Source: Acidobacteriota bacterium
GTDB lineage: Bacteria > Acidobacteriota > Blastocatellia > Pyrinomonadales > Pyrinomonadaceae
Length of the DNA stretch: 64,000 nucleotides
Reading direction: 5' to 3'
Assembly (NCBI GenBank): GCA_003697135.1
Contig: RFGC01000047.1
Location: 124,001-188,000 of the forward strand
Each line of letters starts with the position of its first letter. Within the stretch, counting starts at the first letter, position 1. This document shows positions 1 through 64,000 of this stretch, piece by piece. Under the pieces are notes generated by a model. It ran no database searches. It saw only the letters and a program-made list of their open reading frames with translations, and was not told where the DNA came from. A program made the translations under genes and the position numbers.

Positions 1-173
1 CTGATTGCTCGACGAAAATGAGCCTCAGCTTCATCGTAATTTTTGTTTTGGTAAGCTTGTGTCCCATCAACTAAATGTTGTTGGGTTTTTATCTTACTCC
101 ACAACGAACAATTCGTTAAAGTTACGGTCAAGACAACCAGCAAAGGCAAAAAGCTTTTCTGAATGAAACTCAT
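1..173 (-). CDS. TPR-type lipoprotein, partial (C-terminus outside window)
   Basis: The reading frame starts at an ATG at 173 and stays open to the window edge, giving 57 residues. It begins with a lipoprotein signal peptide: a basic start, a hydrophobic stretch and a lipobox-like L-T-N-C, with the Cys at residue 22. The following segment (AYQNKNYDEAEAHFRRAI) has the spacing of a tetratricopeptide helix pair. It is the last visible gene of the tonB-exbB-exbD-exbD run, 24 bp after the second exbD, so it may be an envelope-anchored TPR partner of that system. Function beyond the fold cannot be stated from this fragment. Confidence 0.7.
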   Translation of the reverse strand, partial: MSFIQKSFLPLLVVLTVTLTNCSLWSKIKTQQHLVDGTQAYQNKNYDEAEAHFRRAI

Positions 174-197
174 CTTTTCCAACTCCACATTAAGAAT

Positions 198-689
198 TTA
201 GTTTTCTAGATCGTCTATTTGCAGGCCGACAGGTTGGGCGCCTGCAGTTTTTACGGCGTCTATGACTTTTGCAACATCACCGTAACGGATGGACCGAGGT
301 GCTTTGATGAAAACCGTTTTTTCAACTTCGTTAGTCCCTTCACGAAAGATACCGTTACGTTCTCTATAGTCAAAAACCTCTCTAAGTCTTTGAATCAAAG
401 GATTCGGGTCCGCTATGTTGCCCATGTTGTCTTTGTTTAATCTTAGGCTTAAATCCTTCGAGACAAAGACTATCAGAGCATTAGGGTTCGGCTTAATAAT
501 TGCTTGTTGCTCTTGAGGTTTAGGTTCTGCTGGAACTTTTGCTTCAAAGCGTGTTGGTTTCGATGGAGAGATAACCATAAAGATAATCAAAAGAACCAGC
601 AGAACATCAATCAAAGGCGTTACATTTATGTTTGGTTGCGCCTCCTCGTGTTTTATTTCAACTTCTTCGAAATCACCGAACAGGGCCAT
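198..689 (-). CDS. exbD: ExbD/TolR biopolymer transport protein (second copy)
   Basis: Single-pass inner-membrane protein of the proton-channel complex that energises TonB (ExbD) or TolA (TolR). Of 163 residues, 21-42 form the transmembrane helix NVTPLIDVLLVLLIIF, which carries the conserved protonatable Asp28. The rest is a periplasmic domain ending in the usual alpha/beta fold. The start is supported by a GGAGGT placed 5 bases before the ATG and overlapping the stop of the exbD copy upstream, 10 bp away. Two ExbD paralogues after one ExbB is common in Acidobacteriota and Bacteroidota. TolR versus ExbD cannot be settled from sequence, but a tonB in the same run favours ExbD. Confidence 0.92.
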   Translation of the reverse strand: MALFGDFEEVEIKHEEAQPNINVTPLIDVLLVLLIIFMVISPSKPTRFEAKVPAEPKPQEQQAIIKPNPNALIVFVSKDLSLRLNKDNMGNIADPNPLIQRLREVFDYRERNGIFREGTNEVEKTVFIKAPRSIRYGDVAKVIDAVKTAGAQPVGLQIDDLEN

Positions 690-699
690 GATCTACCTC

Positions 700-1155
700 C
701 TATTCAACTCTTTTCTTTTTGTCGGCTACTAGTCCAATTTTGTCAACGTTTTGGGCGCGGATTATATTGATTGCCTCAACAACCGTGCCATAATCAACGT
801 TAACGTCACTCTTGATGTAAACGATTCTCTTTTCCGTTTCGCCTTTAAGCCTGCGGTCAATCACTTCTCCCATAACCTCTTTTATTTTCTCGCCCAAAAC
901 GGCACGAGAGTATCGGTCTTTGCCGATATAAAATTCGTAGTTATTTGGTATGGCTACCACGACCGCTTTTTCATTGTTTATGTATTGATCCTCTTCCGGT
1001 GCATTCAAATCACGCGGAATGTTAACGGTGACGCCTTGCTGGAGTAGTGGCGTGATTATCATAAAGATAATCAGCAACACCAACATCACGTCAACCATAG
1101 GAGTTACGTTTATCTCGGAATTATATTCATCCGACCCGCCAATTTTCATTCCCAT
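700..1155 (-). CDS. exbD: ExbD/TolR biopolymer transport protein (first copy)
   Basis: A 151-residue ExbD-family protein with a short cytoplasmic tail, a transmembrane helix at about 16-36 containing the conserved Asp22 (NVTPMVDVMLVLLIIF), and a periplasmic domain. It would pair with the ExbB encoded 60 bp upstream to form the proton-driven stator that powers TonB. A GGAGGAG lies 9 bases upstream of the chosen ATG. Its sequence is clearly different from the second copy just downstream, so the two are old paralogues and not a recent duplication. ExbD copies can form heteromeric pores, which is one reading of the pair. Confidence 0.93.
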   Translation of the reverse strand: MGMKIGGSDEYNSEINVTPMVDVMLVLLIIFMIITPLLQQGVTVNIPRDLNAPEEDQYINNEKAVVVAIPNNYEFYIGKDRYSRAVLGEKIKEVMGEVIDRRLKGETEKRIVYIKSDVNVDYGTVVEAINIIRAQNVDKIGLVADKKKRVE

Positions 1156-1215
1156 AGGCTTTTTCTCCTCCTAACGAATTTAAGCCAGAAAATAAAATTT
1201 CTGGCTTAAGTTTTC

Positions 1216-1935
1216 TTATCCCTTTAGTTGCTTAGCGCGTTGTTTAATGAAGTAGTCAATGAGTTCAGAAGCTGAGTTCTCCATTTCAACGCTGAAGTTA
1301 GCAACCTTGTTTGTGTAGTAGTTGAATAACCAAACAGCCGGAACAGCTACACCGATTCCAAAAGCCGTGGCTACCAGAGCTTCTGCAATTGCGCCACCAA
1401 CTACTGCAATACCGGCATTTTCGGTTTTTGCTAAGGAAACGAAGGCTCCAATAATGCCGACAACAGTTCCAAAGAGTCCAACGAACGGTGCAGTCGAACC
1501 AACAGTAGCTAGTCCAGAAAGTCCGCGCTTTAGTTCAGCTTGCTTGACTGCTATTGCTCTTTGCAAAGCGCGTTTTGAGGCTTCTAGTTCATCGCTTGTT
1601 ATTTCAGCACCTTGATGGGCTTGGAACTCCTTTAATCCTGAAGAAACAACCATCGCTAAATGCGAATTCTTGTGTTTGTCGCTTATGTTTATGGCTTCTT
1701 CGATGTTGTTGTTCTTCAGAGCTTGAGCAACCTTTTGAGCGAATATCCTTGATTGTTGTTTGGCTGTGTTGTATGTCATCCAGCGCTCAATTCCTATTGC
1801 GATTACATAGACTGACATGAAAATCAGAACAAAAACAACTATCCATCCAGGGATAGTCAAGCTCTTTGCGATTTCATACAGTCCGAACTCGAATTTTTGT
1901 TGCTGTTCCAGAAGTATCAACAGAAAGCTTGTCAT
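1216..1935 (-). CDS. exbB: ExbB/TolQ/MotA-family proton channel protein
   Basis: A 239-residue integral inner-membrane protein. Three hydrophobic stretches (about 27-50, 138-162 and 173-205) and the family-defining region APFVGLFGTVVGIIGAF identify the MotA/TolQ/ExbB channel family. With ExbD it forms the proton-conducting complex that drives TonB. It sits between tonB (76 bp upstream) and two exbD genes, so ExbB is a better name than TolQ; no tolB, pal or tolA is visible. A GGAGG lies about 11 bases before the ATG. Confidence 0.93.
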   Translation of the reverse strand: MTSFLLILLEQQQKFEFGLYEIAKSLTIPGWIVVFVLIFMSVYVIAIGIERWMTYNTAKQQSRIFAQKVAQALKNNNIEEAINISDKHKNSHLAMVVSSGLKEFQAHQGAEITSDELEASKRALQRAIAVKQAELKRGLSGLATVGSTAPFVGLFGTVVGIIGAFVSLAKTENAGIAVVGGAIAEALVATAFGIGVAVPAVWLFNYYTNKVANFSVEMENSASELIDYFIKQRAKQLKG

Positions 1936-2011
1936 CTTTTCTTTATCCTCCCATGAATAAAATTTATTATGGCGGTGGCGGGACGTCTGATTTCACATCC
2001 CGCCATGTAAG

Positions 2012-2818
2012 TCACTGTAAGATAAACTTATAAGTGATTATCCCGGTAACCTTCACAGGCTGACCGGAAAGCAAAGTTGGTTTGAACTTGGCTCTCTTAG
2101 CGGCATCTACCGCTGCTTGTCTTAAGAGTGGATGCCCACTAGTCGCAACCGCCGAAATAACGTTTCCTTGTTCATCAATAGTCACTTGAACTGTTACGTC
2201 TCCAGACGCTCTAACTGCTTTAGCAGCTGGTGGATATGGCGGTTGTGGCAAAGATATTGCCTCTCCATTTATCACTCCCTTTGAAACAACCTTTGGAGGT
2301 GTTTTCGTAGGGCTAGGTTTCGGAGGAGGCAGCGCATCTTCATCGTCATCTTGTCTGGTTGTGGGAGTAACGGAAAGCCCGCCGCCACCTTCGCCTCTTT
2401 CAATGCCGGTGCTTGGGTTTGAAGCTCTTATATTTTCTTGACCTATCTTGAACTTTTCACCCGGCCGAATGGCCATTACGTCTCTCTTTCCAAAAACATC
2501 TTCAGGGGCTTCTCTTGTATTTTCTATCGTAGCGTATGCTTCTTTGACTATAGTTACATCAGTCTCTTTCGTTGCAGTTTGTTTTTCCGGTTTCGGTTCT
2601 GGCTGTGGTGGCGGTGGTGCCTCTTCAGGAAGTGGTGGCGCTACCAGTGTTGTAAGCACCAGTCCTTCATCGCTAAGTCCTAGCTCCTTTGCGAAAAGAC
2701 TATAGACTAGCCCGCCAAAAAAGGCTGATACTACAACGATAAGCGTAACCAACAAAAGTCCGCTCCGAAGTAAATTTTCCTCTTTGTGGCTTTTCGATTC
2801 AACTAACTGATCTAGCAT
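2012..2818 (-). CDS. tonB: TonB family energy-transducing protein
   Basis: 268 residues with the full TonB plan: a short cytoplasmic tail, one transmembrane anchor at about 19-42, a proline-rich spacer (PPLPEEAPPPPQPEPKP at about 62-78, and more prolines at 165-176), and a C-terminal TonB domain at about 190-268. The domain has the YP motif (PPYPPAAK) and the typical run V-x-V-T-I-D-E-Q-G-N-V. It spans the periplasm to transmit the ExbBD proton-motive force to outer-membrane receptors; one such receptor lies at 31891-34257. The start has a GGAGG seven bases upstream. It leads the run tonB-exbB-exbD-exbD-TPR lipoprotein. Confidence 0.93.
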   Translation of the reverse strand: MLDQLVESKSHKEENLLRSGLLLVTLIVVVSAFFGGLVYSLFAKELGLSDEGLVLTTLVAPPLPEEAPPPPQPEPKPEKQTATKETDVTIVKEAYATIENTREAPEDVFGKRDVMAIRPGEKFKIGQENIRASNPSTGIERGEGGGGLSVTPTTRQDDDEDALPPPKPSPTKTPPKVVSKGVINGEAISLPQPPYPPAAKAVRASGDVTVQVTIDEQGNVISAVATSGHPLLRQAAVDAAKRAKFKPTLLSGQPVKVTGIITYKFILQ

Positions 2819-2997
2819 ATATCTTCCTCCCTTTCCTTCTGTATTTTTGCACCGGCAAAGGATCGGGTTTTATTATTGCGAAAAATATACTTTCCAAAAG
2901 CTACTAACGTATAAAATCACAAAAGTTTGCTTTGCAACGCTTTGAAGTGTAAATTTTTATGTCAAAAAAGTCAAGAGATAATCAAATTTTCTGCTTC

Positions 2998-4056
2998 TTA
3001 TCTTGCTACAGTTCTTCTAGCAACTGGTGTTCTCGATGCAGAAGCAAGTTTTTCAGGTTGTTTTGTAGGCTGCTTCATTTCTGCTACGCCTACAATTGAT
3101 TGCCACCATATAGCAATCGGGCTGGCAATGGCTATCGTAGAATAAGTCCCTGTAACTGCACCTACTAGGAGTGCCAATGAAAAGCTTCTTAAAACATCTC
3201 CACCAAACAGAACTAGAGCCAGCACAGATAGAAAGACCATAGCATTTGTTATTATGGTTCTCGACATCGTCTGATTTATAGAATCGTTCGTTAGTTTATA
3301 GATGGATTCACCTCTACGCAAAGTCATGTTTTCACGAATTCTATCGAAGATAACTATCGAGTCGTTAACCGAGTAACCAACCAAGGTTAGAAATGCTGCG
3401 ACAACTGTTAGGTTGATTTCCCACTGAAAAACTGAGAAAAATGCTAACGTAACCAATACATCGTGGAAAACGGCAATCACAGCGCCTGCTGCGTAAGTCC
3501 AATCGTAGTTGTAGGCAATATAGAGTAGAATTCCAAGCAATCCTAAAAGCGTAGCTGCTATGGCTTGATCTCTTAGTTGCGCTCCGGCAACAGGTCCAAC
3601 AACTTCTGTTCCTACGATTTTGTATCTTGCTTCTGCATCTTGATCAAGTGAAAGTGCTGGCTCGGCTTCTTTGCCGAAAGAATCCAGAGCTTTTTTGACA
3701 AAGCATCTTCCTGCTTCATCGAAATCCGGACATTCTTCTCGTCTTCCCAAAGCAGGAACTTTTATCAAAACTTCATCTCTTTTGTCAATTGAATCTTGAA
3801 TAACAGCATCACCAATGCCAACAGCCTGCAAGGCTGATCTTATCTCATCGGCAGAAGGTTTTTCCTTGAATTTTACCGTGACAACTGTCCCACCACGGAA
3901 GTCAACGCCCAAATTGAAAGCATCTGTTCCACCTTCAACTACTTGACGGCTAACGGCTGAAATCAGCCCAGCAAGAAGAACTGCCACGGAAACGAATATG
4001 AATATCTTTCGTTTCCCCATCCAATCTACATTTATGTTTGAAAAAATCCTAATCAT
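2998..4056 (-). CDS. secF: Protein translocase subunit SecF
   Basis: A 352-residue SecF with six predicted membrane helices: one near 17-37, a periplasmic domain to about 165, then five helices in the C-terminal half. The family signatures are present: the first periplasmic segment with FNLGVDFRGGTVV, and the membrane motif ...YSVNDSIVIFDRIRENM, the SecF counterpart of the Asp/Arg proton-relay region. With SecD it uses the proton-motive force to pull secreted proteins through SecYEG. The gene starts 10 bp after secD, in a yajC-secD-secF operon. No fusion with secD is seen. Confidence 0.97.
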   Translation of the reverse strand: MIRIFSNINVDWMGKRKIFIFVSVAVLLAGLISAVSRQVVEGGTDAFNLGVDFRGGTVVTVKFKEKPSADEIRSALQAVGIGDAVIQDSIDKRDEVLIKVPALGRREECPDFDEAGRCFVKKALDSFGKEAEPALSLDQDAEARYKIVGTEVVGPVAGAQLRDQAIAATLLGLLGILLYIAYNYDWTYAAGAVIAVFHDVLVTLAFFSVFQWEINLTVVAAFLTLVGYSVNDSIVIFDRIRENMTLRRGESIYKLTNDSINQTMSRTIITNAMVFLSVLALVLFGGDVLRSFSLALLVGAVTGTYSTIAIASPIAIWWQSIVGVAEMKQPTKQPEKLASASRTPVARRTVAR

Positions 4057-4066
4057 TTTGACAAAC

Positions 4067-5770
4067 CTATATGCTCAATCTTTGCATATTGGGGCGCTTT
4101 TCAAGTAGCCACATAAAGATTGTTTTCGAGACGTAAACAGCCGAGAAAAGATTTATCAATAGCCCCAAAATTAAAGTAACTGCAAATCCTCTGATAGCGC
4201 CAGTGCCGTATATGTAAAGTATAACAGCAGCAATTATAGTTGTTACATGGGTGTCTATAATTGTAACAAAAGCTCTATCGAAACCTAAATCAATGGCTTC
4301 GGGAATGGTTTTGCCAGCTAACAATTCCTCTCTGATTCTCTCGAATATAAGAACGTTGGAGTCAACTGCCATACCGATCCCTAAAATCAGACCGGCTATT
4401 CCAGGTAATGTGAGCGTGGCATCGAAAAAGACCACAGCGGCCATTGTCAAGAGCAAGTTCAGTAGCAAGGCGATTACAGCGTTTATTCCGGCACCACGAT
4501 AGTAGAACAGCATGAAACTCATTACAAAAATCAAGCCACCTATCGAAGCTGAAATGCCAGCGCGAATCGAATCAGCTCCAAGTGAGGGCCCAACAGTTCT
4601 TTCTTCTTGATACTCGATCGGCGCTGGTAAAGCCCCTGATTTCAATGTCAAGGCTAGGTCTTCGGCAGATTCTTTGGTGAATCTTCCTGTGATCTCTCCG
4701 GAATCCGTTATTTTCGATTTGATATATGCGATTGATTTTACTTCATCATTAAGGCGAACTGCCATGTAGTTATTTATGTTTCTCTCAGTCCATTCGCCGA
4801 ATTTTTGCGCGCCTGTTGGTTTCAGACTGAAGACTATTTGATAGTCACCCGGCATTCCGGTTCTTGAAACGGCTGCTGCATCTCTTATTTCGCTACCATC
4901 AATAACTGCAGGAGTTTCAACCACAACAAATCGGCTTGGTTTTTTCTCTTTGTCGTTTGAAGAGACACCATCTTCTCTTTCGGTGTATGGAAAGACCTTC
5001 CTTGATAAGGTTTCCCTGCCGCCTATTGAAGCAAGCGCTTCTTCTTTTGTTGCGTATGTCTGAACAGGTGAAGGATACGGTGGACTTACAACCTTCATCA
5101 ATTCTAGCTTTGATTCGGCACTGATAAGTTTCTTGACTCTTTCGGGGTCTTCAACACCGGGCATCTGCAAAAGTATCCGTCCAGACTCCTCGCTACCAAT
5201 TACCTGCAAAGTCGGCTCTTTTACACCAAAAGCATTTATTCGGCTTTCGATTATTTTCAATGCTTGTTCTGTAGCTTGCTTTGCTAAAGCTTTTTGGCTT
5301 TGAATTGGTAAACTCCAAGTTATCGTTGTGTCTGTCGAAGATATAGTCCAAGGTGCTGTTGGGTTGTCGAGATCGGCCTTCTTCTTTACTGCTTCTATGA
5401 TTGCATCCTTTTGAGATGGGTCAGAAAATATCAGTGTGAATGAATAAGTATTGCCTTCGCTAACTTCAGTGACATCGGTAACAGAAAGCCCTGCATCTTT
5501 GGCCGCTTCAAAAGCTGCTTGACGGTAATTGTCGGTTAAAGCTTTCATGTATTCTTCTACTTTAACCCGCATTACCAAATGCGACCCGCCTTTCAAATCC
5601 AAACCTAAATTGATGTTCTCACTCAGGTTTTTCTTTATGCCTTCCCATGTGAAGCTACTTGCAGAGAATTGACCGTGCGATGGGCCAAAAACCATGTACA
5701 GCCCAATCAAAATCACCACTAGAGAAATTATCGTTCTATACCACAAGTTGCTTTTTTTCTTCATCTTCAA
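4067..5770 (-). CDS. secD: Protein translocase subunit SecD
   Basis: A 567-residue SecD. It has an N-terminal membrane helix (about 11-28), a large periplasmic region starting with the P1 signature NINLGLDLKGGSHLVMRV, and five C-terminal helices containing GIGMAVDSNVLIFERIREEL. That motif bears the Asp implicated in proton coupling in the SecD family. It forms the SecDF complex with the product of the next gene, 10 bp downstream, and works with YajC encoded 12 bp upstream. The start is the first of two in-frame ATGs (MKMKKKSN), so an ATG two codons later is an alternative. Confidence 0.97.
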   Translation of the reverse strand: MKMKKKSNLWYRTIISLVVILIGLYMVFGPSHGQFSASSFTWEGIKKNLSENINLGLDLKGGSHLVMRVKVEEYMKALTDNYRQAAFEAAKDAGLSVTDVTEVSEGNTYSFTLIFSDPSQKDAIIEAVKKKADLDNPTAPWTISSTDTTITWSLPIQSQKALAKQATEQALKIIESRINAFGVKEPTLQVIGSEESGRILLQMPGVEDPERVKKLISAESKLELMKVVSPPYPSPVQTYATKEEALASIGGRETLSRKVFPYTEREDGVSSNDKEKKPSRFVVVETPAVIDGSEIRDAAAVSRTGMPGDYQIVFSLKPTGAQKFGEWTERNINNYMAVRLNDEVKSIAYIKSKITDSGEITGRFTKESAEDLALTLKSGALPAPIEYQEERTVGPSLGADSIRAGISASIGGLIFVMSFMLFYYRGAGINAVIALLLNLLLTMAAVVFFDATLTLPGIAGLILGIGMAVDSNVLIFERIREELLAGKTIPEAIDLGFDRAFVTIIDTHVTTIIAAVILYIYGTGAIRGFAVTLILGLLINLFSAVYVSKTIFMWLLEKRPNMQRLSI

Positions 5771-5782
5771 AAACCTGAGAAC

Positions 5783-6076
5783 CTACTTTTGATTTTCTCT
5801 TTTCGCTATTACTGCGTTTTTGCCGATTTCTATGAAAGATTTATCGGCACTGACGATGATAAAGCTCGAATCTCTTATTTCCTTTATCTTTCCAATGATT
5901 CCACCGCTTGTTATTACCTCATCGTTTATCTTTAGACTTTCGATCATTTGAATAAGTTCCCGCTGTTGTCTTTTTTGTGGCAGAATAACGATGAGATAGA
6001 AGATGAGAAAAATCAGAACTAATGGGAAAATCGCCCAGAATAGACTTGCACCACCATTTTGAAAGAATAGATACAT
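5783..6076 (-). CDS. yajC: Preprotein translocase subunit YajC
   Basis: A 97-residue single-pass membrane protein. A hydrophobic helix at about 12-32 is followed by the YajC signature LPQKRQQRE and a small cytoplasmic domain with the typical G-x-I-x-x-I. YajC associates with SecDF and modulates SecYEG. Position and spacing as first gene of yajC-secD-secF agree with the classic arrangement. No strong Shine-Dalgarno is evident upstream of the ATG. Confidence 0.94.
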   Translation of the reverse strand: MYLFFQNGGASLFWAIFPLVLIFLIFYLIVILPQKRQQRELIQMIESLKINDEVITSGGIIGKIKEIRDSSFIIVSADKSFIEIGKNAVIAKRENQK

Positions 6077-6175
6077 TTGCCCCTGCGAAAATTTGTAGAA
6101 AATGCAATTATGACAAAGGAATCTTATTTTCGCAAAATCGGAAAGGCAGTTTTTGGAAATTTTCTAAAGTTTTGA

Positions 6176-6252
6176 GGGCGAATAACAAATGAAGCGGGAA
6201 ACTTTTGGCAGATTTTGAAGAGCTTGCTATTCGCCCTTAGCTTTTGTTATTA
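6176..6252. repeat. Inverted repeat with two alternative pairings between the aminotransferase gene and yajC
   Basis: GGGCGAATA at 6176-6184 is exactly complementary to TATTCGCCC at 6228-6236, with an inner AAGC/GCTT pairing. AATAACAA at 6181-6188 could instead pair with TTGTTATT at 6245-6252, which overlaps the end of the aminotransferase gene. No T-run follows in the direction of transcription (minus strand), so it is not a standard intrinsic terminator. It may be a structured spacer RNA that protects or separates the two transcripts. Confidence 0.4.
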
Positions 6253-7599
6253 AATCGAAGCGGCTATGGCATCATCGAAAATCTCCAATGCCACGTCAAC
6301 ATTTTCTTTTGTTATGATGAGCGGTGGTGACCAGCGAATTGAATTTGTGCCGCAACCCAAAATTATCAAACCACGCTCAAAGCAGGCTGTTTCTACCTTA
6401 TCGCGGAGCGCCGGATTCGGTTTCATCGTGCTTTTCGATTCAACGAATTCAACACCGAGCATCAATCCAAGTCCGCGAACGTCGCCAATGCAGTCGTATT
6501 TGTCTTTGAGTTTTTCCAAGCCTTCTTTCAGATAATTGCCAACTTCCCTTGCGTTTTCAATAAGTCCGTTTTCCAAAAGCTCTATGGTTTTCAAAGCTGC
6601 GGCGATGCAGACAGGATTTCCGCCAAAGGTTGAAGCGTGTGCGCCCTTGTGCCAAGACATGATTTCCGATTTCGCAACACAAGCTCCTATTGGAAGACCA
6701 GAACCGATTCCCTTTGCAATGCAGACTATATCAGCTTTAACGCCGTAATGTTCAAGGGCAAACATCTTGCCAGTTCTTCCCATGCCTGATTGAACTTCGT
6801 CAACTATCATCAAGATTCCGTATTCGTCGCAGATTCGGCGGATTTCTCTCACGAATTCGACGGGCGCTGGAATATATCCGCCTTCGCCCTGCACAACTTC
6901 AAGCACGATTCCGGCAACTTCTTCTGGCGGTGTGGTTGTGTTGAAAATGCGGTTCTCAATCCATTCTATCGTCCCAAGACAACACTTGCCGTTAGATTTT
7001 CCTTTGTTGAACGGACAACGATAGCAGTAAGGATAAGGAACATGAATAACATCAAGCGCTTGGCGCATGAAGCCAAGTCTTTGAGCTTTTTTTGATGAGG
7101 TTAAACTCAAAGCTCCTAAAGTGCGCCCATGAAAGGAGCCGAAAAATGAAATGAATTTTTGCCTTCGAGTATGATACATTGCAAGTTTCAAGGCTGTTTC
7201 TATGGCCTCTGCACCAGAGTTTGCAAAATGCGTTTTTGTTTCACCTTCAATCGGGCAGATTTCGTTTAACTTTTTTCCCAGTTCTGGCATGTGGCGGTAG
7301 TAGAAGTCTGTTCCGCACATGTGTATCAGTCTTGAAGCTTGCTCCGAGATTGCCTGCACAATCTCAGGATGACAATGACCTGTTGAACAAACAGCTACTC
7401 CTGCGTTGCAATCGAGAAAAATATTTCCGTCAACGTCTTCTATCCAAACACCGTAGCCCTTTTCGGCAACCAGCTTGTAATCAGGGCGTGGATAAGAAGG
7501 CGTTACGTATCTTCTATCAGCTTCAATGACTTCTTTTGCTTTCGGACCCGGCAATTCGGTCTTGATTATCGGTCTTTGCACATCAATCGTCGGCTTCAT
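6250..7599 (-). CDS. Class III aminotransferase, acetylornithine/4-aminobutyrate type
   Basis: A 449-residue PLP enzyme of fold type I, class III. Visible residues are the phosphate-binding SGAEA (128-132), the PLP-nitrogen Asp267 in IVDEVQSGMGRTG, and the Schiff-base Lys296 in IAKGIGSGLPIGA. It carries an insert with CYRC (192-195) and CC (206-207), seen in the archaeal and thermophile subgroup annotated as acetylornithine aminotransferase family or broad-substrate amino-acid racemase. Substrate is therefore uncertain: acetylornithine, ornithine, GABA or lysine transamination, or racemisation, are all possible. No arginine-synthesis genes are adjacent. A strong AGGAGG precedes the ATG, and the gene appears to have its own promoter in the 299-bp gap upstream. 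Confidence 0.85.
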   Translation of the reverse strand: MKPTIDVQRPIIKTELPGPKAKEVIEADRRYVTPSYPRPDYKLVAEKGYGVWIEDVDGNIFLDCNAGVAVCSTGHCHPEIVQAISEQASRLIHMCGTDFYYRHMPELGKKLNEICPIEGETKTHFANSGAEAIETALKLAMYHTRRQKFISFFGSFHGRTLGALSLTSSKKAQRLGFMRQALDVIHVPYPYCYRCPFNKGKSNGKCCLGTIEWIENRIFNTTTPPEEVAGIVLEVVQGEGGYIPAPVEFVREIRRICDEYGILMIVDEVQSGMGRTGKMFALEHYGVKADIVCIAKGIGSGLPIGACVAKSEIMSWHKGAHASTFGGNPVCIAAALKTIELLENGLIENAREVGNYLKEGLEKLKDKYDCIGDVRGLGLMLGVEFVESKSTMKPNPALRDKVETACFERGLIILGCGTNSIRWSPPLIITKENVDVALEIFDDAIAASI

Positions 7600-7898
7600 A
7601 AACAGTCCTCCTTTTTGAATTTTTGAAAGTTAAAAAGTGAAAGAAAAGGTGAGATTCGGTGAGATTTTGCCGGAAGTCCTTAATCGCCACCAAACAAATT
7701 CGGGCGCCTGTATGCAGGACAAAACTGTATAAGGATACGTTGAAGCATTACATGGAAATAATAACATGAGAGAAGATGACTTTTCAAAGTTTTCGGGAAA
7801 GTGTCAGGATTTTTCGTGTGTTTGATGCTTTATGGTGAAAATCTCGTTTCGAGAATCAGACTTTGTTTGAACCAATTCTTTTCGAGTAACATATTTTC
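7600..7898. other. Divergent intergenic region (aminotransferase / YyaL-like)
   Basis: These 299 bases separate two divergently transcribed genes and must hold both promoters. I see no open frame with a ribosome-binding site. The only clear symmetry is a short palindrome, TCTCG-TTT-CGAGA at 7842-7854, 45 bases before the YyaL-like ATG; it could be an operator or a small leader hairpin. No riboswitch consensus was recognised. Confidence 0.45.
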
Positions 7899-9968
7899 AT
7901 GGAAACAAAACCTAAATTTACGAATCGTTTAATCAACGAAACAAGCCCGTATCTTCTTCAGCATGCTCATAACCCTGTTGATTGGTATCCTTGGTGCGAA
8001 GAAGCTTTTGAGCGAGCGAAAGCAGAAGATAAGCCTGTTCTTGTAAGCATAGGCTACTCGGCCTGCCATTGGTGTCATGTTATGGAGCGCGAGTCCTTTG
8101 AAGACGAAGAGACGGCTAAGATAATGAACGAAAATTTCATAAACATCAAGGTTGATATGGAAGAACGTCCCGATATTGACCAGATATACATGACTTTTGT
8201 TCAAGCGACTACGGGGAGTGGCGGATGGCCTTTGAACGTATTTGTGACGCCCGACAAAAAACCTTTTTTCGGCGGAACTTATTTCCCGCCTCAAGATAGA
8301 TACAATCTTCCGAGCTTTCGCCGAGTTCTTACAGCAGTTGCTGAAGCCTGGCGAAAAAATAAGGAGCAATTGATCGAATCGGCAAACGAAATAGTCAAGC
8401 AAATCGAATCGGCAATCAAAGCTGAGGTTACACTCTCGACTCTTAACCCGCAGATTTCCGATATTGCTTTCGAGAAACTGCTGAATTCTTTTGATCAGAA
8501 AAACGGAGGTTTTGGTGGGGCGCCGAAGTTTCCGCCTTCGATGACTTTGGAGTTTTTATTACGGTATTACAGCCGCACCAGAAACGAAAAAGCTCTCGAA
8601 ATTGCCGCAAAAACTTGTCGCAAAATGGCATCGGGCGGAATTTACGATCACATTGGCGGTGGTTTTCATCGCTATTCGGTTGATGCCTTTTGGTTGGTTC
8701 CGCACTTTGAGAAGATGCTCTACGACAATGCCCAACTTGCAAGAGCTTATCTTCACCTTTTTCAAATTACAGGTGATGAATTCTTCAAGCGTGTAGCTAC
8801 AGAAACGCTTGAATACGTTTGCCGTGAGATGTTTTCACCAGAAGGCGGCTTTTACTCAACTCAAGATGCAGATTCCGAAGGCGAAGAAGGAAAATTCTTT
8901 CTTTGGACTCTAGATGAAATTGAAGCATTGCTTGGAGAGCATGATGCACAACTTTTTTGCTTTTATTACGGCGTCACCGAAGAAGGCAATTTTGAAGGGA
9001 AGAATATACTAAACACGAAATACACACCAGAAGAAGCAGCAGTAATTTTGAAAGTCCCAATTGAAAAATTACTTGAAGTAATCGAAAAGGGAAAGCGGAT
9101 TCTCTTTGAGCATAGGGAAAAGCGCATCAAGCCTTTTCGTGACGAAAAAATCTTGACGTCTTGGAACGGTTTGATGATGGCAACGTTCGCTGAAGCATCG
9201 GCAATACTTGATTTTCCTAAATACTTGGACATAGCCGAAAAAAATGCCGAATTTTTGTTACAAAATCTGCGAAAAGACGGAAAGTTATTGCATGTTTGGA
9301 AAGACGGTATTGCCAAGTTAAATGCTTATCTTGAAGATTATGCAAATCTGATAGACGGACTGCTTGAGCTTTTTCAGGTTTGCGGAAAAACAAGGTATCT
9401 GAAAGAAGCCTTGCGGCTGGCAGATGAAATGCTCGAACGATTCTGGGATAGCCAAGAAGGCGGTTTCTTCGCTACGTCGCACGATCACGAAGAATTGATA
9501 TTTCGCATCAAGGAATTTCAAGACAACGCAACACCTTCAGGAAATTCCGTTGCCGCAGATGTTTTGCTAAAACTCTTCAAGTTCACAGAAAAATCAGAGT
9601 ATAGAGACTACGCCGAAGAAATCTTCAAAAAGACGATGCCTCAAGCCGTGCGCTATCCAAATGCCTTCGGACGTGCGCTTTCGGCATTTGAATTTTACTT
9701 GAGTCAAACAGTGGAGATAGTAATTGTCTCTGCTGATGAAAGGGACGATACACTTAAGAAGGAAATTTGGAAGACTTATCTACCGAATAAAATCATAGTC
9801 TTACACAGCGATGAAGTAGATGCGAACTTGATTCCGCTACTTGAAGGTAAAAGAGCAATCGAAGGCAGACCGACTGCTTATGTTTGCATTAACGGCACAT
9901 GCAAGGAGCCTGCGGTAGAAGTCGAAAAGCTCAAAATGCAACTTTCTCAAGCAAAAAATGCAGGCTGA
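7899..9968 (+). CDS. YyaL/SSP411-type thioredoxin-domain protein (DUF255)
   Basis: A 689-residue member of the YyaL/spermatogenesis-associated protein 20 family. The N-terminal 160 residues are a thioredoxin-like fold with the hallmark NPVDWYPW and the C-x-x-C pair Cys56/Cys59 in [16 protein letters not shown]. The rest is an (alpha/alpha)6 barrel related to N-acylglucosamine 2-epimerase and cellobiose epimerase enzymes, with [12 protein letters not shown]. The length is usual for the family. The biochemical role is not established: a redox role and a sugar-processing role are both suggested by fold only. It is a single gene, divergent from the aminotransferase and ending 15 bp from the convergent neighbour. 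Confidence 0.9.
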
Positions 9969-9983
9969 GTTTATTCGAGCGCT

Positions 9984-10922
9984 TTATGCCGTGATGATAA
10001 TAGCTTTTTTGCCTGTGAGTTCGGAGAAGTCTTTCGTGAAAACCGTTTCAACTTTTCTGACTTGATTGATTGTTTCGATGAGTTCCTGCGTTGAAACAAA
10101 CTCGTTTTCTATGTGCGCAATTGCCCATTTTTCGATATTTGAAGCGGTTTCGAGGAAATCTTTTAGGAGGCTTAAATACTGACTTTTCGTTTCGACTTTT
10201 GAATTAAGTTTATCGCCGAAACTTTGTTCTAAGTCTTCCCAGAAATCATCGGCTTGTCTAAGCCATTCTTCACGCCATGCCTTCCAGCCCAAAGACTTAA
10301 CGAGACTTGAATTTCTAAACGGCGGAAGACGTAGAAACATCAAATTAGGAACAAAATCGAAATCCTGCTTGTGTTCGGCGATGTAATCTTTCGGATGTTT
10401 GTTTTGGCAGAAATTCTGCTTTCCGTTATTTATAGGTGCAATGTTTCTCAACCAAAGTCTCCTGAAGACCTTTGATAAAGGTTGTCGAAGTTGCAAAGTT
10501 TCTTCAGAAAAGGAGTGAACGTAATCTCCAACATTCATAACAAGCGAAAATGCAATGGCTTTTGCCATTGGAGATTCGAGCTTTTCGATATTTTGGCGCA
10601 CATTATCAAACCACCAAGAATCAGTTTCGCTGAACCATTTTCTCAGAGCTGGATTCTTCAGTCGGTAGTGCGGCACATAGGCATCTTCCAACACAACTTC
10701 AACTTCTTCTTCAGAAAGATGTTTTGAGTTATTTTCGATGCTTGCAATGGCTTTTACGTAGTTGCTTTGCAAAGGGTCGTTTGCTGAAACTAGGACTTTC
10801 CAGCGTTTCAGATATACTCCGAGATGTGGTTCTCCTAAAAGCGGAATCGCAACTGAGGCAAATTTCAAACGCCTTAAAACATTTAACTCAAATGCCAGCC
10901 AACCATTTTTGTAAAGTTCCAT
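9984..10922 (-). CDS. Uncharacterised protein with weak resemblance to D12-class DNA adenine methyltransferases
   Basis: A 312-residue soluble protein with no signal peptide. I do not recognise it with confidence. Some local patterns recall D12-class (Dam-like) methyltransferases: LLGEPHLGVYLKRW followed by VSANDPLQSNYVKAI resembles the region where those enzymes bind AdoMet and place an N-D-P motif. RLPPF (around residue 200) sits where a D-P-P-Y catalytic motif might be, but lacks the first Asp/Asn. If related, it is degenerate and probably not catalytic as a methylase. It is rich in Trp and charged residues. It lies 25 bp after the HD-GYP gene on the same strand and may share its transcript. 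Confidence 0.6.
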   Translation of the reverse strand: MELYKNGWLAFELNVLRRLKFASVAIPLLGEPHLGVYLKRWKVLVSANDPLQSNYVKAIASIENNSKHLSEEEVEVVLEDAYVPHYRLKNPALRKWFSETDSWWFDNVRQNIEKLESPMAKAIAFSLVMNVGDYVHSFSEETLQLRQPLSKVFRRLWLRNIAPINNGKQNFCQNKHPKDYIAEHKQDFDFVPNLMFLRLPPFRNSSLVKSLGWKAWREEWLRQADDFWEDLEQSFGDKLNSKVETKSQYLSLLKDFLETASNIEKWAIAHIENEFVSTQELIETINQVRKVETVFTKDFSELTGKKAIIITA

Positions 10923-10947
10923 AAACTTTCAGAAACTTGCACTTTCT

Positions 10948-11589
10948 TTAAGTAACTTTCGGATTTTCGGTTTGTGTAGCTTTGATAGTGCTGAAATGCT
11001 CAAACTTGAAAATTATTGATTCGATGTTTTCAAAGTCAAGCAACACCTTAACAACCACTGGATCGAATTCAATACCTGCTCTTTCTATTAGATAGCTTTT
11101 TGCTTCTTCTTGTGAGAAGGCCGCTCGATAAGGTCGTGATGAAGTCATTGCAACGAAACTATCGCAAACGCGCAAAATTCTTGCTGGAAGCGGGATTTCT
11201 TCTCTTTCTAAGGCATCAGGATAGCCGCATCCATTCCACCATTCATGATGCCATCTGACGATCAATTGCACAGCTCTTGGGAATTCTCTTCTGGCAAGTT
11301 CTTGCTCTCCAATTACAGGATGCCTTTGCATATCAATTCTTTCTTCTTCGTAAAGAGCACGATTTTCGTGAAGGTAGGTTCTATTCATCACCATTTCGCC
11401 TATGTCGTGTAGCAAAGATGCCTGTCGGAGCATTTTGCGGTCGTAAGAAGGCATTTTGAATTTTTGAGCTATCTCATCTGCAAGAATAGCAATGTGAACG
11501 GCATGTGGACTTTTGTAACCTTCTGCTTCATCAATCAAAGCGGCCGTGTTCAAAAGACGGCTGTCAAAATAAGTCTCTTCACCTTTCAT
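10948..11589 (-). CDS. HD-GYP domain protein, probable cyclic-di-nucleotide phosphodiesterase
   Basis: A 213-residue stand-alone HD-GYP domain. Metal and signature residues are visible: His30, H61-D62 (LLHDIGE), His90 (HPVIGE), H114-H115-E116, the WNGCGYP that gives the GYP motif (122-124), and Asp143 in RVCDSFVAMTSSRPYR. HD-GYP proteins hydrolyse cyclic di-GMP or related dinucleotides. There is no receiver or PAS domain, so regulation must come through partners. The gene begins 48 bp after a DUF4388-DnaJ-TPR gene on the same strand, which suggests a joint signalling role. The GYP core has Asn where many members have Asp, a common variant. Confidence 0.87.
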   Translation of the reverse strand: MKGEETYFDSRLLNTAALIDEAEGYKSPHAVHIAILADEIAQKFKMPSYDRKMLRQASLLHDIGEMVMNRTYLHENRALYEEERIDMQRHPVIGEQELARREFPRAVQLIVRWHHEWWNGCGYPDALEREEIPLPARILRVCDSFVAMTSSRPYRAAFSQEEAKSYLIERAGIEFDPVVVKVLLDFENIESIIFKFEHFSTIKATQTENPKVT

Positions 11590-11637
11590 AAAAGTAAAGT
11601 TTTGCAGGATTCTGTGGAAAAATCCAACTCAACCGAT

Positions 11638-13179
11638 TTATTTTGTTGGAATTTTTTTTAGCATTTCCAACGCCTGCTTGTTTTGCGGATCGATTTCTAA
11701 AAGCCTCTTTAATTCACCTTCTGCGCGACGGTAAAATCCATATTCCATGTAGAGTTCTGCCAACATTATTCGATAAAGTGGATTTTGCGGTTCCATGTTT
11801 ATCGCTTTTTTGATTTCTTCTTCTGCCCTGAAACGCATCTTTTCATCGGCAGAAAGAAGTTTTCCGAAATAACCATGATATTGCGCATTGTCAGGGTCTA
11901 AATAAACGGCTCTTGCCAAAAAAGGATATGCTTTCTCATATTCTCCTTGCATTAAAAGTGCATAACCTTCTTCAAAAGACTTTTTTGCCATAGAAAGCGG
12001 GTCTTCTGCTTTTGAAGCAGTCTCTTCCGATTTGATTCTATCTTTGTATTTCAGATCGTAACTTTTTCTTGATTTTTCATCTTTCAAGGTTTCATAAGCT
12101 CTTGCAATTTCCCCGAAAGCCGACTGGATTCGCTTATGCAGTTCCGTTCCTGCTTCTTTGTGGTATTTGTCTGGGTGAAATCTCCTTGCAAGTCTGAAAT
12201 AAGCAGTTTTGATTTCTTCTGTAGAGCTTGTTGGTGAAACTCCGAGAACCTGATAATAATTTGAAGCATTTTCAACTCTATTCAAGTATGCTTCCAGTTC
12301 TTGTTTTTCTTCAGCCTCGGTCATTTGCTCTGTTTCTCGTTGCACCTTTGATAAATCAACCTGTTGATGTTGTGCCACGCCAGTAGATATAGGTGCTTTT
12401 TCTTCTTTTACTTCTTCTCGCTTCGGTTGCAGTTTAATCGAGCGAAAAGCGGCAATTTGGTCATCGGAAAAAATTCGTTGCTCTCTGTTTAGAAGACCAC
12501 CGAGCCATAGTGCGTAGATTGTTCTAAGTGTTGTCTCCTCGGTGAGTCCAACATTGAGCATTATTTCACCTAATTCCAAAGGTCGGGATTCAAAACGATA
12601 AAGAACAAAGGCTTCCGAAGGGGACAAATAAGGAAGTTCGTTCTGTTCGCTTTGCGGAGAAAATTTTTCGTCGCTATTCGATAAAGAGTTTTTTATAGTC
12701 TCAAGCGGGGCTTTGCGAGCATGTTCAAAAAGAAGTCTTTTCAAATCTATCTTGTAATTTATTGAATCTTTTGCGCGTGCAAGAATGCTGAAAATCCATT
12801 CACCTTTGTCCCAACGAAACAAATCTGCGACAATTTTTTCAACTTGCTTAGTGAAAATTTCTTGTATCTGTGCATTCTGCATTAAACCCTTTGCTGCCAA
12901 AGATTGTGCAAATTCAAAATCATTAGCCAAAGGCAAGCCGACTAGTTTTTCTTTTCCCAATTTGCCTTGTTGCAAAGCTATCTCGAAAAGCCGATGCTCG
13001 CGAGCATTAGAAACGGCAAAAACTACATCGCCACTGCGAAGGTAAACTACAGCTTTGCGGTTCTCGTGGCTCAATCTAAATGAGCCGTCTAGTTTTAGCC
13101 TTGACGCTTCAGCTAGAATCTCTGCAAATGGGGTTTCCGTCAAACTACCTTTTATTTCGAGGGATCGGTTTTGCAACAT
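11638..13179 (-). CDS. DUF4388 (PATAN-like) - DnaJ - TPR protein
   Basis: A 513-residue cytoplasmic adaptor. Residues about 7-130 match the DUF4388/PATAN pattern (GSLTETPFAEILAEA...LDGSFRL, then VYLRSGDVVFA). A middle winged-helix-like region at 185-240 (SPSEAFVLYRFESRPLELGEI) is followed by a charged linker. A J domain at about 306-372 has the diagnostic HPD at 335-337 (ARRFHPDKYHK). The last 120 residues are three to four TPR units. J domains stimulate Hsp70 ATPase; DUF4388 proteins occur in gliding, polarity and two-component contexts in Acidobacteriota and Myxococcota. The HD-GYP gene follows 48 bp downstream. No Hsp70 gene is nearby. Confidence 0.88.
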   Translation of the reverse strand: MLQNRSLEIKGSLTETPFAEILAEASRLKLDGSFRLSHENRKAVVYLRSGDVVFAVSNAREHRLFEIALQQGKLGKEKLVGLPLANDFEFAQSLAAKGLMQNAQIQEIFTKQVEKIVADLFRWDKGEWIFSILARAKDSINYKIDLKRLLFEHARKAPLETIKNSLSNSDEKFSPQSEQNELPYLSPSEAFVLYRFESRPLELGEIMLNVGLTEETTLRTIYALWLGGLLNREQRIFSDDQIAAFRSIKLQPKREEVKEEKAPISTGVAQHQQVDLSKVQRETEQMTEAEEKQELEAYLNRVENASNYYQVLGVSPTSSTEEIKTAYFRLARRFHPDKYHKEAGTELHKRIQSAFGEIARAYETLKDEKSRKSYDLKYKDRIKSEETASKAEDPLSMAKKSFEEGYALLMQGEYEKAYPFLARAVYLDPDNAQYHGYFGKLLSADEKMRFRAEEEIKKAINMEPQNPLYRIMLAELYMEYGFYRRAEGELKRLLEIDPQNKQALEMLKKIPTK

Positions 13180-13269
13180 TTGGTTCTTCTCAAAGCTAAC
13201 CCTTTAGAATAGCAAAATCAAATAGAAAGGTGAACAATTTGAGCTGGTTCATGTTAAATTTGTTGATTG

Positions 13270-13731
13270 ATGCTTCACGATTTTTACCTACCGAGTGGTC
13301 AAAGATTAAGACTTTGGCAAAGGGAAGGAGAATCCTATGAGCATGTTTTGATGAAAGCGCTCGGCTATGCAATGTTTGTCGAAGAATATCCGAATATGCA
13401 GATAGAATTCAAACTAAAAGGGCGTTATAAGCCTGATCTGGTTGCCTTTGATGAAAGTGGTGATTTGAAATTTTGGGGAGAATGCGGACAAAACTCGATT
13501 AGGAAAACCTACTGGATTTTGAAACATACACGAGTTGAAAAGCTGGTGCTTTTCAAAATAGGCATGAATGCAATAGAATCTTTACTTAAACAAATGAAGC
13601 AAGAAATACCTGAAAAATATCGCCAACAGAGACTACTTTTGATAAACTTTGTCGGCGACATTGTGGATTTGACAGCTTCAAAGCAAATAAAAGAAATTCC
13701 CGAAGAATGGTTCGCAAAGTTTTGGGTTTGA
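13270..13731 (+). CDS. YaeQ-like protein (PD-(D/E)XK nuclease fold)
   Basis: 153 residues from the ATG at 13270; a TTG one codon earlier is an alternative. The pattern E-S-Y-E-H-V-L-M-K-A-L-G-Y-A near residue 25, then KPDLVAFDE and FWGECGQ, then a K-x-x-W helix and a beta strand LVLFKIG, matches YaeQ. YaeQ adopts a PD-(D/E)XK restriction-endonuclease-like fold and is reported to have lost clear nuclease activity. Here Asp, Glu and a downstream basic residue are all present, so a metal site is conceivable. The stop overlaps the next start as TGATG, so the GNAT gene is translationally coupled. Confidence 0.65.
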   Translation: MLHDFYLPSGQRLRLWQREGESYEHVLMKALGYAMFVEEYPNMQIEFKLKGRYKPDLVAFDESGDLKFWGECGQNSIRKTYWILKHTRVEKLVLFKIGMNAIESLLKQMKQEIPEKYRQQRLLLINFVGDIVDLTASKQIKEIPEEWFAKFWV

Positions 13732-14486
13732 TGAAAGTAAGAGAAGATATAGAGATTCGCGAGATTACTTCAATAGAAGAATTTCGAGCTTGCATCGAGC
13801 TTCAAAGAAAAGTTTTTGAGCTTCCTGACATAGAAATTTCACCGGTGCGACATTTAATCGTAACTAGAGAAGCCGGTGGCTTTACACTTGCGGCGTTTCA
13901 TCAGAGCAAAATTGTAGGTTTTGTTTTGAGTGTGCCGATGTTCAAGGGACAGGAGCGCGCTCTTTATTCCCACATGACGGCGGTTGATAAGGGATATCAA
14001 AATCTTGGCATAGGAGCGCGTCTTAAATGGGCGCAAAGAGAAAGAGCTTTGCAGGAAGGAATTAAATATATCAAATGGACTTTCCAACCTGTTCAGGCAA
14101 GAAATGCGTTTTTCAACTTAGAAAGACTCGGAGCAATCGTGAGAACTTATGCGCCAAATTTTTACGGGACCGATTACACTTTTATCAACGGTAATCAAGC
14201 AAACTACGGACTCGATAGCGACAGGCTCTTTGCGGAGTGGTTTTTAGACTCTCCAAAAGTAGTGGCTTTATCGGAAGGAAAAACTTTCAAGGAAAATCAA
14301 GAACCCGTAAGGAAAATCGAGATTCCGCCTTTTTGGAATAAACTATTGCTGGAAAATCCGAGCCGAGCAATTGAGGAGCAGAAACGGATTAGAAAGGAGT
14401 TTGAAGAAGCTTTTGCTGAAGGGCTTGTTTGTCGTGGCTTTGAGCGAGATGAAAGAAGCCCAAAATACCTGCTTTTTGAGTCATAG
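13731..14486 (+). CDS. GNAT-fold predicted acetyltransferase (COG3375 type)
   Basis: 251 residues from the ATG at 13731, which overlaps the upstream stop as TGATG; an in-frame ATG at 13707 inside the previous gene is less likely. The GNAT core is visible: strand FTLAAFHQSKIVGFVLSVP, then YSHMTAVDKGYQNLGIGARL, which carries the acetyl-CoA pyrophosphate-binding Q-N-L-G-I-G-A, then KWTFQPVQARNAFFNLERLG. The last motif, and a long C-terminal extension with NGLD-like segments, match a family of predicted acetyltransferases with unknown acceptor. Coupling to the YaeQ-like protein suggests the two act together, but no known pathway links them. Confidence 0.8.
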   Translation: MKVREDIEIREITSIEEFRACIELQRKVFELPDIEISPVRHLIVTREAGGFTLAAFHQSKIVGFVLSVPMFKGQERALYSHMTAVDKGYQNLGIGARLKWAQRERALQEGIKYIKWTFQPVQARNAFFNLERLGAIVRTYAPNFYGTDYTFINGNQANYGLDSDRLFAEWFLDSPKVVALSEGKTFKENQEPVRKIEIPPFWNKLLLENPSRAIEEQKRIRKEFEEAFAEGLVCRGFERDERSPKYLLFES

Positions 14487-14530
14487 GCGGTATTTTTGAT
14501 TCTCACGGGAAAATGTGAATCTAAAACAAA

Positions 14531-14536
14531 GGAGGT
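14531..14536 (+). promoter_or_regulatory. Ribosome-binding site fixing the start of the DUF4440-like gene
   Basis: GGAGGT nine bases before the ATG at 14546. An in-frame TTG at 14537 directly abuts it and cannot be used with this site, so the ATG is the start. Confidence 0.8.
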
Positions 14537-14545
14537 TTGAAAACA

Positions 14546-15073
14546 ATGAAAAAAGTTTTGTCGAGTTTAGTTTTGGGTTTGATGCTTATTTCGTTTTCAT
14601 TTGCACAAAAAAAGACTGCGGTCGTCAAAGCTGATCCCAAAAAAGAGATTCAAGAAGTTTTTGATCGGCTGGTTGAAGGAATCAAGCAATCAGATGCTGA
14701 GAAGGTGATGAGTGTTTATGAAAAAAGTGATCGAATTCTTTTCTTCAACAATAACGGCACTGTCACGATTGGTTGGGACAACATGATGCAAAACCGCAAG
14801 TCGCTTTATGCGAAAACGAAAAATGTAACGCTTGAGATAACAGGTTTGCGAATAGAAATGCTAGGAAAAGACGCCGCCTATTTGACTTGTAAATGGAAAC
14901 AGTCTCAAGAATTCGACGGGAAACTTGAATCTGCTTCAGGAAGAATGACTTTGATTTTCCGTCGTATTGGTAACGAATGGAAAGCGGTTCATCTACACAC
15001 TTCACCTGATAATCCCGATCTAACTCGACCCGTCTTTCCTTCCGAGCGACAAGAGATTGTTAAGAAGCCTTGA
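14546..15073 (+). CDS. Secreted SnoaL/DUF4440-like NTF2-fold protein
   Basis: 175 residues starting at the ATG that follows GGAGGT by nine bases. Residues 1-20 are a Sec signal peptide ending S-F-A-Q. The mature part has the NTF2-like plan of DUF4440/SnoaL-3 proteins: an N-terminal helix with VFDRLVEGIKQSDAEKVMSVY, a strand ILFFNNNGTVTIGWDNMM, and a final antiparallel sheet ending EWKAVHLHTSPDN. Such proteins bind small molecules or act in ketosteroid-isomerase-like roles, but the ligand is unknown. It stands between the GNAT gene (59 bp) and the helicase. Confidence 0.85.
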   Translation: MKKVLSSLVLGLMLISFSFAQKKTAVVKADPKKEIQEVFDRLVEGIKQSDAEKVMSVYEKSDRILFFNNNGTVTIGWDNMMQNRKSLYAKTKNVTLEITGLRIEMLGKDAAYLTCKWKQSQEFDGKLESASGRMTLIFRRIGNEWKAVHLHTSPDNPDLTRPVFPSERQEIVKKP

Positions 15074-15174
15074 AAGTTTGCTCGATAATTTGCAGGTAAT
15101 CGAAACGCGAGTTTGAGAGTTTTGTTACCAAAGATTAAATGGTTTTTCCTTCGCCGCTTACGGTAAAATTTTTT

Positions 15175-18033
15175 ATGGCTAGAGTTTCCAAAAGAAATAA
15201 ATTCAAATCGGGTAAGAATCGCAAAGATAAGAAGACGAAAAACGCTCATGAAGAGATACAAAAAAGACTGCTGAAAGATTTGCTCGAAGGAATCGGAGTC
15301 CCTGAACCCAAACCTTTTCAGCCAGATGAATTTCAGCTTGAGGCACTCAAAGCAATAGAAAAATTTGATGTTCTGGTTACAGCTCCGACCGGAGCAGGCA
15401 AAACCTGGATTGCAAGAGAAGAAATCCGTCGTCTTTTGCTTGAAGGAAAACGTGCATGGTACACAACACCGCTTAAAGCTTTGACAAACTCGAAATACAT
15501 TGAATTTTGCGAGGAGTTCGGTTCTGAATACGTCGGTATTCTCACAGGTGATAGAAAAGAAAATCCGAAAGCTCCGATAATCGTTGGGACAACTGAAATT
15601 TATCGGAATCAACTTTTCGATGCTCTCAGACAGGGAGATAATGTCAACACGGATTTTGTTATCTTCGATGAGGCTCATTATCTATCAGACGACGATAGAG
15701 GGCATGTTTGGGAAGAAGCGATAATTTTAACACCGTCGCGCATTCGCATTTTACTTCTTTCGGCTACCATTGGAAATCCCGAAGAGCTTGCTTCATGGAT
15801 TGAAGAAGTTAGAGGCGTTAAAGTTAAAATAGTCAAAGCTTACAAGCGGCCTGTTGAATTGAGAGCCGCTTGTTTGATGCCAAACTTGGAGCTTCTACCG
15901 CTTCTCAGTGAAGATGGAAAATTAGGAAAAGTATCCAAAGCAGGAAGTAGCTATAGACTACCGAGTTTTTATTATGACCTTTTGCGATCGCCTGAAATAC
16001 CACCGCCACATCTGATAAGCGCATTGCGGAAATACAATCTTTTGCCTGCAATTGTTTTCATGCCAACGCGTAGGAGATGCGATGAAGCGGCACTCGAAGT
16101 TTTACACCGACGTCAGTTTAACGATGAACCCAAGGCTTCTGTCAAGGAAAAGAGACAACGAAGAAAGGAATTCATACAAGAGTTTGAGAAACTTTATCCT
16201 GAGATCGAAGGGCATCGGCACAAAAACTTGGTGATTCAAGCAGGTGTAGCTTCTCATCATGCAGGCCATTTGCCTGCGTGGAAACTGCTTGTAGAAAAGA
16301 TGATGTCCGCAGGACTGCTGGACGCAATTTTTGCAACAACAACCGTAGCAGCAGGTGTTGATTTTCCAGCTAGAACCGTTGTTGTGCTCAACGCTGATAC
16401 CAGAGGCAACGAAGGATGGCGTCCATTGCAGGTGAATGAACTTCAGCAGATGACCGGAAGAGCCGGACGCCGCGGCAAAGATAATGTCGGATTTGTTGTT
16501 CTCGCACCATCTGTTTTTCAGAATCCTACGCACATAGCATCTCTTTTGAAATCTGCACCTGATCCTTTGGTTAGCAAATTCCGCGCAACTTATTCGAGTT
16601 TGCTAAATTTGCTCGATGCCTACGGAAGTTTCGATCAAATCCGTCATATTGCCGAAAAAAGTTTCGCTTTTCGTGAGATTGCTTTTCAAATTTCGCATCT
16701 TGAACGGCAGCGGGAAAGGCGTCTCTCAAAGCTTGAAAAAGCTTGTGTCGAAGCTGGAGTTTTAATTCGTGATTCAAAAAACTCTGAAGCTTGTGGAAGC
16801 AATAATTTCAGACCATTGGAGATGATTCTTGGATATGAGCGTTTGATTGCGGTGCGTCAAAGACTTTTTGAACGGAATACAAGAAACTTTGAGGAAGAAT
16901 TGATAGCATGGCTTAAAGAAAACGTCCGTCCGGGAAGAATAATCTCGAAAAAAGCTCATGGTAGTAAGTTTCTGATGGTTTTGAAGTTGGTAGGCGAGAA
17001 AGTTATTGCGATCAAAGAAGATGGGCGCGGAGCAAGCATAAACTTGAGAAGAATAAAACGCATTTTCGCAAATGAATATGACCTGAAAAAGATGACAAAC
17101 TCTAGGTTTGAAGGTGGTGTGGAAGTTGACGAATTTACAAGAGCTTTTCGAGAAACCGAAGAGGGTAAAAATCCTTTGCTTGAAAAACCCGGTTTCAAAG
17201 AAACTCAAGCTATAGATGAAGCAATTGAAATCGTAGATGAACTTCTTGAAAAAATCGAGCTTGAAATCTCAACAAGAAGTGACAGGACTCAAAAGGAAAT
17301 CGAATTATTTTTGTGGGAGCATCTTAAAGATGCTGAATTTATCGAAAGGACTGAAAGGACAATAGAAAGTTTGAGAGAAACAATTTGGTTACCGTTTGAA
17401 AGAAAAGCGAGAGTTTTAGCACATTTCGGCTACTTGAACTTTCGTGAAGAGAAGGTAACCGAGATTGGTAGATGGCTAGCAGATTTGAGAGTTGACCGTC
17501 CGCTTCTAATAGGCGAGGCGCTTCGCCGAATAGATTTCAGTAATGCTCAGCCAAAACACTTTGCCGCTTTTATCGGATCGCTTGCGGCTGATAGAGAGAG
17601 AAGCTTTGGTTATCCAGATTTAGAACATGAGACTTTGGAGCTTTTGACTTCTTTAGAAGAAGTGATATTTGACGTTTCAAAAGTCGAGTGGAAATATGGG
17701 ATTCAGCCTGAAACAGAGATAAATTTTTCGGCTGCCGCAGCAGTTGAAAAATGGGCTGAAGGAATTGAATGGAAAGAGTTGGTCAGGAAAACTCAAGCAG
17801 AAGAAGGCGATTTAGTAAGGCTTTTGTCGAGAACAGGAGAGGTTTTGCTGCAGATTGCACATCTGAAAGCTTTAGCCGACAGTGACTTGCGAGGAGCACT
17901 CGATAGTAATGAGGGTTTTGAGACATCGCTTGTTAAAGCTGATGTTTCTTCCGAAGTAATTGCTCATCAAAGTTTATCGGAACTTTCAAGAATCGCTGCT
18001 GAACTTATCTTACGTGAGCCTGTCAAGTCTTGA
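15175..18033 (+). CDS. Ski2/Mtr4-like DEAD/DEAH-box RNA helicase
   Basis: 952 residues from the ATG at 15175, which opens with a basic tail (MARVSKRNKFKSGKNRKDKK); an ATG at 15139 would add 12 residues of unlikely sequence. Superfamily-2 motifs are clear: Walker A TAPTGAGKT (69-77), DEAH box (165-168), SAT motif LLLSATIGN (from 193), TTVAAGVDFPARTVV, and motif VI QMTGRAGRRG. The C-terminal third resembles the DSHCT helical region of Ski2/Dob1 helicases. Bacterial members are annotated as DEAD/DEAH-box or HelY-like helicases, probably remodelling RNA. No partner nuclease is adjacent. Confidence 0.92.
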   Translation: MARVSKRNKFKSGKNRKDKKTKNAHEEIQKRLLKDLLEGIGVPEPKPFQPDEFQLEALKAIEKFDVLVTAPTGAGKTWIAREEIRRLLLEGKRAWYTTPLKALTNSKYIEFCEEFGSEYVGILTGDRKENPKAPIIVGTTEIYRNQLFDALRQGDNVNTDFVIFDEAHYLSDDDRGHVWEEAIILTPSRIRILLLSATIGNPEELASWIEEVRGVKVKIVKAYKRPVELRAACLMPNLELLPLLSEDGKLGKVSKAGSSYRLPSFYYDLLRSPEIPPPHLISALRKYNLLPAIVFMPTRRRCDEAALEVLHRRQFNDEPKASVKEKRQRRKEFIQEFEKLYPEIEGHRHKNLVIQAGVASHHAGHLPAWKLLVEKMMSAGLLDAIFATTTVAAGVDFPARTVVVLNADTRGNEGWRPLQVNELQQMTGRAGRRGKDNVGFVVLAPSVFQNPTHIASLLKSAPDPLVSKFRATYSSLLNLLDAYGSFDQIRHIAEKSFAFREIAFQISHLERQRERRLSKLEKACVEAGVLIRDSKNSEACGSNNFRPLEMILGYERLIAVRQRLFERNTRNFEEELIAWLKENVRPGRIISKKAHGSKFLMVLKLVGEKVIAIKEDGRGASINLRRIKRIFANEYDLKKMTNSRFEGGVEVDEFTRAFRETEEGKNPLLEKPGFKETQAIDEAIEIVDELLEKIELEISTRSDRTQKEIELFLWEHLKDAEFIERTERTIESLRETIWLPFERKARVLAHFGYLNFREEKVTEIGRWLADLRVDRPLLIGEALRRIDFSNAQPKHFAAFIGSLAADRERSFGYPDLEHETLELLTSLEEVIFDVSKVEWKYGIQPETEINFSAAAAVEKWAEGIEWKELVRKTQAEEGDLVRLLSRTGEVLLQIAHLKALADSDLRGALDSNEGFETSLVKADVSSEVIAHQSLSELSRIAAELILREPVKS

Positions 18034-18078
18034 TGAATACCGAAGACAGCATAATTTCTCATACTTGGCAAAAATTTC

Positions 18079-18107
18079 TTGTATCTCTTTAACTTTTGTT
18101 GTATAAG
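18079..18107 (+). promoter_or_regulatory. Possible sigma-70 promoter for the GY-repeat protein
   Basis: TTGTAT (18079-18084) and TATAAG (18102-18107) are 17 bases apart, about 40 bases before the ATG at 18148. The boxes are imperfect and were found by eye only. Confidence 0.35.
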
Positions 18108-18147
18108 TCTAAGGAGAGAAAAAGTTTTTGAAAAGGAGAGAAGGTAA

Positions 18148-19119
18148 ATGAGTAAAATCATAGGTTTCGCTGTTATTCTTTGTGGTTTGTTGATTTTGAT
18201 CAAAGCACAAGATGCAAGCACTGCGTTGTATAGGGGCTACAGAGCGGGATATTCAGACGGTTACATGGCGGGCTATCGCGATGGTTCTGAGGGACGAGAA
18301 AAGAATCACCAAATCCATTCCGAATATCAAAAAGCTGATAGAGCCTACCGAGCAGAGTTCGGGTCTTTGGAAGATTACAAAAACGGCTATCGTCGTGGTT
18401 TTGAAAAAGGCTATGCTGATGGATTTGAAAAGCGTGAATTCAGACCGGAGATGCCAGCGGAGCTACAGAAGTCGGTTGGAGGATCGGGAGAAACATCTGA
18501 AGAAGCCAACAAAGGAACCAAAACTTCAAATGAATCCGATACAGGGGAGAATCCAGTCAAAACAAGCGAAGACGAGCCAACGATCATCATTCCCGCAGAT
18601 ACAGAGCTTGTAATAGAGCTTGAGCAAGACCTTTCAACTGAGAGGAACAAGGCTGGAGATAAATTCACCGCTAGAGTCATATCGCCAAGAGAAATATACG
18701 GTGCAGTGATCGAAGGAAGAATTAACAAACTTCAAAAGCCTGGAAGAATTAAAAGGCGCGCCGAGATGTTACTTTCGTTTGACATAATAAGAGTAAATGA
18801 AAGACGTTGGGCTAACTACAATGCCATGGTTGTCGAAGTTTTACCGATAGCAGGCGATAACATAAAGCAAGTTGATGATGAAGGAGTTTTGCAAGGCAAA
18901 AGTTCGGTCAAGGATGATGCGAAAAGGGTAGCTATTTCAACTGGTGCCGGTGCTGTTGCTGGTGGCATAATTGGTGGGCCTGTTGGTGTGGCGGTTGGTG
19001 CAGGCGTTGGTGCGGCTTTTGGTGTTGGAACAATCGTCGTGGATAGAGGAAAGCACATAAGACTCTCAAAAGGTCAAAGGCTACGAATCAGAACTGTTTA
19101 TGAAACCCAGATAAGATAG
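18148..19119 (+). CDS. Secreted GY-repeat / glycine-zipper protein
   Basis: 323 residues. A signal peptide (about 1-21, ending I-K-A-Q) is followed by tandem G-Y-x-x-G-Y-x-D-G units (GYRAGYSDGYMAGYRDG at 30-46, and again GYRRGFEKGYADGFEK near 85-100). A polar Ser/Thr/Glu linker leads to a beta-rich domain (IPADTELVIELEQDLSTER...GDKFTARV...YGAVIEGRIN) like those of acidobacterial proteins built around an IPAGT-type barrel. The end is a glycine-zipper hairpin (GAVAGGIIGGPVGVAVGAG), a pattern that packs in membranes. A good ribosome-binding site (GGAGAGAAGG) precedes the ATG. Probably periplasmic or outer-membrane associated; function unknown. Confidence 0.78.
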   Translation: MSKIIGFAVILCGLLILIKAQDASTALYRGYRAGYSDGYMAGYRDGSEGREKNHQIHSEYQKADRAYRAEFGSLEDYKNGYRRGFEKGYADGFEKREFRPEMPAELQKSVGGSGETSEEANKGTKTSNESDTGENPVKTSEDEPTIIIPADTELVIELEQDLSTERNKAGDKFTARVISPREIYGAVIEGRINKLQKPGRIKRRAEMLLSFDIIRVNERRWANYNAMVVEVLPIAGDNIKQVDDEGVLQGKSSVKDDAKRVAISTGAGAVAGGIIGGPVGVAVGAGVGAAFGVGTIVVDRGKHIRLSKGQRLRIRTVYETQIR

Positions 19120-19180
19120 ATTTCTTTTCAGAAAGCCAATTGAAACTCTAATTCGGTAAAGCGATACAGTCGGTTTTTAG

Positions 19181-20533
19181 TTAAAGCCTGATTATTTTAG
19201 CTTTACTGCCGTTACGAATTTCTTCAGAAAGAGCATTTCTCGTGTCAACTATCACAGAAGCAAGTTCGCAGATGCGCTTATAGTCAATGCAAGAATGATC
19301 CGTGCAAATCACGACGCAATCGGCTGATTTTATCAGTTCATCTGTTAACTCTTGATTGTAAAGCGGTTCACCATCGCCGATTGTGTAGGCATGATCGAAT
19401 GTTACTTCAGGCACGAAAGGATCATGATAAAAAACTTCTGCACCGCGTGCCCGCAAAAGGTCAATAACCGATAAAGCAGGTGACTCACGCATGTCGTCAA
19501 TATCCTTTTTGTAGGCTACACCGAGAATCAAAATCTTCGAGCCTTTGAGAGGCTTCTGTTCGTCATTTAGGGCATCTCTGACAAGTTCGACGACATACTT
19601 GGGCATCGAGGAGTTTATTTCTTCGGCTAGCGTTATGAACTTTGAATCGAAGCCGTGTTGTCTAGCTTTCCATGAGAGGTAATGCGGATCAAGCGGTATG
19701 CAATGTCCGCCTATTCCTGGTCCGGGATAGAAGGGCATAAAACCGAATGGTTTTGTAGCCGCCGCCTTTACTACTTCCCATGTATCAATTCCAAGGGTTC
19801 TGCAAAGTTTTGCCATTTCATTTGCCATACCGATATTGATTGCTCTGAAGGTGTTTTCCCAGAGTTTTGCCGCTTCCGCTACTCGTGCTGAGCTTACCGG
19901 GTAAACCTTCTCGACTATTTGAGAATACAAAAGGGCGGCTATTTGAGTTGAATCTTTCGACACACCGCCGACAACTTTTGGTATGTTGTGAGTTTGAAAT
20001 TGTGGGTTTCCGGGATCAACTCTTTCAGGTGAAAAAGCAAGGAAGAAATCTTCGTCTAGCTTTAGTCCTGTTTCTTCTATCATCGGCAGAAGAACTTCAT
20101 CAGTTGTCCCAGGGTAAGTGGTTGACTCTAGTATTATCAATTGACCGCTGCGGGCATGCTTTTTTATTTCTTCACCAGCCGCCAAAATGTAGGACATATC
20201 AGGGTCTTTGGTTTTTCTAAGTGGTGTTGGAACACAGATTATTATTGCATCGCATTCTTTTAGACTTGAAAAGTCGCAAGTCGCCGAAAGACGCTTTTCA
20301 GCGACGCAGCTTTTCACCTTCTCTGTCGGAACGTCAACTATGTATGATTTTCCAGAATTGATTGATTCGACCTTTTTTGGGTCAACCTCGAAGCCAATTC
20401 CTCTGAATCCTTTTGAACAAAATTCTGTTATCAGAGGTAAACCTACATAGCCAAGTCCAATAACACCTATGGTTGCTTTTTTTTCTTTTATGAGATTTTC
20501 AAGGACTAGTTTTATATTCGATTGTTGTTTCAT
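19181..20533 (-). CDS. UDP-N-acetylglucosamine/-mannosamine 6-dehydrogenase (nucleotide sugar dehydrogenase)
   Basis: A 450-residue UDP-glucose/GDP-mannose dehydrogenase family enzyme, oxidising C6 of a UDP-sugar to a uronate with two NAD+. Seen: Rossmann GLGYVG (26-31), the central helix KLWENTFRAINIGMANE with Lys223 and Asn226, catalytic Cys278 in GIGGHCIPLDP, and the C-terminal domain with ILGVAYKKDIDDMRESP. The form GGHCIPLDP is typical of the WbpA/WecC branch that uses UDP-N-acetylhexosamines, not of UDP-glucose dehydrogenase. The product would feed capsule or O-antigen synthesis. It stands alone; no glycosyltransferase is next to it. Confidence 0.92.
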   Translation of the reverse strand: MKQQSNIKLVLENLIKEKKATIGVIGLGYVGLPLITEFCSKGFRGIGFEVDPKKVESINSGKSYIVDVPTEKVKSCVAEKRLSATCDFSSLKECDAIIICVPTPLRKTKDPDMSYILAAGEEIKKHARSGQLIILESTTYPGTTDEVLLPMIEETGLKLDEDFFLAFSPERVDPGNPQFQTHNIPKVVGGVSKDSTQIAALLYSQIVEKVYPVSSARVAEAAKLWENTFRAINIGMANEMAKLCRTLGIDTWEVVKAAATKPFGFMPFYPGPGIGGHCIPLDPHYLSWKARQHGFDSKFITLAEEINSSMPKYVVELVRDALNDEQKPLKGSKILILGVAYKKDIDDMRESPALSVIDLLRARGAEVFYHDPFVPEVTFDHAYTIGDGEPLYNQELTDELIKSADCVVICTDHSCIDYKRICELASVIVDTRNALSEEIRNGSKAKIIRL

Positions 20534-20703
20534 TTTTATCCTGCACTCTTTATAAAAATTTCTACTTTGAACGATGTTAATTTAGCAAAGTGGAAACTGT
20601 CAAGGTGCGGTTGCTGGGGTTTGTCTTATGGAGAGTTAATCTCTCGAAAAATTGAACTGGGTTTTGTTAGAATTTTTCAATAAAGATTTCGTGAAGGTTT
20701 GAT

Positions 20704-21918
20704 ATGTCGGCAGAAACAGCGAATCCAATTGTTCGCAGTATTTTAAGTGGTAATGCTCCGAGACCAGCGAAATTGGCAGCGGCGCGAGGTGTTTTACCTT
20801 TGTCTCAAACCGATCTTCTCGAAGTGTTGGCTAGTTTGATAAACGATCAAGACGAGGAAATTGCATCTGCGGCTGGAGAAACACTTCGAGAGCAAGCCAA
20901 AACTGAGACCATCGTTGATATTTTGAAAACTGATGAAGTTCCAGTCGGCGTCTTGAGTTACTTCGTTCAAGCTGACGATATTCCGCGTGAAGTTCAAGAA
21001 ATAGCTATCATCAACGCAAAGACGCCTGATTCTGCGATACTGAATTTTGTTAGAAAAACTCAAGATGGAAGTTTGTTAGAGTTAGTTGCAATCAATCAAC
21101 AAAGGCTTATTCGCACGCCTGAGTTAATTGAGGCAATTATTGAAAATCCTCATCGAACGGCGGAGGCTGAAAGAAGAGCGCGAGAAACGAAAAGAGAGTT
21201 TTTTGAAAAAGAAAGAGGCGCGCAGCAAATTGCAAATGAGCTTAGAACACAGGGCAATTTGGCGGCAGCTGAATTTATCGAAAAAGCAGAATTCGTCCGT
21301 GATCCAGAGGCTTCAGGGTTAACGGTAGAAGATGCATTTTTGATAGCAAAACATATTGAAATACCGGATTCTGAAACAGATGATTCTTGGCTGGCGCTTG
21401 AATACATCGAGGAGTTATACGAAGAAACTGAGCAGCAGCGTGCCCTAGCCGTTAACAAGATTTTGAACGAATTTAGAGCCGAAGGAGACGAGGTTTCTGC
21501 CGAAAGAGTTGCATTGATAAACCGCATAATGCGAATGAGTGTGAAAGATCGAGTCAAACTTGCTATGAAAGGCGACAGAGAGGCTCGAAGTATATTGATT
21601 CGAGACTCTAACCGAGTTGTAGCGCAAGCGGTGATTCAAAACCCACGTATTACGGATCAAGAAGTCGAGAAAATAGCGGCTATGCGAACCGTTCCGGAAG
21701 AAGTTTTAAGACAAATAGCGTCGAATCGTCAATGGGCTAAACTTTATCCAGTTATTCACAACTTGGCGAGAAATCCACGAACGCCTGTCGCTGTAGCAAT
21801 GGGCATTTTGACAAGACTTCATATCAAAGACCTTGAAGCGCTGAGTAAAAATCGGAATGTTTCTGACGCAGTTAGGACTCAGGCCCTTCGCCTGTCTAAA
21901 ACCCGTAAGGGCAATTGA
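20704..21918 (+). CDS. HEAT-like helical-repeat protein, conserved hypothetical
   Basis: 404 residues, no signal or membrane segment, almost wholly helical. Repeating units of about 20-25 residues of the form V-x-x-A-(V/I)-I-x-N-P-R-(I/T)-(T/P) occur twice near the C-terminus (AVIQNPRITDQEVEKIAAM at about 305-323 and NLARNPRTPVAVAMGIL at about 359-375), and degenerate HEAT-like helices fill the first 150 residues. A charged coiled-coil-like stretch (EAERRARETKREFFEKERG) lies between. It resembles leucine-rich-repeat-variant or HEAT proteins of Acidobacteriota and Deltaproteobacteria with no assigned job. It likely serves as a protein-binding scaffold. It is a single gene with 170 bp upstream. 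Confidence 0.7.
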   Translation: MSAETANPIVRSILSGNAPRPAKLAAARGVLPLSQTDLLEVLASLINDQDEEIASAAGETLREQAKTETIVDILKTDEVPVGVLSYFVQADDIPREVQEIAIINAKTPDSAILNFVRKTQDGSLLELVAINQQRLIRTPELIEAIIENPHRTAEAERRARETKREFFEKERGAQQIANELRTQGNLAAAEFIEKAEFVRDPEASGLTVEDAFLIAKHIEIPDSETDDSWLALEYIEELYEETEQQRALAVNKILNEFRAEGDEVSAERVALINRIMRMSVKDRVKLAMKGDREARSILIRDSNRVVAQAVIQNPRITDQEVEKIAAMRTVPEEVLRQIASNRQWAKLYPVIHNLARNPRTPVAVAMGILTRLHIKDLEALSKNRNVSDAVRTQALRLSKTRKGN

Positions 21919-22098
21919 GCTTTGTATCTTGAGCCAAACAAGTTTCATCAGATAGTTTGTCTTTAGGCGGTTGTTTTTTCGGTCAGAGCCTCTATTTTTG
22001 CTTTGTAAAAGCTAGCTTGTGGTGTTTTTCAGATTTCTGCTTTTAGTAGTCTCTTACGAAATTTTTCTGTAAATTATTTTCTGGTCTCGGTTTCTGCG

Positions 22099-23802
22099 AT
22101 GAAGTATTTGGGTTTTTTAATTCTTGTTTTCTTGTTTTTACAAAGTTGCGGTAAAGAGCAAGAAGTGGAAAAGTCCATCGCTTTTTTGCCGAAGAATAAA
22201 CCGCCTGCAATCAATGAACTACGTTGGAGTAATGGGAAAAAGCCGAGAACATTCGATCCTGCAAAAGCTTTTGCACCACCTGAAACCGATATTGTGAGAG
22301 CTATTTTCAAAGGTTTGACGGATATTGATCCAAAAACATTGCAGCCAATACCTGCAATTGCCGTTAGCTGGCAAGCGTCTGAAGATTACAGAGTTTGGAC
22401 TTTTCAACTGCGCAGAGATGCCAAGTGGACAAACGGCGAAGCAGTAACAGCTACAGATTTCGTCAAATCATGGCAGAGGCTTATTTCTTTATCAAGCTCG
22501 GTGCCTCATATAAGACTTCTCAAAAATATAGTCGGAATGGATACCGAGAAAATCTTACCTATTTTTGCCGATGAGGAGAAAGACAATAAAAAGTCAATAC
22601 TCGAGTTCGCCAACAACGGTGTTCTAGGTGAAGATAATGCTGAAAGAAAGGCGTCATCTGAGCAGGAAGGTAAGGCTTTTTTTGGAGTTGAAGCGCTAGA
22701 TGATTTCACTTTACGGGTTAGGCTGGTTCATCCCGATCGTGATTTTCCTGCTTTGGTAGCTCATACGGTTTTTTATCCAGTTTATCAAGGTGGTAAAGAA
22801 TTTAGGAAGGACGACTTAACAACCGAAATCACAACTAATGGGGCTTTTCGCTTGGTTTCTGTTGAAAAAGACGTAGTAATTCTTGAGAAAAACAATCTTT
22901 ATTGGGGCGCGTCGGAGACATTTCTGGATCGAATCAAAATCATTCATTTCGAGAATTCGGAAGAAGCGCTTGAGGCTTACAGAAATGGTGATATTGATGT
23001 TTTGACGAACGCGACTTTTACGCCTACAGCCTTGAAACTTCTTGCTGGATTTGACGATTTTTCTCAAACCGTGCATAGTGCGGTGAATCTTTATCAATTC
23101 AATCAGCTAAATCCGCCTTTTAATGACCGTCGTGTTCGTGAAGCTTTAGCTATTTCGATTGAAAGAGATCGAATAGCGGAAGACGAAGGCAGTGGCTTTG
23201 TAAAGCCTGCCTTTTCCTACTTGCCTCTTAGCGAACCGAAAATCAAGGAGGATGTAGAAAGAGCCAAAAAACTGCTTTCAGAAGCCGGTTTTTCGAACGG
23301 AGAGAATTTCCCGACTATAAGGCTTTTGATAAATCGTAATGATATGCAAAGAAGAATAGCTAGAGCGATTGCGAAAATGTGGGAAAGAAATCTCAATATC
23401 AAAACCGAAATTATTGTCAAAGAAAACAAAGACCTCGAAATTGCTGTTAGAAACTCTGAATTCGATATTGTCCGAAGGGGAGTGGTTTTGTCAACGATGA
23501 GCGAAACTGCTAACATGATTTTGCTTTTCCCGAAAGACGAGCCTTTCCCATCTGAAATCAGTGAAGTTGCAGAAGGAATTTTTGAAGGTGAATCAGAGGA
23601 ACTTCTTGACAAGAGACTAGAGAATTGGCTTATCACGGGAGGTGAAGCTATAACGAGCGAGGAAAAAGCTTTACAAGAATTGCCCGCCATACCGATTTAC
23701 TTCCCAACTGCTTATTGTCTGATGAAACCTTACGTCAAAAACTTCGTTCTAAATCCGCTCGATTCTGTTTTGCTCGAAAAGGTTTGGATAGAGAGGAAGT
23801 AA
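22099..23802 (+). CDS. Peptide/solute-binding lipoprotein of an ABC transporter (SBP family 5, OppA-like)
   Basis: 567 residues. A lipoprotein signal with lipobox L-Q-S-C puts the lipid-anchored Cys at residue 17. The family-5 solute-binding signature is seen: EPRTFDPAKAF-like start (KKPRTFDPAKAFAPPETDIV), then IPAIAVSWQASEDYRVWTFQLRRDAKWTNGEAVTATDFV. A C-terminal lobe has NPPFNDRRVREALAISIERDRI. Ligands of this family are oligopeptides, dipeptides, nickel or sugars; OppA-like is the closest description. No permease or ATPase gene is beside it, so it must share a transporter encoded elsewhere. The insert at about 150-195 is rich in Glu/Lys. Confidence 0.88.
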   Translation: MKYLGFLILVFLFLQSCGKEQEVEKSIAFLPKNKPPAINELRWSNGKKPRTFDPAKAFAPPETDIVRAIFKGLTDIDPKTLQPIPAIAVSWQASEDYRVWTFQLRRDAKWTNGEAVTATDFVKSWQRLISLSSSVPHIRLLKNIVGMDTEKILPIFADEEKDNKKSILEFANNGVLGEDNAERKASSEQEGKAFFGVEALDDFTLRVRLVHPDRDFPALVAHTVFYPVYQGGKEFRKDDLTTEITTNGAFRLVSVEKDVVILEKNNLYWGASETFLDRIKIIHFENSEEALEAYRNGDIDVLTNATFTPTALKLLAGFDDFSQTVHSAVNLYQFNQLNPPFNDRRVREALAISIERDRIAEDEGSGFVKPAFSYLPLSEPKIKEDVERAKKLLSEAGFSNGENFPTIRLLINRNDMQRRIARAIAKMWERNLNIKTEIIVKENKDLEIAVRNSEFDIVRRGVVLSTMSETANMILLFPKDEPFPSEISEVAEGIFEGESEELLDKRLENWLITGGEAITSEEKALQELPAIPIYFPTAYCLMKPYVKNFVLNPLDSVLLEKVWIERK

Positions 23803-23850
23803 TACTTACCGACAAAACAATGCGGTATGTATTAAGTCGTTATTTTTGGT

Positions 23851-24039
23851 CTAAAGCCTGTTTGCTTTTCCTTTTATCGCATCTTTAAGTGATTCAGGAG
23901 TAATTTTGTAAACGTCGAATTCACTAATGCTTTTGTTAGTTATTCCGATTTGATATTCAATTCCGCAGGTGTATTTTTCATGAAAATCTGTAAAGCCTTC
24001 GAGTGAGAATCTTTGCTGGTTTTTACTGCTGAAAATCAT
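23851..24039 (-). CDS. Small protein, Imm8-like fragment, coupled to the upstream secreted-protein gene
   Basis: 62 residues starting at an ATG that overlaps the stop of the upstream gene as TAATG, a typical translational coupling, which is why I believe it is real. The sequence IEYQIGITNKSISEFDVYKITPESL resembles the core of immunity-protein-8 (Imm8) folds, in which I-G-x-x-G-x-x-x-F-D-x-x-V-x-T-P-x-x-L is recurrent. It is about half the usual length, so it could be a remnant or a compact variant. No toxin gene is next to it; the neighbour is a secreted protein of unknown role. Confidence 0.5.
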   Translation of the reverse strand: MIFSSKNQQRFSLEGFTDFHEKYTCGIEYQIGITNKSISEFDVYKITPESLKDAIKGKANRL

Positions 24040-24902
24040 TATTTCGTCTTTTTTATTTGCTCCACGAGTCTTTTGGCATGGTTTCGGGCTATTAACGGGA
24101 TTCTTTCGTCATTTACCAATTCTTCAAGGAGCGGTAGCATCTGTAGCGGATCGGAGATTTCATTGCGTTTGAGGTAAGAATCAAGTCTATCCATTAGGCG
24201 TGGAGCATCGAGCGGTTGATTTTCTCTTGCAAGGTTTATCTCAAATTGCCAGATAAATTGATTGCTGATTTTGCGGTATTCGTCTGCCAGTGCTCTGGCT
24301 TCCTTTCTTTCAGACCAATTAAACTGAACGCTTCTTTCTTTTTCCGGTGTTTTCAAGCTTATCTTGGTAGTCCCTAGATGCGAGTAGTTTCTTTCAGTGG
24401 ATTGATATTCTTCGTTCGAGTTTAGAAAATTCAGTGCTTGGAAGAGGGAGTTTATTTTCTCCAAAGCTGTTTTGGAAAGATTTATTGGCTCAGAGATTTC
24501 TTCGTCTAGGTCTTTTTTCCAGAATGTAATCTTTCCTTTTCCGCTTTCGTCATGTTCGATTTGAATGCGGGTTATGTAGAAGTGCTTAGGCGACTCGAAT
24601 TCGTAAAGGTATTTGTATTTTCCCGAGTTTTCTACTCCTTCTGATAGTGGTGCTTCTATTTTCTGTGAGTTTCGTGTTTCTTGAAGACTATCGCCGCTGC
24701 GTTGATTTTTCTTTTGTGGAATCGGTCCAGTGGCAGGTTCAGTTTTGCTCGGTTGTGTTTCTTCTCTTGGATTCACGGTTTTTTCAGAGGTCTTCTTTGG
24801 CGATCTCTTTCTTGCCTTAGTTTGTGCTTTGCTTTCTGCGAAGCTAAAAAGAAGGCAGAATGCGACCAAAAAAACTAAAAATTTGAATTTTCTTCTGTTC
24901 AT
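24039..24902 (-). CDS. Secreted hypothetical protein
   Basis: 287 residues with an N-terminal signal peptide (about 1-27, ending A-E-S-K-A-Q) and a low-complexity basic and Pro/Thr/Glu linker to about residue 90. A domain with alternating beta strands follows (YKYLYEFESPKHFYITRI, GKGKITFWKKDLDEE), then a helical end with LDSYLKRNEISDPLQMLPLLEELVND. I do not recognise a family. It starts inside the SMC stop codon (4-bp overlap, ATGA) and ends overlapping the 62-residue gene, so smc, this gene and the small gene form one coupled operon. Confidence 0.75.
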   Translation of the reverse strand: MNRRKFKFLVFLVAFCLLFSFAESKAQTKARKRSPKKTSEKTVNPREETQPSKTEPATGPIPQKKNQRSGDSLQETRNSQKIEAPLSEGVENSGKYKYLYEFESPKHFYITRIQIEHDESGKGKITFWKKDLDEEISEPINLSKTALEKINSLFQALNFLNSNEEYQSTERNYSHLGTTKISLKTPEKERSVQFNWSERKEARALADEYRKISNQFIWQFEINLARENQPLDAPRLMDRLDSYLKRNEISDPLQMLPLLEELVNDERIPLIARNHAKRLVEQIKKTK

Positions 24903-27900
24903 ACAAGCTTTACTGAAACAAGTTTTGATATTCCGCGCTCTTGCATGGTAACTCCGTAAAGAACTTGCGCGGCTTCCATTGTTTTTTTGTTATGAGTGAT
25001 GACTATAAACTGAGTTTTGGATGCCATCTGTTTGAGTTTCCCGACGAATCTATCAATGTTCGCATCGTCAAGTGGAGCGTCAACTTCGTCTAAGATGCAG
25101 AAAGGCGATGGGCGATACTCAAATATCGCCAAAGTCAAAGCAAGCGCTACCATAGCTTTTTCACCGCCCGAAAGAAGCAAAACATTCTGCAATCGCTTTC
25201 CCGGTGGTTGAGCAATTATCTCAATTCCTGATTCCAAAATCTCATCTTCTTCCATGCCAATCAACTTCATTTCTCCACTTCCACCGCCGAAAAGCTCCTT
25301 AAAAATCCGCTTGAAGTTTTCATTTATTGCGTTGAAGGCATCCAGAAACTTTTGCTGTGCATGTTTTTTGATTTCTTTCAGGGCTTCTTCGGCATCTTCA
25401 ATGCTTTTCAGAATGTCTGATTTTTGCGCTATCAGAAAATTTAGTCTTTGTTCGGCTTGATGTAAATCTTCTACAGCAAGCATGTTGATTGCGCCTAAAG
25501 ATTCTATTTTCGCCGTAAGTTCATCGGCCGTTTTACGTGCTTCTTCTAAATCAACCGTCGTATCGTCATTTTCGATGATTTCAGCTAACTGAGTGCCGAG
25601 CTGTTGATAACAGTTTTCGCTTAAGTTTTTCAAATTCGCTTTTGCTTCGGCTTTCTCGATTTCAATCGCCGCTCGACGGTTTCTTATCTCGGACAGTTCT
25701 TTGTTAAGTTTTGAAAGCTCTTGCTCTAACTCGGCTTCTTGCTCACGAAGATTTTTAAGTTCTTCGGAAAGAAGTTGAATTTGGGTTTGCTCCTTTGCGG
25801 ATTCCACTTCGGCTTCTTCGATTGAATCTTCGAGCGAGTTTATTTCCTGCACTAAAACTCTGATTTTTCGGTCGCTTTGCTCAGCTTCTGTTTTGAAGTT
25901 CAAAATGCGTCTTTGTAGTTCCGAAATCTCATTTTCAACGCGCCTTATAACTGAAGTTGTCTGTCGGCGTCTTTCTTCTGCAATTTGCATCTCAGTTCTT
26001 TTCCGATTCAGCTCGGCTGTGTGTTTTTCCAGTTCTTTTTTCAAATCATCAAGTTTCCCGTTCAAACTGTTAAGCCTTGCATCGGTTTCGGCTAATGCTT
26101 TTTGAGCGTTTTCTAAGTTTGTTTCTAAGTTTTTTCGTTTTTCTTCAAGTTGCCTTATCTCTTCGGTGGATTGTTTCATTTCATCGGCGACTATCTTTTT
26201 GTGTCTTTCTGCTCTTTCTATCTCACGGGCAAGCGATTCAGCTTGAGTTTCTTTCGATAGAATTTTCTTTTCGAAATCGCTTTTCAAAGCCTCAAGACGC
26301 AGGAGTTTTTCCTGTTCTTCATTTAGAATCAGCCTTGCTGATTCGACTTGCTTGCTTTTTTCAGCGATTTTCTTGAGCAAACTCGCATTTTCTTCTTCAA
26401 GCAATCTCAGTTTGCGTTTGAATTGAAGTAGCGACGAGGAGTTTTCATTTTTTGAATTTCCGATAACGAAAAGCTTTCCTGCTATCGCAAGATCGCCTTC
26501 TTGATTTATCAACACCGAATTCTCCAACTCTTTTTCTTGCGAAAGATTTTCTGTTAGTTTAGCGGAAGTTTCTCGCTCAAAAACCTCTTCTAAAATCTTA
26601 GCAAAATCCGCATCAACGCCGAGTAAATCCAGGATCTTTGTTTTATTTTCCAAGTTTGCCGAAGGTTTTATGTTTTTATGTTTTAGTTTTTCTTCTTGCC
26701 CGTTTCTGTAAATGCAAAGGATGCTAACTTTGCCTAGGCTATTCTTGTTCAGATATTCGATTAGTGCCGCTGTTTCTTCCTTTGAACCAACCAAGATCGT
26801 TTGAAGAAAATCTCCGAAAACAGACTCGACAGCCTTTTCATGCTCAGCACTAACATTAAGCTGATCAGCAAGCGTGCCTAGAATTTTTATGCCGATTTTT
26901 TCTTGCTCTGCAAAAATCTTCTGAACTGCTGAGGAGTAGATTGTGCGTTTCGATTCTATTTCTTTAAGGCTTTCCAAGCGATGCTTATTTTGCGAAAAAC
27001 TTTCCTGAAGTTCCTTAAGCTCTTTTTCTAGACTTACAACTTCACTTTCCGCTTTTTCCTTGCTTGTAAAAAGCGATGTTCTCTCAGTTTGAAGATCATC
27101 TAGCTTCGATTTGAATTCCTGAAGCTCTTTTTGAAGTTTCTGATATTCGGCAGAATACTCGCTGAAATTTCTTTCAGCGCGTTCACCCTCGCGTTTTAAT
27201 CCTTCTAAACGCTCAAACAGCCTTTCGACGATTGCTTGATTTTGCCTAATTGCTTCATTAAAACGCTCAAATGCTAACAGATGCTTTGATCTTTCGTTTT
27301 GGATTTCCTTTCTCTTGGCTTCGAGGGATTCGATTTCGGTTGATACAGCTTTATAAGAGTCTTCTATTTTGTCCAAAGCAATCTCTTGAATTTGGGATTT
27401 TATTTGACGCTCTTGTTCTCGCAAGGCTTCAGCTTCCTTTTCGAGAAGCTTTAGGCGGTTTTCTGCTTCGCTTATCTCAAATTGAAGTTTTTGGATTCTG
27501 GCTTTCAAAGCTTCAATTTGGTCTTTTTTGTGTTCTAGGTCTTTGCAAAAACGGCTCTTTTGAATCAGTCTCTCAGTGTGATTTGTTCTGATTCGGTTTA
27601 GATTTTCGTCTGTTTCTGAAAGTCGCTGTTTTACCTTATAAAATGAATTTTCCTTTTCTCGGATTTTTGAAGAAATCTTGCTTTCTTGTCCGATGAGATC
27701 GGAAATTTCGGATTCAACTCTTTCGATTGTTTGTATCAGAGTTCTTCCTTCTGCGGTAAAAATTTTTCTAAGACAGGAGCGCAAATTTTCCCTGAGCTTT
27801 CTGTATCTTTCAGCTTTACTAGCTTGCCGTTTAAGGTTTGCTACTTGTTTTTCGACTTCGGCGATTATATCGTTGATGCGATTTAGGTTTGCTTTAGCTG

Positions 27901-28666
27901 TTTCCAATCGAGATTGCGCCGCTTTTTGACGAATGCGAAACCTTGAAACTCCTGCCGCTTCTTCAATCAAAGCTCTTCTATCGGCAGGTTTGGCTGAAAG
28001 AATCTGCCCGATATATCCTTGCTCGATTATTGCATATTTTGCCCCGCTCAGCCCTGTTCCCGCAAATAAATCTTGAATGTCGCGCAGACGACAAGGTTTC
28101 CCGTTAATCAAATACTCGCTTTCGCCAGAACGAAAAATTCTTCGCGTGATTGAGATTGACTCACCTAACGAAGAAATTGCAACAGTCGGCTTCCAACGGC
28201 GTTTTAGCTTCAACTTCTTTTGAATTTCTACTTCGTTTGGATTTTTCGATTCGATCTGAAGGCTTTGTTCTTGAGTTTCAGATAAGCTTCCCGAAATATC
28301 CTCGTGAAACCCATTCACCTCAAATTCTATCTCACTTTTTTCGTCCAGTTCTTGAAGCGATTTGTCAATTTTTTCAAGCTCTTGTGTGAAGGTTTCGTTT
28401 TCGCTACAAACTAAATGCAAGCAGACTTCAGCCATAGACGAGGGTGAACGCTTGCTTGTTCCTTGAAAAATCAGGTCTTGGATTTCGTTTCCCCGAAGGC
28501 TTTTCGCTCTTTCGCCTAGAACCCAAGAAATTGCTTCAGAAATATTCGATTTGCCACAGCCGTTAGGTCCTACAATTGCCGTTATGCCTTCGCCTGAAAA
28601 AATAATCTCTGTGTGATCTGCAAATGACTTAAAGCCTGTGATTTCCAATCGTTGTATCTTAAACAT
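24899..28666 (-). CDS. smc: Chromosome segregation ATPase SMC
   Basis: 1255 residues from the ATG at 28666, which gives the canonical MFKIQRLEITGFKSFADHT; an upstream in-frame ATG (28726) adds 20 residues foreign to the family. Walker A GPNGCGKS (33-40), two long coiled coils, a hinge near 500-660 (VFGDFLQTILVG), ABC signature LLSGGEKAMVALAL (LSGGEK at 1165-1170) and Walker B FCILDEVDAPL (DEVDA at 1193-1197). An acidic insert at about 90-160 lies in the N-terminal head and is longer than in Bacillus SMC. It condenses and segregates chromosomes with ScpA/ScpB, which are not in this window. Confidence 0.96.
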   Translation of the reverse strand: MFKIQRLEITGFKSFADHTEIIFSGEGITAIVGPNGCGKSNISEAISWVLGERAKSLRGNEIQDLIFQGTSKRSPSSMAEVCLHLVCSENETFTQELEKIDKSLQELDEKSEIEFEVNGFHEDISGSLSETQEQSLQIESKNPNEVEIQKKLKLKRRWKPTVAISSLGESISITRRIFRSGESEYLINGKPCRLRDIQDLFAGTGLSGAKYAIIEQGYIGQILSAKPADRRALIEEAAGVSRFRIRQKAAQSRLETAKANLNRINDIIAEVEKQVANLKRQASKAERYRKLRENLRSCLRKIFTAEGRTLIQTIERVESEISDLIGQESKISSKIREKENSFYKVKQRLSETDENLNRIRTNHTERLIQKSRFCKDLEHKKDQIEALKARIQKLQFEISEAENRLKLLEKEAEALREQERQIKSQIQEIALDKIEDSYKAVSTEIESLEAKRKEIQNERSKHLLAFERFNEAIRQNQAIVERLFERLEGLKREGERAERNFSEYSAEYQKLQKELQEFKSKLDDLQTERTSLFTSKEKAESEVVSLEKELKELQESFSQNKHRLESLKEIESKRTIYSSAVQKIFAEQEKIGIKILGTLADQLNVSAEHEKAVESVFGDFLQTILVGSKEETAALIEYLNKNSLGKVSILCIYRNGQEEKLKHKNIKPSANLENKTKILDLLGVDADFAKILEEVFERETSAKLTENLSQEKELENSVLINQEGDLAIAGKLFVIGNSKNENSSSLLQFKRKLRLLEEENASLLKKIAEKSKQVESARLILNEEQEKLLRLEALKSDFEKKILSKETQAESLAREIERAERHKKIVADEMKQSTEEIRQLEEKRKNLETNLENAQKALAETDARLNSLNGKLDDLKKELEKHTAELNRKRTEMQIAEERRRQTTSVIRRVENEISELQRRILNFKTEAEQSDRKIRVLVQEINSLEDSIEEAEVESAKEQTQIQLLSEELKNLREQEAELEQELSKLNKELSEIRNRRAAIEIEKAEAKANLKNLSENCYQQLGTQLAEIIENDDTTVDLEEARKTADELTAKIESLGAINMLAVEDLHQAEQRLNFLIAQKSDILKSIEDAEEALKEIKKHAQQKFLDAFNAINENFKRIFKELFGGGSGEMKLIGMEEDEILESGIEIIAQPPGKRLQNVLLLSGGEKAMVALALTLAIFEYRPSPFCILDEVDAPLDDANIDRFVGKLKQMASKTQFIVITHNKKTMEAAQVLYGVTMQERGISKLVSVKLV

Positions 28667-28771
28667 TTTTTCGGCGAATGAATAATCATTATAAGCGCAA
28701 AACGTCTTGACCGTAAAAGCTAGCAAAAAGCCTGAGAATTTATCGGCTTGTTCGTAAGTTTGGTAACAGAT

Positions 28772-28803
28772 TTGACAAATTGTTTGAGTTTATTTTCTAA
28801 TAT
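28772..28803 (+). promoter_or_regulatory. Probable promoter for the cobalamin uptake operon
   Basis: A perfect TTGACA (28772-28777) is followed by an AT-rich stretch with TAATAT at 28798-28803 (spacing 20) or TCTAAT at 28796-28801 (spacing 18). It lies about 45 bases upstream of the riboswitch, the expected place for its promoter. The -10 choice is uncertain. Confidence 0.4.
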
Positions 28804-28840
28804 CGTTTTCAGCATTGTTTGTTTGATGTTTCAAAATTAG

Positions 28841-29052
28841 ACCGTTCAGGTGCCGCTTCTATTGGTTTGCATAAACTGGGAAGCGGAGAATAGGGAAGCC
28901 GGGTGAAAGTCCCGCACGGTCGCGCCACAGTGAAGCGATTGAAAATGCTTTTTGATTTACAGATTCTAAAGCATTTTCAATCCGAAGTCTGGAGACCTGC
29001 CTGAGCGGTTCGCCTTTGAATGTCTCGCGTCAAGGCATTCAGGCAGAGTCAA
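28841..29052 (+). ncRNA. Cobalamin (AdoCbl) riboswitch aptamer
   Basis: The leader contains the conserved cobalamin aptamer elements in order: AGGTGCCGCTT (from 28849), GGAAGCGGAGAATAGGGAAG, CCGGGTGAAAGTCCCGCACGG (28899-28919) with CGCGCCAC, a long variable P-stem (GAAAATGCTTT...AAAGCATTTTC, 28940-28979), and AAGTCTGGAGACCTGCCT (from 28985). The match is strong and position-consistent. Binding of adenosylcobalamin should favour the downstream terminator and shut off btuF-btuC-btuD-btuB. The exact 5' and 3' limits are approximate. Confidence 0.93.
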
Positions 29053-29070
29053 GCTAATGGGAAGTTTTCA

Positions 29071-29120
29071 GCCCTGCTTGTCCTGTCTTGCCTTGCAAGA
29101 CGGGACGGGCAGGGCTTTTT
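29071..29120 (+). terminator. Intrinsic terminator forming the riboswitch expression platform
   Basis: GCCCTGC (29071-29077) pairs with GCAGGGC (29109-29115); inside it CCTGTCTTG pairs with CAAGACGGG through two wobble pairs. TTTTT follows directly. It lies between the aptamer and the btuF ATG at 29143, as expected for transcriptional control by ligand. Confidence 0.88.
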
Positions 29121-29142
29121 GTTTGGATAAATTCTGGCAAGT

Positions 29143-30072
29143 ATGATGAAAAAATTGCATTACAAAGTCTTATTGCTTTTAGCCTTAGTTTCCTTCGGCT
29201 GTAAGTCACAAATCCCGCAGTCGGACTCTAGGGCTACAGATCGGCAAGCGCAAGATTATCGTGAAATCACAGATGATCTAGGCAGAAAAATCAAACTGCC
29301 TTTGAAGGTTGAACGTGCCGTTTCACTTTCACCGAATTTAACGGAAATCATTTTCGCTGTTGGTGCGGGCGATAGGCTAGTCGGCGTGACTACTTACTGC
29401 GATTATCCAGAACAGGCTAAACAAATCGAGAAAATCGGCGATACGCTCAGACCGAGTCTCGAAAAAATCGTCGCTCTTAAGCCCGACGTTGTTTTTGTCT
29501 CGACTGCATCGCAACTTAAAGGATTTGCCGATACTTTAGAGCGAAATGGCATAACCCTTTTCGTCACCGATCCCGATAGTTTTGAGAAGATTTATTCGAG
29601 CATCGAAAAAATCGGTGAGATTTTTCAAACCGAAGATCAAGCAAAAGCACTTGTCAATCAACTCAAAAGCCGTGTTGAAAAAGTTGAGCAAAGAGTCAAA
29701 GACCTGCCTAAACCGAGAGTTTTTGTGCAGATTGATAAATCTCTTTACACGGTCGGGAAAAATTCTTTCATCACGGATTTAGTGCGAAAAGCTGGTGGGA
29801 TTTCGGTAACGGAAGAGCTTGAAACGGATTATCCCAAGCTGAGCAAAGAAACCGCTTTAGCGTTGAATCCTGAAGTCATAATCATTACCGATAGCTACGA
29901 TAACAACGAGCCAAACGAGGTATTCAAAAATTCCGATGCGGTTAAGAACAAGAGAGTCTATATGGTGAATGCAGATATTCTATCGCGTCCCGGGCCAAGA
30001 ATTGTTGATGCATTGGAGCAGGTAGCTTCTTTGCTACACCCTGAAAGCGAAAAGTGCGAATGCGATAAATAG
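29143..30072 (+). CDS. btuF: Cobalamin-binding periplasmic lipoprotein BtuF
   Basis: 309 residues with a lipoprotein signal, lipid-anchored Cys20 (V-S-F-G-C). The class III helical-backbone metal/cobalamin-binding fold is indicated by VERAVSLSPNLTEIIFAVGAGDRLVGVTTYCDYP, the standard BtuF opening with the S-L-x-P-x-x-T-E motif, and by KIVALKPDVVF and GNSFITDLVRKAGGIS-like segments. It delivers B12 (or cobinamide) to BtuCD. First gene of the riboswitch-controlled operon. The riboswitch makes cobalamin a much better ligand guess than siderophore-iron. Confidence 0.93.
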   Translation: MMKKLHYKVLLLLALVSFGCKSQIPQSDSRATDRQAQDYREITDDLGRKIKLPLKVERAVSLSPNLTEIIFAVGAGDRLVGVTTYCDYPEQAKQIEKIGDTLRPSLEKIVALKPDVVFVSTASQLKGFADTLERNGITLFVTDPDSFEKIYSSIEKIGEIFQTEDQAKALVNQLKSRVEKVEQRVKDLPKPRVFVQIDKSLYTVGKNSFITDLVRKAGGISVTEELETDYPKLSKETALALNPEVIIITDSYDNNEPNEVFKNSDAVKNKRVYMVNADILSRPGPRIVDALEQVASLLHPESEKCECDK

Positions 30073-30089
30073 GCGTTTTGCAGAAGAAA

Positions 30090-31070
30090 ATGCTAGAAAC
30101 GGTCGGACAAAAAAGCAGATTCTTTCAACCACGTAGAACTTTGGCATTGCTCATCGTGTTACTTGTTTTCTGTCTAATGGCTTCTGTTTTTTTCGGGAGC
30201 GAGAACTTGAATTTTGCGGACTTGAGCAATTTGGAAAGAACGATTTTGTTTGATGTGCGACTACCTAGAATTTTTCTGGGTGCTTGTGTTGGTGCGAGTC
30301 TTGCACTTGCAGGAGCCGCTTTGCAGTCGCTTTTGAGAAATCCGCTTGCCGATCCTTATCTTCTAGGAGTTTCGAGTGGAGCGGCGCTTGGGACAATGCT
30401 TGCTTTTGTTTTCTTCACAAACTTTGAATTCCCGCGCCCAATTTTGGCTTTTATCGGAGCTTCAGCCGCCACATTTACGGTTTATCAGATGGCTAAATCG
30501 AAGGCAGGAATGAACGTTGAAAGATTGGCTTTATCGGGAGTAATCGTAACAACGCTTCTTTCTTCGATAATCATTCTCTTCACGTCGCTTCTTGATGCTA
30601 CGAAACTTAGAAGTTTCACGTTTTGGTTACTTGGAGACTTGTCGCAAGGGACGAAAAACGGATTTTATCTTGTTTTCATTTCGGCTATTCTTGGCGGGGT
30701 AGTTTTGTTTTCGCAAGCCAAAGCGCTGAATTTGATGATGATTGGCGAAAGAGATGCACTGGATTTCGGAGTTGAGGTTGAAAAGGTAAGGCTAATAGTT
30801 TTTGTAGCATCGGCGTTTTTGGTTGGTGTTTCGGTTTCTTCGAGTGGGTCTGTCGGGTATGTCGGGTTGATAATTCCGCATCTCATAAGGCTTTCCGTAG
30901 GTAGTGACAACCGGCTTGTTCTGCCTTTTTCAGCAATTGCCGGAGCGACATTTATAGTGTTTGCTGATACGATAGCCCGAACCATAATTGCACCGCGCGA
31001 GCTTCCCGTCGGTGCGATTACAGCGCTCATCGGTGCGCCTATGTTTATCTATCTTTTGAAAAGAAGTTGA
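30090..31070 (+). CDS. btuC: Cobalamin ABC transporter permease BtuC (FecCD family)
   Basis: 326 residues from the ATG at 30090; a TTG at 30078 would add four residues. About ten membrane helices of the FecCD/BtuC family, with the signature LRNPLADPYLLGVSSGAALG and, late in the sequence, GSVGYVGLIIPHLIRLSVGSDNR, the loop that contacts the ATPase. It forms the BtuC2D2 channel importing cobalamin from periplasmic BtuF. The gene starts 17 bp after btuF and ends 12 bp before btuD. Confidence 0.94.
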   Translation: MLETVGQKSRFFQPRRTLALLIVLLVFCLMASVFFGSENLNFADLSNLERTILFDVRLPRIFLGACVGASLALAGAALQSLLRNPLADPYLLGVSSGAALGTMLAFVFFTNFEFPRPILAFIGASAATFTVYQMAKSKAGMNVERLALSGVIVTTLLSSIIILFTSLLDATKLRSFTFWLLGDLSQGTKNGFYLVFISAILGGVVLFSQAKALNLMMIGERDALDFGVEVEKVRLIVFVASAFLVGVSVSSSGSVGYVGLIIPHLIRLSVGSDNRLVLPFSAIAGATFIVFADTIARTIIAPRELPVGAITALIGAPMFIYLLKRS

Positions 31071-31082
31071 AAGGTTTGGACG

Positions 31083-31853
31083 ATGCTAGAAGTCAAAAAC
31101 ATATCTGTTGGCTACAACGGTTCACCTGTGGTGAGAAACATATCGTTTACGCTTGAAAAAGGCAAAATTATAACCTTGCTCGGTGCGAACGGTTCGGGAA
31201 AAACGACTATTCTGAAAGCACTTAATTTGAGTTTGCCTTTGATAGAAGGCGAGATTTTGCTTGAAGGAAGGCTTTTGCAAAGTTTCACGCGCCGCGAGAT
31301 TGCAAGAAAAATCACTGTAGTTGCTCAGGAAACCGAAACAAAGTTTCCAGTAACGGTTCTTGAATTCGTTTTGGCAGGTAGATTCGCACACGGTTCGGCT
31401 TTCGGATGGGAGACACAGCAAGACTTACAAATAGCGCGTGAGTGCATAAAACTTTGCGATTTAGAAGGATATGAAGAACGCCTGATGAATCGGCTTTCGG
31501 GTGGAGAGCGGCAAAGAGCGGTCCTTGCACGCGCATTGGCAACACAAGCAAAAATTCTCTTGCTTGATGAGCCAACGAATAATCTCGACCTTTCGCATCA
31601 AGCATTGACTTTTAGATTGGTAAAGAATCGCTGTCAAAAATGCGATTCTGCGGCGATCGTGATAACGCACGATCTCAATTTAGCTTCAGAATTTGCGGAC
31701 GAAATCATATTGCTTTCAGGTGGAACCGTGTTGACAAAAGGCACGCCGCACGAAGTTTTGACCCAAGAAAATTTGCAAAAGGTTTTCAATGTTCGAGTTT
31801 TACTCGACGAAAATCCAATCAGCAGAAATTTAAGAATTACGGCAATATACTAG
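31083..31853 (+). CDS. btuD: Cobalamin ABC transporter ATPase BtuD (FecE family)
   Basis: A 256-residue ABC ATPase with Walker A GANGSGKTT (34-42), Q-loop AQETE, signature LSGGERQ (138-144), Walker B LLLDEPTNNLDL (159-170) and switch His in VITHDLN. Subfamily features (FTRREIARKITVVAQE, VLAGRFAH) place it with FecE/BtuD importers of iron chelates and B12. It powers BtuC within the riboswitch-controlled operon. Confidence 0.93.
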   Translation: MLEVKNISVGYNGSPVVRNISFTLEKGKIITLLGANGSGKTTILKALNLSLPLIEGEILLEGRLLQSFTRREIARKITVVAQETETKFPVTVLEFVLAGRFAHGSAFGWETQQDLQIARECIKLCDLEGYEERLMNRLSGGERQRAVLARALATQAKILLLDEPTNNLDLSHQALTFRLVKNRCQKCDSAAIVITHDLNLASEFADEIILLSGGTVLTKGTPHEVLTQENLQKVFNVRVLLDENPISRNLRITAIY

Positions 31854-31890
31854 CCGATCTTTTTACAAAACTACGAAAGGAGACAAGGTT

Positions 31891-34257
31891 ATGAAGATAA
31901 CGAAGGTTCTGGTCGCAATTTTGTTTTCAGTAATTTTTGTTTTCGGACAGCAGAAAACACGAGTTACAGGAACGCTGAAAGATGGCAATCAGCCTGTATC
32001 TTCAGCGAAAGTCAAGCTGGTTTCAGCAACAGAAAGTTTTGAAACGACAACGGACAATGAAGGGCAGTTTGTCTTTGAAGATGTAAGCGATGGCAGCTAT
32101 TTGCTGATTTACAACGACAAAAGAGCGTTGGTTACGGTCAAGAACGGAGAAGTTTCAATATCGAATTTGACCGATGTGGTTTTAGTCTCGGCAAATAGCT
32201 TTCAGCCAATAGAAGAAGTCTCGAAAACGGTTGATGTGATTGATTTTCAGCAGATTCAAGACCGAAGCGAGTTCTCTTTAGCTGAGAGCTTGAGAACGAT
32301 TCCGGGCTTTCGCATTCAACAACTCGGCGGTTTCGGACGCCTTGCAAGCGTTAAAACACGAGGCTTGCGAAATCAGGATACGGCGGTTTTGATTGATGGC
32401 GTTAGATTTCGCGATGCCGCTTCTATCTCCGGTGATGCGACCGCATTTTTGTCGGATTTTACTTTTACTGGGATTTCCAGAATTGAGGTTCTTCGAGGTG
32501 CGGGGTCATCGCTTTACGGAACGAATGCTATCGGTGGGACAATTGATCTTCAAACTCCAAGACCTAGCTCAGGTGTGAAGGGTGAAATTGGCGGGATACT
32601 TGGCGGATATGGCTTGGGAAGATTTCAAGCCAGATTCAGCGACGGGACAAAAGATGAAAAATTTGCTTATGGCTTGGGAGTGTCTCGAACAGCTTACACA
32701 AAGGGCATTGATGAACAAGACAACGCTCACAATACGAATTTCCAAGCACGCATCGAGTTCAATCCATTTCGCTCAACTAACATCTCAGCGAGGTTTTTCA
32801 TCTCAGACGCATACGTTCGGCTTAACTCAAGCCCCGATACAATAGGGACTTTACCTTCGACGAACGCGGTAATCATAAAGGCTATACCGCTTTCTCGTTC
32901 GGAGCTAAGAAGATACGAAACGGGAACGCCCATAAGCCAGCTCAATCGTGGGAATGCAACCTTTATCCCTGATGCCAACGATCCAGACAGCACTCAGAAG
33001 TCCAAATTCTTCAACGGGCAAGTGTCTTTGACTCAAGTTTTAAGAAGCGATTTGATTTTCCGAGCCTTTTATTCGGGCTTGAAAACTTCAAGGAGAAACG
33101 ATAATGGACCACTGGGAATTGGATTTCAAAGCGCTTCGACTTCGTTTTTCGATGGAACGATTCAAACCGTCAATGCAAGGCTGGATTGGACGCCGAATCG
33201 GGTTCACGAAATCACGATTGGCTACGAGTTCGAGCATGAGAAATTCGGTAATGACGGATTCACACCGACCGGGACAGGAAACTTTTTTACTAGAGCCTAT
33301 CAATCTAGCAATGCGTTTTTTGCCCAAGATGTGGTAAGGCTAATGGAAGGAAGATTGACTTTGAGCGGCGGATTTAGAACTCAGGTGTTCAATCTTGAAA
33401 CACCGAAATTCAGCCTTACGAATGCTCCTTATCAAAATCTTTCACTCGAGAATCCACCAACAGCCTACACTTTCGATGGCGCGGTTTCTTATTTCATTCA
33501 GCAGACAGGCACTAAATTCCGCGCTCACGTTGGAACGGGCTACCGAGTGCCGAGCCTTTATGAAAGATTCGGTAGTTTCTTCAGTTCGTTCTCTCAGAGC
33601 TTTGTGGCTTTAGGTGATCCGGATTTGGAACCTGAAAGAACAATCGGAATAGATGGCGGCATTGAACAATATCTTTTCGGCAATAACCTGAAACTTTCAG
33701 CCGTTTACTTCTACACAAAGTTGATAAGAACAATCGGTTTCGGAAGCCCTGTTCGCAACATTGGCACGACACAGCGTCCCTTCGGCGGTTACTTCAACAC
33801 ACAAGGCGGAATCGCACGTGGCGGTGAGTTTACAACAGAGGCTAAAATCGCCAAAACAACAAGCATCTTTGCATCTTACACCTACACAAACAGCGATCAA
33901 CGCCAGCCACAAGTTGCAGGAAGTGGAATAATAGAAACTTTAGCAATTCCAAAACACCAATTCACGCTTGTTGCAACTCAAAAAATTAAGCCATTTTGGA
34001 TAAATTTTGATCTTTTAGCAACAAGCAGTTATCTGGCTCCAATCTTCAGCAATTCAACATTCAGAAACTACATTTATCGTTTCGATGGAAATAGAAAAGC
34101 CGACTTAACTGTTAGCTACGAAGTGCCGATCAAAAAGGAAAATCTTCGTTTGCGAATCTCAGGAACCGTTGAAAACATTTTCAATGATGAATACTACGAA
34201 AACGGCTTCCGAACATTCGGGCGTTACGGACGTATAGGTTTTGGTTTCAGTTTCTAA
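31891..34257 (+). CDS. btuB: TonB-dependent outer-membrane receptor, BtuB-like cobalamin transporter
   Basis: 788 residues. Signal peptide about 1-20 (F-V-F-G-Q), an N-terminal carboxypeptidase-regulatory-like beta domain at 22-105 (VTGTLKDGNQPVSSAKVKL), a plug at about 110-225 with SLRTIPGFRIQQLGGFGR and RIEVLRGAGSSLYGTNAIGG, and a 22-strand barrel ending in the outer-membrane terminal Phe (GFGFSF). The plug resembles BtuB, and riboswitch control plus btuFCD upstream support cobalamin as substrate. The extra N-terminal domain is common in Bacteroidota and Acidobacteriota receptors. GGAGAC lies a few bases before the ATG. Confidence 0.9.
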   Translation: MKITKVLVAILFSVIFVFGQQKTRVTGTLKDGNQPVSSAKVKLVSATESFETTTDNEGQFVFEDVSDGSYLLIYNDKRALVTVKNGEVSISNLTDVVLVSANSFQPIEEVSKTVDVIDFQQIQDRSEFSLAESLRTIPGFRIQQLGGFGRLASVKTRGLRNQDTAVLIDGVRFRDAASISGDATAFLSDFTFTGISRIEVLRGAGSSLYGTNAIGGTIDLQTPRPSSGVKGEIGGILGGYGLGRFQARFSDGTKDEKFAYGLGVSRTAYTKGIDEQDNAHNTNFQARIEFNPFRSTNISARFFISDAYVRLNSSPDTIGTLPSTNAVIIKAIPLSRSELRRYETGTPISQLNRGNATFIPDANDPDSTQKSKFFNGQVSLTQVLRSDLIFRAFYSGLKTSRRNDNGPLGIGFQSASTSFFDGTIQTVNARLDWTPNRVHEITIGYEFEHEKFGNDGFTPTGTGNFFTRAYQSSNAFFAQDVVRLMEGRLTLSGGFRTQVFNLETPKFSLTNAPYQNLSLENPPTAYTFDGAVSYFIQQTGTKFRAHVGTGYRVPSLYERFGSFFSSFSQSFVALGDPDLEPERTIGIDGGIEQYLFGNNLKLSAVYFYTKLIRTIGFGSPVRNIGTTQRPFGGYFNTQGGIARGGEFTTEAKIAKTTSIFASYTYTNSDQRQPQVAGSGIIETLAIPKHQFTLVATQKIKPFWINFDLLATSSYLAPIFSNSTFRNYIYRFDGNRKADLTVSYEVPIKKENLRLRISGTVENIFNDEYYENGFRTFGRYGRIGFGFSF

Positions 34258-34306
34258 GCTGAAACATCGGTCAAAGACTCAAGAGTCGTAAAGTTCTTTT
34301 CAAATG

Positions 34307-34346
34307 AAAAAGCCTACGAATCAAGGAAACGATTCGTAGGCTTTTT
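34307..34346. terminator. Bidirectional intrinsic terminator between btuB-like and radical SAM genes
   Basis: A perfect 16-bp stem (34307-34322 with 34331-34346; core GCCTACGAATC / GATTCGTAGGC), an 8-base loop, A-tract on the left and T-tract on the right, so it can stop transcription from both converging genes (34257 and 34368). Confidence 0.9.
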
Positions 34347-34367
34347 GTCCATTCTTGAGCTATCAAA

Positions 34368-36326
34368 TCAGCGCCCGACGCATTCGACTTCGCTTTCTTC
34401 GACAAGATAAGGCGAAATCGGCTTTTCTTCTTCAGCTAAAATTCTTTTGGCGATTACTGGCAAAGCCAAGGATTTGGTTTTGCCAATTCCGGGCACCATT
34501 TTACCTTTTGCGTAAACAGGATGCCGGCCGTGAGTTTTATACCATTCAGCGACGGTAGCAGTCATGTGCATATTTTCTATGATTTGACGCCAGCCAACTC
34601 CTGTGTTATATGCACAGAAGCTTATCTCGCCTTCTTGCGTGCCGTATGGGATAACGCACATTTCGGTTCTTCGGAAATCGTATGTGTAGAGGTCTTGAAA
34701 CCACATACCTTCGATGCAAAGGACACGCCAAACGTCCTTTTCCGAAACAGGCTGTTTCATGCGGTCGTTTCTATCGGAATTTGAGCTTGTAGAAGATGGT
34801 TTGAAAAGGTTTATGATTTGAGAAATCGGAAAATCTTTTGGAGCTTTTTCGGGATTGTAGTTTCGCATTATTGCCATTGCAAGTTGCGCCATTGTGAGCT
34901 TTTTGCCGCGTGCCGTGTCGGTGATTACTGCAACGTCCTTCATGAATTGCTCATAGTTGAAGAACTCGAACAAAGATTTCATCTCACCTGTTTTTTTGTT
35001 CACGACTACGAGCGTGAAAATTCCGCAGTTAGGATGGCAATTGCACGATGACCAGCCCCAAGGAGCATCTGCGCCTTGAAGCATATCCATCACGCTTGTA
35101 AATGCCGAATATGACGAAAGCGGAAACCAATCTCTCAAAGGTTCAAGCGAAAGGCAATCCTTTAACTGATTTTTCAAATCATGCGCCATATCGGCAAGTG
35201 TGTATCGTTGTTTTTTGCGGACTTCATCGGAAACGTCTTCATCTCGTCCAGTGAAGCTGACGGGTTGAAATGCAATTGTTTGGATTTTATCAATGTTTGC
35301 CGCAGCGAACCTAACTATATCGCCGATGGCATCGTTGTTAATCGTATTAACGATTGTTGTTACCAAAGTTACCTTTATTCCGACTGATGCCAGGTTTTCG
35401 ATTGCCTTTAGCTTGACGTCGAAGAGATTGCCAACTCCGCGATGTTTGTTCTTTTCTTCGCCGATTCCATCGAATTGAAGATAAACTCCGTGTTGCCCTG
35501 CTTCTTTTGCTTTTCGGCAGAATTCTATATCTTCGGCATATCGAATTCCGTTCGTAGCCGCTAAAATTCTGTAGAAACCGATCTTTTTGGCGTAGGCTAC
35601 TGCATCAAGGAAGTGTGGTGACAGGGTTGGCTCTCCGCCAGAAAATAGAATAATGATTTGACGACGAGGTTTGAAACTAACGGCTCTGTCCAAAATCGCC
35701 TTTATATCTTCAAATGAAGGTTCATGAACGTAACCGACTTGGTTAGCGTCCATAAAACAAGGATTGCACATCATATTGCATCGGTTGGTAAGGTCAACCG
35801 TCAAGACTGCACCGCGCCCGAATTTTATGTCGGAAGTGCCATGATGGTGAACGTGAGCGTCATCGGCAGTGCGAAAGTCTCGCCCGAAGAAAAGCGACTC
35901 TATTCTTTTCAGAAAAGCGGCATCCGTAGCTAAAACGTCTTCAAAGAAGCCGTGTGTTGGGCAAGTTTTGCGAATGTAAATTTTGCCGTTTTCTTCAACT
36001 AATTGAGCTTTGATTTCGCCCGGATGCGAATACATCAAGACTTCAAGCGGAATATCGCCTTTGATGACGCCTTCGCGCACGATTTTAACGCACTTTGGAC
36101 AAAGAGAATCAGTTTCACGAGGAAATCCGAGCGGTGGGCGAGTTCTTTCGTAAGATTTCAAAAGCGGTGCTGGCGCCCACTTCGGATGAATTGATTTACC
36201 CTCAGGAAGCGCTGTGTTCACAGCTTGAAAAACTTTCCAACCTAAATCAGCAAGTTTCGATATTGCTTTTGAACCAGTTTTGCTGTCGGTTTGCGATTCG
36301 CCACGCCTAAAATTGTCTATGAACAT
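34368..36326 (-). CDS. Tes/MJ0619-like radical SAM protein
   Basis: 652 residues. Radical SAM core cysteines C183-x3-C187-x2-C190 in LTNRCNMMCNPCF, then the GGEP motif (230-233). An N-terminal Cys domain has CPKC (76-79) and CPTHG (Cys122). Further Cys groups are CNCHPNC (428-434) and C537, C557, C571 in the end region LYTYDFRRTEMCVIPYG...EISFCAYN. This whole arrangement matches the family of archaeal tetraether lipid synthase (Tes) and MJ0619, which carry extra iron-sulfur clusters and a rubredoxin-like site and join or methylate unactivated carbons. Bacterial members are thought to make membrane-spanning lipids, but this is not proven for this protein. Neighbours are an SDR and a CruA/CruP-like flavoprotein. 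Confidence 0.85.
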   Translation of the reverse strand: MFIDNFRRGESQTDSKTGSKAISKLADLGWKVFQAVNTALPEGKSIHPKWAPAPLLKSYERTRPPLGFPRETDSLCPKCVKIVREGVIKGDIPLEVLMYSHPGEIKAQLVEENGKIYIRKTCPTHGFFEDVLATDAAFLKRIESLFFGRDFRTADDAHVHHHGTSDIKFGRGAVLTVDLTNRCNMMCNPCFMDANQVGYVHEPSFEDIKAILDRAVSFKPRRQIIILFSGGEPTLSPHFLDAVAYAKKIGFYRILAATNGIRYAEDIEFCRKAKEAGQHGVYLQFDGIGEEKNKHRGVGNLFDVKLKAIENLASVGIKVTLVTTIVNTINNDAIGDIVRFAAANIDKIQTIAFQPVSFTGRDEDVSDEVRKKQRYTLADMAHDLKNQLKDCLSLEPLRDWFPLSSYSAFTSVMDMLQGADAPWGWSSCNCHPNCGIFTLVVVNKKTGEMKSLFEFFNYEQFMKDVAVITDTARGKKLTMAQLAMAIMRNYNPEKAPKDFPISQIINLFKPSSTSSNSDRNDRMKQPVSEKDVWRVLCIEGMWFQDLYTYDFRRTEMCVIPYGTQEGEISFCAYNTGVGWRQIIENMHMTATVAEWYKTHGRHPVYAKGKMVPGIGKTKSLALPVIAKRILAEEEKPISPYLVEESEVECVGR

Positions 36327-36490
36327 AATCTTTAAGCTCCAAAAGCGGTTTCCAATCTTTGCGAAAATACCTGCCTTTTAGACTAGCAGATTTTCCGCTT
36401 CATTCAAAATCTTGCTCCTAAAAGCAAGGCTTCAGATTCAGTTGGTAAATCCAAGATTGAAAGAGTTGAAATGAGATTTAACCGAAAAGC

Positions 36491-37216
36491 CTATATTAGC
36501 TGATGGCTTTCGGGCATCAAGGCAATCTCGGCAACCACGCCTTCACCATCTTGAGTAGCGGCGAAAAATATGGCTCTAGCCGCATCTTCAACCGTGAGCA
36601 TTTTTGAACGATCAACTCTCATCGTAGTTATCCCGTCCCAAAAGGTTGAATCAACACCGCCGAAATGCATCAGCGAGAATCTTATTCCGCTTCGTTTATA
36701 TTCTTCTTTCAAGCACTTTATCATTCCCGTTAAGCCGTATTTAGCGGCACAATAAACTGAGGCTTGAGCCATCGGGGCTTTGCCTAAAACTCCCGGTATC
36801 ATTACGACTCTGCCGAATTTCTTTTCCGCCATCACAGGCAAAACCGTTTTCAAAACGACAAAGGCAGTCTTGAGATTTGCGTTTATCGAGTCTTCAAAAT
36901 CTTTCAGCGTCAGAGCATCGAAAGGTTTCAAGATGCCCAAACCAGCCGTGTGAATGAGAAAATCAATCGAGCCGAATTTTTTCAAAGTTTCGTCAACAAG
37001 CGTTTGAACGTCAGATTGAACGCTTGCGTCAACTTCCATAGCCAAGACGTTCGGATTGCCCTTTGAGTTGAGTTTATACTCAAGCTCCATCAGTTCAGCA
37101 AAATTCCTTGAACAGATAACCACGTTGGCACGGGCTTCAGAAAAAAGCTCTGCGGTGGCGCGTCCAATACCGCGTCCTGCGCCTACTATGAGAACAGTCT
37201 TACCTTCAAGATTCAT
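36491..37216 (-). CDS. Short-chain dehydrogenase/reductase family protein
   Basis: A 241-residue Rossmann protein with the NAD(P) site VGAGRGIGRA (11-20) and the Y155-x3-K159 pair in SVYCAAKYGLTGM. The canonical catalytic Ser, expected 13 residues before the Tyr, is Gly142 here (MIPGVLGKAPM), so catalysis may be weak or altered. A ribosome-binding site GGGGAGG precedes the ATG. It lies between the CruA/CruP-like and Tes-like genes on the same strand (147 and 164 bp gaps). Substrate unknown; a 3-oxoacyl or polyprenyl-type substrate would fit the neighbourhood but is conjecture. Confidence 0.85.
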   Translation of the reverse strand: MNLEGKTVLIVGAGRGIGRATAELFSEARANVVICSRNFAELMELEYKLNSKGNPNVLAMEVDASVQSDVQTLVDETLKKFGSIDFLIHTAGLGILKPFDALTLKDFEDSINANLKTAFVVLKTVLPVMAEKKFGRVVMIPGVLGKAPMAQASVYCAAKYGLTGMIKCLKEEYKRSGIRFSLMHFGGVDSTFWDGITTMRVDRSKMLTVEDAARAIFFAATQDGEGVVAEIALMPESHQLI

Positions 37217-37363
37217 GTTTGACCTCCCCTTGCTCGCTTTTTAATAGTTCTAAACGTTTAATTTAACGAATTTTAGATGAAAAATCATCTTAAGCAATTC
37301 ACATTTCGATAATCGTATCAGTCGAAAGAATATCAAATTGTCTGTGTTTAGAAAGTCTAGAAA

Positions 37364-38989
37364 TCATTTGCCACTATCGAGTGCGAATTCTTTTCTCGGA
37401 TTCTTTGTTTTTTCGCTCCAAAAAGCCTCAAAGATATTTGCGATCCACCAAAAAGAGCCTTTAACTCCTAAATGCTCGAACATCAGCCTGAAGACTTTTG
37501 GGTGAATTTGTGCTGTTTTCGCGAGCACCTTCCTAAGGGACGAAAATTTGATTCGGTCTTGGAAAAGCTCTCTAGCGATTTCCGGGTCGAGTTTACTTAG
37601 CGCCATCATTACTGCATTCATTGTTTCGTTCACGACGGAAGGTTTGCTTTTTGGTGCTGGACGCATGAACTCTGCCAGACTTGCCATCTGTGCAACGTTT
37701 GGCTCATAGGTGTTTATTTGTGAAAGCGATTTTTCGTCCAGCGAATTCTCGCTTAAAACTTCTTCAACCATTCTCGTGAGTTTGCAGAAATTCCTTACGA
37801 AAGAACCGAAACCGCAAAAAGTCAGTGGACTGGAAAGACCTGCAGAATCGCCGATTAAGAGAACTCGATCAACGGCTACTTTTTTCAAATTGTTCCAGCC
37901 GTGATGGTGAAAGCTCGGAATATAGCCGAAAACGGGTTTGATCACTCGCCAATTCCCGGTTCTAATTTTGTAATCCGAAATTTTTTCAAAGTATTCTTCA
38001 AAAAGCCTGAATAGCGATTTGTCTGCATTGGAGTTAACGGAATCATAAAAGAAAAGATAAGTTGTGTATTCGTCTTTTTCAGGACTTCCGGCGAAACCTT
38101 CCCAAATAAGCTGACGTCCGTCGGTGATGTCTTCGGTCGAAACCAAAATTTCCCCAACCGAAAAATCAACTTCTCTTTGGTCATTACCTCTTTGAAAGCC
38201 TCTTGCAATGGTTCCCACAGTCGGACAAACATGAGTAATTGATTTTCCAGCATTGATTTGTCTTGAAACAGGTGAGTTCGTTCCCATAGCGTCTATGAAC
38301 AGTTTTCCACTGAAAAGCCTTTTTCTGCCTGTTTTGACTTCTTCGCATTCGACAATGACCTTTTCCTTCAAAACATAAACGCGCTTGAAGCGAAGGTAGC
38401 TTTCAGTCTTTGAGTTGTTTTGCTTGAGTTTTTCTAATGCCAATGCGAGCAATTTATTTGCGTCGAGTGCTACGTTTAGAACATCTTTCATGAAAAGTGG
38501 TGGAGTTTTGATCTTTGAGTTTTCGTCATAAAACTTCACAAAGCCCGTTTTGTAGCGATTCACAACTGCTTGTTCGATTTCTTCTTGACTGAATAAGCCT
38601 GCTTTCGTGAGTTCTTTTAGTTCTTGATCTGAAATGTTCCAATCTCTATGAGTTTTTCCGACTGTGAATGCGTCAAACGCAAGCACTTTGCGGTTGTATT
38701 TTGTGCTCATCAAAGCGGCATGCAAAAGTCCCAAAGTTCCACCAGCGTAGATTATTTCAAAATCTTTTTCTATGGCATCTTCCAGCTTTGAAACTGTTTG
38801 CGGCGAAAAAAGAATCACTTCCTCGAAAGCATTGGGATTTTGCATGAAAGAATTCCAACGTTCCTCCAGTGCCCAGATGCGCCTTAGATATTCTTCTCTA
38901 TTCGGTAAAGAGCCAAGATTTTCTACCAGAAGCGGATATTTTTTACGGATTTCCGAAAGGTTAAGTTCTTTTATTGCGGTTTTCTCCAT
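37364..38989 (-). CDS. CruA/CruP-like FAD-dependent lycopene-cyclase-family protein
   Basis: 541 residues. The N-terminal FAD site is YAGGTLGLLHA (81-91), followed by THRDWNISDQELKELTKAGLFS, the counterpart of the REQEWNISR-x-E-L segment of CruA/CruP. The C-terminal flavin motif is VDRVLLIGDSAGLSSPLTFCGFGSF (GDSAG 380-384), and a YEPN motif (INTYEPNVAQ) follows. CruA enzymes cyclise lycopene in green sulfur bacteria and some cyanobacteria; CruP paralogues lack clear cyclase activity. No crtB or crtI is in the window, so carotenoid cyclisation here is unproven. The gene is upstream of the SDR and Tes-like genes. Confidence 0.82.
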   Translation of the reverse strand: MEKTAIKELNLSEIRKKYPLLVENLGSLPNREEYLRRIWALEERWNSFMQNPNAFEEVILFSPQTVSKLEDAIEKDFEIIYAGGTLGLLHAALMSTKYNRKVLAFDAFTVGKTHRDWNISDQELKELTKAGLFSQEEIEQAVVNRYKTGFVKFYDENSKIKTPPLFMKDVLNVALDANKLLALALEKLKQNNSKTESYLRFKRVYVLKEKVIVECEEVKTGRKRLFSGKLFIDAMGTNSPVSRQINAGKSITHVCPTVGTIARGFQRGNDQREVDFSVGEILVSTEDITDGRQLIWEGFAGSPEKDEYTTYLFFYDSVNSNADKSLFRLFEEYFEKISDYKIRTGNWRVIKPVFGYIPSFHHHGWNNLKKVAVDRVLLIGDSAGLSSPLTFCGFGSFVRNFCKLTRMVEEVLSENSLDEKSLSQINTYEPNVAQMASLAEFMRPAPKSKPSVVNETMNAVMMALSKLDPEIARELFQDRIKFSSLRKVLAKTAQIHPKVFRLMFEHLGVKGSFWWIANIFEAFWSEKTKNPRKEFALDSGK

Positions 38990-39038
38990 ATCGCCTTTTG
39001 TTAAAAGAAAGCGTTTGCTGATGCCGAGAAAGCCGGGA

Positions 39039-39833
39039 TTATGAATGTTTAGCTTTTTCCCAAAGTTCGTCCATTTCGCTCAGCTTTGCTTCTTCGAGCC
39101 TTTTTCCGCTTGCTTTCAGTTCTTCTTCGATTTTGCCAAAACGAGTTCTGAATTTTCGATTTGTTCTCTTCAGAGCGGTTTCTGGTTCAATGCCGAGTTT
39201 TCTTGCAAGGTTTACTACAGCAAACAGCAGATCACCGATTTCTTCTTCAACATGCGTCTTTTCTCCTTTTTTGATAGCTTCTTTTAACTCCTTGATTTCT
39301 TCTTCCAGTTTCTCGAAAACCTGTTCCGCGTTTTCCCAATCGAAGCCGACTTTTGAAGCTTCCTTCGTAAGTTTCAAGGCTTCCATAAGTGCCGGAAAAC
39401 TGGCAGGAACGTTGTCAAGAAGAGAATCTTTGGCCTTCTTGCCTCTTTTTTCCCTTTCGTTGGCTTTGAGTTTATCCCAATTTTGCAAAACTTCTGATGC
39501 AGTTGTGAATCTTTTATCTCCGAAAACGTGCGGATGCCTTAGAATCAACTTTTCGTTTATGCCATTGATTATCTCGTCAATCGTAAAATCGCCGTTTTCT
39601 TCGGCAATTACTGAATGAAAAACAACTTGAAGAAGAACGTCGCCCAATTCTTCTTTGAGCGCTGTTTTGTTGTTTTCTTTTTCAGCCTTTTCGATTGCTT
39701 CAAAAGTTTCGTAGCATTCTTCAAGAAGGTAAGGCGCAAGGCTGGAGTGGGTTTGCTCTCTATCCCAAGGACATCCACCCGGCGCACGAAGTCTTCTCAT
39801 CGTTGCCATCAATTCGTCAAACGCTTTCGACAT
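39039..39833 (-). CDS. mazG: Nucleoside triphosphate pyrophosphohydrolase MazG
   Basis: 264 residues with two MazG domains. The first carries GGCPWDREQTHSSLAPYLLEECYE and EELGDVLLQVVFHSVIAEE, the second EEIGDLLFAVVNLARKLG; the E-E-x-x-D sets bind magnesium. It hydrolyses non-canonical or excess NTPs to NMP and pyrophosphate, cleaning the nucleotide pool and affecting ppGpp levels in E. coli. Length equals the E. coli enzyme. It starts the minus-strand run that continues into the CruA-like gene 49 bp downstream. Confidence 0.95.
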   Translation of the reverse strand: MSKAFDELMATMRRLRAPGGCPWDREQTHSSLAPYLLEECYETFEAIEKAEKENNKTALKEELGDVLLQVVFHSVIAEENGDFTIDEIINGINEKLILRHPHVFGDKRFTTASEVLQNWDKLKANEREKRGKKAKDSLLDNVPASFPALMEALKLTKEASKVGFDWENAEQVFEKLEEEIKELKEAIKKGEKTHVEEEIGDLLFAVVNLARKLGIEPETALKRTNRKFRTRFGKIEEELKASGKRLEEAKLSEMDELWEKAKHS

Positions 39834-39976
39834 AACGATTTTTATTATAATTCGCCCGTCCGCTTAAACCGTAATTCAAGAACTCAAGAACTCTTCAAAC
39901 AAAAGATTCCAAAAAGAGGTTTCTTTTTTGTAGAAATTCTTAGTGTTTGCTCGAATGAGTTTCAATCTCAATAAAT

Positions 39977-40663
39977 ATGCTAAAATTCTTTTTTGTCATG
40001 AAATTGCCAAGTGGCGTAAAAATCTTGCTAATTCTGCTTTTCTTCTGTAGTTGTAAATGGCAGAAAGTTGATGAAAAGTCTGGTATTCCTACATCAAACA
40101 AAACCGATGAGAGTATTCAAACGAAAGAACCGGAAACTTTCCAAACCGATATTGTCTTAATGACTTTTTCTGAAGATAGCCCAAGAGAAAGAAGAATTTT
40201 CGTGGCGAAAGATGGCGATAAGAGACTAATAAAATTCGGCGATAAGGCTTGGCTACAAATTGACAAGAAAATTTTTCTCCTCGATTATCGCCGAAAAGTA
40301 TTCGTCGAGAGTAGAGAAACCGACAAAGATACAGCGTTTTTAACCGACAGCGCCGACTCGCTTTCAAGAATGGTAATCCTTGATTTTCTCAGCAAACGGC
40401 TCGACTCAAAAGTCCAAAAACTTTCAACAGAAAACGGCATGTCGAAGTATCTTGTTGCTTTGGAAAATTCAAATAAAAGCGAAATCATCATTTCTTACGA
40501 TGAGAATAAGAAGCTTATAACCGAGCAAGAGTTTTTTTCTGTTAGAAACGGTGACAAGAAACTTTTATACAAAATGCAGCTTCAGAATTTGTCGTTTGAA
40601 GTTTCTCCCGAGAAATTCGAGCTTCCAAAAGGGTTTAGAAAAGTCAAGCTAGAAGAGTTTTGA
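39977..40663 (+). CDS. Hypothetical lipoprotein
   Basis: 228 residues (ATG at 39977; the ATG at 39998 is equally plausible and gives MKLPSGVKILLILLF). A hydrophobic signal ending F-C-S-C suggests lipidation at the second Cys, although the lipobox is atypical. The mature part has beta-strand alternation (FQTDIVLMTFSED, IKFGDKAWLQIDKKIFLLDYRRKVF) and a final NLSFEVSPEKFELPKGFR, recalling LolA-like or DUF4412-like outer-membrane lipid-binding folds. That resemblance is loose. It is followed 22 bp later by a thioesterase gene and probably shares its mRNA. Confidence 0.72.
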   Translation: MLKFFFVMKLPSGVKILLILLFFCSCKWQKVDEKSGIPTSNKTDESIQTKEPETFQTDIVLMTFSEDSPRERRIFVAKDGDKRLIKFGDKAWLQIDKKIFLLDYRRKVFVESRETDKDTAFLTDSADSLSRMVILDFLSKRLDSKVQKLSTENGMSKYLVALENSNKSEIIISYDENKKLITEQEFFSVRNGDKKLLYKMQLQNLSFEVSPEKFELPKGFRKVKLEEF

Positions 40664-40685
40664 GACGATTTGAGGATTAGAGATT

Positions 40686-41108
40686 ATGAACGGAATACCC
40701 GAATTTTTCAGAGAAAAGCTTAAAAAAGCGCTTGCTAGGTCGCCATACGTGAATTTATTGAAGATGGAAGTTGTAGGTTTGAATATAGGCGAAGCCACTC
40801 TTCAAATGCAAGTGCGCGATGAGCTTAGGCAGTCGCATGGGCTTCTTCATGGCGGAGCGACGGCATCATTGATAGATACGGCTACAGGTTTCGCTGTTGC
40901 AACTTTGCTAAAAGAAGGTGAAAAAGCTTCTACTGTGGACTTGACGGTTCATTTTCTTCGTCCAATCATCAATGGGAAAATAGTTTGTAGCGCAAAAGTC
41001 ATCAAATCAGGTAAGAGATTGATAACTGTCTCGGCTGATGTTACGGACGATGAAAATAATCTCGTAGCCACAGCACTTTCTACATACTCGAAATTGGTAA
41101 AGGAATAG
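40686..41108 (+). CDS. Hotdog-fold thioesterase, PaaI family
   Basis: A 140-residue single hotdog domain. The PaaI-type signature is complete: [26 protein letters not shown], with the H-G-G-x-x-x-x-L-x-D motif, followed by [11 protein letters not shown]. Such enzymes hydrolyse aromatic or medium-chain acyl-CoA thioesters, often as a housekeeping cleanup. No phenylacetate genes are present, so the name paaI would be misleading. Co-directional with the lipoprotein upstream and the ABC exporter 56 bp downstream. Confidence 0.92.
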
Positions 41109-41164
41109 TTTTCAAACACTTTGCGCCGATATTTGCTGTTTATATCTCGGAATTTTCCGTTGTT

Positions 41165-42940
41165 ATGAGAGAGGTAAAAATCCTTCTTGGATATTTGAAG
41201 CCTTATAGGCTCTCGGTATTTGCGGGCATTTCGTGCATATTGGTTTCAATGCTGATTGGGCTTTCTGTGCCTTATCTGGTTGGCATGGCGATAGACGATC
41301 TTACTCAAGGTGTTACGTGGCAGAAAACGTTTTTTTATCCCGCTGTGATTCTTTCGGCAAGTTTCTTGAGTGGTATCTTTTTATTTTTGCAACGAAGGCT
41401 TTTGATAAATGTTTCGCGCCACATTGAATATGACATGAGGCGGGATTTTTACGCTTCGCTTGTGCATCAACCGATGGAATTTTTTCAGCAAAATCGCATC
41501 GGTGACCTGATGGCGCGAGCAACGAACGATTTGTCGGCAGTCAGACAAATCGTAGGCCCGATGATTCTTTATTCTTTTCAAGCCATCTTTGCTTTGCTTG
41601 TTGTGATTCCGATCTTGCTGAGCATCAGCGTAAAGCTCACGCTTTTACTGCTGATAACAATGCCCCTAGTTTCAGTCACTGTGAAGGTTCTAGGCCAGCA
41701 GATTCACACACGCTTTGAGAAAATTCAAGAGAAATTTTCTTCAATAACCGCAATGGCGCAAGAAAACATTGCGGGCGTGCGCGTGATTCGTGCATACGCT
41801 CAAGAAGAGGCCGAAATCGAAAAATTTCAAAAGCTAAACCGAGAGTATGTCGAGCAAAATCTTCGGCTTGTAAGATATTCGGCGGCAATGCGTCCACTGC
41901 TCTTTTTCCTTATAGGACTTGGATTTGTAATCATCGTTGCTGTCGGAATACCCATGGCTGTTCGTGGCGAAATTTCTGCTGGTGATTTCGCGGCTTTTGT
42001 TCTATATCTTCAAAGAATGATTTGGTATTTGATTGCGCTCGGTTATGTTGTGAACCTTTATCAACGTGGCACAGCTTCGCTAAAGCGAATCAGAGAGATT
42101 CAAGAAATCGAGCCGAAGATACGCAATTTCCCTTATGCTACGGCCCAACCTGAAATCAAAGGTGAGATCGAACTGAAGAACTTAAGCTTTTCATACTATG
42201 GCAAAACACCTGTTTTGAAAGATATAAATCTGAAGATCGAGCAAGGCAAGACAATTGCATTTGTCGGAAAGACCGGAAGCGGCAAATCGACACTTGTTAG
42301 TTTGATACCAAGACTGCTGGAAGCTCCCGAAGATACGGTTTTCATTGATGGTATCTCGATAAGAAGATACACGCTCGAACAACTCAGAGATTCAATAGGT
42401 TTTGTCCCACAAGAGACTTTTCTTTTCAGCGACACTTTAGCAGGTAACATAGCGTTTGGAATTGAGGGTTTGTCTAGTCCTGATGAAAAAATACGGCGGA
42501 ACGGAAAGGTTTATTTCTCTATTCGTGAAGCGGCAGAAATAGCTGGCTTGACTGAAGACATAAAACAATTTCCGGACGGTTACAATCAGTTAGTTGGCGA
42601 GCGTGGCATAACGCTTTCAGGTGGACAAAAACAGCGTGTTTCCATAGCACGAGCCGTTATTAGAAATCCACAAATTCTCATCCTTGACGATGCGCTTTCG
42701 GCTGTGGACACTTACACGGAAGAGAAAATCTTGCGGAATTTGAAGGAAATCCGCGAAAACAAAACTACTTTGATAGTTTCACATAGGATTTCAACCGTTA
42801 AGGACGCTGATTTCATCTGCGTTTTGAAAGATGGACGAATTGTTGAGCAAGGCACTCATGACGAGCTTATTGCTCTCGATGGCGAATATGCCGATCTTTA
42901 CCGTCGTCAGCTACTCGAAGAAGAAATAGCCGCAGCATAA
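41165..42940 (+). CDS. MsbA/MdlB-like ABC exporter (half transporter)
   Basis: 591 residues. A six-helix transmembrane domain (about 1-310) is fused to an ATPase domain with [15 protein letters not shown] (Walker A), [19 protein letters not shown] (Q-loop), [14 protein letters not shown] (signature), [12 protein letters not shown] (Walker B) and IVSHRISTV (switch). It works as a homo- or heterodimer exporting lipids or drugs. The asymmetry residue after Walker B is Asp (D-D-A), where an active transporter typically has D-E-A. This could mark a degenerate ATP site and a heterodimer, as in LmrCD or TmrAB, although Mdl and Cyd half-transporters also carry D-D-A. No second half is adjacent. Confidence 0.9.
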
Positions 42941-42967
42941 GGCTTAATTTGCAACTTCGGTTTGCCT

Positions 42968-44005
42968 ATGAAAATTCTCAAGAACTACATACAAAAACGC
43001 GAGAAGTATCTGGCTTTTCTCAATGATAATCGCACCGTCCGACCTTTTGAATGGGGAGTTGAATTTGTCAAGGATTTTGCCTGCTGCGATGGGGATTTAG
43101 AAGAACCGCTAGAGTTTTTCCGCAAGTTTGCAAATGAAGTGATTTCTTCAAGCGACGCGTTCTTTCATCTGCCTGAGATAAGCGACTATGAAGTGCGGGG
43201 TGAGGTTGTTAAATGGACTAGTGCTGTGGAAACCACTTCGCAAGAAAACAACACCGTTTATGCTCGGTTTTTTCCCTATGCAAAGAACAAAAAAGGTGCT
43301 GTCGTTGTTTTACCGCACTGGAATGCAAAAGCAGGAAGTTACTTTGATTTGTGCCGCGTGTTTAACAAAGTCGGTCTTTCTGCGTTGAGGCTTACGCTTC
43401 CTTATCACGAAGAAAGAATGCCCCCAGAGCTTCAACGAGCTGATTATTTGGTTTCCCCAAATATCGGTAGGACAATCCAGTCGGTTAGGCAAGCCGTTCT
43501 GGATACGAAAGCGGCTGTTAGATGGCTACACTTGCAAGGGTATGAAAAAATCGGCATCGTAGGAACGAGCATTGGGAGCTGCGTAGCTTTCTTGGCTTTT
43601 GTTCATGAGCCGCTGATTCAAGCTGGGGTTTTCAATCATGTTTCCGGTTATTTTGCTGATGTCGTTTGGCGCGGCATCTCAACTTATCACGTCCGAGCAG
43701 GATTTGCTGATAAAATCACGCTGGAAGATTTAAGAGAATGCTGGATACCGATCTCTCCGATAGTTTACATTGACAAACTTACCGAAACTTTGCGCCCGCA
43801 AAGATACATTTACACGCTTTATGACCTTAGCTTTCCCGTTGATCTCTCAAAGCAACTGATGAAAATTCTGCGAGAAAAGGGAATCAAGCATAGCGAAGTC
43901 TGCCTGCCATGCGGTCACTACACACTTGGCGAAAAACCTTGGGTTTATCTCGATGGATGGAAAATCGTAAGTTTCTTGAGAAAACATCTTTTGAAAAACG
44001 ATTAG
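42968..44005 (+). CDS. Alpha/beta-hydrolase family protein (ABHD18-like)
   Basis: 345 residues from the ATG at 42968; a TTG two codons earlier is the only alternative. Nucleophile elbow IGIVGTSIGSCVAFL (G-T-S-I-G), strand AVVVLPHWNAKAGSYFDLCRVFNKVGLSALRLTLPYH, and a closing His in LPCGHYTLGEKPW. The Ser-His pair is visible; the acid could be the Asp in YTLYDLSFPVD. The pattern is that of hydrolases related to ABHD18. Substrate unknown. It starts 27 bp after the ABC exporter and likely belongs to the same transcript. Confidence 0.82.
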   Translation: MKILKNYIQKREKYLAFLNDNRTVRPFEWGVEFVKDFACCDGDLEEPLEFFRKFANEVISSSDAFFHLPEISDYEVRGEVVKWTSAVETTSQENNTVYARFFPYAKNKKGAVVVLPHWNAKAGSYFDLCRVFNKVGLSALRLTLPYHEERMPPELQRADYLVSPNIGRTIQSVRQAVLDTKAAVRWLHLQGYEKIGIVGTSIGSCVAFLAFVHEPLIQAGVFNHVSGYFADVVWRGISTYHVRAGFADKITLEDLRECWIPISPIVYIDKLTETLRPQRYIYTLYDLSFPVDLSKQLMKILREKGIKHSEVCLPCGHYTLGEKPWVYLDGWKIVSFLRKHLLKND

Positions 44006-44125
44006 AAACCACAAAGCCCAAGGTTGAAAAAGCAGAAAGCCAAAGTAAAAAGTTATTTCAGACGAAAAAGTTAGTGAAAAATTGAATCCACAAAGTCAAT
44101 CTTTGCGAAAGCATCTAAGAGGACA

Positions 44126-44506
44126 ATGAAAAAAGCCAGAGTAATAGCAGTAATTATCTTTTTCGTGTTTTCGTCAGCTTGGTTTATTCAGGCGGCTGTT
44201 TTAAGTGCATCGCAAAAGGCAATTGAATCGAAAAGTGCACAGAAAGGTTTGCAGAAGGCAAAAGAGCTTTTTTCAAAGCATTGCGCTCGCTGTCATGGCG
44301 AAGATGGTAAAGCCGAGACTCAAGAAGGACTTGATTTAGGCGCAACTGATTTAACGAGTGAAAGAGTAAAAAAGATGAGTCGTGCAAAAATCATCTCGAC
44401 AATCAAAGAAGGCAAAGGCGCGATGCCGTCCTTTGGTAAGGAACTCTCTAAATCGGAAATATCCTTGCTGGCTGATTATGTTCAGAAGATTTCAAAGGGT
44501 GAGTGA
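44126..44506 (+). CDS. Periplasmic c-type cytochrome (class I, mono-heme)
   Basis: 126 residues with a signal peptide (about 1-23, F-I-Q-A-A) and one heme site C53-A-R-C56-H57. The axial Met is probably Met100 in KGAMPSFGKELSK, the usual sixth ligand position. Fits a small soluble electron carrier. A ribosome-binding site AGAGGAC lies close to the ATG. It is followed by a hairpin-rich region with a terminator. Confidence 0.92.
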   Translation: MKKARVIAVIIFFVFSSAWFIQAAVLSASQKAIESKSAQKGLQKAKELFSKHCARCHGEDGKAETQEGLDLGATDLTSERVKKMSRAKIISTIKEGKGAMPSFGKELSKSEISLLADYVQKISKGE

Positions 44507-44552
44507 TTTTTCAGGAATTGAAATTTACTGCTATTGAAAACTATCAAAGTTT

Positions 44553-44585
44553 TTGCCGAACCGAAAAGAAATTTCGGAGCGGCAA
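44553..44585 (+). ncRNA. Conserved-looking hairpin in the cytochrome c 3' region (structured RNA candidate)
   Basis: A two-layer hairpin: TTGCCG (44553-44558) with CGGCAA (44580-44585), and inside it CCGAAA (44561-44566) with TTTCGG (44572-44577), 5-base loop, a symmetric 2-nt internal loop on each side. All 12 pairs are Watson-Crick. It sits just upstream of a second hairpin with terminator properties. It may be a 3' UTR stabiliser of the cytochrome mRNA or the first stem of an attenuator for the downstream genes. Confidence 0.5.
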
Positions 44586-44588
44586 GTG

Positions 44589-44638
44589 AGAAGGTGCGGT
44601 TTCTTGGGAAGGGTGGTCTTGTTTCCGCACCTTCTTTT
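44589..44638 (+). terminator. Intrinsic terminator after the cytochrome c gene
   Basis: GAAGGTGCGG (44590-44599) pairs with CCGCACCTTC (44625-44634), and TTTT follows. The loop is unusually long (25 bases). It separates the cytochrome gene from the membrane protein and thiE. Confidence 0.7.
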
Positions 44639-44672
44639 GTTTTCAGCGTTTTGACTATTTTATACTTAATCT

Positions 44673-44972
44673 ATGGTTGCAAGACTCATAGTAGTTTTGC
44701 TGATTTTTTTGAGCCTAGAAGTCGGCATAATTTTGATTTTGTTTCCTTGGATAAATATAGGAATTTTTGCAGAGTGGGGCGATAATTACATACTTGCTTT
44801 AGTTTCGGAAAAAATCGGTATTCCGTCCTTACGTAATTTTGTTAGTTCAGGTTGGGTGCGCGGAGCTGTTACAGGATTAGGGATTCTGAATATTTTGCTC
44901 GCTTTCTGGGAGATTTTCCATTTTCAAGAAAGTGTTGAGATGCTAGAAGGAAAGAAACAAAACGAGAAGTGA
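44673..44972 (+). CDS. Small two-helix membrane protein
   Basis: 99 residues with hydrophobic helices at about 4-27 and 61-83 and a charged C-terminal tail. No family recognised. Its stop overlaps the GTG start of thiE as GTGA (4 bases), so it is co-translated with thiE. That supports it as a real gene and hints at a linked function, though none of the known thiamine transport families is evident. Confidence 0.75.
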   Translation: MVARLIVVLLIFLSLEVGIILILFPWINIGIFAEWGDNYILALVSEKIGIPSLRNFVSSGWVRGAVTGLGILNILLAFWEIFHFQESVEMLEGKKQNEK

Positions 44973-45601
44973 GATTGCCAAGCCAGACAAAACCGCTCAT
45001 TTATTTGATAACTGAAGGTAAATTAACCGCAGAAAATTTCCATGGAGAATCAAAAAAAGTTCTCGAAATAATAGAAGAAGCCGTATCGGTTGGGATTCAA
45101 CTAATACAAATTCGCGAGAAAAAATTGCCTGCAAGGTTTGTTTTGCAACTTACAGAGGAAGCCGTCGGAGTAACTAAACGTGCAAATTCGGATACGAAAA
45201 TACTGGTTAATGAAAGAGCCGATATTGCCTTTGCGGCGCAAGCTCATGGAGTTCATTTGCCGGAGAATTCAGTTCCTGCTGAAATTGTAAGAAGAACTTT
45301 CCCGGATTTTGTCATCGGTGTTTCTTGTCATGATTTTCAAGGTTGTCTCGATGCAGTTAGGTCGGGAGCAGATTTTGTAACCTTCAGCCCAGTGTTTTCA
45401 ACGCCGAATAAGGGCGAACCTAAAGGACTTCAAGCCTTAAAAGAGGTCTGCGAAAAACTAAAACCTTTTCCCGTGATAGCTTTGGGCGGCGTGAATCAAG
45501 AAAACTACAGTGAGGTTCTACAGGTAGCCAGCGGCTTTGCCGCAATCAGGTTTCTAAACGATAAAATTAACCTGCAAAAGTTATCGGGCGTTCTTGCTTG
45601 A
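44969..45601 (+). CDS. thiE: Thiamine phosphate synthase
   Basis: 210 residues, GTG start overlapping the previous stop. A TIM-barrel enzyme that couples hydroxymethylpyrimidine diphosphate and thiazole phosphate to thiamine phosphate. Visible family residues are IQIREKKLPARF, KILVNERADIAFAAQAHGVHLPE and DFVTFSPVFSTPNKG (phosphate site), then VIALGGVNQENYSEVL. A catalytic Arg/Lys set, Q-I-R-E-K, is intact. No TPP riboswitch precedes it, and no other thi genes are present, so regulation differs from the usual thi operon. Confidence 0.92.
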   Translation: MRLPSQTKPLIYLITEGKLTAENFHGESKKVLEIIEEAVSVGIQLIQIREKKLPARFVLQLTEEAVGVTKRANSDTKILVNERADIAFAAQAHGVHLPENSVPAEIVRRTFPDFVIGVSCHDFQGCLDAVRSGADFVTFSPVFSTPNKGEPKGLQALKEVCEKLKPFPVIALGGVNQENYSEVLQVASGFAAIRFLNDKINLQKLSGVLA

Positions 45602-45674
45602 AGGATTAGAAAACTTCGGTTTTTTAGACTTCATGGATTCTGCGGAAAGCTTTTCGGGAGTTTTGAAAGCAATA

Positions 45675-45706
45675 AAAAGAGCAAGCTTTTTCAGGCTTGC
45701 TCTTTT
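45675..45706. terminator. Bidirectional intrinsic terminator between thiE and the Clp ATPase gene
   Basis: A perfect 12-bp stem AAAAGAGCAAGC / GCTTGCTCTTTT (45675-45686 with 45695-45706) with an 8-base loop and A/T tracts on both flanks. Shared by two converging genes (45601 and 45730). Confidence 0.88.
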
Positions 45707-45729
45707 GTAGAGAAAAGCTGGTTCTTTGA

Positions 45730-48006
45730 TCAATTCAAGCTGTATTCGGGCTTGACTACGACTTCGCCGTCTTCAACGTCCACCTTGAAACGATTTGCTA
45801 GTTTCCAGTTGTTTGTTATCGGGAGTTTAACTTTTTCGTCAATGTGGCGTTTCAGGAAACGTGCGCCGTAAGTCAAGCTAAAGCCTTTCTCAGTCAATAG
45901 GTTCAGCGCTTCTTCGGTTACTTCGATGTATTTCCCTTGCTTTTCCATCTGTTGGCGAAGTTTTTCCAAATAGAGTTTTGATATTTCCTTAACTTCATCC
46001 ATTGTGAGTGGTGAGAAAACGACTATTTCATCTATGCGGTTGAGGAATTCTGGTGAGAATCGCTGTTCAGCCGCCTTCAAGACTTCGTTCCTGATTGCTT
46101 TGAAATCGTTGGTTGATTTTTTACCGAAGCCAAGAGGCTTTTCAAATTTACGGAAGTTCTCTGAACCGAGATTTGAAGTCATTATCACGATTGCATCGGA
46201 TAAGTAAACCTTTTTGCCACGCCCATCGGTTATCCATCCTTCATCGAAAGCTTGCAGGAAAAGATTCATCAAATATGGTGAGGCTTTCTCGATTTCGTCC
46301 AGTAGCAAAACCGTGTATGGATTTTCTCGAAGTTGCTCTGTTAGTATTCCGCCACGTTCGGAGCCAACGATGCCACGCGGCATTCCGATTAGTTTTTCAA
46401 TTCCGACCGTGCCATCAGCATATTCGGACATATCAATCCGAACCATCTTTCTTTCATCTCCAAACATGAATTCCGCAAGTGCTTTTGCAAGCTCGGTTTT
46501 ACCGACTCCTGTAGGACCTAGGAAAAGCAAAACTCCATCGGGCTTGTAGAAATTTTCTTTCAAAGGACCTTTGTTGAGCCTTAATCTTTGTGCCACGGCT
46601 CTTATGGCTTCTTGTTGACCGACCACGCGCTTACTTAAGGCTTCTTCCATGTATGCAAAACGGTCGGAAGTATCGCGGTAAACCATGTCTTTCGGAATCC
46701 GCGATTCTTGCGAAATCACCTCGATTATGTGTTCGGGTTTAACAACCATCGAGTCAGGTTCGTTGATTCTGACCTTTACAGATGCCGTATCAAGCCAGCC
46801 GATTGCTTTATCAGGCAGATGCAGATTCCGCAAGTAACGCGGTGCCATTTCTAAAGCTGTGTTTATGGCTTCATCGGAGATAGTCACAGAATAGTTTTTC
46901 TCAAGGCGCGGGCGAAGCCCAAGGAGAATTTCTCTAGTTTCGCTAATACTTGGTTCTTCAACTTTCACTAGACGAAAACGCCTTGCTAGTGCTTCGTCTT
47001 CGGCTATGTATTCTTTGTATTCGGTCAAAGTCGTTGCGCCGATGATTCTGAGTTCGCCTCTAGCCAAAGCCGATTTGAACATATTTGCGGCATCTGATGA
47101 AACTCCGATTGCCGCTCCGGCTCCGATGATTGTATGAGCTTCATCAATGAAAAGTATGATTTCAGGTCTTTCTTTTACTTCGTCAATGATTCCTTTAATT
47201 CTTTCTTCAAACATTCCGCGAAGCATGGTCCCTGCAACGATACCGCCCATTTGAAGTTGGACAATATGAGCATTTCTAAGCCATACAGGGACTTTTTCCG
47301 GTTCGAGTTCAATCAATCTTGCCAAGCCTTCTACGACTGCTGTTTTACCTACGCCTGGTTCTCCAACAAGCATTGGAGAATTGCTACGTTCGCGGTGAGA
47401 CAAAATCTCTATTATCTGCCTGATTTCTTTTTCTCTTCCTATTGTTGGTGGAATTTTATCTTGCCGTGCAAGCTTATTGAGACTTACGCCGAAATGCTTT
47501 AGATACGAAGGAAGTTCATATTTTCTTTTTGCGCGTTCAGCTTCCTGCTCTCGTTTTTTCAGCCTTGTCCTAGCTACTTGTGCAACTTCGTATGGTGGGA
47601 TTCCCAAGTCCGAAAGTATATCGTTCAAAACGCTGTTCTCGTCATTAGTTACAACATAGAAAATGTCGGCAGAATCTATTACGCGTCGCCCTTGAGAACG
47701 CGCTCTTTCCATTGAGCGTTTGAAAAGCTCGGTTGTTTCAGGCGCAATTCTAAATCCTCTGCCCGTGTGCGAACGCGAGTGTTCAAGACGTTTTTCTAGC
47801 TGGAGCTTGACAGTCCGCGGATCAATTGAGAGATCACGCATCGTTTCATTAAAAAGCTCCGGCTCTTCAAGAGTCAAAGCATGTAAGATATGCTCAACGG
47901 AAATATAATTCTGATCACGTCGGCGTGATTCGTTTATCGCCGTTTCCAGAATCCTCTTTCCGCTGTCGCTAAACTTATCTTTGTAGGCTTCTAAATCTGA
48001 CATCAT
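45730..48006 (-). CDS. Clp ATPase (ClpA/ClpC-type AAA+ unfoldase)
   Basis: 758 residues from the ATG at 48006, chosen for a TAGGAG 11 bases upstream; in-frame ATGs at 48060 and 48120 would add 18 or 38 residues and lack a good ribosome site. Order: Clp N-domain (about 1-150), AAA1 with GEPGVGKT (215-222), AAA2 with GPTGVGKT (497-504), and the ClpP-docking tripeptide LGF at 625-627. There is no coiled-coil M domain or UVR segment between AAA1 and AAA2, so it has the size and layout of ClpA but the loop of ClpC. It should unfold substrates for ClpP. Neither clpP nor clpS is adjacent. Confidence 0.93.
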   Translation of the reverse strand: MMSDLEAYKDKFSDSGKRILETAINESRRRDQNYISVEHILHALTLEEPELFNETMRDLSIDPRTVKLQLEKRLEHSRSHTGRGFRIAPETTELFKRSMERARSQGRRVIDSADIFYVVTNDENSVLNDILSDLGIPPYEVAQVARTRLKKREQEAERAKRKYELPSYLKHFGVSLNKLARQDKIPPTIGREKEIRQIIEILSHRERSNSPMLVGEPGVGKTAVVEGLARLIELEPEKVPVWLRNAHIVQLQMGGIVAGTMLRGMFEERIKGIIDEVKERPEIILFIDEAHTIIGAGAAIGVSSDAANMFKSALARGELRIIGATTLTEYKEYIAEDEALARRFRLVKVEEPSISETREILLGLRPRLEKNYSVTISDEAINTALEMAPRYLRNLHLPDKAIGWLDTASVKVRINEPDSMVVKPEHIIEVISQESRIPKDMVYRDTSDRFAYMEEALSKRVVGQQEAIRAVAQRLRLNKGPLKENFYKPDGVLLFLGPTGVGKTELAKALAEFMFGDERKMVRIDMSEYADGTVGIEKLIGMPRGIVGSERGGILTEQLRENPYTVLLLDEIEKASPYLMNLFLQAFDEGWITDGRGKKVYLSDAIVIMTSNLGSENFRKFEKPLGFGKKSTNDFKAIRNEVLKAAEQRFSPEFLNRIDEIVVFSPLTMDEVKEISKLYLEKLRQQMEKQGKYIEVTEEALNLLTEKGFSLTYGARFLKRHIDEKVKLPITNNWKLANRFKVDVEDGEVVVKPEYSLN

Positions 48007-48162
48007 AATTCTTTCCGCTCCTAAAGCTTTTGATGCTTTCAAGGAACTTTCTACTGCCATTTTACCATCTACAGACCAGCAAGAAAATATCAAAGTTCCC
48101 AAACACTGAATTTCACGCATTAAATTCTTTGAGTTTGTTAGATTTGGAAGTTATGATTTTGC

Positions 48163-49035
48163 TTGATGAAAAGAATTTTGCTAATTTTCTTGTTAATTTT
48201 AGCTGGCTGTTCGAGAGAAATTGAGAATATGAACGAAAAGACCGAAGAAACTTTTGCAGAAACGAAAAAAGCCAATGCATTTTTAGCATCGCTAGAAGAC
48301 AATTTCTCAAAGCGAAGCATTAACATAAATGCATTTTGCAATCAAAGCGATAAAGTAGAGCGCAGGATTCTTCGAGAATACGGCGCTCTCTTTTTGGCGA
48401 CGGAAAAGGTTGAGGTCCCTTGTTGTTGTATGTTTGAGAGCGACGAAGCTGTTAGGCGTTTTCAAGACTCTGTCAGAATCATGGCAGAGCAGATTGGAGA
48501 TGTAAAAATCGAGCTGCAAGAAGAGGCGATGAAAGCATATTTGGCGGCACGCAGAGAAGCTGAGCAGGAAGGTTTAAGCATAACTCCACGTGGCGGCGTA
48601 GAAGCCGCTCGCAGAAGTTTTGCAGATACCTTGAGGCTTTGGAACTCACGCTTTGAACCTGCCTGCATCTATTGGAAAGAAAAAGGAAAACTAACCGAAG
48701 AGCAGGTAAACTATTTGAAATCTCTGCCGATAAAAGAGCAAGTCCGAGAGGTGCTGAAACTGGAAGAAAAGGGAATTTTCTTCAACAAGCAGTTTAACGG
48801 TTCGATTCTTCATTCGGTTGCCGCTCCAGGCACATCTCAACATCTTTCAATGCTGGCTTTGGATATTCAAGAATACGACAACAAAAAAGTCAGAAAGATA
48901 ATGAACAAACACGGCTGGTTTCGCACAGTCCGAAACGACGAGCCGCATTTTACGTTTTTGGGTCGAAGTGAAGAGGAATTACCAAAGCTCGGACTGAAAA
49001 GAATCGAGCCTGATTTTTGGGTTCCTGATTTTTAG
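48163..49035 (+). CDS. Lipoprotein with M15-type (D-Ala-D-Ala carboxypeptidase) domain
   Basis: 290 residues. Lipoprotein signal with L-A-G-C (Cys16), a helical middle region of unclear role, and a C-terminal M15 zinc peptidase motif: S-x-H227-x6-D234 (GTSQHLSMLALD) and H262 in NDEPHFTF. The three ligands H, D, H and Glu260 are in VanY/DacA-like order. Likely trims peptidoglycan peptides in the periplasm. The S-Q-H-L-S variant differs slightly from the usual S-x-H-x-x-G-x-A-x-D. It stops 3 bp before the TANGO2-like gene. Confidence 0.82.
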   Translation: MMKRILLIFLLILAGCSREIENMNEKTEETFAETKKANAFLASLEDNFSKRSININAFCNQSDKVERRILREYGALFLATEKVEVPCCCMFESDEAVRRFQDSVRIMAEQIGDVKIELQEEAMKAYLAARREAEQEGLSITPRGGVEAARRSFADTLRLWNSRFEPACIYWKEKGKLTEEQVNYLKSLPIKEQVREVLKLEEKGIFFNKQFNGSILHSVAAPGTSQHLSMLALDIQEYDNKKVRKIMNKHGWFRTVRNDEPHFTFLGRSEEELPKLGLKRIEPDFWVPDF

Positions 49036-49038
49036 CTT

Positions 49039-49839
49039 ATGTGTTTACTTGTTTTTGCTTACCGCATGCATCCCGAATACGAGTTTATCTTTGCGGGAAA
49101 TCGCGATGAATTTTACTCGCGTCCGAGCGAAGTGGCAAAATTTTGGGAAGAAAATCCTGACGTTTTAGCAGGCAGAGATTTGGTTCACGGTGGAACATGG
49201 CTTGGGATTACCAGAAGTGGAAGATTCGCAACCGTCACAAACTATCGGCAACCGGGACAAAAAGAAGGCAAACGTTCACGCGGACGTCTCGTTTCTGATT
49301 TTTTAATGACTCAGAAAAGCCCGAAGGAGTATCTGGAAGACATTTGCGCTTCGGACTATACGGGTTTCAATCTTTTGGTTGGTGATTTTCTTGCTTCTGA
49401 AATAGCCTATTTTTCAAATCGCGAAGATAATCTCGGAGCTTTCAGAATTCTTCAAAGCGGCATCTACGGACTTAGCAATCATCTTCTTGATACCGAATGG
49501 CATAAGGTAAAACGTGCAAAAGCATTTTTGGAAAAAGCTTTGCAACGAAAAGAAATTTGCCCAGACGAGCTTTTTAGATTCTTGGAAGACAGAACACAAG
49601 CCGATGAAAGCAGTTTACCAAATACAGGTATCGGCATTGAGCTTGAGAAATTGCTTTCACCTATTTTCGTAGAAACTCCGATTTATGGAACTCGCTGTTC
49701 AACCGTGATACTACTCAAAAAAAGCGGTAAGCTTACATTTATCGAACGCAACCATCAACTAAAACAAGAACAAAAATTTACCTTCATGCTGGATTCATCG
49801 AAATCCCGAAGTTGTAATCTTAAAAATTCTTGCTTTTAG
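49039..49839 (+). CDS. NRDE/TANGO2-family protein
   Basis: 266 residues. The defining N-R-D-E motif is near the start (MCLLVFAYRMHPEYEFIFAGNRDEF), with an N-terminal Cys2 and the segments ILAGRDLVHGGTWLGIT-like (VLAGRDLVHGGTWLGI), RFATVTNYRQPGQ and RGRLVSDFL typical of TANGO2. The family is related to Ntn-hydrolases; proposed roles in heme handling or acyl-CoA metabolism are debated. It follows the M15 lipoprotein by 3 bp, so co-expressed. Confidence 0.93.
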   Translation: MCLLVFAYRMHPEYEFIFAGNRDEFYSRPSEVAKFWEENPDVLAGRDLVHGGTWLGITRSGRFATVTNYRQPGQKEGKRSRGRLVSDFLMTQKSPKEYLEDICASDYTGFNLLVGDFLASEIAYFSNREDNLGAFRILQSGIYGLSNHLLDTEWHKVKRAKAFLEKALQRKEICPDELFRFLEDRTQADESSLPNTGIGIELEKLLSPIFVETPIYGTRCSTVILLKKSGKLTFIERNHQLKQEQKFTFMLDSSKSRSCNLKNSCF

Positions 49840-49856
49840 ATAGCAAGTTTGTAGAC

Positions 49857-50855
49857 TCAATCCTTTTGCCACTTTTCAAGAAGCCCACTCCAACTTCTTA
49901 AAATTTTTTCGTATTCCGACAAACAGCTTTGAGTTCGGTCTGCAGGGAGATACTTTTTTGCTATGTATGAGTATTTGTTAGGATCAGAGCCGTAAATCAT
50001 GCAAAGCGAAACGAAAGCTCTTTGTTCTTGCATGAGATGCTCATCTGCAAGGTTGCGGGTTTTGAAAGGTTTACGTTTTGCTTCGATTTTGAAGGCATCA
50101 GCAATTGCGAGAATAGATTGCACACCTTCTTCACCTAGCTTCTCAAGGCATATAATACTCGAAAGTCTATCAGCCGCATCTTCTTCATTGCCAGTTATAG
50201 GCAATTGGTAAACATCTATCAAGGCATGACTGATTTCATGTAGAAAAACAAATTTCATTGCATCGAAGGCTTTTTTTCTAGATTCTTCGGATTCGGTATA
50301 ACTTTCGGTAGTTTTAGAACTGTCTGCTTGACGGAAAAGCTCTTCAAAGTATTGAATCATTTCAAAGCATAAAGTGACTTGTTTTTGAGAAGAATCGTAA
50401 AACGAATTTGCTTCTCCACACTCTTTGATTTTGATTAAAACATTCTGCGGTAAAATTAACGAACGATTCAGCCGATCAACAGCCTTCTCCAGAGTTTTAT
50501 TTTCTCGGAGATATTTTTCATATTCAAAAAGTTCAGGTTTTTGAGAAGTTCCGTATTCCAGTAAAAAATCACCTGCATCTGTTTCTTTTTCTTGTTCTAC
50601 TTTTTGAATTGTTGGACTCTTGTTTGGAGTTGGAGTAGGTCTCCTTGCTTGAAAGACACAGCCAGAATAGAAGAGTGATATGGTGAGAAAAAGCAAATTT
50701 GCTACTTTAAGAGTTCTCCCGAACAAAGATTTTTTCTTAGGGAATTTTCCAAGAACTTGTTTTGCTTTCTGATGGGATTTTGGAAATTGAGAAATTCTAG
50801 AAGTGAGAAGTAGAAGAAATAAGCCGTTTGCGGGTTGGAGTGAAAGCATAACCAA
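49857..50855 (-). CDS. DUF4344-type putative metallopeptidase lipoprotein
   Basis: 332 residues as read from the ATG at 50855. The region from Lys42 on looks like a lipoprotein signal ending F-Y-S-G-C (Cys66), so the true start is probably internal: a TTG at about residue 44 is one option, with no clear ribosome site. The body has the zinc motif H206-E-I-S-H210 (FVFLHEISHALIDVYQLPITGNEEDAADRL), with the downstream E-E-D-A-A-D giving a Glu/Asp ligand, as in the DUF4344 family of putative metallopeptidases. Role unknown, probably periplasmic. Confidence 0.82.
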   Translation of the reverse strand: MVMLSLQPANGLFLLLLTSRISQFPKSHQKAKQVLGKFPKKKSLFGRTLKVANLLFLTISLFYSGCVFQARRPTPTPNKSPTIQKVEQEKETDAGDFLLEYGTSQKPELFEYEKYLRENKTLEKAVDRLNRSLILPQNVLIKIKECGEANSFYDSSQKQVTLCFEMIQYFEELFRQADSSKTTESYTESEESRKKAFDAMKFVFLHEISHALIDVYQLPITGNEEDAADRLSSIICLEKLGEEGVQSILAIADAFKIEAKRKPFKTRNLADEHLMQEQRAFVSLCMIYGSDPNKYSYIAKKYLPADRTQSCLSEYEKILRSWSGLLEKWQKD

Positions 50856-50900
50856 AGAATTGTAAAACCGAAACAGCTAAAATTACGGTAAACTCGATGT

Positions 50901-50932
50901 AAAAATCGGGAGATAAAAATCTCCCGATTTTT
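50901..50932. terminator. Intrinsic terminator overlapping the pepA stop
   Basis: A perfect 14-bp stem AAAAATCGGGAGAT / ATCTCCCGATTTTT (50901-50914 with 50919-50932) and a 4-base loop. The T-tract lies on the minus-strand 3' side, so it ends pepA transcription. The pepA stop codon (50931-50933) falls at the stem base. Confidence 0.9.
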
Positions 50933-52448
50933 ATTTCTTAGCCGAATTCTCGAATTTCTCAACAAGTCTTAGCAGTGATTTTATGCAAACACCTGTTGGA
51001 CCTTTTGCTTGGTGTGGACTAGGTTCGTCAGCCCAGGCTGTTCCTGCAATATCAAGATGCGCCCATTTTGCTTTATCAACAAATTCTTGGATAAAGACCG
51101 CTCCGATGATTGTTCCAGCTTTGCGGGCCGGGCCGATATTTTTGACGTCGGCAATATCGGATTTAATCATTTTCGAGTATTCTTTCCCGATAGGCAACTG
51201 CCAGTATTTTTCACCAGTTTCTTTTCCGCATTCGATTATTTGATTAACGAAGTCTTGATCGTTGCCCATTATTCCGGTGTTTATATTTCCAAGCGCAATG
51301 ATGACCGCTCCGGTAAGAGTCGCTAGATCAACAATGTGCGTAGCACCTTGCTTTTCTGCATAAGCTATTGCATCGGCTAAAATCAATCTGCCTTCAGCGT
51401 CGGTGTTGAGAATCTCTATGGTTTTCCCATTCATCGCACGAACGACATCAGAAGGTCTGGTAGCTTTCCCGCTCGGCATATTTTCCGTTGCCGCAACAAC
51501 TCCTAGAACAGGCACTGAAGGCTTCAAAAGCGCAACGGCACGCATTATCCCCAAAACCGTTCCGCCACCTGTCATATCATATTTCATTGCTTCCATGCCT
51601 TCCGAAGGTTTTAAGGAAATTCCGCCTGTATCAAAAGTTATTCCCTTGCCTACAAAGGCAAGCATTTCGCCTTTGCGAGCCGTTGATTTTTTAGGTTTGT
51701 ATTTCAAGATAATCAATTTAGGTGGCTGTTCCGATCCTGCCGCAACGCTCAAAAGCGATCCCATGCCTAATTTTCTCATATCGGCTTCGTCCAGAATCTC
51801 GCATTCTAAACCGACTTCTTTTGCCATCTCTTGAGCGCGCTTGGCCATTTCGGTTGGTGTCAGGATATTTGGCGGTTCATTTGCCAAATCACGGGTGAAG
51901 TTAATCGAATCACCAATGATTTTCCCGCGCTCGAAGCCTTTTTCCATTTCCTTTTCATCAGCACCTTCAATTGCAACCGCTAAAGTTTCTATTTTCCCTT
52001 TTTTGTCGTTTGTGGTTTTGTATTTATCAAGCTCAAAAAGCCCTGTAATGACGCCTTGCACTGCATTTGCTGCAATATCAACAGTTTGCCCGTTCTCAAG
52101 GCGTGGAACTAGGACAAAGCTCGATATGTTTTTGCTCCTGAGAAAACGAGCGGCAGTTCCTGCCAAGAAAGCAACATTCGGCGTTTTGTATTCTTCTTTC
52201 TCTCCAACTCCGATCAAAAGAATTCGGCTAGCTTTTAGCTTTCCTTTGGGAATAATTCTCAAGAATACGGTTTCTCCTTCTTCGCCGCTAAATTTTTCCG
52301 TTTTGAAAACAGATGCCACCAGCCCATCGGTCAACTTATCTAGCTCTTTCAAATATCCACTTGTAGGCTGTTCATCCTTGAAAACAGCAATAGCAATCGC
52401 ATCAACATTTGCTTCGTAAAATTTACCAGTGATTGCTTTTGTCTTCAT
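50931..52448 (-). CDS. pepA: Leucyl aminopeptidase (cytosolic M17)
   Basis: A 505-residue M17 aminopeptidase with the N-terminal macro-like domain and the C-terminal catalytic domain. Metal and catalytic segments are intact: VGKGITFDTGGISLKPSEGM (Lys and Asp ligands), KYDMTGGGTVLG, and NTDAEGRLILADA (N-T-D-A-E-G-R-L signature). It removes N-terminal residues, especially Leu, with two divalent metals. GGGAGA precedes the ATG. Monocistronic or last in a run with smpB, 83 bp away. Confidence 0.96.
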   Translation of the reverse strand: MKTKAITGKFYEANVDAIAIAVFKDEQPTSGYLKELDKLTDGLVASVFKTEKFSGEEGETVFLRIIPKGKLKASRILLIGVGEKEEYKTPNVAFLAGTAARFLRSKNISSFVLVPRLENGQTVDIAANAVQGVITGLFELDKYKTTNDKKGKIETLAVAIEGADEKEMEKGFERGKIIGDSINFTRDLANEPPNILTPTEMAKRAQEMAKEVGLECEILDEADMRKLGMGSLLSVAAGSEQPPKLIILKYKPKKSTARKGEMLAFVGKGITFDTGGISLKPSEGMEAMKYDMTGGGTVLGIMRAVALLKPSVPVLGVVAATENMPSGKATRPSDVVRAMNGKTIEILNTDAEGRLILADAIAYAEKQGATHIVDLATLTGAVIIALGNINTGIMGNDQDFVNQIIECGKETGEKYWQLPIGKEYSKMIKSDIADVKNIGPARKAGTIIGAVFIQEFVDKAKWAHLDIAGTAWADEPSPHQAKGPTGVCIKSLLRLVEKFENSAKK

Positions 52449-52531
52449 TTTGTCTCCCGTAGCTAAAGAATTTTAGCGAATACGAAATTATATCTTATTT
52501 TCTTTGAGGTTTGCTAACCGTTGTAAAGTAT

Positions 52532-52987
52532 TCAACGGGTTATTTTCAAATGTTTGCGGGTTTCTCTTTCAATGTCTCTTGTCTTCAGGGTTTCGCGCTT
52601 ATCGAAGAGCTTTTTGCCTTTTGCAACTCCTATTTCGAGTTTTATGCGCTTGTTTTTCCAATAAATTCTGGTTACCACAAGAGTCATGCCTTTTTGTGAA
52701 GTTTCTCTTTGAAGTTTTTCTATTTCGCGTTTATGAAGAAGAAGTTTACGGCTTCTAAGCGGATCATGATTATTGCGATTCCCGTGTTGATAAGGTGCTA
52801 TGTGAGCGTTTATTAGCCATGCTTCACCGTCTTTTATCGCAACGTAGCTATCTTTTAGCTGGATTTTGCCATTCATCAGGCTCTTGACTTCTGTTCCCTT
52901 CAGCACAATACCAGCTTCGTATTTGTCCAAGATGAAATAATCGTGATAAGCGGCTCTGTTAACCAGAATTTCTTTCTCTGCAGACAT
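52532..52987 (-). CDS. smpB: SsrA-binding protein SmpB
   Basis: A 151-residue SmpB, the partner of tmRNA in rescue of stalled ribosomes. The OB-fold core is seen (NRAAYHDYFILDKYEAGIVLKGTEVKSL), then SYVAIKDGEAWLINAHIAPY and the conserved NHDPLRSRKLLLHKREI. The basic C-terminal tail ends in KTRDIERETRKHLKITR. No tmRNA (ssrA) is adjacent. It begins 5 bp after the TPR-DUF4388 gene, so the two are co-transcribed. Confidence 0.96.
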   Translation of the reverse strand: MSAEKEILVNRAAYHDYFILDKYEAGIVLKGTEVKSLMNGKIQLKDSYVAIKDGEAWLINAHIAPYQHGNRNNHDPLRSRKLLLHKREIEKLQRETSQKGMTLVVTRIYWKNKRIKLEIGVAKGKKLFDKRETLKTRDIERETRKHLKITR

Positions 52988-52992
52988 AAAAG

Positions 52993-53868
52993 TTAATCTT
53001 CAATCAATCCTTCTCTTTTGGCTTTTTCAGTTTCAAGTTGTGTCAATATGTCAAGAAGGAAATTAGTGTTGCTGGAAACTTGAATGACAACGGGAAACTC
53101 ACTTTCGGAAGTGGAAAATTCAAACACTCCCTGCGAGATTTCGATAATGTCGCGAAAAGCAGAAGTCCCATTTTTGCCGTTTGCTTCGGCATCAACAATT
53201 TTGCCTTCGTTAAATGAAATGCTTGCTAAAAGCGCATCAGATTTGATAACCAATAAGCCTGTAAGTTTAGAGTTTTCAATCACTTGAATGGCGTCGAAGA
53301 TGCTGATTAGCGATAGGTCACCTGCAAAAGCCACGTCGGTTCTAACTTGTTGAGAAGAACGCTCGCGTCGCTCGTTAAATATCGGACGACGAGCGCGTCT
53401 AATGGCTTCCAAGCCAGGGGCGACCGAAATTCTTGGGTCTAGTAACTTGGCTTCTTGCAGTCTATCGTAAGCAAGGTCGAAATCTTCTTTTGTTATGTAA
53501 AGCGAAACTAGTGCCAGACATTGACGCGCAGCTTCATTAAAATTTTTCGTTGCAATACAAATCTCACGCATTTTTTCCCGAAGCGGAATAGAGCGAGGAC
53601 TTCTTTCTATAGCCGCACGAAGTAATTCGAGTGCTTTGTCGGGAGATTGGTATTTCAAGAATAAATCAGCGTCTAAAAGAACCGACTCTATGGAAAGATT
53701 TGAGAGCGGAATCCATTTTTCCGTTTGAGTAGAAGATTTTTCAAAATTGCCCATCTTTCCGAAAGGTTCTTCTATGCTTTCCAAAACATCGAAGTTATGA
53801 CTACCTGAAGTGTTTTTACTCGATTCGGTTTTTTCTGTCGCCTTCTTGCTCTCTTCTAAGGTGCTCAT
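52993..53868 (-). CDS. TPR-DUF4388 (PATAN-like) protein
   Basis: A 291-residue cytoplasmic protein. An acidic, low-complexity start (to about 60) is followed by two or three TPR-like helix pairs (LSIESVLLDADLFLKYQSPDKALELL, LYITKEDFDLAYDRLQEAKLLDP). The C-terminal half is a DUF4388 domain (VAFAGDLSLISIFDAIQVIENSKLTGLLVI, then ISFNEGKIVDAEANGKNG). It has the reverse domain order of the DUF4388-DnaJ-TPR protein at 11638-13179. It probably acts as a regulator or scaffold, coupled by 5 bp to smpB. Confidence 0.82.
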   Translation of the reverse strand: MSTLEESKKATEKTESSKNTSGSHNFDVLESIEEPFGKMGNFEKSSTQTEKWIPLSNLSIESVLLDADLFLKYQSPDKALELLRAAIERSPRSIPLREKMREICIATKNFNEAARQCLALVSLYITKEDFDLAYDRLQEAKLLDPRISVAPGLEAIRRARRPIFNERRERSSQQVRTDVAFAGDLSLISIFDAIQVIENSKLTGLLVIKSDALLASISFNEGKIVDAEANGKNGTSAFRDIIEISQGVFEFSTSESEFPVVIQVSSNTNFLLDILTQLETEKAKREGLIED

Positions 53869-53953
53869 ACACTTTACCCAAAGGAAAAATCTTTGGCAAC
53901 TTACAAAGTTATCATAAATTTGTGTCTCAAGCTATCAAAAAATCAAAGCTTAA

Positions 53954-53994
53954 AAAACAATAGGTCTCGATTTTTCGTCGAGACCTATTGTTTT
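53954..53994. terminator. Intrinsic terminator downstream of the glycine-zipper gene
   Basis: A 17-bp perfect stem (53954-53970 with 53978-53994; core AATAGGTCTCGA) and a 7-base loop, with T-rich minus-strand 3' side. It lies between the glycine-zipper gene (stop at 54037) and the TPR-DUF4388 gene, both on the minus strand, and so isolates the two transcripts. Confidence 0.88.
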
Positions 53995-54036
53995 GAATTT
54001 TAGGGACTTAAAGAAGGAAACGTTTAACAGTTTTTG

Positions 54037-54471
54037 CTACCAATTCGGCACAGCGTAAATTTTGCCATTTCTTGCTCTGTAGTATTTATAACCATTTTTG
54101 GTGTATAAGTAAGTTGCACCAGCACCTATAAGACTTCCAATCAGCATTCCTTTCTTTCCACCTAAAGCTCCGCCAACTCCAGCGCCAACTAAAGTTCCAC
54201 CGGCGATTTTTGCTATGCGACGATAGTTGCTATTGTAAGCTCTACGTTTAGTTCCTTTTCTACTCGAAGCATATAGTAAACCTGCACCTGCGCCTGCAAT
54301 TGCACCGTTTTTACCACCGATCAAAGCTCCTACTGCTGTGCTTCCAGCAACTATTGCCACGTTCGTAGCCAGCCCCGGATGCTTTCTCTCTCTAGTTTGC
54401 GCAAAGCTTGCGTTTGCAGAAATGCCGATTATAAGAAACAAGCCTAAAAACGTGATCAAAAACTTTTTCAT
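54037..54471 (-). CDS. Secreted glycine-zipper (YMGG-like) protein
   Basis: 144 residues from the ATG at 54471, preceded by AAAAGGAGGT (54479-54488) with 7-base spacing; an in-frame ATG 16 codons upstream lacks a ribosome site. Signal peptide 1-25 (ASFAQ), then glycine-zipper repeats (ALIGGKNGAIAGAGAGLLYA, GGTLVGAGVGGALGGKKGML). Such repeats form packed membrane helices, as in YMGG/YqgC-like proteins. It may be an outer-membrane or stress-envelope protein; function unknown. Confidence 0.83.
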   Translation of the reverse strand: MKKFLITFLGLFLIIGISANASFAQTRERKHPGLATNVAIVAGSTAVGALIGGKNGAIAGAGAGLLYASSRKGTKRRAYNSNYRRIAKIAGGTLVGAGVGGALGGKKGMLIGSLIGAGATYLYTKNGYKYYRARNGKIYAVPNW

Positions 54472-54478
54472 AATTACG

Positions 54479-54488
54479 ACCTCCTTTT
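54479..54488 (-). promoter_or_regulatory. Strong ribosome-binding site for the glycine-zipper gene
   Basis: Minus-strand AAAAGGAGGT, seven bases before the ATG at 54471. It decides the start of this gene. Confidence 0.8.
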
Positions 54489-54639
54489 CGGAATTTTTTG
54501 ACGTTTTAAGCCAAAGCAATCAGTATGCCATTTGCTTTTTCCTCGAAGAAGTAGTTATATTTCAACCAATAAGTTGTATTCGCAAAATTTTTTATGCTCT
54601 TAACGATTTCGTTAAAGCTACACCATTTCCGTTGTGTGT

Positions 54640-55461
54640 TTACCTTCCGTGAAGGAATCTCTTGATGTATGGGTCTTGGGTTTTCTTCAGTTCTTCATCA
54701 GTGCCGCTGAAAATGATTTTTCCTTCTCGTAAAATCAGAACCTCCGTGTTGATTAGGCAAAGCTTTTCGCCTTCTTTTTCAAAAACGACTTCACCTTTTT
54801 CGTTTATAACTGCATATTCGGACGTGAGATATTCGACATTTTTCATTTCATGCGTTACGAAAACGGAAGAGACATTTTCAAGGTCACGGAGTTTTATTGC
54901 TAATTCACAAATTGTTCTTGCGGTTGGCGGATCAAGCCCTGCCGTAGGTTCATCAAAGAGGATGATTTGAGGATGACCTATCAAAGCCCTTGCGATTCCG
55001 ACGCGCCGACGCATTCCGCCAGAAAGCTCATTTGGCATTTTGTCAATTGCATCTTCGAGTTCAACGAACCTGAGCATTTTTCTAACTTCTTGCTCGACGA
55101 TTTCTTCGGGTAATCCTTGCTCATGAAGCTTGTAGGCTACGTTATCGTAAACCGAAAGCGAATCAAAGAGAGCTCCTTCTTGAAAGACCATTCCGATTTT
55201 TTGTCTAACTCTCATCAATTCGGGTTCGGAGTAATCGGTTATATCTTCTCCGTCAATGAAAATTCTGCCTGCATCGGGTTTGATTAAACCTAAAATCAGA
55301 CGAATAATCGTTGATTTTCCGCCCCCTGAACGGCCCAAAATTATTTTCGTTTCTCCTTTACGGACTGTAAAACTTATTCCGTCAAGGACTTTCTTATCGT
55401 CATAAGACAAATAAACATCTTTTAGCTCGATTGCTGGAACGATTTTGTTATTTTCGCTCAT
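54640..55461 (-). CDS. mlaF: MlaF-type ABC ATPase of a phospholipid transport system
   Basis: 273 residues. Walker [16 protein letters not shown]-loop [16 protein letters not shown], signature [15 protein letters not shown] and Walker [16 protein letters not shown] match the MlaF/Ttg2A group of MCE-linked ATPases, which has the typical G-R-S-G-G-G-K-S-T. With MlaE it moves phospholipids between inner and outer membranes. It begins 3 bp after mlaE. No mlaD (MCE protein), mlaB or mlaC gene follows within the window. Confidence 0.93.
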
Positions 55462-55464
55462 TAT

Positions 55465-56232
55465 CTAGAAATCTATGCCGAGAATGTTTTGCAAAGCGCG
55501 AGTAAGGAAGAAATCAGTTATTATTATCGCAACCGACGTTAAAACAACAGATTTAGTCGTCGAATTTCCCACGCCGACTGTTCCGCCCGTTGTGCTCAAA
55601 CCTTTATAGCAGGAGATGCTACCTATGAGTAAGCCAAAGAATAATGGCTTAACGAGACTTACGATTAAATTTTTGGTGGTTACTCCGTCTCGAACAGATG
55701 AAATGAAAAGGCTTGTGTCGAGGTTAAAAATATATTTTGAGGTTATTCCACCACCAATGATTCCGAATATATTAGCGGCGGTTGTCAAAAGTGGCAGTGT
55801 GATTAGCAAAGCTATGATTCTAGGCGCAACTAATTTTTTGATTGGATCTGTTCCGAGCGCGCGCATGGCATCAATTTGTTGTGAAACAACCATAGAGCCA
55901 AGCTCAGCGGTGATTGCTGAACCAATTCTGCCTGCGACCATTAAGCCAGTCAAAACAGGACCTAACTCGCGAAGGAGTGAAAAGGTTACCATTCTTCCGA
56001 CCTGGCTCTGAGCGCCGTAGTAAGCCAAGATTTGAAAACTTTGAAGAACAAGCACAGCACCTGTAAAAAAACCAGTTAAAAATATGATTGAAAGTGAGCC
56101 GACACCAATTGTATCCATTTGCTTTATTGCTTCACGCCAATATCGAGGTTTTTTCCTAAGGCGATAAAAAGCCCTTGCCGTTAAGAGCGTTATCTCCTGC
56201 AACTCATACAAAAAGAGCTTTAGAAGATTCAT
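55465..56232 (-). CDS. mlaE: MlaE-type permease of a phospholipid transport system
   Basis: A 255-residue MlaE/Ttg2B family permease with about five membrane helices and the family segment LRELGPVLTGLMVAGRIGSAITAELGSM, followed by VSQQIDAMRALGTDP. It is the membrane core for an MCE-type lipid transporter with MlaF. The upstream gap (56233-56392) holds its promoter and that of the divergent pxpB. Confidence 0.94.
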   Translation of the reverse strand: MNLLKLFLYELQEITLLTARAFYRLRKKPRYWREAIKQMDTIGVGSLSIIFLTGFFTGAVLVLQSFQILAYYGAQSQVGRMVTFSLLRELGPVLTGLMVAGRIGSAITAELGSMVVSQQIDAMRALGTDPIKKLVAPRIIALLITLPLLTTAANIFGIIGGGITSKYIFNLDTSLFISSVRDGVTTKNLIVSLVKPLFFGLLIGSISCYKGLSTTGGTVGVGNSTTKSVVLTSVAIIITDFFLTRALQNILGIDF

Positions 56233-56392
56233 TCCAAATTATATTAACTCAATTTTCTCCAAAGCTTGAAAAAGCATTTCAATTTTGAGGCGCAGTTTTT
56301 CTTTCAAGACGAGCTTGGCTTAAGAAAAATGCACTAGTAGATGGTTTTTTGGGAGTTTGTTGATTATGCGAAATTTTCAATATAATTCAGCG

Positions 56393-57061
56393 ATGAGAAT
56401 TTTTCCGCTCGGTGAAAGTGCTTTAACGGTTGACTTTGGAAATGAAATCTCAGTTGAGCTTAATCAAAAAGTTCTGTGGCTTGCTTCGTTCTTTGAAAAG
56501 AATCCATTTCCCGGCATGATAGAGATTTTTCCCGCTTACAGCTCACTTACGATTTTTTATAGTGTCTCTGAGGTAAGAAAAAATTTTTCTTCTCATCAAA
56601 CTGCTTTTAATGCTGTCAAAGCAGAAGTTGAGAAAGTTTTATCGCAGAAGGTTGAGTTCATTGAAGCACCTAGAACATTTGAGATTCCAGTTTGCTTTGA
56701 CAAGGCTTACGCACTTGACTTGGATTTTGTTGCTTCTCGTTGCAATTTGGCTCCGGAAGAAGTCATTGAAATTTTTCTTTCGAGAACCTACAGAGTTTTC
56801 ATGATAGGTTTTTTGCCGGGATTTGCATACATGGGAGAAGTTGATGAAAGAATAGCTGTTCCGCGGCTTGAAAATCCTAGAACGGAAGTTGAAAAAGGTA
56901 GCATCGGGATTGCAGGAAGGCAAACCGGAATCTACCCGTTAAACTCGCCCGGTGGCTGGCGAATAATTGGAAAAACTAGCGTAGCAATTTTCAACATGCA
57001 CGATTCGAAAAACCCTTCTCTCTTAAGGGCTGGCGATCTGGTGAGGTTTTACAGAGTTTGA
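56393..57061 (+). CDS. pxpB: 5-oxoprolinase subunit B-like protein (PxpB/KipI)
   Basis: 222 residues from the ATG at 56393 (MRIFPLGESALTVDFGNEIS); an upstream ATG adds 12 poorly matching residues. PxpB/KipI-type segments: LGESALTVDFG, FAYMGEVDERIAVPRLENPRTEVEKGSIGIAGRQTGIYPLNSPGGWRIIG. With PxpA and PxpC it hydrolyses 5-oxoproline in an ATP-dependent manner; in Bacillus the KipI form inhibits the KinA sporulation kinase. pxpA and pxpC are not beside it, so the usual pxpBCA operon is broken up. The 3' end abuts the convergent sdhB gene by 5 bp. Confidence 0.9.
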   Translation: MRIFPLGESALTVDFGNEISVELNQKVLWLASFFEKNPFPGMIEIFPAYSSLTIFYSVSEVRKNFSSHQTAFNAVKAEVEKVLSQKVEFIEAPRTFEIPVCFDKAYALDLDFVASRCNLAPEEVIEIFLSRTYRVFMIGFLPGFAYMGEVDERIAVPRLENPRTEVEKGSIGIAGRQTGIYPLNSPGGWRIIGKTSVAIFNMHDSKNPSLLRAGDLVRFYRV

Positions 57062-57066
57062 TTTAG

Positions 57067-57876
57067 CTACTTTTTCAACCAGCCAAATAGAACATTCAGC
57101 GTGATGTCACGATTAGTCTCGTAGATAGCTTTAGTCAGCGGTATATTTTTCGGGCAAACCTTGACGCAATTTTGAGCGTTTCCGCAGTTTGTTATTCCAT
57201 CTTCTCCCATCAAGCCTTCTAATCTTTCCTGCATGTTCATTCTGCCTGTTGGATGCATGTTGAAGAGTCTAGCTTGTGCTATGGCTTGTGGGCCTATGTA
57301 GTTGTTGTCGTGATACTGTGGGCACGCTTCAAGACAGCATCCGCAGGTCATGCAGCGCGAGTATGCGTATCTTTGCAATGCTTCATCATTGGACATTCTT
57401 GGTCCCGGTCCCAAATCATGAGTGCCGTCCAATTCTATCCAAGCCTTAACTTGTTTTAGATGCTCAAACATTCGAGACCTATCAACTTTCAAGTCTCGAA
57501 TGTTCGGGAATTTTGACATCGGCTGCAGTGTTATCACGTTGCTTCCGCTTTCGATTAGCAAATCATCAATCAGCGCCGAACAAGCCTGTCTAACTCTTCC
57601 GTTTATAACCATCGTGCAGATACCGCAGACCTGCTCCAAACAACTCATATCCCAAACAGGTGGCGTGGTTTTCTTTCCGTCTTTAGTTACGGGATTTTTG
57701 CGTATTTCCATCAGCGCAGAGATAACATTTAAGTTTCTGCGATAAGAAATCTCAAATGTTTCCCAGTAGGAAGACTTATCGGGCCTTTCGCGCCGCTGAA
57801 TTTTTATCTGTATGGTTTGCGGCGGATTTTCCAAAACTTTTTTCTTAGTTTTAAGACCTTCGATTTTCGCTGTCAT
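57067..57876 (-). CDS. sdhB: Succinate dehydrogenase / fumarate reductase iron-sulfur subunit
   Basis: 269 residues with a plant-type ferredoxin N-domain (CLEQVCGICTMVINGRVRQAC, [2Fe-2S] cysteines) and a C-terminal domain with CMTCGCCLEACPQYHD and CGNAQNCVKVCPKNIP for the [4Fe-4S] and [3Fe-4S] centres. Electrons pass from SdhA flavin to quinone through SdhC. It is 10 bp downstream of sdhA. The N-terminal extension of about 25 residues precedes the ferredoxin core. Confidence 0.95.
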   Translation of the reverse strand: MTAKIEGLKTKKKVLENPPQTIQIKIQRRERPDKSSYWETFEISYRRNLNVISALMEIRKNPVTKDGKKTTPPVWDMSCLEQVCGICTMVINGRVRQACSALIDDLLIESGSNVITLQPMSKFPNIRDLKVDRSRMFEHLKQVKAWIELDGTHDLGPGPRMSNDEALQRYAYSRCMTCGCCLEACPQYHDNNYIGPQAIAQARLFNMHPTGRMNMQERLEGLMGEDGITNCGNAQNCVKVCPKNIPLTKAIYETNRDITLNVLFGWLKK

Positions 57877-57886
57877 AAGCCTATTC

Positions 57887-59677
57887 TCACTTTTCTTTTG
57901 GTTTGCTGTAATCTCGCTTTCTCGGCGGTATCAAGCTGACATCAACAGGGATATAGCTGAAAACTGGTCCTTCAGCAGACCATTCAGCGATAGTTGTTTT
58001 CAGCCATTCTTCATCGTTTCTTTCAGGAAATTCGGGCTTGTAGTGCGCACCGCGGGATTCGTTTCTGTTGAGTGCGCCTAGCGTTATAACACGCGCAAGC
58101 TCAAGCATATTCCAAAGCTGGCGAGCATGTGGAAGTGCTTGAGTAGCCCACAAATTCGAGTCATTTATCGAAATCCGCTTGAATCTATCCATCAATTCGA
58201 GTATTTTTTCGTCGGTTGCTTTGAGTCTATCGTTGTAGCGAATCACAGTGACATTCTCTGTCATCCATTTTCCAAGTTCTTCGTGTATTTTGTATTGATT
58301 TTCTGGTCCTTCGCTTTTAATGATTCGTTCGTTTATTTCCTGCTGACGTTTGATTTCTGAATCGTAGATGCCATTTGTTTCGGTTTCTTTTCGTTCTACG
58401 TTTTTGGCATATTCTACTGCCGATGCGGCAGCTACGAAACCGCCATAAACGCATGAAACCAGAGAATTGGCTCCGAGTCTGTTTGCGCCGTGGATTGAAA
58501 AATCGCATTCGCCTGCGGCTAACAAGCCCGGAATGTTCGTTCGTTGTTCATAGTCAACCCAAAGTCCACCCATTGAATAATGGACACCGGGGAAGATTCT
58601 CATCGGCACTTGTCGAGGATCGTCGCCAACGAACATTTCGTAAATTTCCAAAATTGCGCCTAGTTTTCGGTTCAAAGTTTCAGCAGGAATGTGAGTTAAG
58701 TCCAAATAAACCTGATTTTCACCATTGACGCCGTATCCGTCGAGACAAACTTGAAAGATTTCTCTTGTGGCAATGTCGCGCGGGACTAGATTTCCGTAAG
58801 CAGGATATTTCTCTTCGAGAAAATACCAGCGTTCTGATTCAGGTATATCGCGTGGATCGCGCTTATCGCCTTTTTTACGTGGCACCCAAATTCTACCGCC
58901 TTCGCCGCGTGCAGATTCGCTCATCAAGCGCAATTTATCTTCGCCGGGGATGGCAGTTGGATGAACTTGAATGAACTCGCCGTTTGCATACTTTGCGCCT
59001 TGTTGGTAGCATGCGGAAGCCGCACTTCCTGTGCAGGTTTGTGAGTTCGTTGACTTACCAAAGATAAGTCCCGGACCACCCGTAGCGATTATGACTGCAT
59101 CTGCGGGAAATGCTTTAAGTTCAAGTGTCTGAAGGTTCATTGCTACCACTCCGCGGCAAACCTGATGACTATCGAGAACAAGAGAAAGCATTTCCCAGCC
59201 TTCGTATTTCGTTACCTTCCCAGCAACTTCGTATTTTCTGACTTGTTCATCGAGTGCGTAAAGAAGTTGTTGTCCGGTAGATGCGCCTGCATAGGCAGTG
59301 CGATGATGAAGCGTTCCGCCGAAACGGCGAAAGTCAATCAAACCTTCTTTCGTTCTTGAAAATGGAACGCCCATTCGGTCGAAGAGATAAATTATCTGAG
59401 GTGCCATCTCACACATGCGCTTTACTGGCGGTTGATCGGCTAAAAAGTCTCCACCGTAAACGGTATCGTCAAAATGCTTCCAAGGAGAATCACCTTCACC
59501 TTTTGTATTAACTGCGCCGTTTATCCCGCCTTGAGCGCAAACTGAATGCGAACGTTTTACAGGCACAACCGAAATCAAATCAACGTCGTATCCTGCTTCG
59601 GCAATTTTCATCGTTGCCGATAGTCCGGCCAAACCACCGCCGACGACAACTATTTTCATTTTTTTCGACACTGCCAT
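57887..59677 (-). CDS. sdhA: Succinate dehydrogenase / fumarate reductase flavoprotein subunit
   Basis: 596 residues. FAD motif GGGLAGLSATMKIAEAG, the covalent-FAD histidine in RSHSVCAQGGINGA, and the substrate pocket segments FIQVHPTAIPGEDKLRLMSESARGEGG and GVHYSMGGLWVDYEQRT. It oxidises succinate to fumarate (or the reverse) with SdhB. The sdhC-sdhA-sdhB order, single membrane subunit and 596-residue flavoprotein point to the b558-type enzyme of Bacillus, Wolinella, Bacteroidota and Chlorobi, not the E. coli four-subunit type. Confidence 0.96.
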   Translation of the reverse strand: MAVSKKMKIVVVGGGLAGLSATMKIAEAGYDVDLISVVPVKRSHSVCAQGGINGAVNTKGEGDSPWKHFDDTVYGGDFLADQPPVKRMCEMAPQIIYLFDRMGVPFSRTKEGLIDFRRFGGTLHHRTAYAGASTGQQLLYALDEQVRKYEVAGKVTKYEGWEMLSLVLDSHQVCRGVVAMNLQTLELKAFPADAVIIATGGPGLIFGKSTNSQTCTGSAASACYQQGAKYANGEFIQVHPTAIPGEDKLRLMSESARGEGGRIWVPRKKGDKRDPRDIPESERWYFLEEKYPAYGNLVPRDIATREIFQVCLDGYGVNGENQVYLDLTHIPAETLNRKLGAILEIYEMFVGDDPRQVPMRIFPGVHYSMGGLWVDYEQRTNIPGLLAAGECDFSIHGANRLGANSLVSCVYGGFVAAASAVEYAKNVERKETETNGIYDSEIKRQQEINERIIKSEGPENQYKIHEELGKWMTENVTVIRYNDRLKATDEKILELMDRFKRISINDSNLWATQALPHARQLWNMLELARVITLGALNRNESRGAHYKPEFPERNDEEWLKTTIAEWSAEGPVFSYIPVDVSLIPPRKRDYSKPKEK

Positions 59678-59739
59678 TTTTCAGACTCCTTTCAAAAAAA
59701 CTCAAACTTTTACGAAATGAATTCCGTATGCTCGAAAAA

Positions 59740-60473
59740 TCAGAATCTTCTTGGAGCTAAAGGTTCTGGATTTTCGACTTTCTTTTCTTGTTTTTCCATG
59801 CCACAGAGCGCTTCTGGCATCAATCCGCATGGACGGACGAAAGAAAAAGCAGCGTTTGTCCCTGCGGCAAAGAGGCAAAAAGCCACCAAAGCACAAGCGT
59901 AAAGTGCTATCTTTTGTGCTTTTTCGCCGATAATCATTCCCCAATCAACTGCAAACAAAAACATTCCGTAGCCGAGATGCCATGCTGTCGCCGCTACTCC
60001 TAGTATGTAGAAAATTAAAATCCCGACACTTTGAAAATCACCCGCAACTATTGCAAAAGCCTTATCGGCATTCCCAGCAACCGGTGTATCTGTTAACCCA
60101 AAACTTCCAAATAAACCAAATCGGAAATGTAGTATGTGAAACAAAATAAAGAAAAATAGGAAAACACCAGTAACGCGCTGGAAAACATATAGCCAGTTTC
60201 TTGCGTAATTGTAATTGAAAACATTTACCTTTGCTTCTGCAGATATGAAAATCCCATAGACGGAATGAAACAAAAGCGGTAAAAAGATGCCGAAAATCTC
60301 AATAAAAAGCAAGAAAGGCAAATGGTGAATGTCAGCAACGGCATCGTTAAAAACTTTTTCGCCATACATCGCTTTAGAATTCGTAAACATGTGAGCGAAA
60401 AAGAAATCCCGAGAGGAACAATACCAGTTAGTTGATGTAACTTTCTCAAAAGAAACGTTTTACTCAGTGCCAT
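59740..60473 (-). CDS. sdhC: Succinate dehydrogenase cytochrome b558 subunit, interrupted by a frameshift
   Basis: The gene is split between two frames. From the ATG at 60473 the frame reads MALSKTFLLRKLHQLTGIVPLGIS, the typical start of the b558 subunit with its first membrane helix. The rest, from HMFTNSKAMYGEKVFND onward, is in a frame one base off and runs to 59740 through four further helices with heme-ligand type histidines (FHSVYG, FHILHFRFG, WHLGYG). Joining them needs one extra base in the run at 60398-60407 (plus-strand AAAAAGAAAT), e.g. one more A. The cause is a sequencing/assembly error, a real mutation, or less likely a programmed shift. It anchors SdhAB and passes electrons to quinone. 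Confidence 0.85.
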
Positions 60474-60496
60474 CTTTCTAAAGCCTTTCCTTTCAG

Positions 60497-60511
60497 TCTC
60501 AATTTTTGAGA
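60497..60511. promoter_or_regulatory. Dyad between sdhC and the LysR-type regulator
   Basis: TCTCA-ATTTT-TGAGA is a perfect 15-bp inverted repeat in the shared sdhCAB/LysR gap. LysR regulators bind dyads near their own promoter, usually with a T-N11-A core; this dyad has a different spacing, so the link is only a possibility. Confidence 0.35.
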
Positions 60512-60633
60512 TTAGAAAATTTATGCTTATGTTTCAATCACCGAAGTTATGATTTTTGCTTTTTTGATAAATAAGTTTTGGTGAATGTTCTTGAGTGAAG
60601 TTTGTAGAAAAACTTATTATTAAATTGAAGTGT

Positions 60634-61545
60634 ATGCACATTGAGACATTAAAAATCTTTTGCGATCTTGTAGAGACGCAGAGTTTTTCGCTGGCGGCGG
60701 AGAGAAATTTTATTACGCAGTCGGCAGTTAGTCAGCAGATTCGTTCGCTGGAAAAACGGTTTAGTCGGCGTTTGATTGACAGGGTGCGTGGGAAACGCGA
60801 GATTCGTCTGACTCCGGCAGGAGAAGTTTTCTATCGGGCATCCAAGCGTGTTTTGGAAAGCTACGATCAGCTTCAGGAATCAATGAGGAGTTTGACGGGA
60901 ACGATTAGCGGAAAGATAAGAGTTGCTACTGTTTATTCAGTTGGGCTTCATGAACTTCCGCCTAAAGTGAGAGAATTTATGTCAAAGTTTCCTGCTGTGA
61001 AGATTGATATTGAGTATTCAAGGACAACGAGAGTCGTTAGAGATGTTTTGAACGGCAATGTTGATTTAGGAATAATTGCGTTTCCAGAACAGAAACGAGG
61101 GTTAACAATCGTGCCGATGCCTTCTGATCGGCTTGTGTTGATTTGTCCGCCAGGTCATGAATTAGCAGGAAAAAAGAAGATTAGAGCAACTGAGCTTCAT
61201 GGGCGGGATTTCGTAATGTTCGAGCGTGATATTCCCACGAGAAAAGCGATTGACAAAATCTTGAAATCCTATGGAGTCGAGGTCAACAAAGTTTCTGAAT
61301 TTGACAACATCGAAACAATCAAAAGAGCTGTTGAAGTTGGCTTTGGGCTTGCTATTGTTCCTTATCCATCGGTTGTAGATGAAGAGCGAAACGGACAGTT
61401 AGTGGTTGTTCAGTTGGTAGAAAAAGAATGGGTGCGGCCGGTTGGAATAATTTATCGAAGTGATCGAAACCTTTCGATTGCGGCTAAGAAATTTATACAG
61501 CTTCTCGAAAACAAAAATGCGGCAGATACTGAATTCTACGACTAA
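60634..61545 (+). CDS. LysR-family transcriptional regulator
   Basis: 303 residues from the ATG at 60634 (MHIETLKIFCDLVETQSFSLAAERNFITQSAVSQQIRSLEKRF), which begins exactly with the winged helix-turn-helix; an upstream GTG would add 13 residues. The effector domain follows with two Rossmann-like lobes (ISGKIRVATVYSVGLHELPPKV, LVLICPPGHELAGKKKI). The whole matches the CysB/CbbR/CynR type. Divergent from sdhCAB, it may control succinate dehydrogenase, but it could equally control its own distant targets. Confidence 0.9.
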   Translation: MHIETLKIFCDLVETQSFSLAAERNFITQSAVSQQIRSLEKRFSRRLIDRVRGKREIRLTPAGEVFYRASKRVLESYDQLQESMRSLTGTISGKIRVATVYSVGLHELPPKVREFMSKFPAVKIDIEYSRTTRVVRDVLNGNVDLGIIAFPEQKRGLTIVPMPSDRLVLICPPGHELAGKKKIRATELHGRDFVMFERDIPTRKAIDKILKSYGVEVNKVSEFDNIETIKRAVEVGFGLAIVPYPSVVDEERNGQLVVVQLVEKEWVRPVGIIYRSDRNLSIAAKKFIQLLENKNAADTEFYD

Positions 61546-61631
61546 TAACGAATTGTTGATTGCCAAGCTGTATTCTTTCAGAGTTTCTGCTATCCTGAAG
61601 TTTGGTAAGGTCGCAAGATAAACTACTGAGA

Positions 61632-63059
61632 ATGATCAAGTCTCACGAGAAAGCATTATCTTCTTCTTCGAGTCCTACCGATAAGTTTCATGAAGAGTGC
61701 GGAATTTTCGGCATCTATGGGCATTCTGAAGCTTCCACGATAACCCAGCTTGGTTTGTTTGCACTTCAGCATCGTGGACAGGAGGCTTGCGGGATAGTTT
61801 CTTCTGATGGTAGCGAACTTTATCAATTTCGCTCAATCGGACTTGTAGCAGATGTTTTAACAGAGCCAGTCCTTAAAAGCCTTAAAGGTCACATGGCGAT
61901 TGGGCATACGAGATACTCAACCGCAGGTAAAAACACAATCAAAGAAGTTCAACCTTTTGCCGTGACCTGCCAGCATGGGCAGTTAGCTATCTGCCACAAC
62001 GGCAATCTTCCCTTTGCAGAGCAAAAGAGGAAGGAGCTTGAACAGAGCGGAGCGATCTTTTCTTCGACTTCTGACACCGAGACGATACTTCATTCAATTG
62101 CGAGAACGAAAGCAAGCCATGTAACGGAAGCGATTGCAAAGGTTCTGAATGAAACCGAAGGTGCATTTTCACTTCTTTTCTTAACGCTCGATTCGCTTAT
62201 AGCTGTTCGAGACCCTCGTGGTTTTAGACCTTTGGTTCTTGGCAAGTTGAAAGATTCTTGGTGTGTTGCAAGCGAAACTTGCGCTTTTGATTTGATTGAT
62301 GCCGAATATGTGCGTGAAATAGAACCCGGCGAAATGCTAGTCATAAATGGAAGGGGCCTTCAGCAATCATTTCCATTTCAGAAGAAGAATTTTGCTTTTT
62401 GCGCGTTTGAGCATGTTTATTTCTCGCGTCCTGATTCGATTATTTTTGGTCGTTCGGTGAACGAATCGCGCCACAAAATGGGAAAACGATTAGCTATTGA
62501 ACAGCCGTGTGACGCTGATTTGGTCGTTCCTGTTCCTGATTCTGGCGTTGCGGCCGCAATCGGATACTCAGCTCAATCAGGCATAAGCTTTCGTCAAGCA
62601 ATAATCAGAAATCACTATGTCGGCAGAACCTTCATCGAGCCTTCTCAAAGCATTCGTTCATTCGGCGTTCGTTTGAAATTGAATCCGATTAAGGATTTGA
62701 TAAACGGCAGGCGGATAGTTTTAGTTGATGATTCAATCGTTCGCGGGACTACATCGAAAAAGATCGTTCAGATGGTTAGAGAAGCTGGAGCAAAAGAGGT
62801 TCATGTTCGCATAAGTTGCCCGCCGACAATATCGCCTTGTTATTATGGTGTTGACACACCGACGAAAGCCGAATTGATAGCGGCACAAGTTTCCATTGAA
62901 GAACTTCGGCGCTATATCGGTGCAGATTCTCTAGGTTATCTTTCGCTTGAAGGAATGCTTGAAGCAATAGGGCTTGACCCGAAAAATTTTTGCACGGCGT
63001 GTTGGAATGGAAAATATCCTATTGCCGTGCCGCAAAATTGCAATCTTCAAAAGCGATGA
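61632..63059 (+). CDS. purF: Amidophosphoribosyltransferase
   Basis: 475 residues from the ATG at 61632 (10 codons after a TTG, which is the alternative). Catalyses the first step of purine synthesis: PRPP and glutamine to phosphoribosylamine. A 22-residue leader before the nucleophile Cys23 (FHEECGIFGIYGH) is removed in mature class II Ntn enzymes. Seen: RPLVLGKLKDSWCVASETCAFD, the PRPP loop VLVDDSIVRGTTSKKIV, and cysteines (FCAFEH, ISCPPTISPCYY, NFCTACWNGKYP) placed like the [4Fe-4S] ligands of the Bacillus enzyme. It is followed by an oxidase gene 4 bp later. Confidence 0.94.
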   Translation: MIKSHEKALSSSSSPTDKFHEECGIFGIYGHSEASTITQLGLFALQHRGQEACGIVSSDGSELYQFRSIGLVADVLTEPVLKSLKGHMAIGHTRYSTAGKNTIKEVQPFAVTCQHGQLAICHNGNLPFAEQKRKELEQSGAIFSSTSDTETILHSIARTKASHVTEAIAKVLNETEGAFSLLFLTLDSLIAVRDPRGFRPLVLGKLKDSWCVASETCAFDLIDAEYVREIEPGEMLVINGRGLQQSFPFQKKNFAFCAFEHVYFSRPDSIIFGRSVNESRHKMGKRLAIEQPCDADLVVPVPDSGVAAAIGYSAQSGISFRQAIIRNHYVGRTFIEPSQSIRSFGVRLKLNPIKDLINGRRIVLVDDSIVRGTTSKKIVQMVREAGAKEVHVRISCPPTISPCYYGVDTPTKAELIAAQVSIEELRRYIGADSLGYLSLEGMLEAIGLDPKNFCTACWNGKYPIAVPQNCNLQKR

Positions 63060-63063
63060 GTTT

Positions 63064-64000
63064 ATGCAGGTCAAAACACAACAGGATGAATTCCAAAGCT
63101 ATTTGAAAGACGCAAGCAATATCGTTGGCGGATACGCCGAAAAGGTTTTTATTCCTGAAAATGAAAAAGAGATTGCCGAGATTCTTGCAGAAGCTAATGC
63201 AAAGAAAATTCCCGTAACCATTTCGGGAGCTAGAACAGGCACAGTTGGCGGTGCTATTCCTTTCGGCGGATATGTTATTTCAATGGAAAAGCTTAACCAA
63301 GTTAAGGAGATCAACAAAAAAGATTGCTTTGCTGTAGTGCAAGGAGGCACGATTTTGAAAGATTTTCAACGTTTAGTCGAAAGCGAAAATCTTTTCTATC
63401 CGCCCGATCCGACGGAATGGAGTTGTCAAATCGGCGGTAACATTGCAACGAATGCCAGCGGTGCAAGAAGTTTCAAATACGGTGCGACGCGAAGATACGT
63501 CAGAGCCTTAAAAGTTATACTGCCAAACGGCGAAACTTTGAGCCTAAAAAGAGGCAAAATTTTTTCGGAGAAAGGCTATATCGAGCTTCAAACCGATCAA
63601 GGTAGCATTATCAGAGCAAAACTTCCGACATATCGGCAACCGAATGTTCGTAAAAACACAACAGGCTATTTTTCAGGCGACAAGGTAGATGCTGTTGACA
63701 TTTTCATAGGTAGTGAAGGCACTCTAGGAGTCATAGTTGAAGCCGAACTTGAGCTTTTGCCGAAGCCAGAAGCATTCTTTAGCGGCATTGTCTTTTTCAA
63801 AGATGAACGAGACTTGCTTGATTTTGTTTTTGAAGCCAGAGAGCTTTCTTTTCGCTCTAGAGCTGAAAGGAATCAAAACGAAATAGATGCTACGCTTCTC
63901 GAATACTTCGACTCTCAATCGCTTAAGTTTATCTCGCAAAAGTTTCCTGAAACTCCGCAGACGGTTTCATCAGCAATCTTTTTCGAGCAAGAGACAACAC
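63064..64000 (+). CDS. FAD-linked oxidase (GlcD-like), partial: right end outside window
   Basis: 312 codons are visible from the ATG at 63064 (MQVKTQQDEFQSYLKDASNIVGGYAEKVFIPENEKE) and the frame is open to the window edge. The FAD_binding_4 (PCMH) fold is clear: PVTISGARTGTVGGAIPFGGYVISM, VVQGGTILKDFQRLVE, PPDPTEWSCQIGGNIATNASGARSFKYGATRRYVRALKV and VDIFIGSEGTLGVIVEAEL. These match glycolate oxidase subunit GlcD or D-lactate dehydrogenase type enzymes acting on 2-hydroxy acids. The C-terminal domain that would fix the substrate is mostly missing. The start is 4 bp after purF. Confidence 0.92.
   Translation, partial: MQVKTQQDEFQSYLKDASNIVGGYAEKVFIPENEKEIAEILAEANAKKIPVTISGARTGTVGGAIPFGGYVISMEKLNQVKEINKKDCFAVVQGGTILKDFQRLVESENLFYPPDPTEWSCQIGGNIATNASGARSFKYGATRRYVRALKVILPNGETLSLKRGKIFSEKGYIELQTDQGSIIRAKLPTYRQPNVRKNTTGYFSGDKVDAVDIFIGSEGTLGVIVEAELELLPKPEAFFSGIVFFKDERDLLDFVFEARELSFRSRAERNQNEIDATLLEYFDSQSLKFISQKFPETPQTVSSAIFFEQETT

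Follow-up and report, generated by a model that had tools for sequence, protein, structure and literature searches.

A paralogous clade of Tes-like radical SAM proteins in Acidobacteriota that is often encoded near lipid A genes

The window (the whole stretch of 64,000 nucleotides of acidobacterial DNA analyzed here) encodes a bacterial radical SAM protein whose sequence assigns it to the wider Tes/GDGT-MAS superfamily, within a distinct paralogous clade that we call type A (Table 1). We estimate a probability of about 40% that type A proteins are enzymes of the Tes kind that couple lipids tail to tail through a C-C bond, probably with lipid A or another envelope lipid as the substrate. The protein retains the catalytic parts of the Tes enzyme MJ0619, which makes a role in coupling lipid tails plausible. 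Furthermore, relatives of the protein are usually encoded beside lipid A genes, and therefore the lipids that the enzyme joins may be those of the outer membrane and not ordinary phospholipids. We infer both the reaction and the substrate. The identity of the enzyme that makes the membrane-spanning lipids of acidobacteria is of wider relevance because branched tetraethers are a main palaeothermometer for soils and lakes. Surveys that score any Tes homologue as potential for brGDGTs or iso-diabolic acid may mix at least three groups, namely Tes proper, type B, and type A. Should type A indeed act on lipid A, it would represent a new way to build an outer membrane.

Table 1. Features of the interval, with positions counted from the first nucleotide of the window.
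Feature	Position	Strand	Remarks
Type A Tes-like radical SAM protein	34368..36326	-	652 aa
M541 to C571, C-terminal cluster domain	34614..34706	-	
CNCHPNC (C428, C430, C434)	35025..35045	-	C434 = MJ0619 C338, predicted [Fe4S4]C ligand
QPVSFTGR loop, SAM/5'-dA binding	35244..35267	-	MJ0619 Q268, S271, R275
L255 (MJ0619 Q169), type A specific substitution	35562..35564	-	A has L/I/M; B and Tes have Q
L227 (MJ0619 Q141), type A specific substitution	35646..35648	-	
CNMMCNPC, radical SAM cluster motif	35757..35780	-	C183, C187, C190
HVHHHGTSDIK, position of lost [Fe4S4]N cluster	35823..35855	-	MJ0619 C73/C77/C80
CPTH, rubredoxin-type iron site, second half	35952..35963	-	C122, H125 = MJ0619 C33, H36
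CPKC, rubredoxin-type iron site, first half	36090..36101	-	C76, C79; motif from PMC9433317
SDR family oxidoreductase	36491..37216	-	241 aa; Pfam adh_short E=4e-45
FAD-type protein, CruA/CruP-like per earlier note	37364..38989	-	541 aa
mazG nucleotide pyrophosphohydrolase	39039..39833	-	Conserved upstream neighbor of Cru-like gene

An earlier note on this DNA had assigned the protein to the Tes family, and the relationship is indeed far above chance when assessed with the NCBIfam Tes model (E=8.5e-97) or against PDB entry 7TOL (E=4.8e-69). The score on the Tes equivalog model NF045702 is 324.8 bits, which lies under the cut-off of 450 bits, and the Tes-proper proteins of other acidobacteria reach 474-619 bits. 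The predicted structure (pTM 0.85) was matched by Foldseek to 7TOL with E=1.1e-34 and a TM score of 0.86 over the target, with the next unrelated match at 5e-9. This model matches the overall Tes fold with its separate cluster domains (7TOL/7TOM, E about 1e-34). The protein is related to Tes in sequence and fold, but phylogeny places it outside Tes proper, in its own A branch, and a long branch (support 100/100) splits types A and B from Tes proper. Pterin methylation, another activity considered, is unsupported; Lloyd et al. were unable to corroborate it for MJ0619 (PMC9433317).

The window genome contains two paralogues, of which this gene is one; the other (G000:C20), which is of type B, is 57% identical. 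The two types separate in two trees, where the A clade has support of 98/88, or 100/100 when KSB1 sequences are excluded. Residues aligned with MJ0619 Q141 and Q169 are hydrophobic in every type A protein and are Gln in all Tes proteins and in 59 of the 59 type B proteins. We define type A as membership in the A branch together with a hydrophobic residue at both positions; the window protein lies in this branch and carries L227 and L255. Pyrinomonadaceae and a few further acidobacteria carry type A, as do rare genomes of Planctomycetota and KSB1. Type B occurs across Acidobacteriota, in most of its families, and in several other phyla.

The protein had been credited with every Cys group of Tes/MJ0619. 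CPKC, CPTH, CNMMCNPC, CNCHPNC, and FCAYN are present, but the claim is wrong because the cysteines of the N-terminal [4Fe-4S] cluster are all absent. Tes contains four metallocofactors, and in MJ0619 the [Fe4S4]N cluster is bound by C73/C77/C80 and a His (PMC9433317). This second CxxxCxxC is missing from all 71 type A and all 59 type B proteins and is kept in MJ0619 and in 9/9 Tes-proper proteins. The CxxxCxxC cited in the earlier note is the radical SAM motif alone. Besides the radical SAM CX3CX2C and the rubredoxin-type site, the protein has the [Fe4S4]C ligands, whose individual Cys residues are assigned by alignment, and the labile Met. The C-terminal cluster domain includes this Met (MJ0619 M439), C557 (C455), Y561 (Y459), and C571 (C470). 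Alignment indicates that the catalytic residues of MJ0619 are retained in essentially all type A sequences. The gene is also under strong purifying selection, with pS of 0.76 and pN of 0.058 relative to the sister species; synonymous sites are saturated, and therefore no dN/dS ratio is given.

Loss of [Fe4S4]N could signify altered chemistry. Radical SAM superfamilies readily diversify, and type A proteins have lost both the N-terminal cluster and the two conserved Gln residues, as might be expected if they had turned from lipid coupling to a different kind of radical reaction with an envelope lipid as substrate, such as methylation, cyclization, desaturation, or hydroxylation of acyl chains. 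We consider this unlikely, given that the retained [Fe4S4]C ligands, labile Met, and SAM-binding residues are the parts linked to C-C coupling in MJ0619 (PMC9433317), and that Y459 is nearly always retained. In the coupling mechanism that we favor, a 5'-deoxyadenosyl radical would take a hydrogen from the end of a saturated lipid tail, and a sulfur of [Fe4S4]C would hold the resulting tail carbon. A second tail radical would then attack the sulfur-held carbon, creating a C-C bond between the tail ends. The substrate of type A would be an envelope lipid apart from the phospholipid pool served by type B, with lipid A or its acyl chains as the likeliest candidate.

The suggestion of lipid A comes from gene neighborhoods, a kind of evidence that is indirect. 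Genes of the lpx series lie near 39 of the 78 type A stretches versus 3 of the 52 type B stretches, and the type B cases involve lpxC only. Outside the subclade to which the window belongs, type A mostly adjoins lpxA, lpxD, or lpxB, and does so in three arrangements and two phyla. In Pyrinomonas, type A is divergent from lpxA-lpxD; in family f29, it is followed on the same strand by lpxD, 31-349 bp downstream; and in a Planctomycetota MAG, the order is lpxD-lpxC/fabZ-lpxA-like-lpxB-A. The identities of LpxA, LpxD, LpxB, and LpxC are above the NCBIfam cut-offs. Within the class of genome G256, lpxD lies within 1.5 kb of 12/13 type A genes versus 0/17 type B genes, and the A-lpxD linkage recurred in all four previously unseen genomes of this class that served as a held-out test. 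The three lineages with lpx linkage may descend from one ancestral linkage.

No lpx gene is near the window gene or any type A gene of its subclade, and the lpxB gene of the window genome is on another contig. The linkage occurs in more basal type A members and has been lost in the window's subclade; we infer that the window enzyme kept its function after this loss. LpxB is also present in genomes that lack type A, and therefore type A is at most accessory to lipid A. A more specific proposal is that type A joins the acyl tail ends of lipid A, or joins lipid A to a phospholipid of the inner leaflet, to yield a cross-linked or outer-membrane-spanning lipopolysaccharide; we regard this as rather doubtful. 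Searches found no description of such a lipid A modification or of a role for Tes-type chemistry in it. Likewise, the literature searched contained no link between a radical SAM gene and the synthesis of lipid A, no report of iso-diabolic acid in lipid A, and no lipid A structure for these bacteria. A cultured carrier of type A is Pyrinomonas methylaliphatogenes K22.

The protein had previously been linked to the coupling that yields iso-diabolic acid. Coupling of lipid tails is plausible for this Tes-related enzyme of an acidobacterium, but the assignment to iso-diabolic acid is weaker than it was presented: the type B paralogue in the same genome has a wider distribution and is the better candidate for it. 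The ancestral context of type A is a different one, namely the lipid A genes. Nevertheless, type A may be a second synthase of this membrane-spanning phospholipid, an isozyme of type B that differs from it in chain length, head group, ether or ester state, or growth condition, with the lpx linkage reflecting a mere envelope-lipid neighborhood. This is quite possible, though short of likely. Types A and B belong to one superfamily and have catalytic residues in common, Acidobacteriota commonly contain iso-diabolic acid (PMC12816986), Tes homologues have been proposed for brGDGTs (PMC8941075, PMC10087280), and several genomes of family f29 seem to have A without B. However, two family-invariant Gln residues are substituted in all type A proteins, lipid A linkage is consistent for A and absent for B, and most acidobacterial families have B without A. 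Moreover, Edaphobacter aggregans, a producer of brGDGT, has a single Tes homologue (PMC8941075), which would be of type B. In the window genome, a PF09989 search revealed no ether-lipid genes of the PlsA/Ger kind; one genome with Tes proper (G163) has two PF09989 ether-lipid genes.

The radical SAM gene had also been interpreted as part of a joint locus with two neighbors. All three open reading frames are located as described, on one strand and running from the flavoprotein through the SDR to the radical SAM gene. The same interval also holds a mazG reading frame, which the earlier note did not mention. A single lipid or isoprenoid locus formed by the Tes-like enzyme, the SDR, and the CruA/CruP-like protein would fit with the common strand, the intergenic gaps of 164 and 147 bp, the adjacency of SDR and Tes-like gene that the sister species shares, and a phytoene synthase encoded in the window genome. 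However, the trio occurs together in no other genome examined, nor in 80 named relatives, and gene-order comparison across relatives rules out a conserved three-gene locus. Among the genomes examined, the Cru-like gene adjoins the Tes-like gene only in the window and is about 265 kb from it in the sister species; its usual partner is mazG, which it follows in 13 loci. The SDR is adjacent to type A only within the genus, is at most 8 kb away in three other genomes, and is near only 5 of about 29 family loci. A one-locus explanation is thus highly improbable. As neighbors of the radical SAM gene, the SDR and the Cru-like gene are there by chance, and no evidence was found that either is its functional partner.

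Other features of the locus were also inspected. A terminator scan gave nothing exceeding shuffles, and promoter-like sites were in slight excess over shuffles. Plasmid relatives of the radical SAM protein are all distant (<30% identity). For the Cru-like protein, there was no significant match in Pfam, NCBIfam, or PDB, and the model sets may lack a CruA/CruP entry. Its own profile matches a protein in two Chloracidobacterium-like genomes (E about 1e-154). The gene co-occurs only weakly with phytoene synthase (99 genomes; odds ratio 2.0, p 0.15), which is absent from 15 of the 40 genomes that carry the Cru-like gene, some of these genomes being incomplete.

Several known systems provide points of comparison. 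The Cru-like protein resembles CruA/CruP-type lycopene cyclases in its FAD-type N-terminal and GDAAG-type C-terminal motifs (by eye) and in having a homologue in Chloracidobacterium-like genomes, but it is unmatched in family and structure libraries and its gene is unlinked to the Tes-like gene. Type B acidobacterial proteins are 53-58% identical to type A, have likewise lost [Fe4S4]N, and have CxCHPNC in common with it; they differ in retaining both Gln residues, in having Leu in place of P203, in their wider spread, and in that no linkage to lpxA/B/D was found. Tes/GDGT-MAS proteins (MJ0619, MA_1486, Saci_0703) are alike in fold, rubredoxin-type iron site, radical SAM cluster, C-terminal cluster with labile Met, and SAM-binding residues. 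In contrast, the window protein is bacterial, lacks the [Fe4S4]N cysteines, has Leu for Q141 and Q169, scores 325 bits against the 450-bit cut-off, has an ancestral linkage to lipid A genes, and carries C428 and C430 as extra residues relative to MJ0619. Finally, the bacterial enzyme Mss (Sahonero-Canavesi et al. 2022), as described in PMC13274423 and PMC11868695, is reported to couple fatty acyl tails and to have a modeled Tes-like architecture.

The earlier note had proposed that a radical SAM enzyme related to tetraether synthase (Tes), an SDR, and a protein called CruA/CruP-like (here Cru-like) form a joint locus for a membrane-spanning lipid or isoprenoid. The three genes do lie on one strand in the order Cru-like protein, SDR, radical SAM, with gaps of 49 bp (mazG/Cru-like), 147 bp (Cru-like/SDR), and 164 bp (SDR/radical SAM), in a genome of 2.79 Mb (47 contigs, 97% complete). 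The kinship of the radical SAM protein with Tes is also borne out. Its Pfam matches are Radical_SAM and an HMPTM zinc-ribbon domain, the NCBIfam Tes model is matched at E=8.5e-97 yet at 325 bits, below the cut-off of 450, and PDB 7TOL (M. jannaschii GDGT-MAS, MJ0619) is matched at E=4.8e-69. Furthermore, a structure model built with 40 relatives as input (pTM 0.85) matches 7TOL at E=1.1e-34 (TM 0.86 over the target), and no unrelated structure comes closer than 5e-9. Selection constrains the gene strongly (pN 0.058, synonymous sites saturated). The plus-strand run convergent with it is, by sequence, a probable corrinoid or metal-chelate uptake cluster.

Positions of the genes discussed, in window coordinates
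Feature	Position	Strand
mazG	39833-39039	minus
FAD-type (Cru-like) protein, 541 aa	38989-37364	minus
SDR	37216-36491	minus
Radical SAM (type A Tes-like) protein, 652 aa	36326-34368	minus
Periplasmic binding protein, permease, ATPase, and TonB-dependent receptor (single run)	29143-34257	plus

A Tes-like gene is present in 96 of 99 Pyrinomonadaceae genomes and a Cru-like gene in 40. We surveyed the surroundings, at most 20 kb long, of about 29 type A genes and 11 type B genes (the two Tes-like paralogues described below), and the Cru-like gene turned up in the window only; nor was it near in any of 80 named relatives from other genomes. The SDR gene adjoins type A in the sister species (G021) and lies within 8 kb in three other genomes; in G021 the Cru-like gene is on the same contig as the Tes-like gene but about 265 kb away. 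By the refuting condition that the note itself had set, absence of the three genes together in related genomes, the joint locus is refuted. The conserved neighbor of the Cru-like gene is mazG, found close upstream in 13 loci. Pfam, NCBIfam, and PDB searches with the Cru-like protein gave nothing significant, and a search with its own profile returned one protein apiece in two genomes resembling Chloracidobacterium. Phytoene synthase is absent from 15 of the 40 genomes carrying the Cru-like gene, some of which are incomplete.

The window genome carries a second Tes-like gene with 57% identity (type B; G000:C20:69879-71696), near a run of SurE-like, protein-isoaspartate-methyltransferase-like, and DedA-like genes that recurs in other family members. 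Type B is present in almost every family genome, and type A is missing from some that are near complete. In a survey of 198 genomes from the phylum, most families with any Tes-like gene had type B, and type A was found in Pyrinomonadaceae, f29, and f42 only. A third group (34-41% identity), Tes proper, exceeds the NCBIfam Tes cut-off where tested. The three groups separate in trees. In the more careful tree, the type A sequences form a clade (support 98/88 with KSB1 sequences, 100/100 without) whose sister group is a Latescibacterota and Calditrichota pair (100/100), and type B is a grade around A rather than a clade. A KSB1 contig (JAABYK010000470.1, 3440-6866) has a type A-like gene 56 bp downstream of an ORF resembling a B12-binding radical SAM protein. 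Five f29 genomes (G132, G172, G196, G204, and G249) have type A but lack any type B match at E<=1e-200, which makes them useful for telling the functions apart; several also carry a separate Tes-proper gene. Another acidobacterial genome (G163) has type B and a Tes-proper gene separated by about 6 kb (contig C24) and encodes two PlsA/Ger-type proteins elsewhere, making it a good candidate brGDGT producer.

MJ0619 has four metal sites: a rubredoxin-type iron (C9, C12, C33, H36), [Fe4S4]N (C73, C77, C80, and a His), the radical SAM cluster, and [Fe4S4]C with labile Met439 (Lloyd et al., PMC9433317). The window protein had been credited with every Cys group of this family. An alignment of MJ0619 with 9 Tes-proper, 71 type A, and 59 type B proteins does show conservation of the rubredoxin-type, radical SAM, and C-terminal positions, of Q268, S271, R275, Y195, and D199 (MJ0619 numbering), and, nearly always, of Y459. 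However, all three [Fe4S4]N cysteines are missing from 71/71 type A and 59/59 type B proteins; the window protein has HVHHHGTS there. The CxxxCxxC noted earlier is the radical SAM motif, and the loss of the second had been overlooked. The positions of Q141 and Q169 hold Gln in all type B and Tes proteins, including MJ0619, and in the sister pair of type A. In type A, the first is Leu (71/71) and the second is Leu, Ile, or Met in all; the KSB1 gene has Leu and Met. Both map to predicted strands of the radical SAM barrel and may line the substrate pocket.

Type A is also distinguished by its neighbors. In Pyrinomonas methylaliphatogenes K22, it is divergent from lpxA and lpxD, and lpxB lies past these two. 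In f29 genomes, the gene 31-349 bp downstream of it on the same strand is lpxD, and lpxB sits about 2.8 kb upstream. A Planctomycetota MAG (JAJDCN010000143.1), for which a binning error is possible, has type A at the end of a run of BamA-like and OmpH/Skp-like ORFs (both by eye), lpxD, lpxC/fabZ, an lpxA-like stretch, and lpxB. LpxA, LpxB, LpxC, and LpxD identities were verified above NCBIfam cut-offs. An lpx gene is in reach in 39/78 type A stretches (about 34/66 without a dozen entered twice under two identifiers; three weak hits lie at a distance of 4.5-6.5 kb) versus 3/52 for type B, with a p of about 3e-8 that is indicative only, as kin are not independent. As a held-out check, we searched the class to which genome G256 belongs, where lpxD lies within 1.5 kb of 12/13 type A genes versus 0/17 type B genes, including all four type A genes from previously unseen genomes. 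Linked members on the tree are the Planctomycetota row, f29, and basal Pyrinomonadaceae, and the window's subclade has lost the linkage. LpxB occurs in 90 of 99 family genomes, both with and without type A; thus, lipid A does not require type A. The linkage of type A points to lipid A as its candidate substrate.

We read type A as most likely a Tes-kind tail coupler, probably specialized for lipid A or another envelope lipid. MJ0619 abstracts hydrogen at a saturated tail end, captures the carbon on a cluster sulfur, and lets a second tail radical attack (PMC9433317). Because type A retains the machinery for these steps, tail-to-tail coupling is our best guess for its reaction; it would likewise abstract hydrogen from a saturated lipid tail end, hold the carbon on cluster sulfur, and expose it to a second tail radical. 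We are less sure of the substrate than of the reaction. For phospholipid iso-diabolic acid, the better candidate is type B, which many lineages of the phylum carry. The brGDGT producer E. aggregans has a single Tes homologue at 32% identity (PMC8941075), and judging from that identity it is probably of type B. Solibacter usitatus has two homologues and makes brGDGTs without iso-diabolic acid (PMC10087280), and thus one enzyme cannot be equated directly with one lipid. No PlsA/Ger-type gene was found in the window genome, which is therefore not expected to make brGDGTs by this route.

In the open-access papers searched, we came across no account of the A/B split, the [Fe4S4]N loss, or the lipid A linkage. 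Acidobacterial Tes homologues are already published and have been proposed to make the membrane-spanning lipids of bacteria (PMC8941075; PMC10087280), with that activity noted as unconfirmed (PMC11868695). The tested bacterial enzyme is Mss, according to PMC13274423 and references there.
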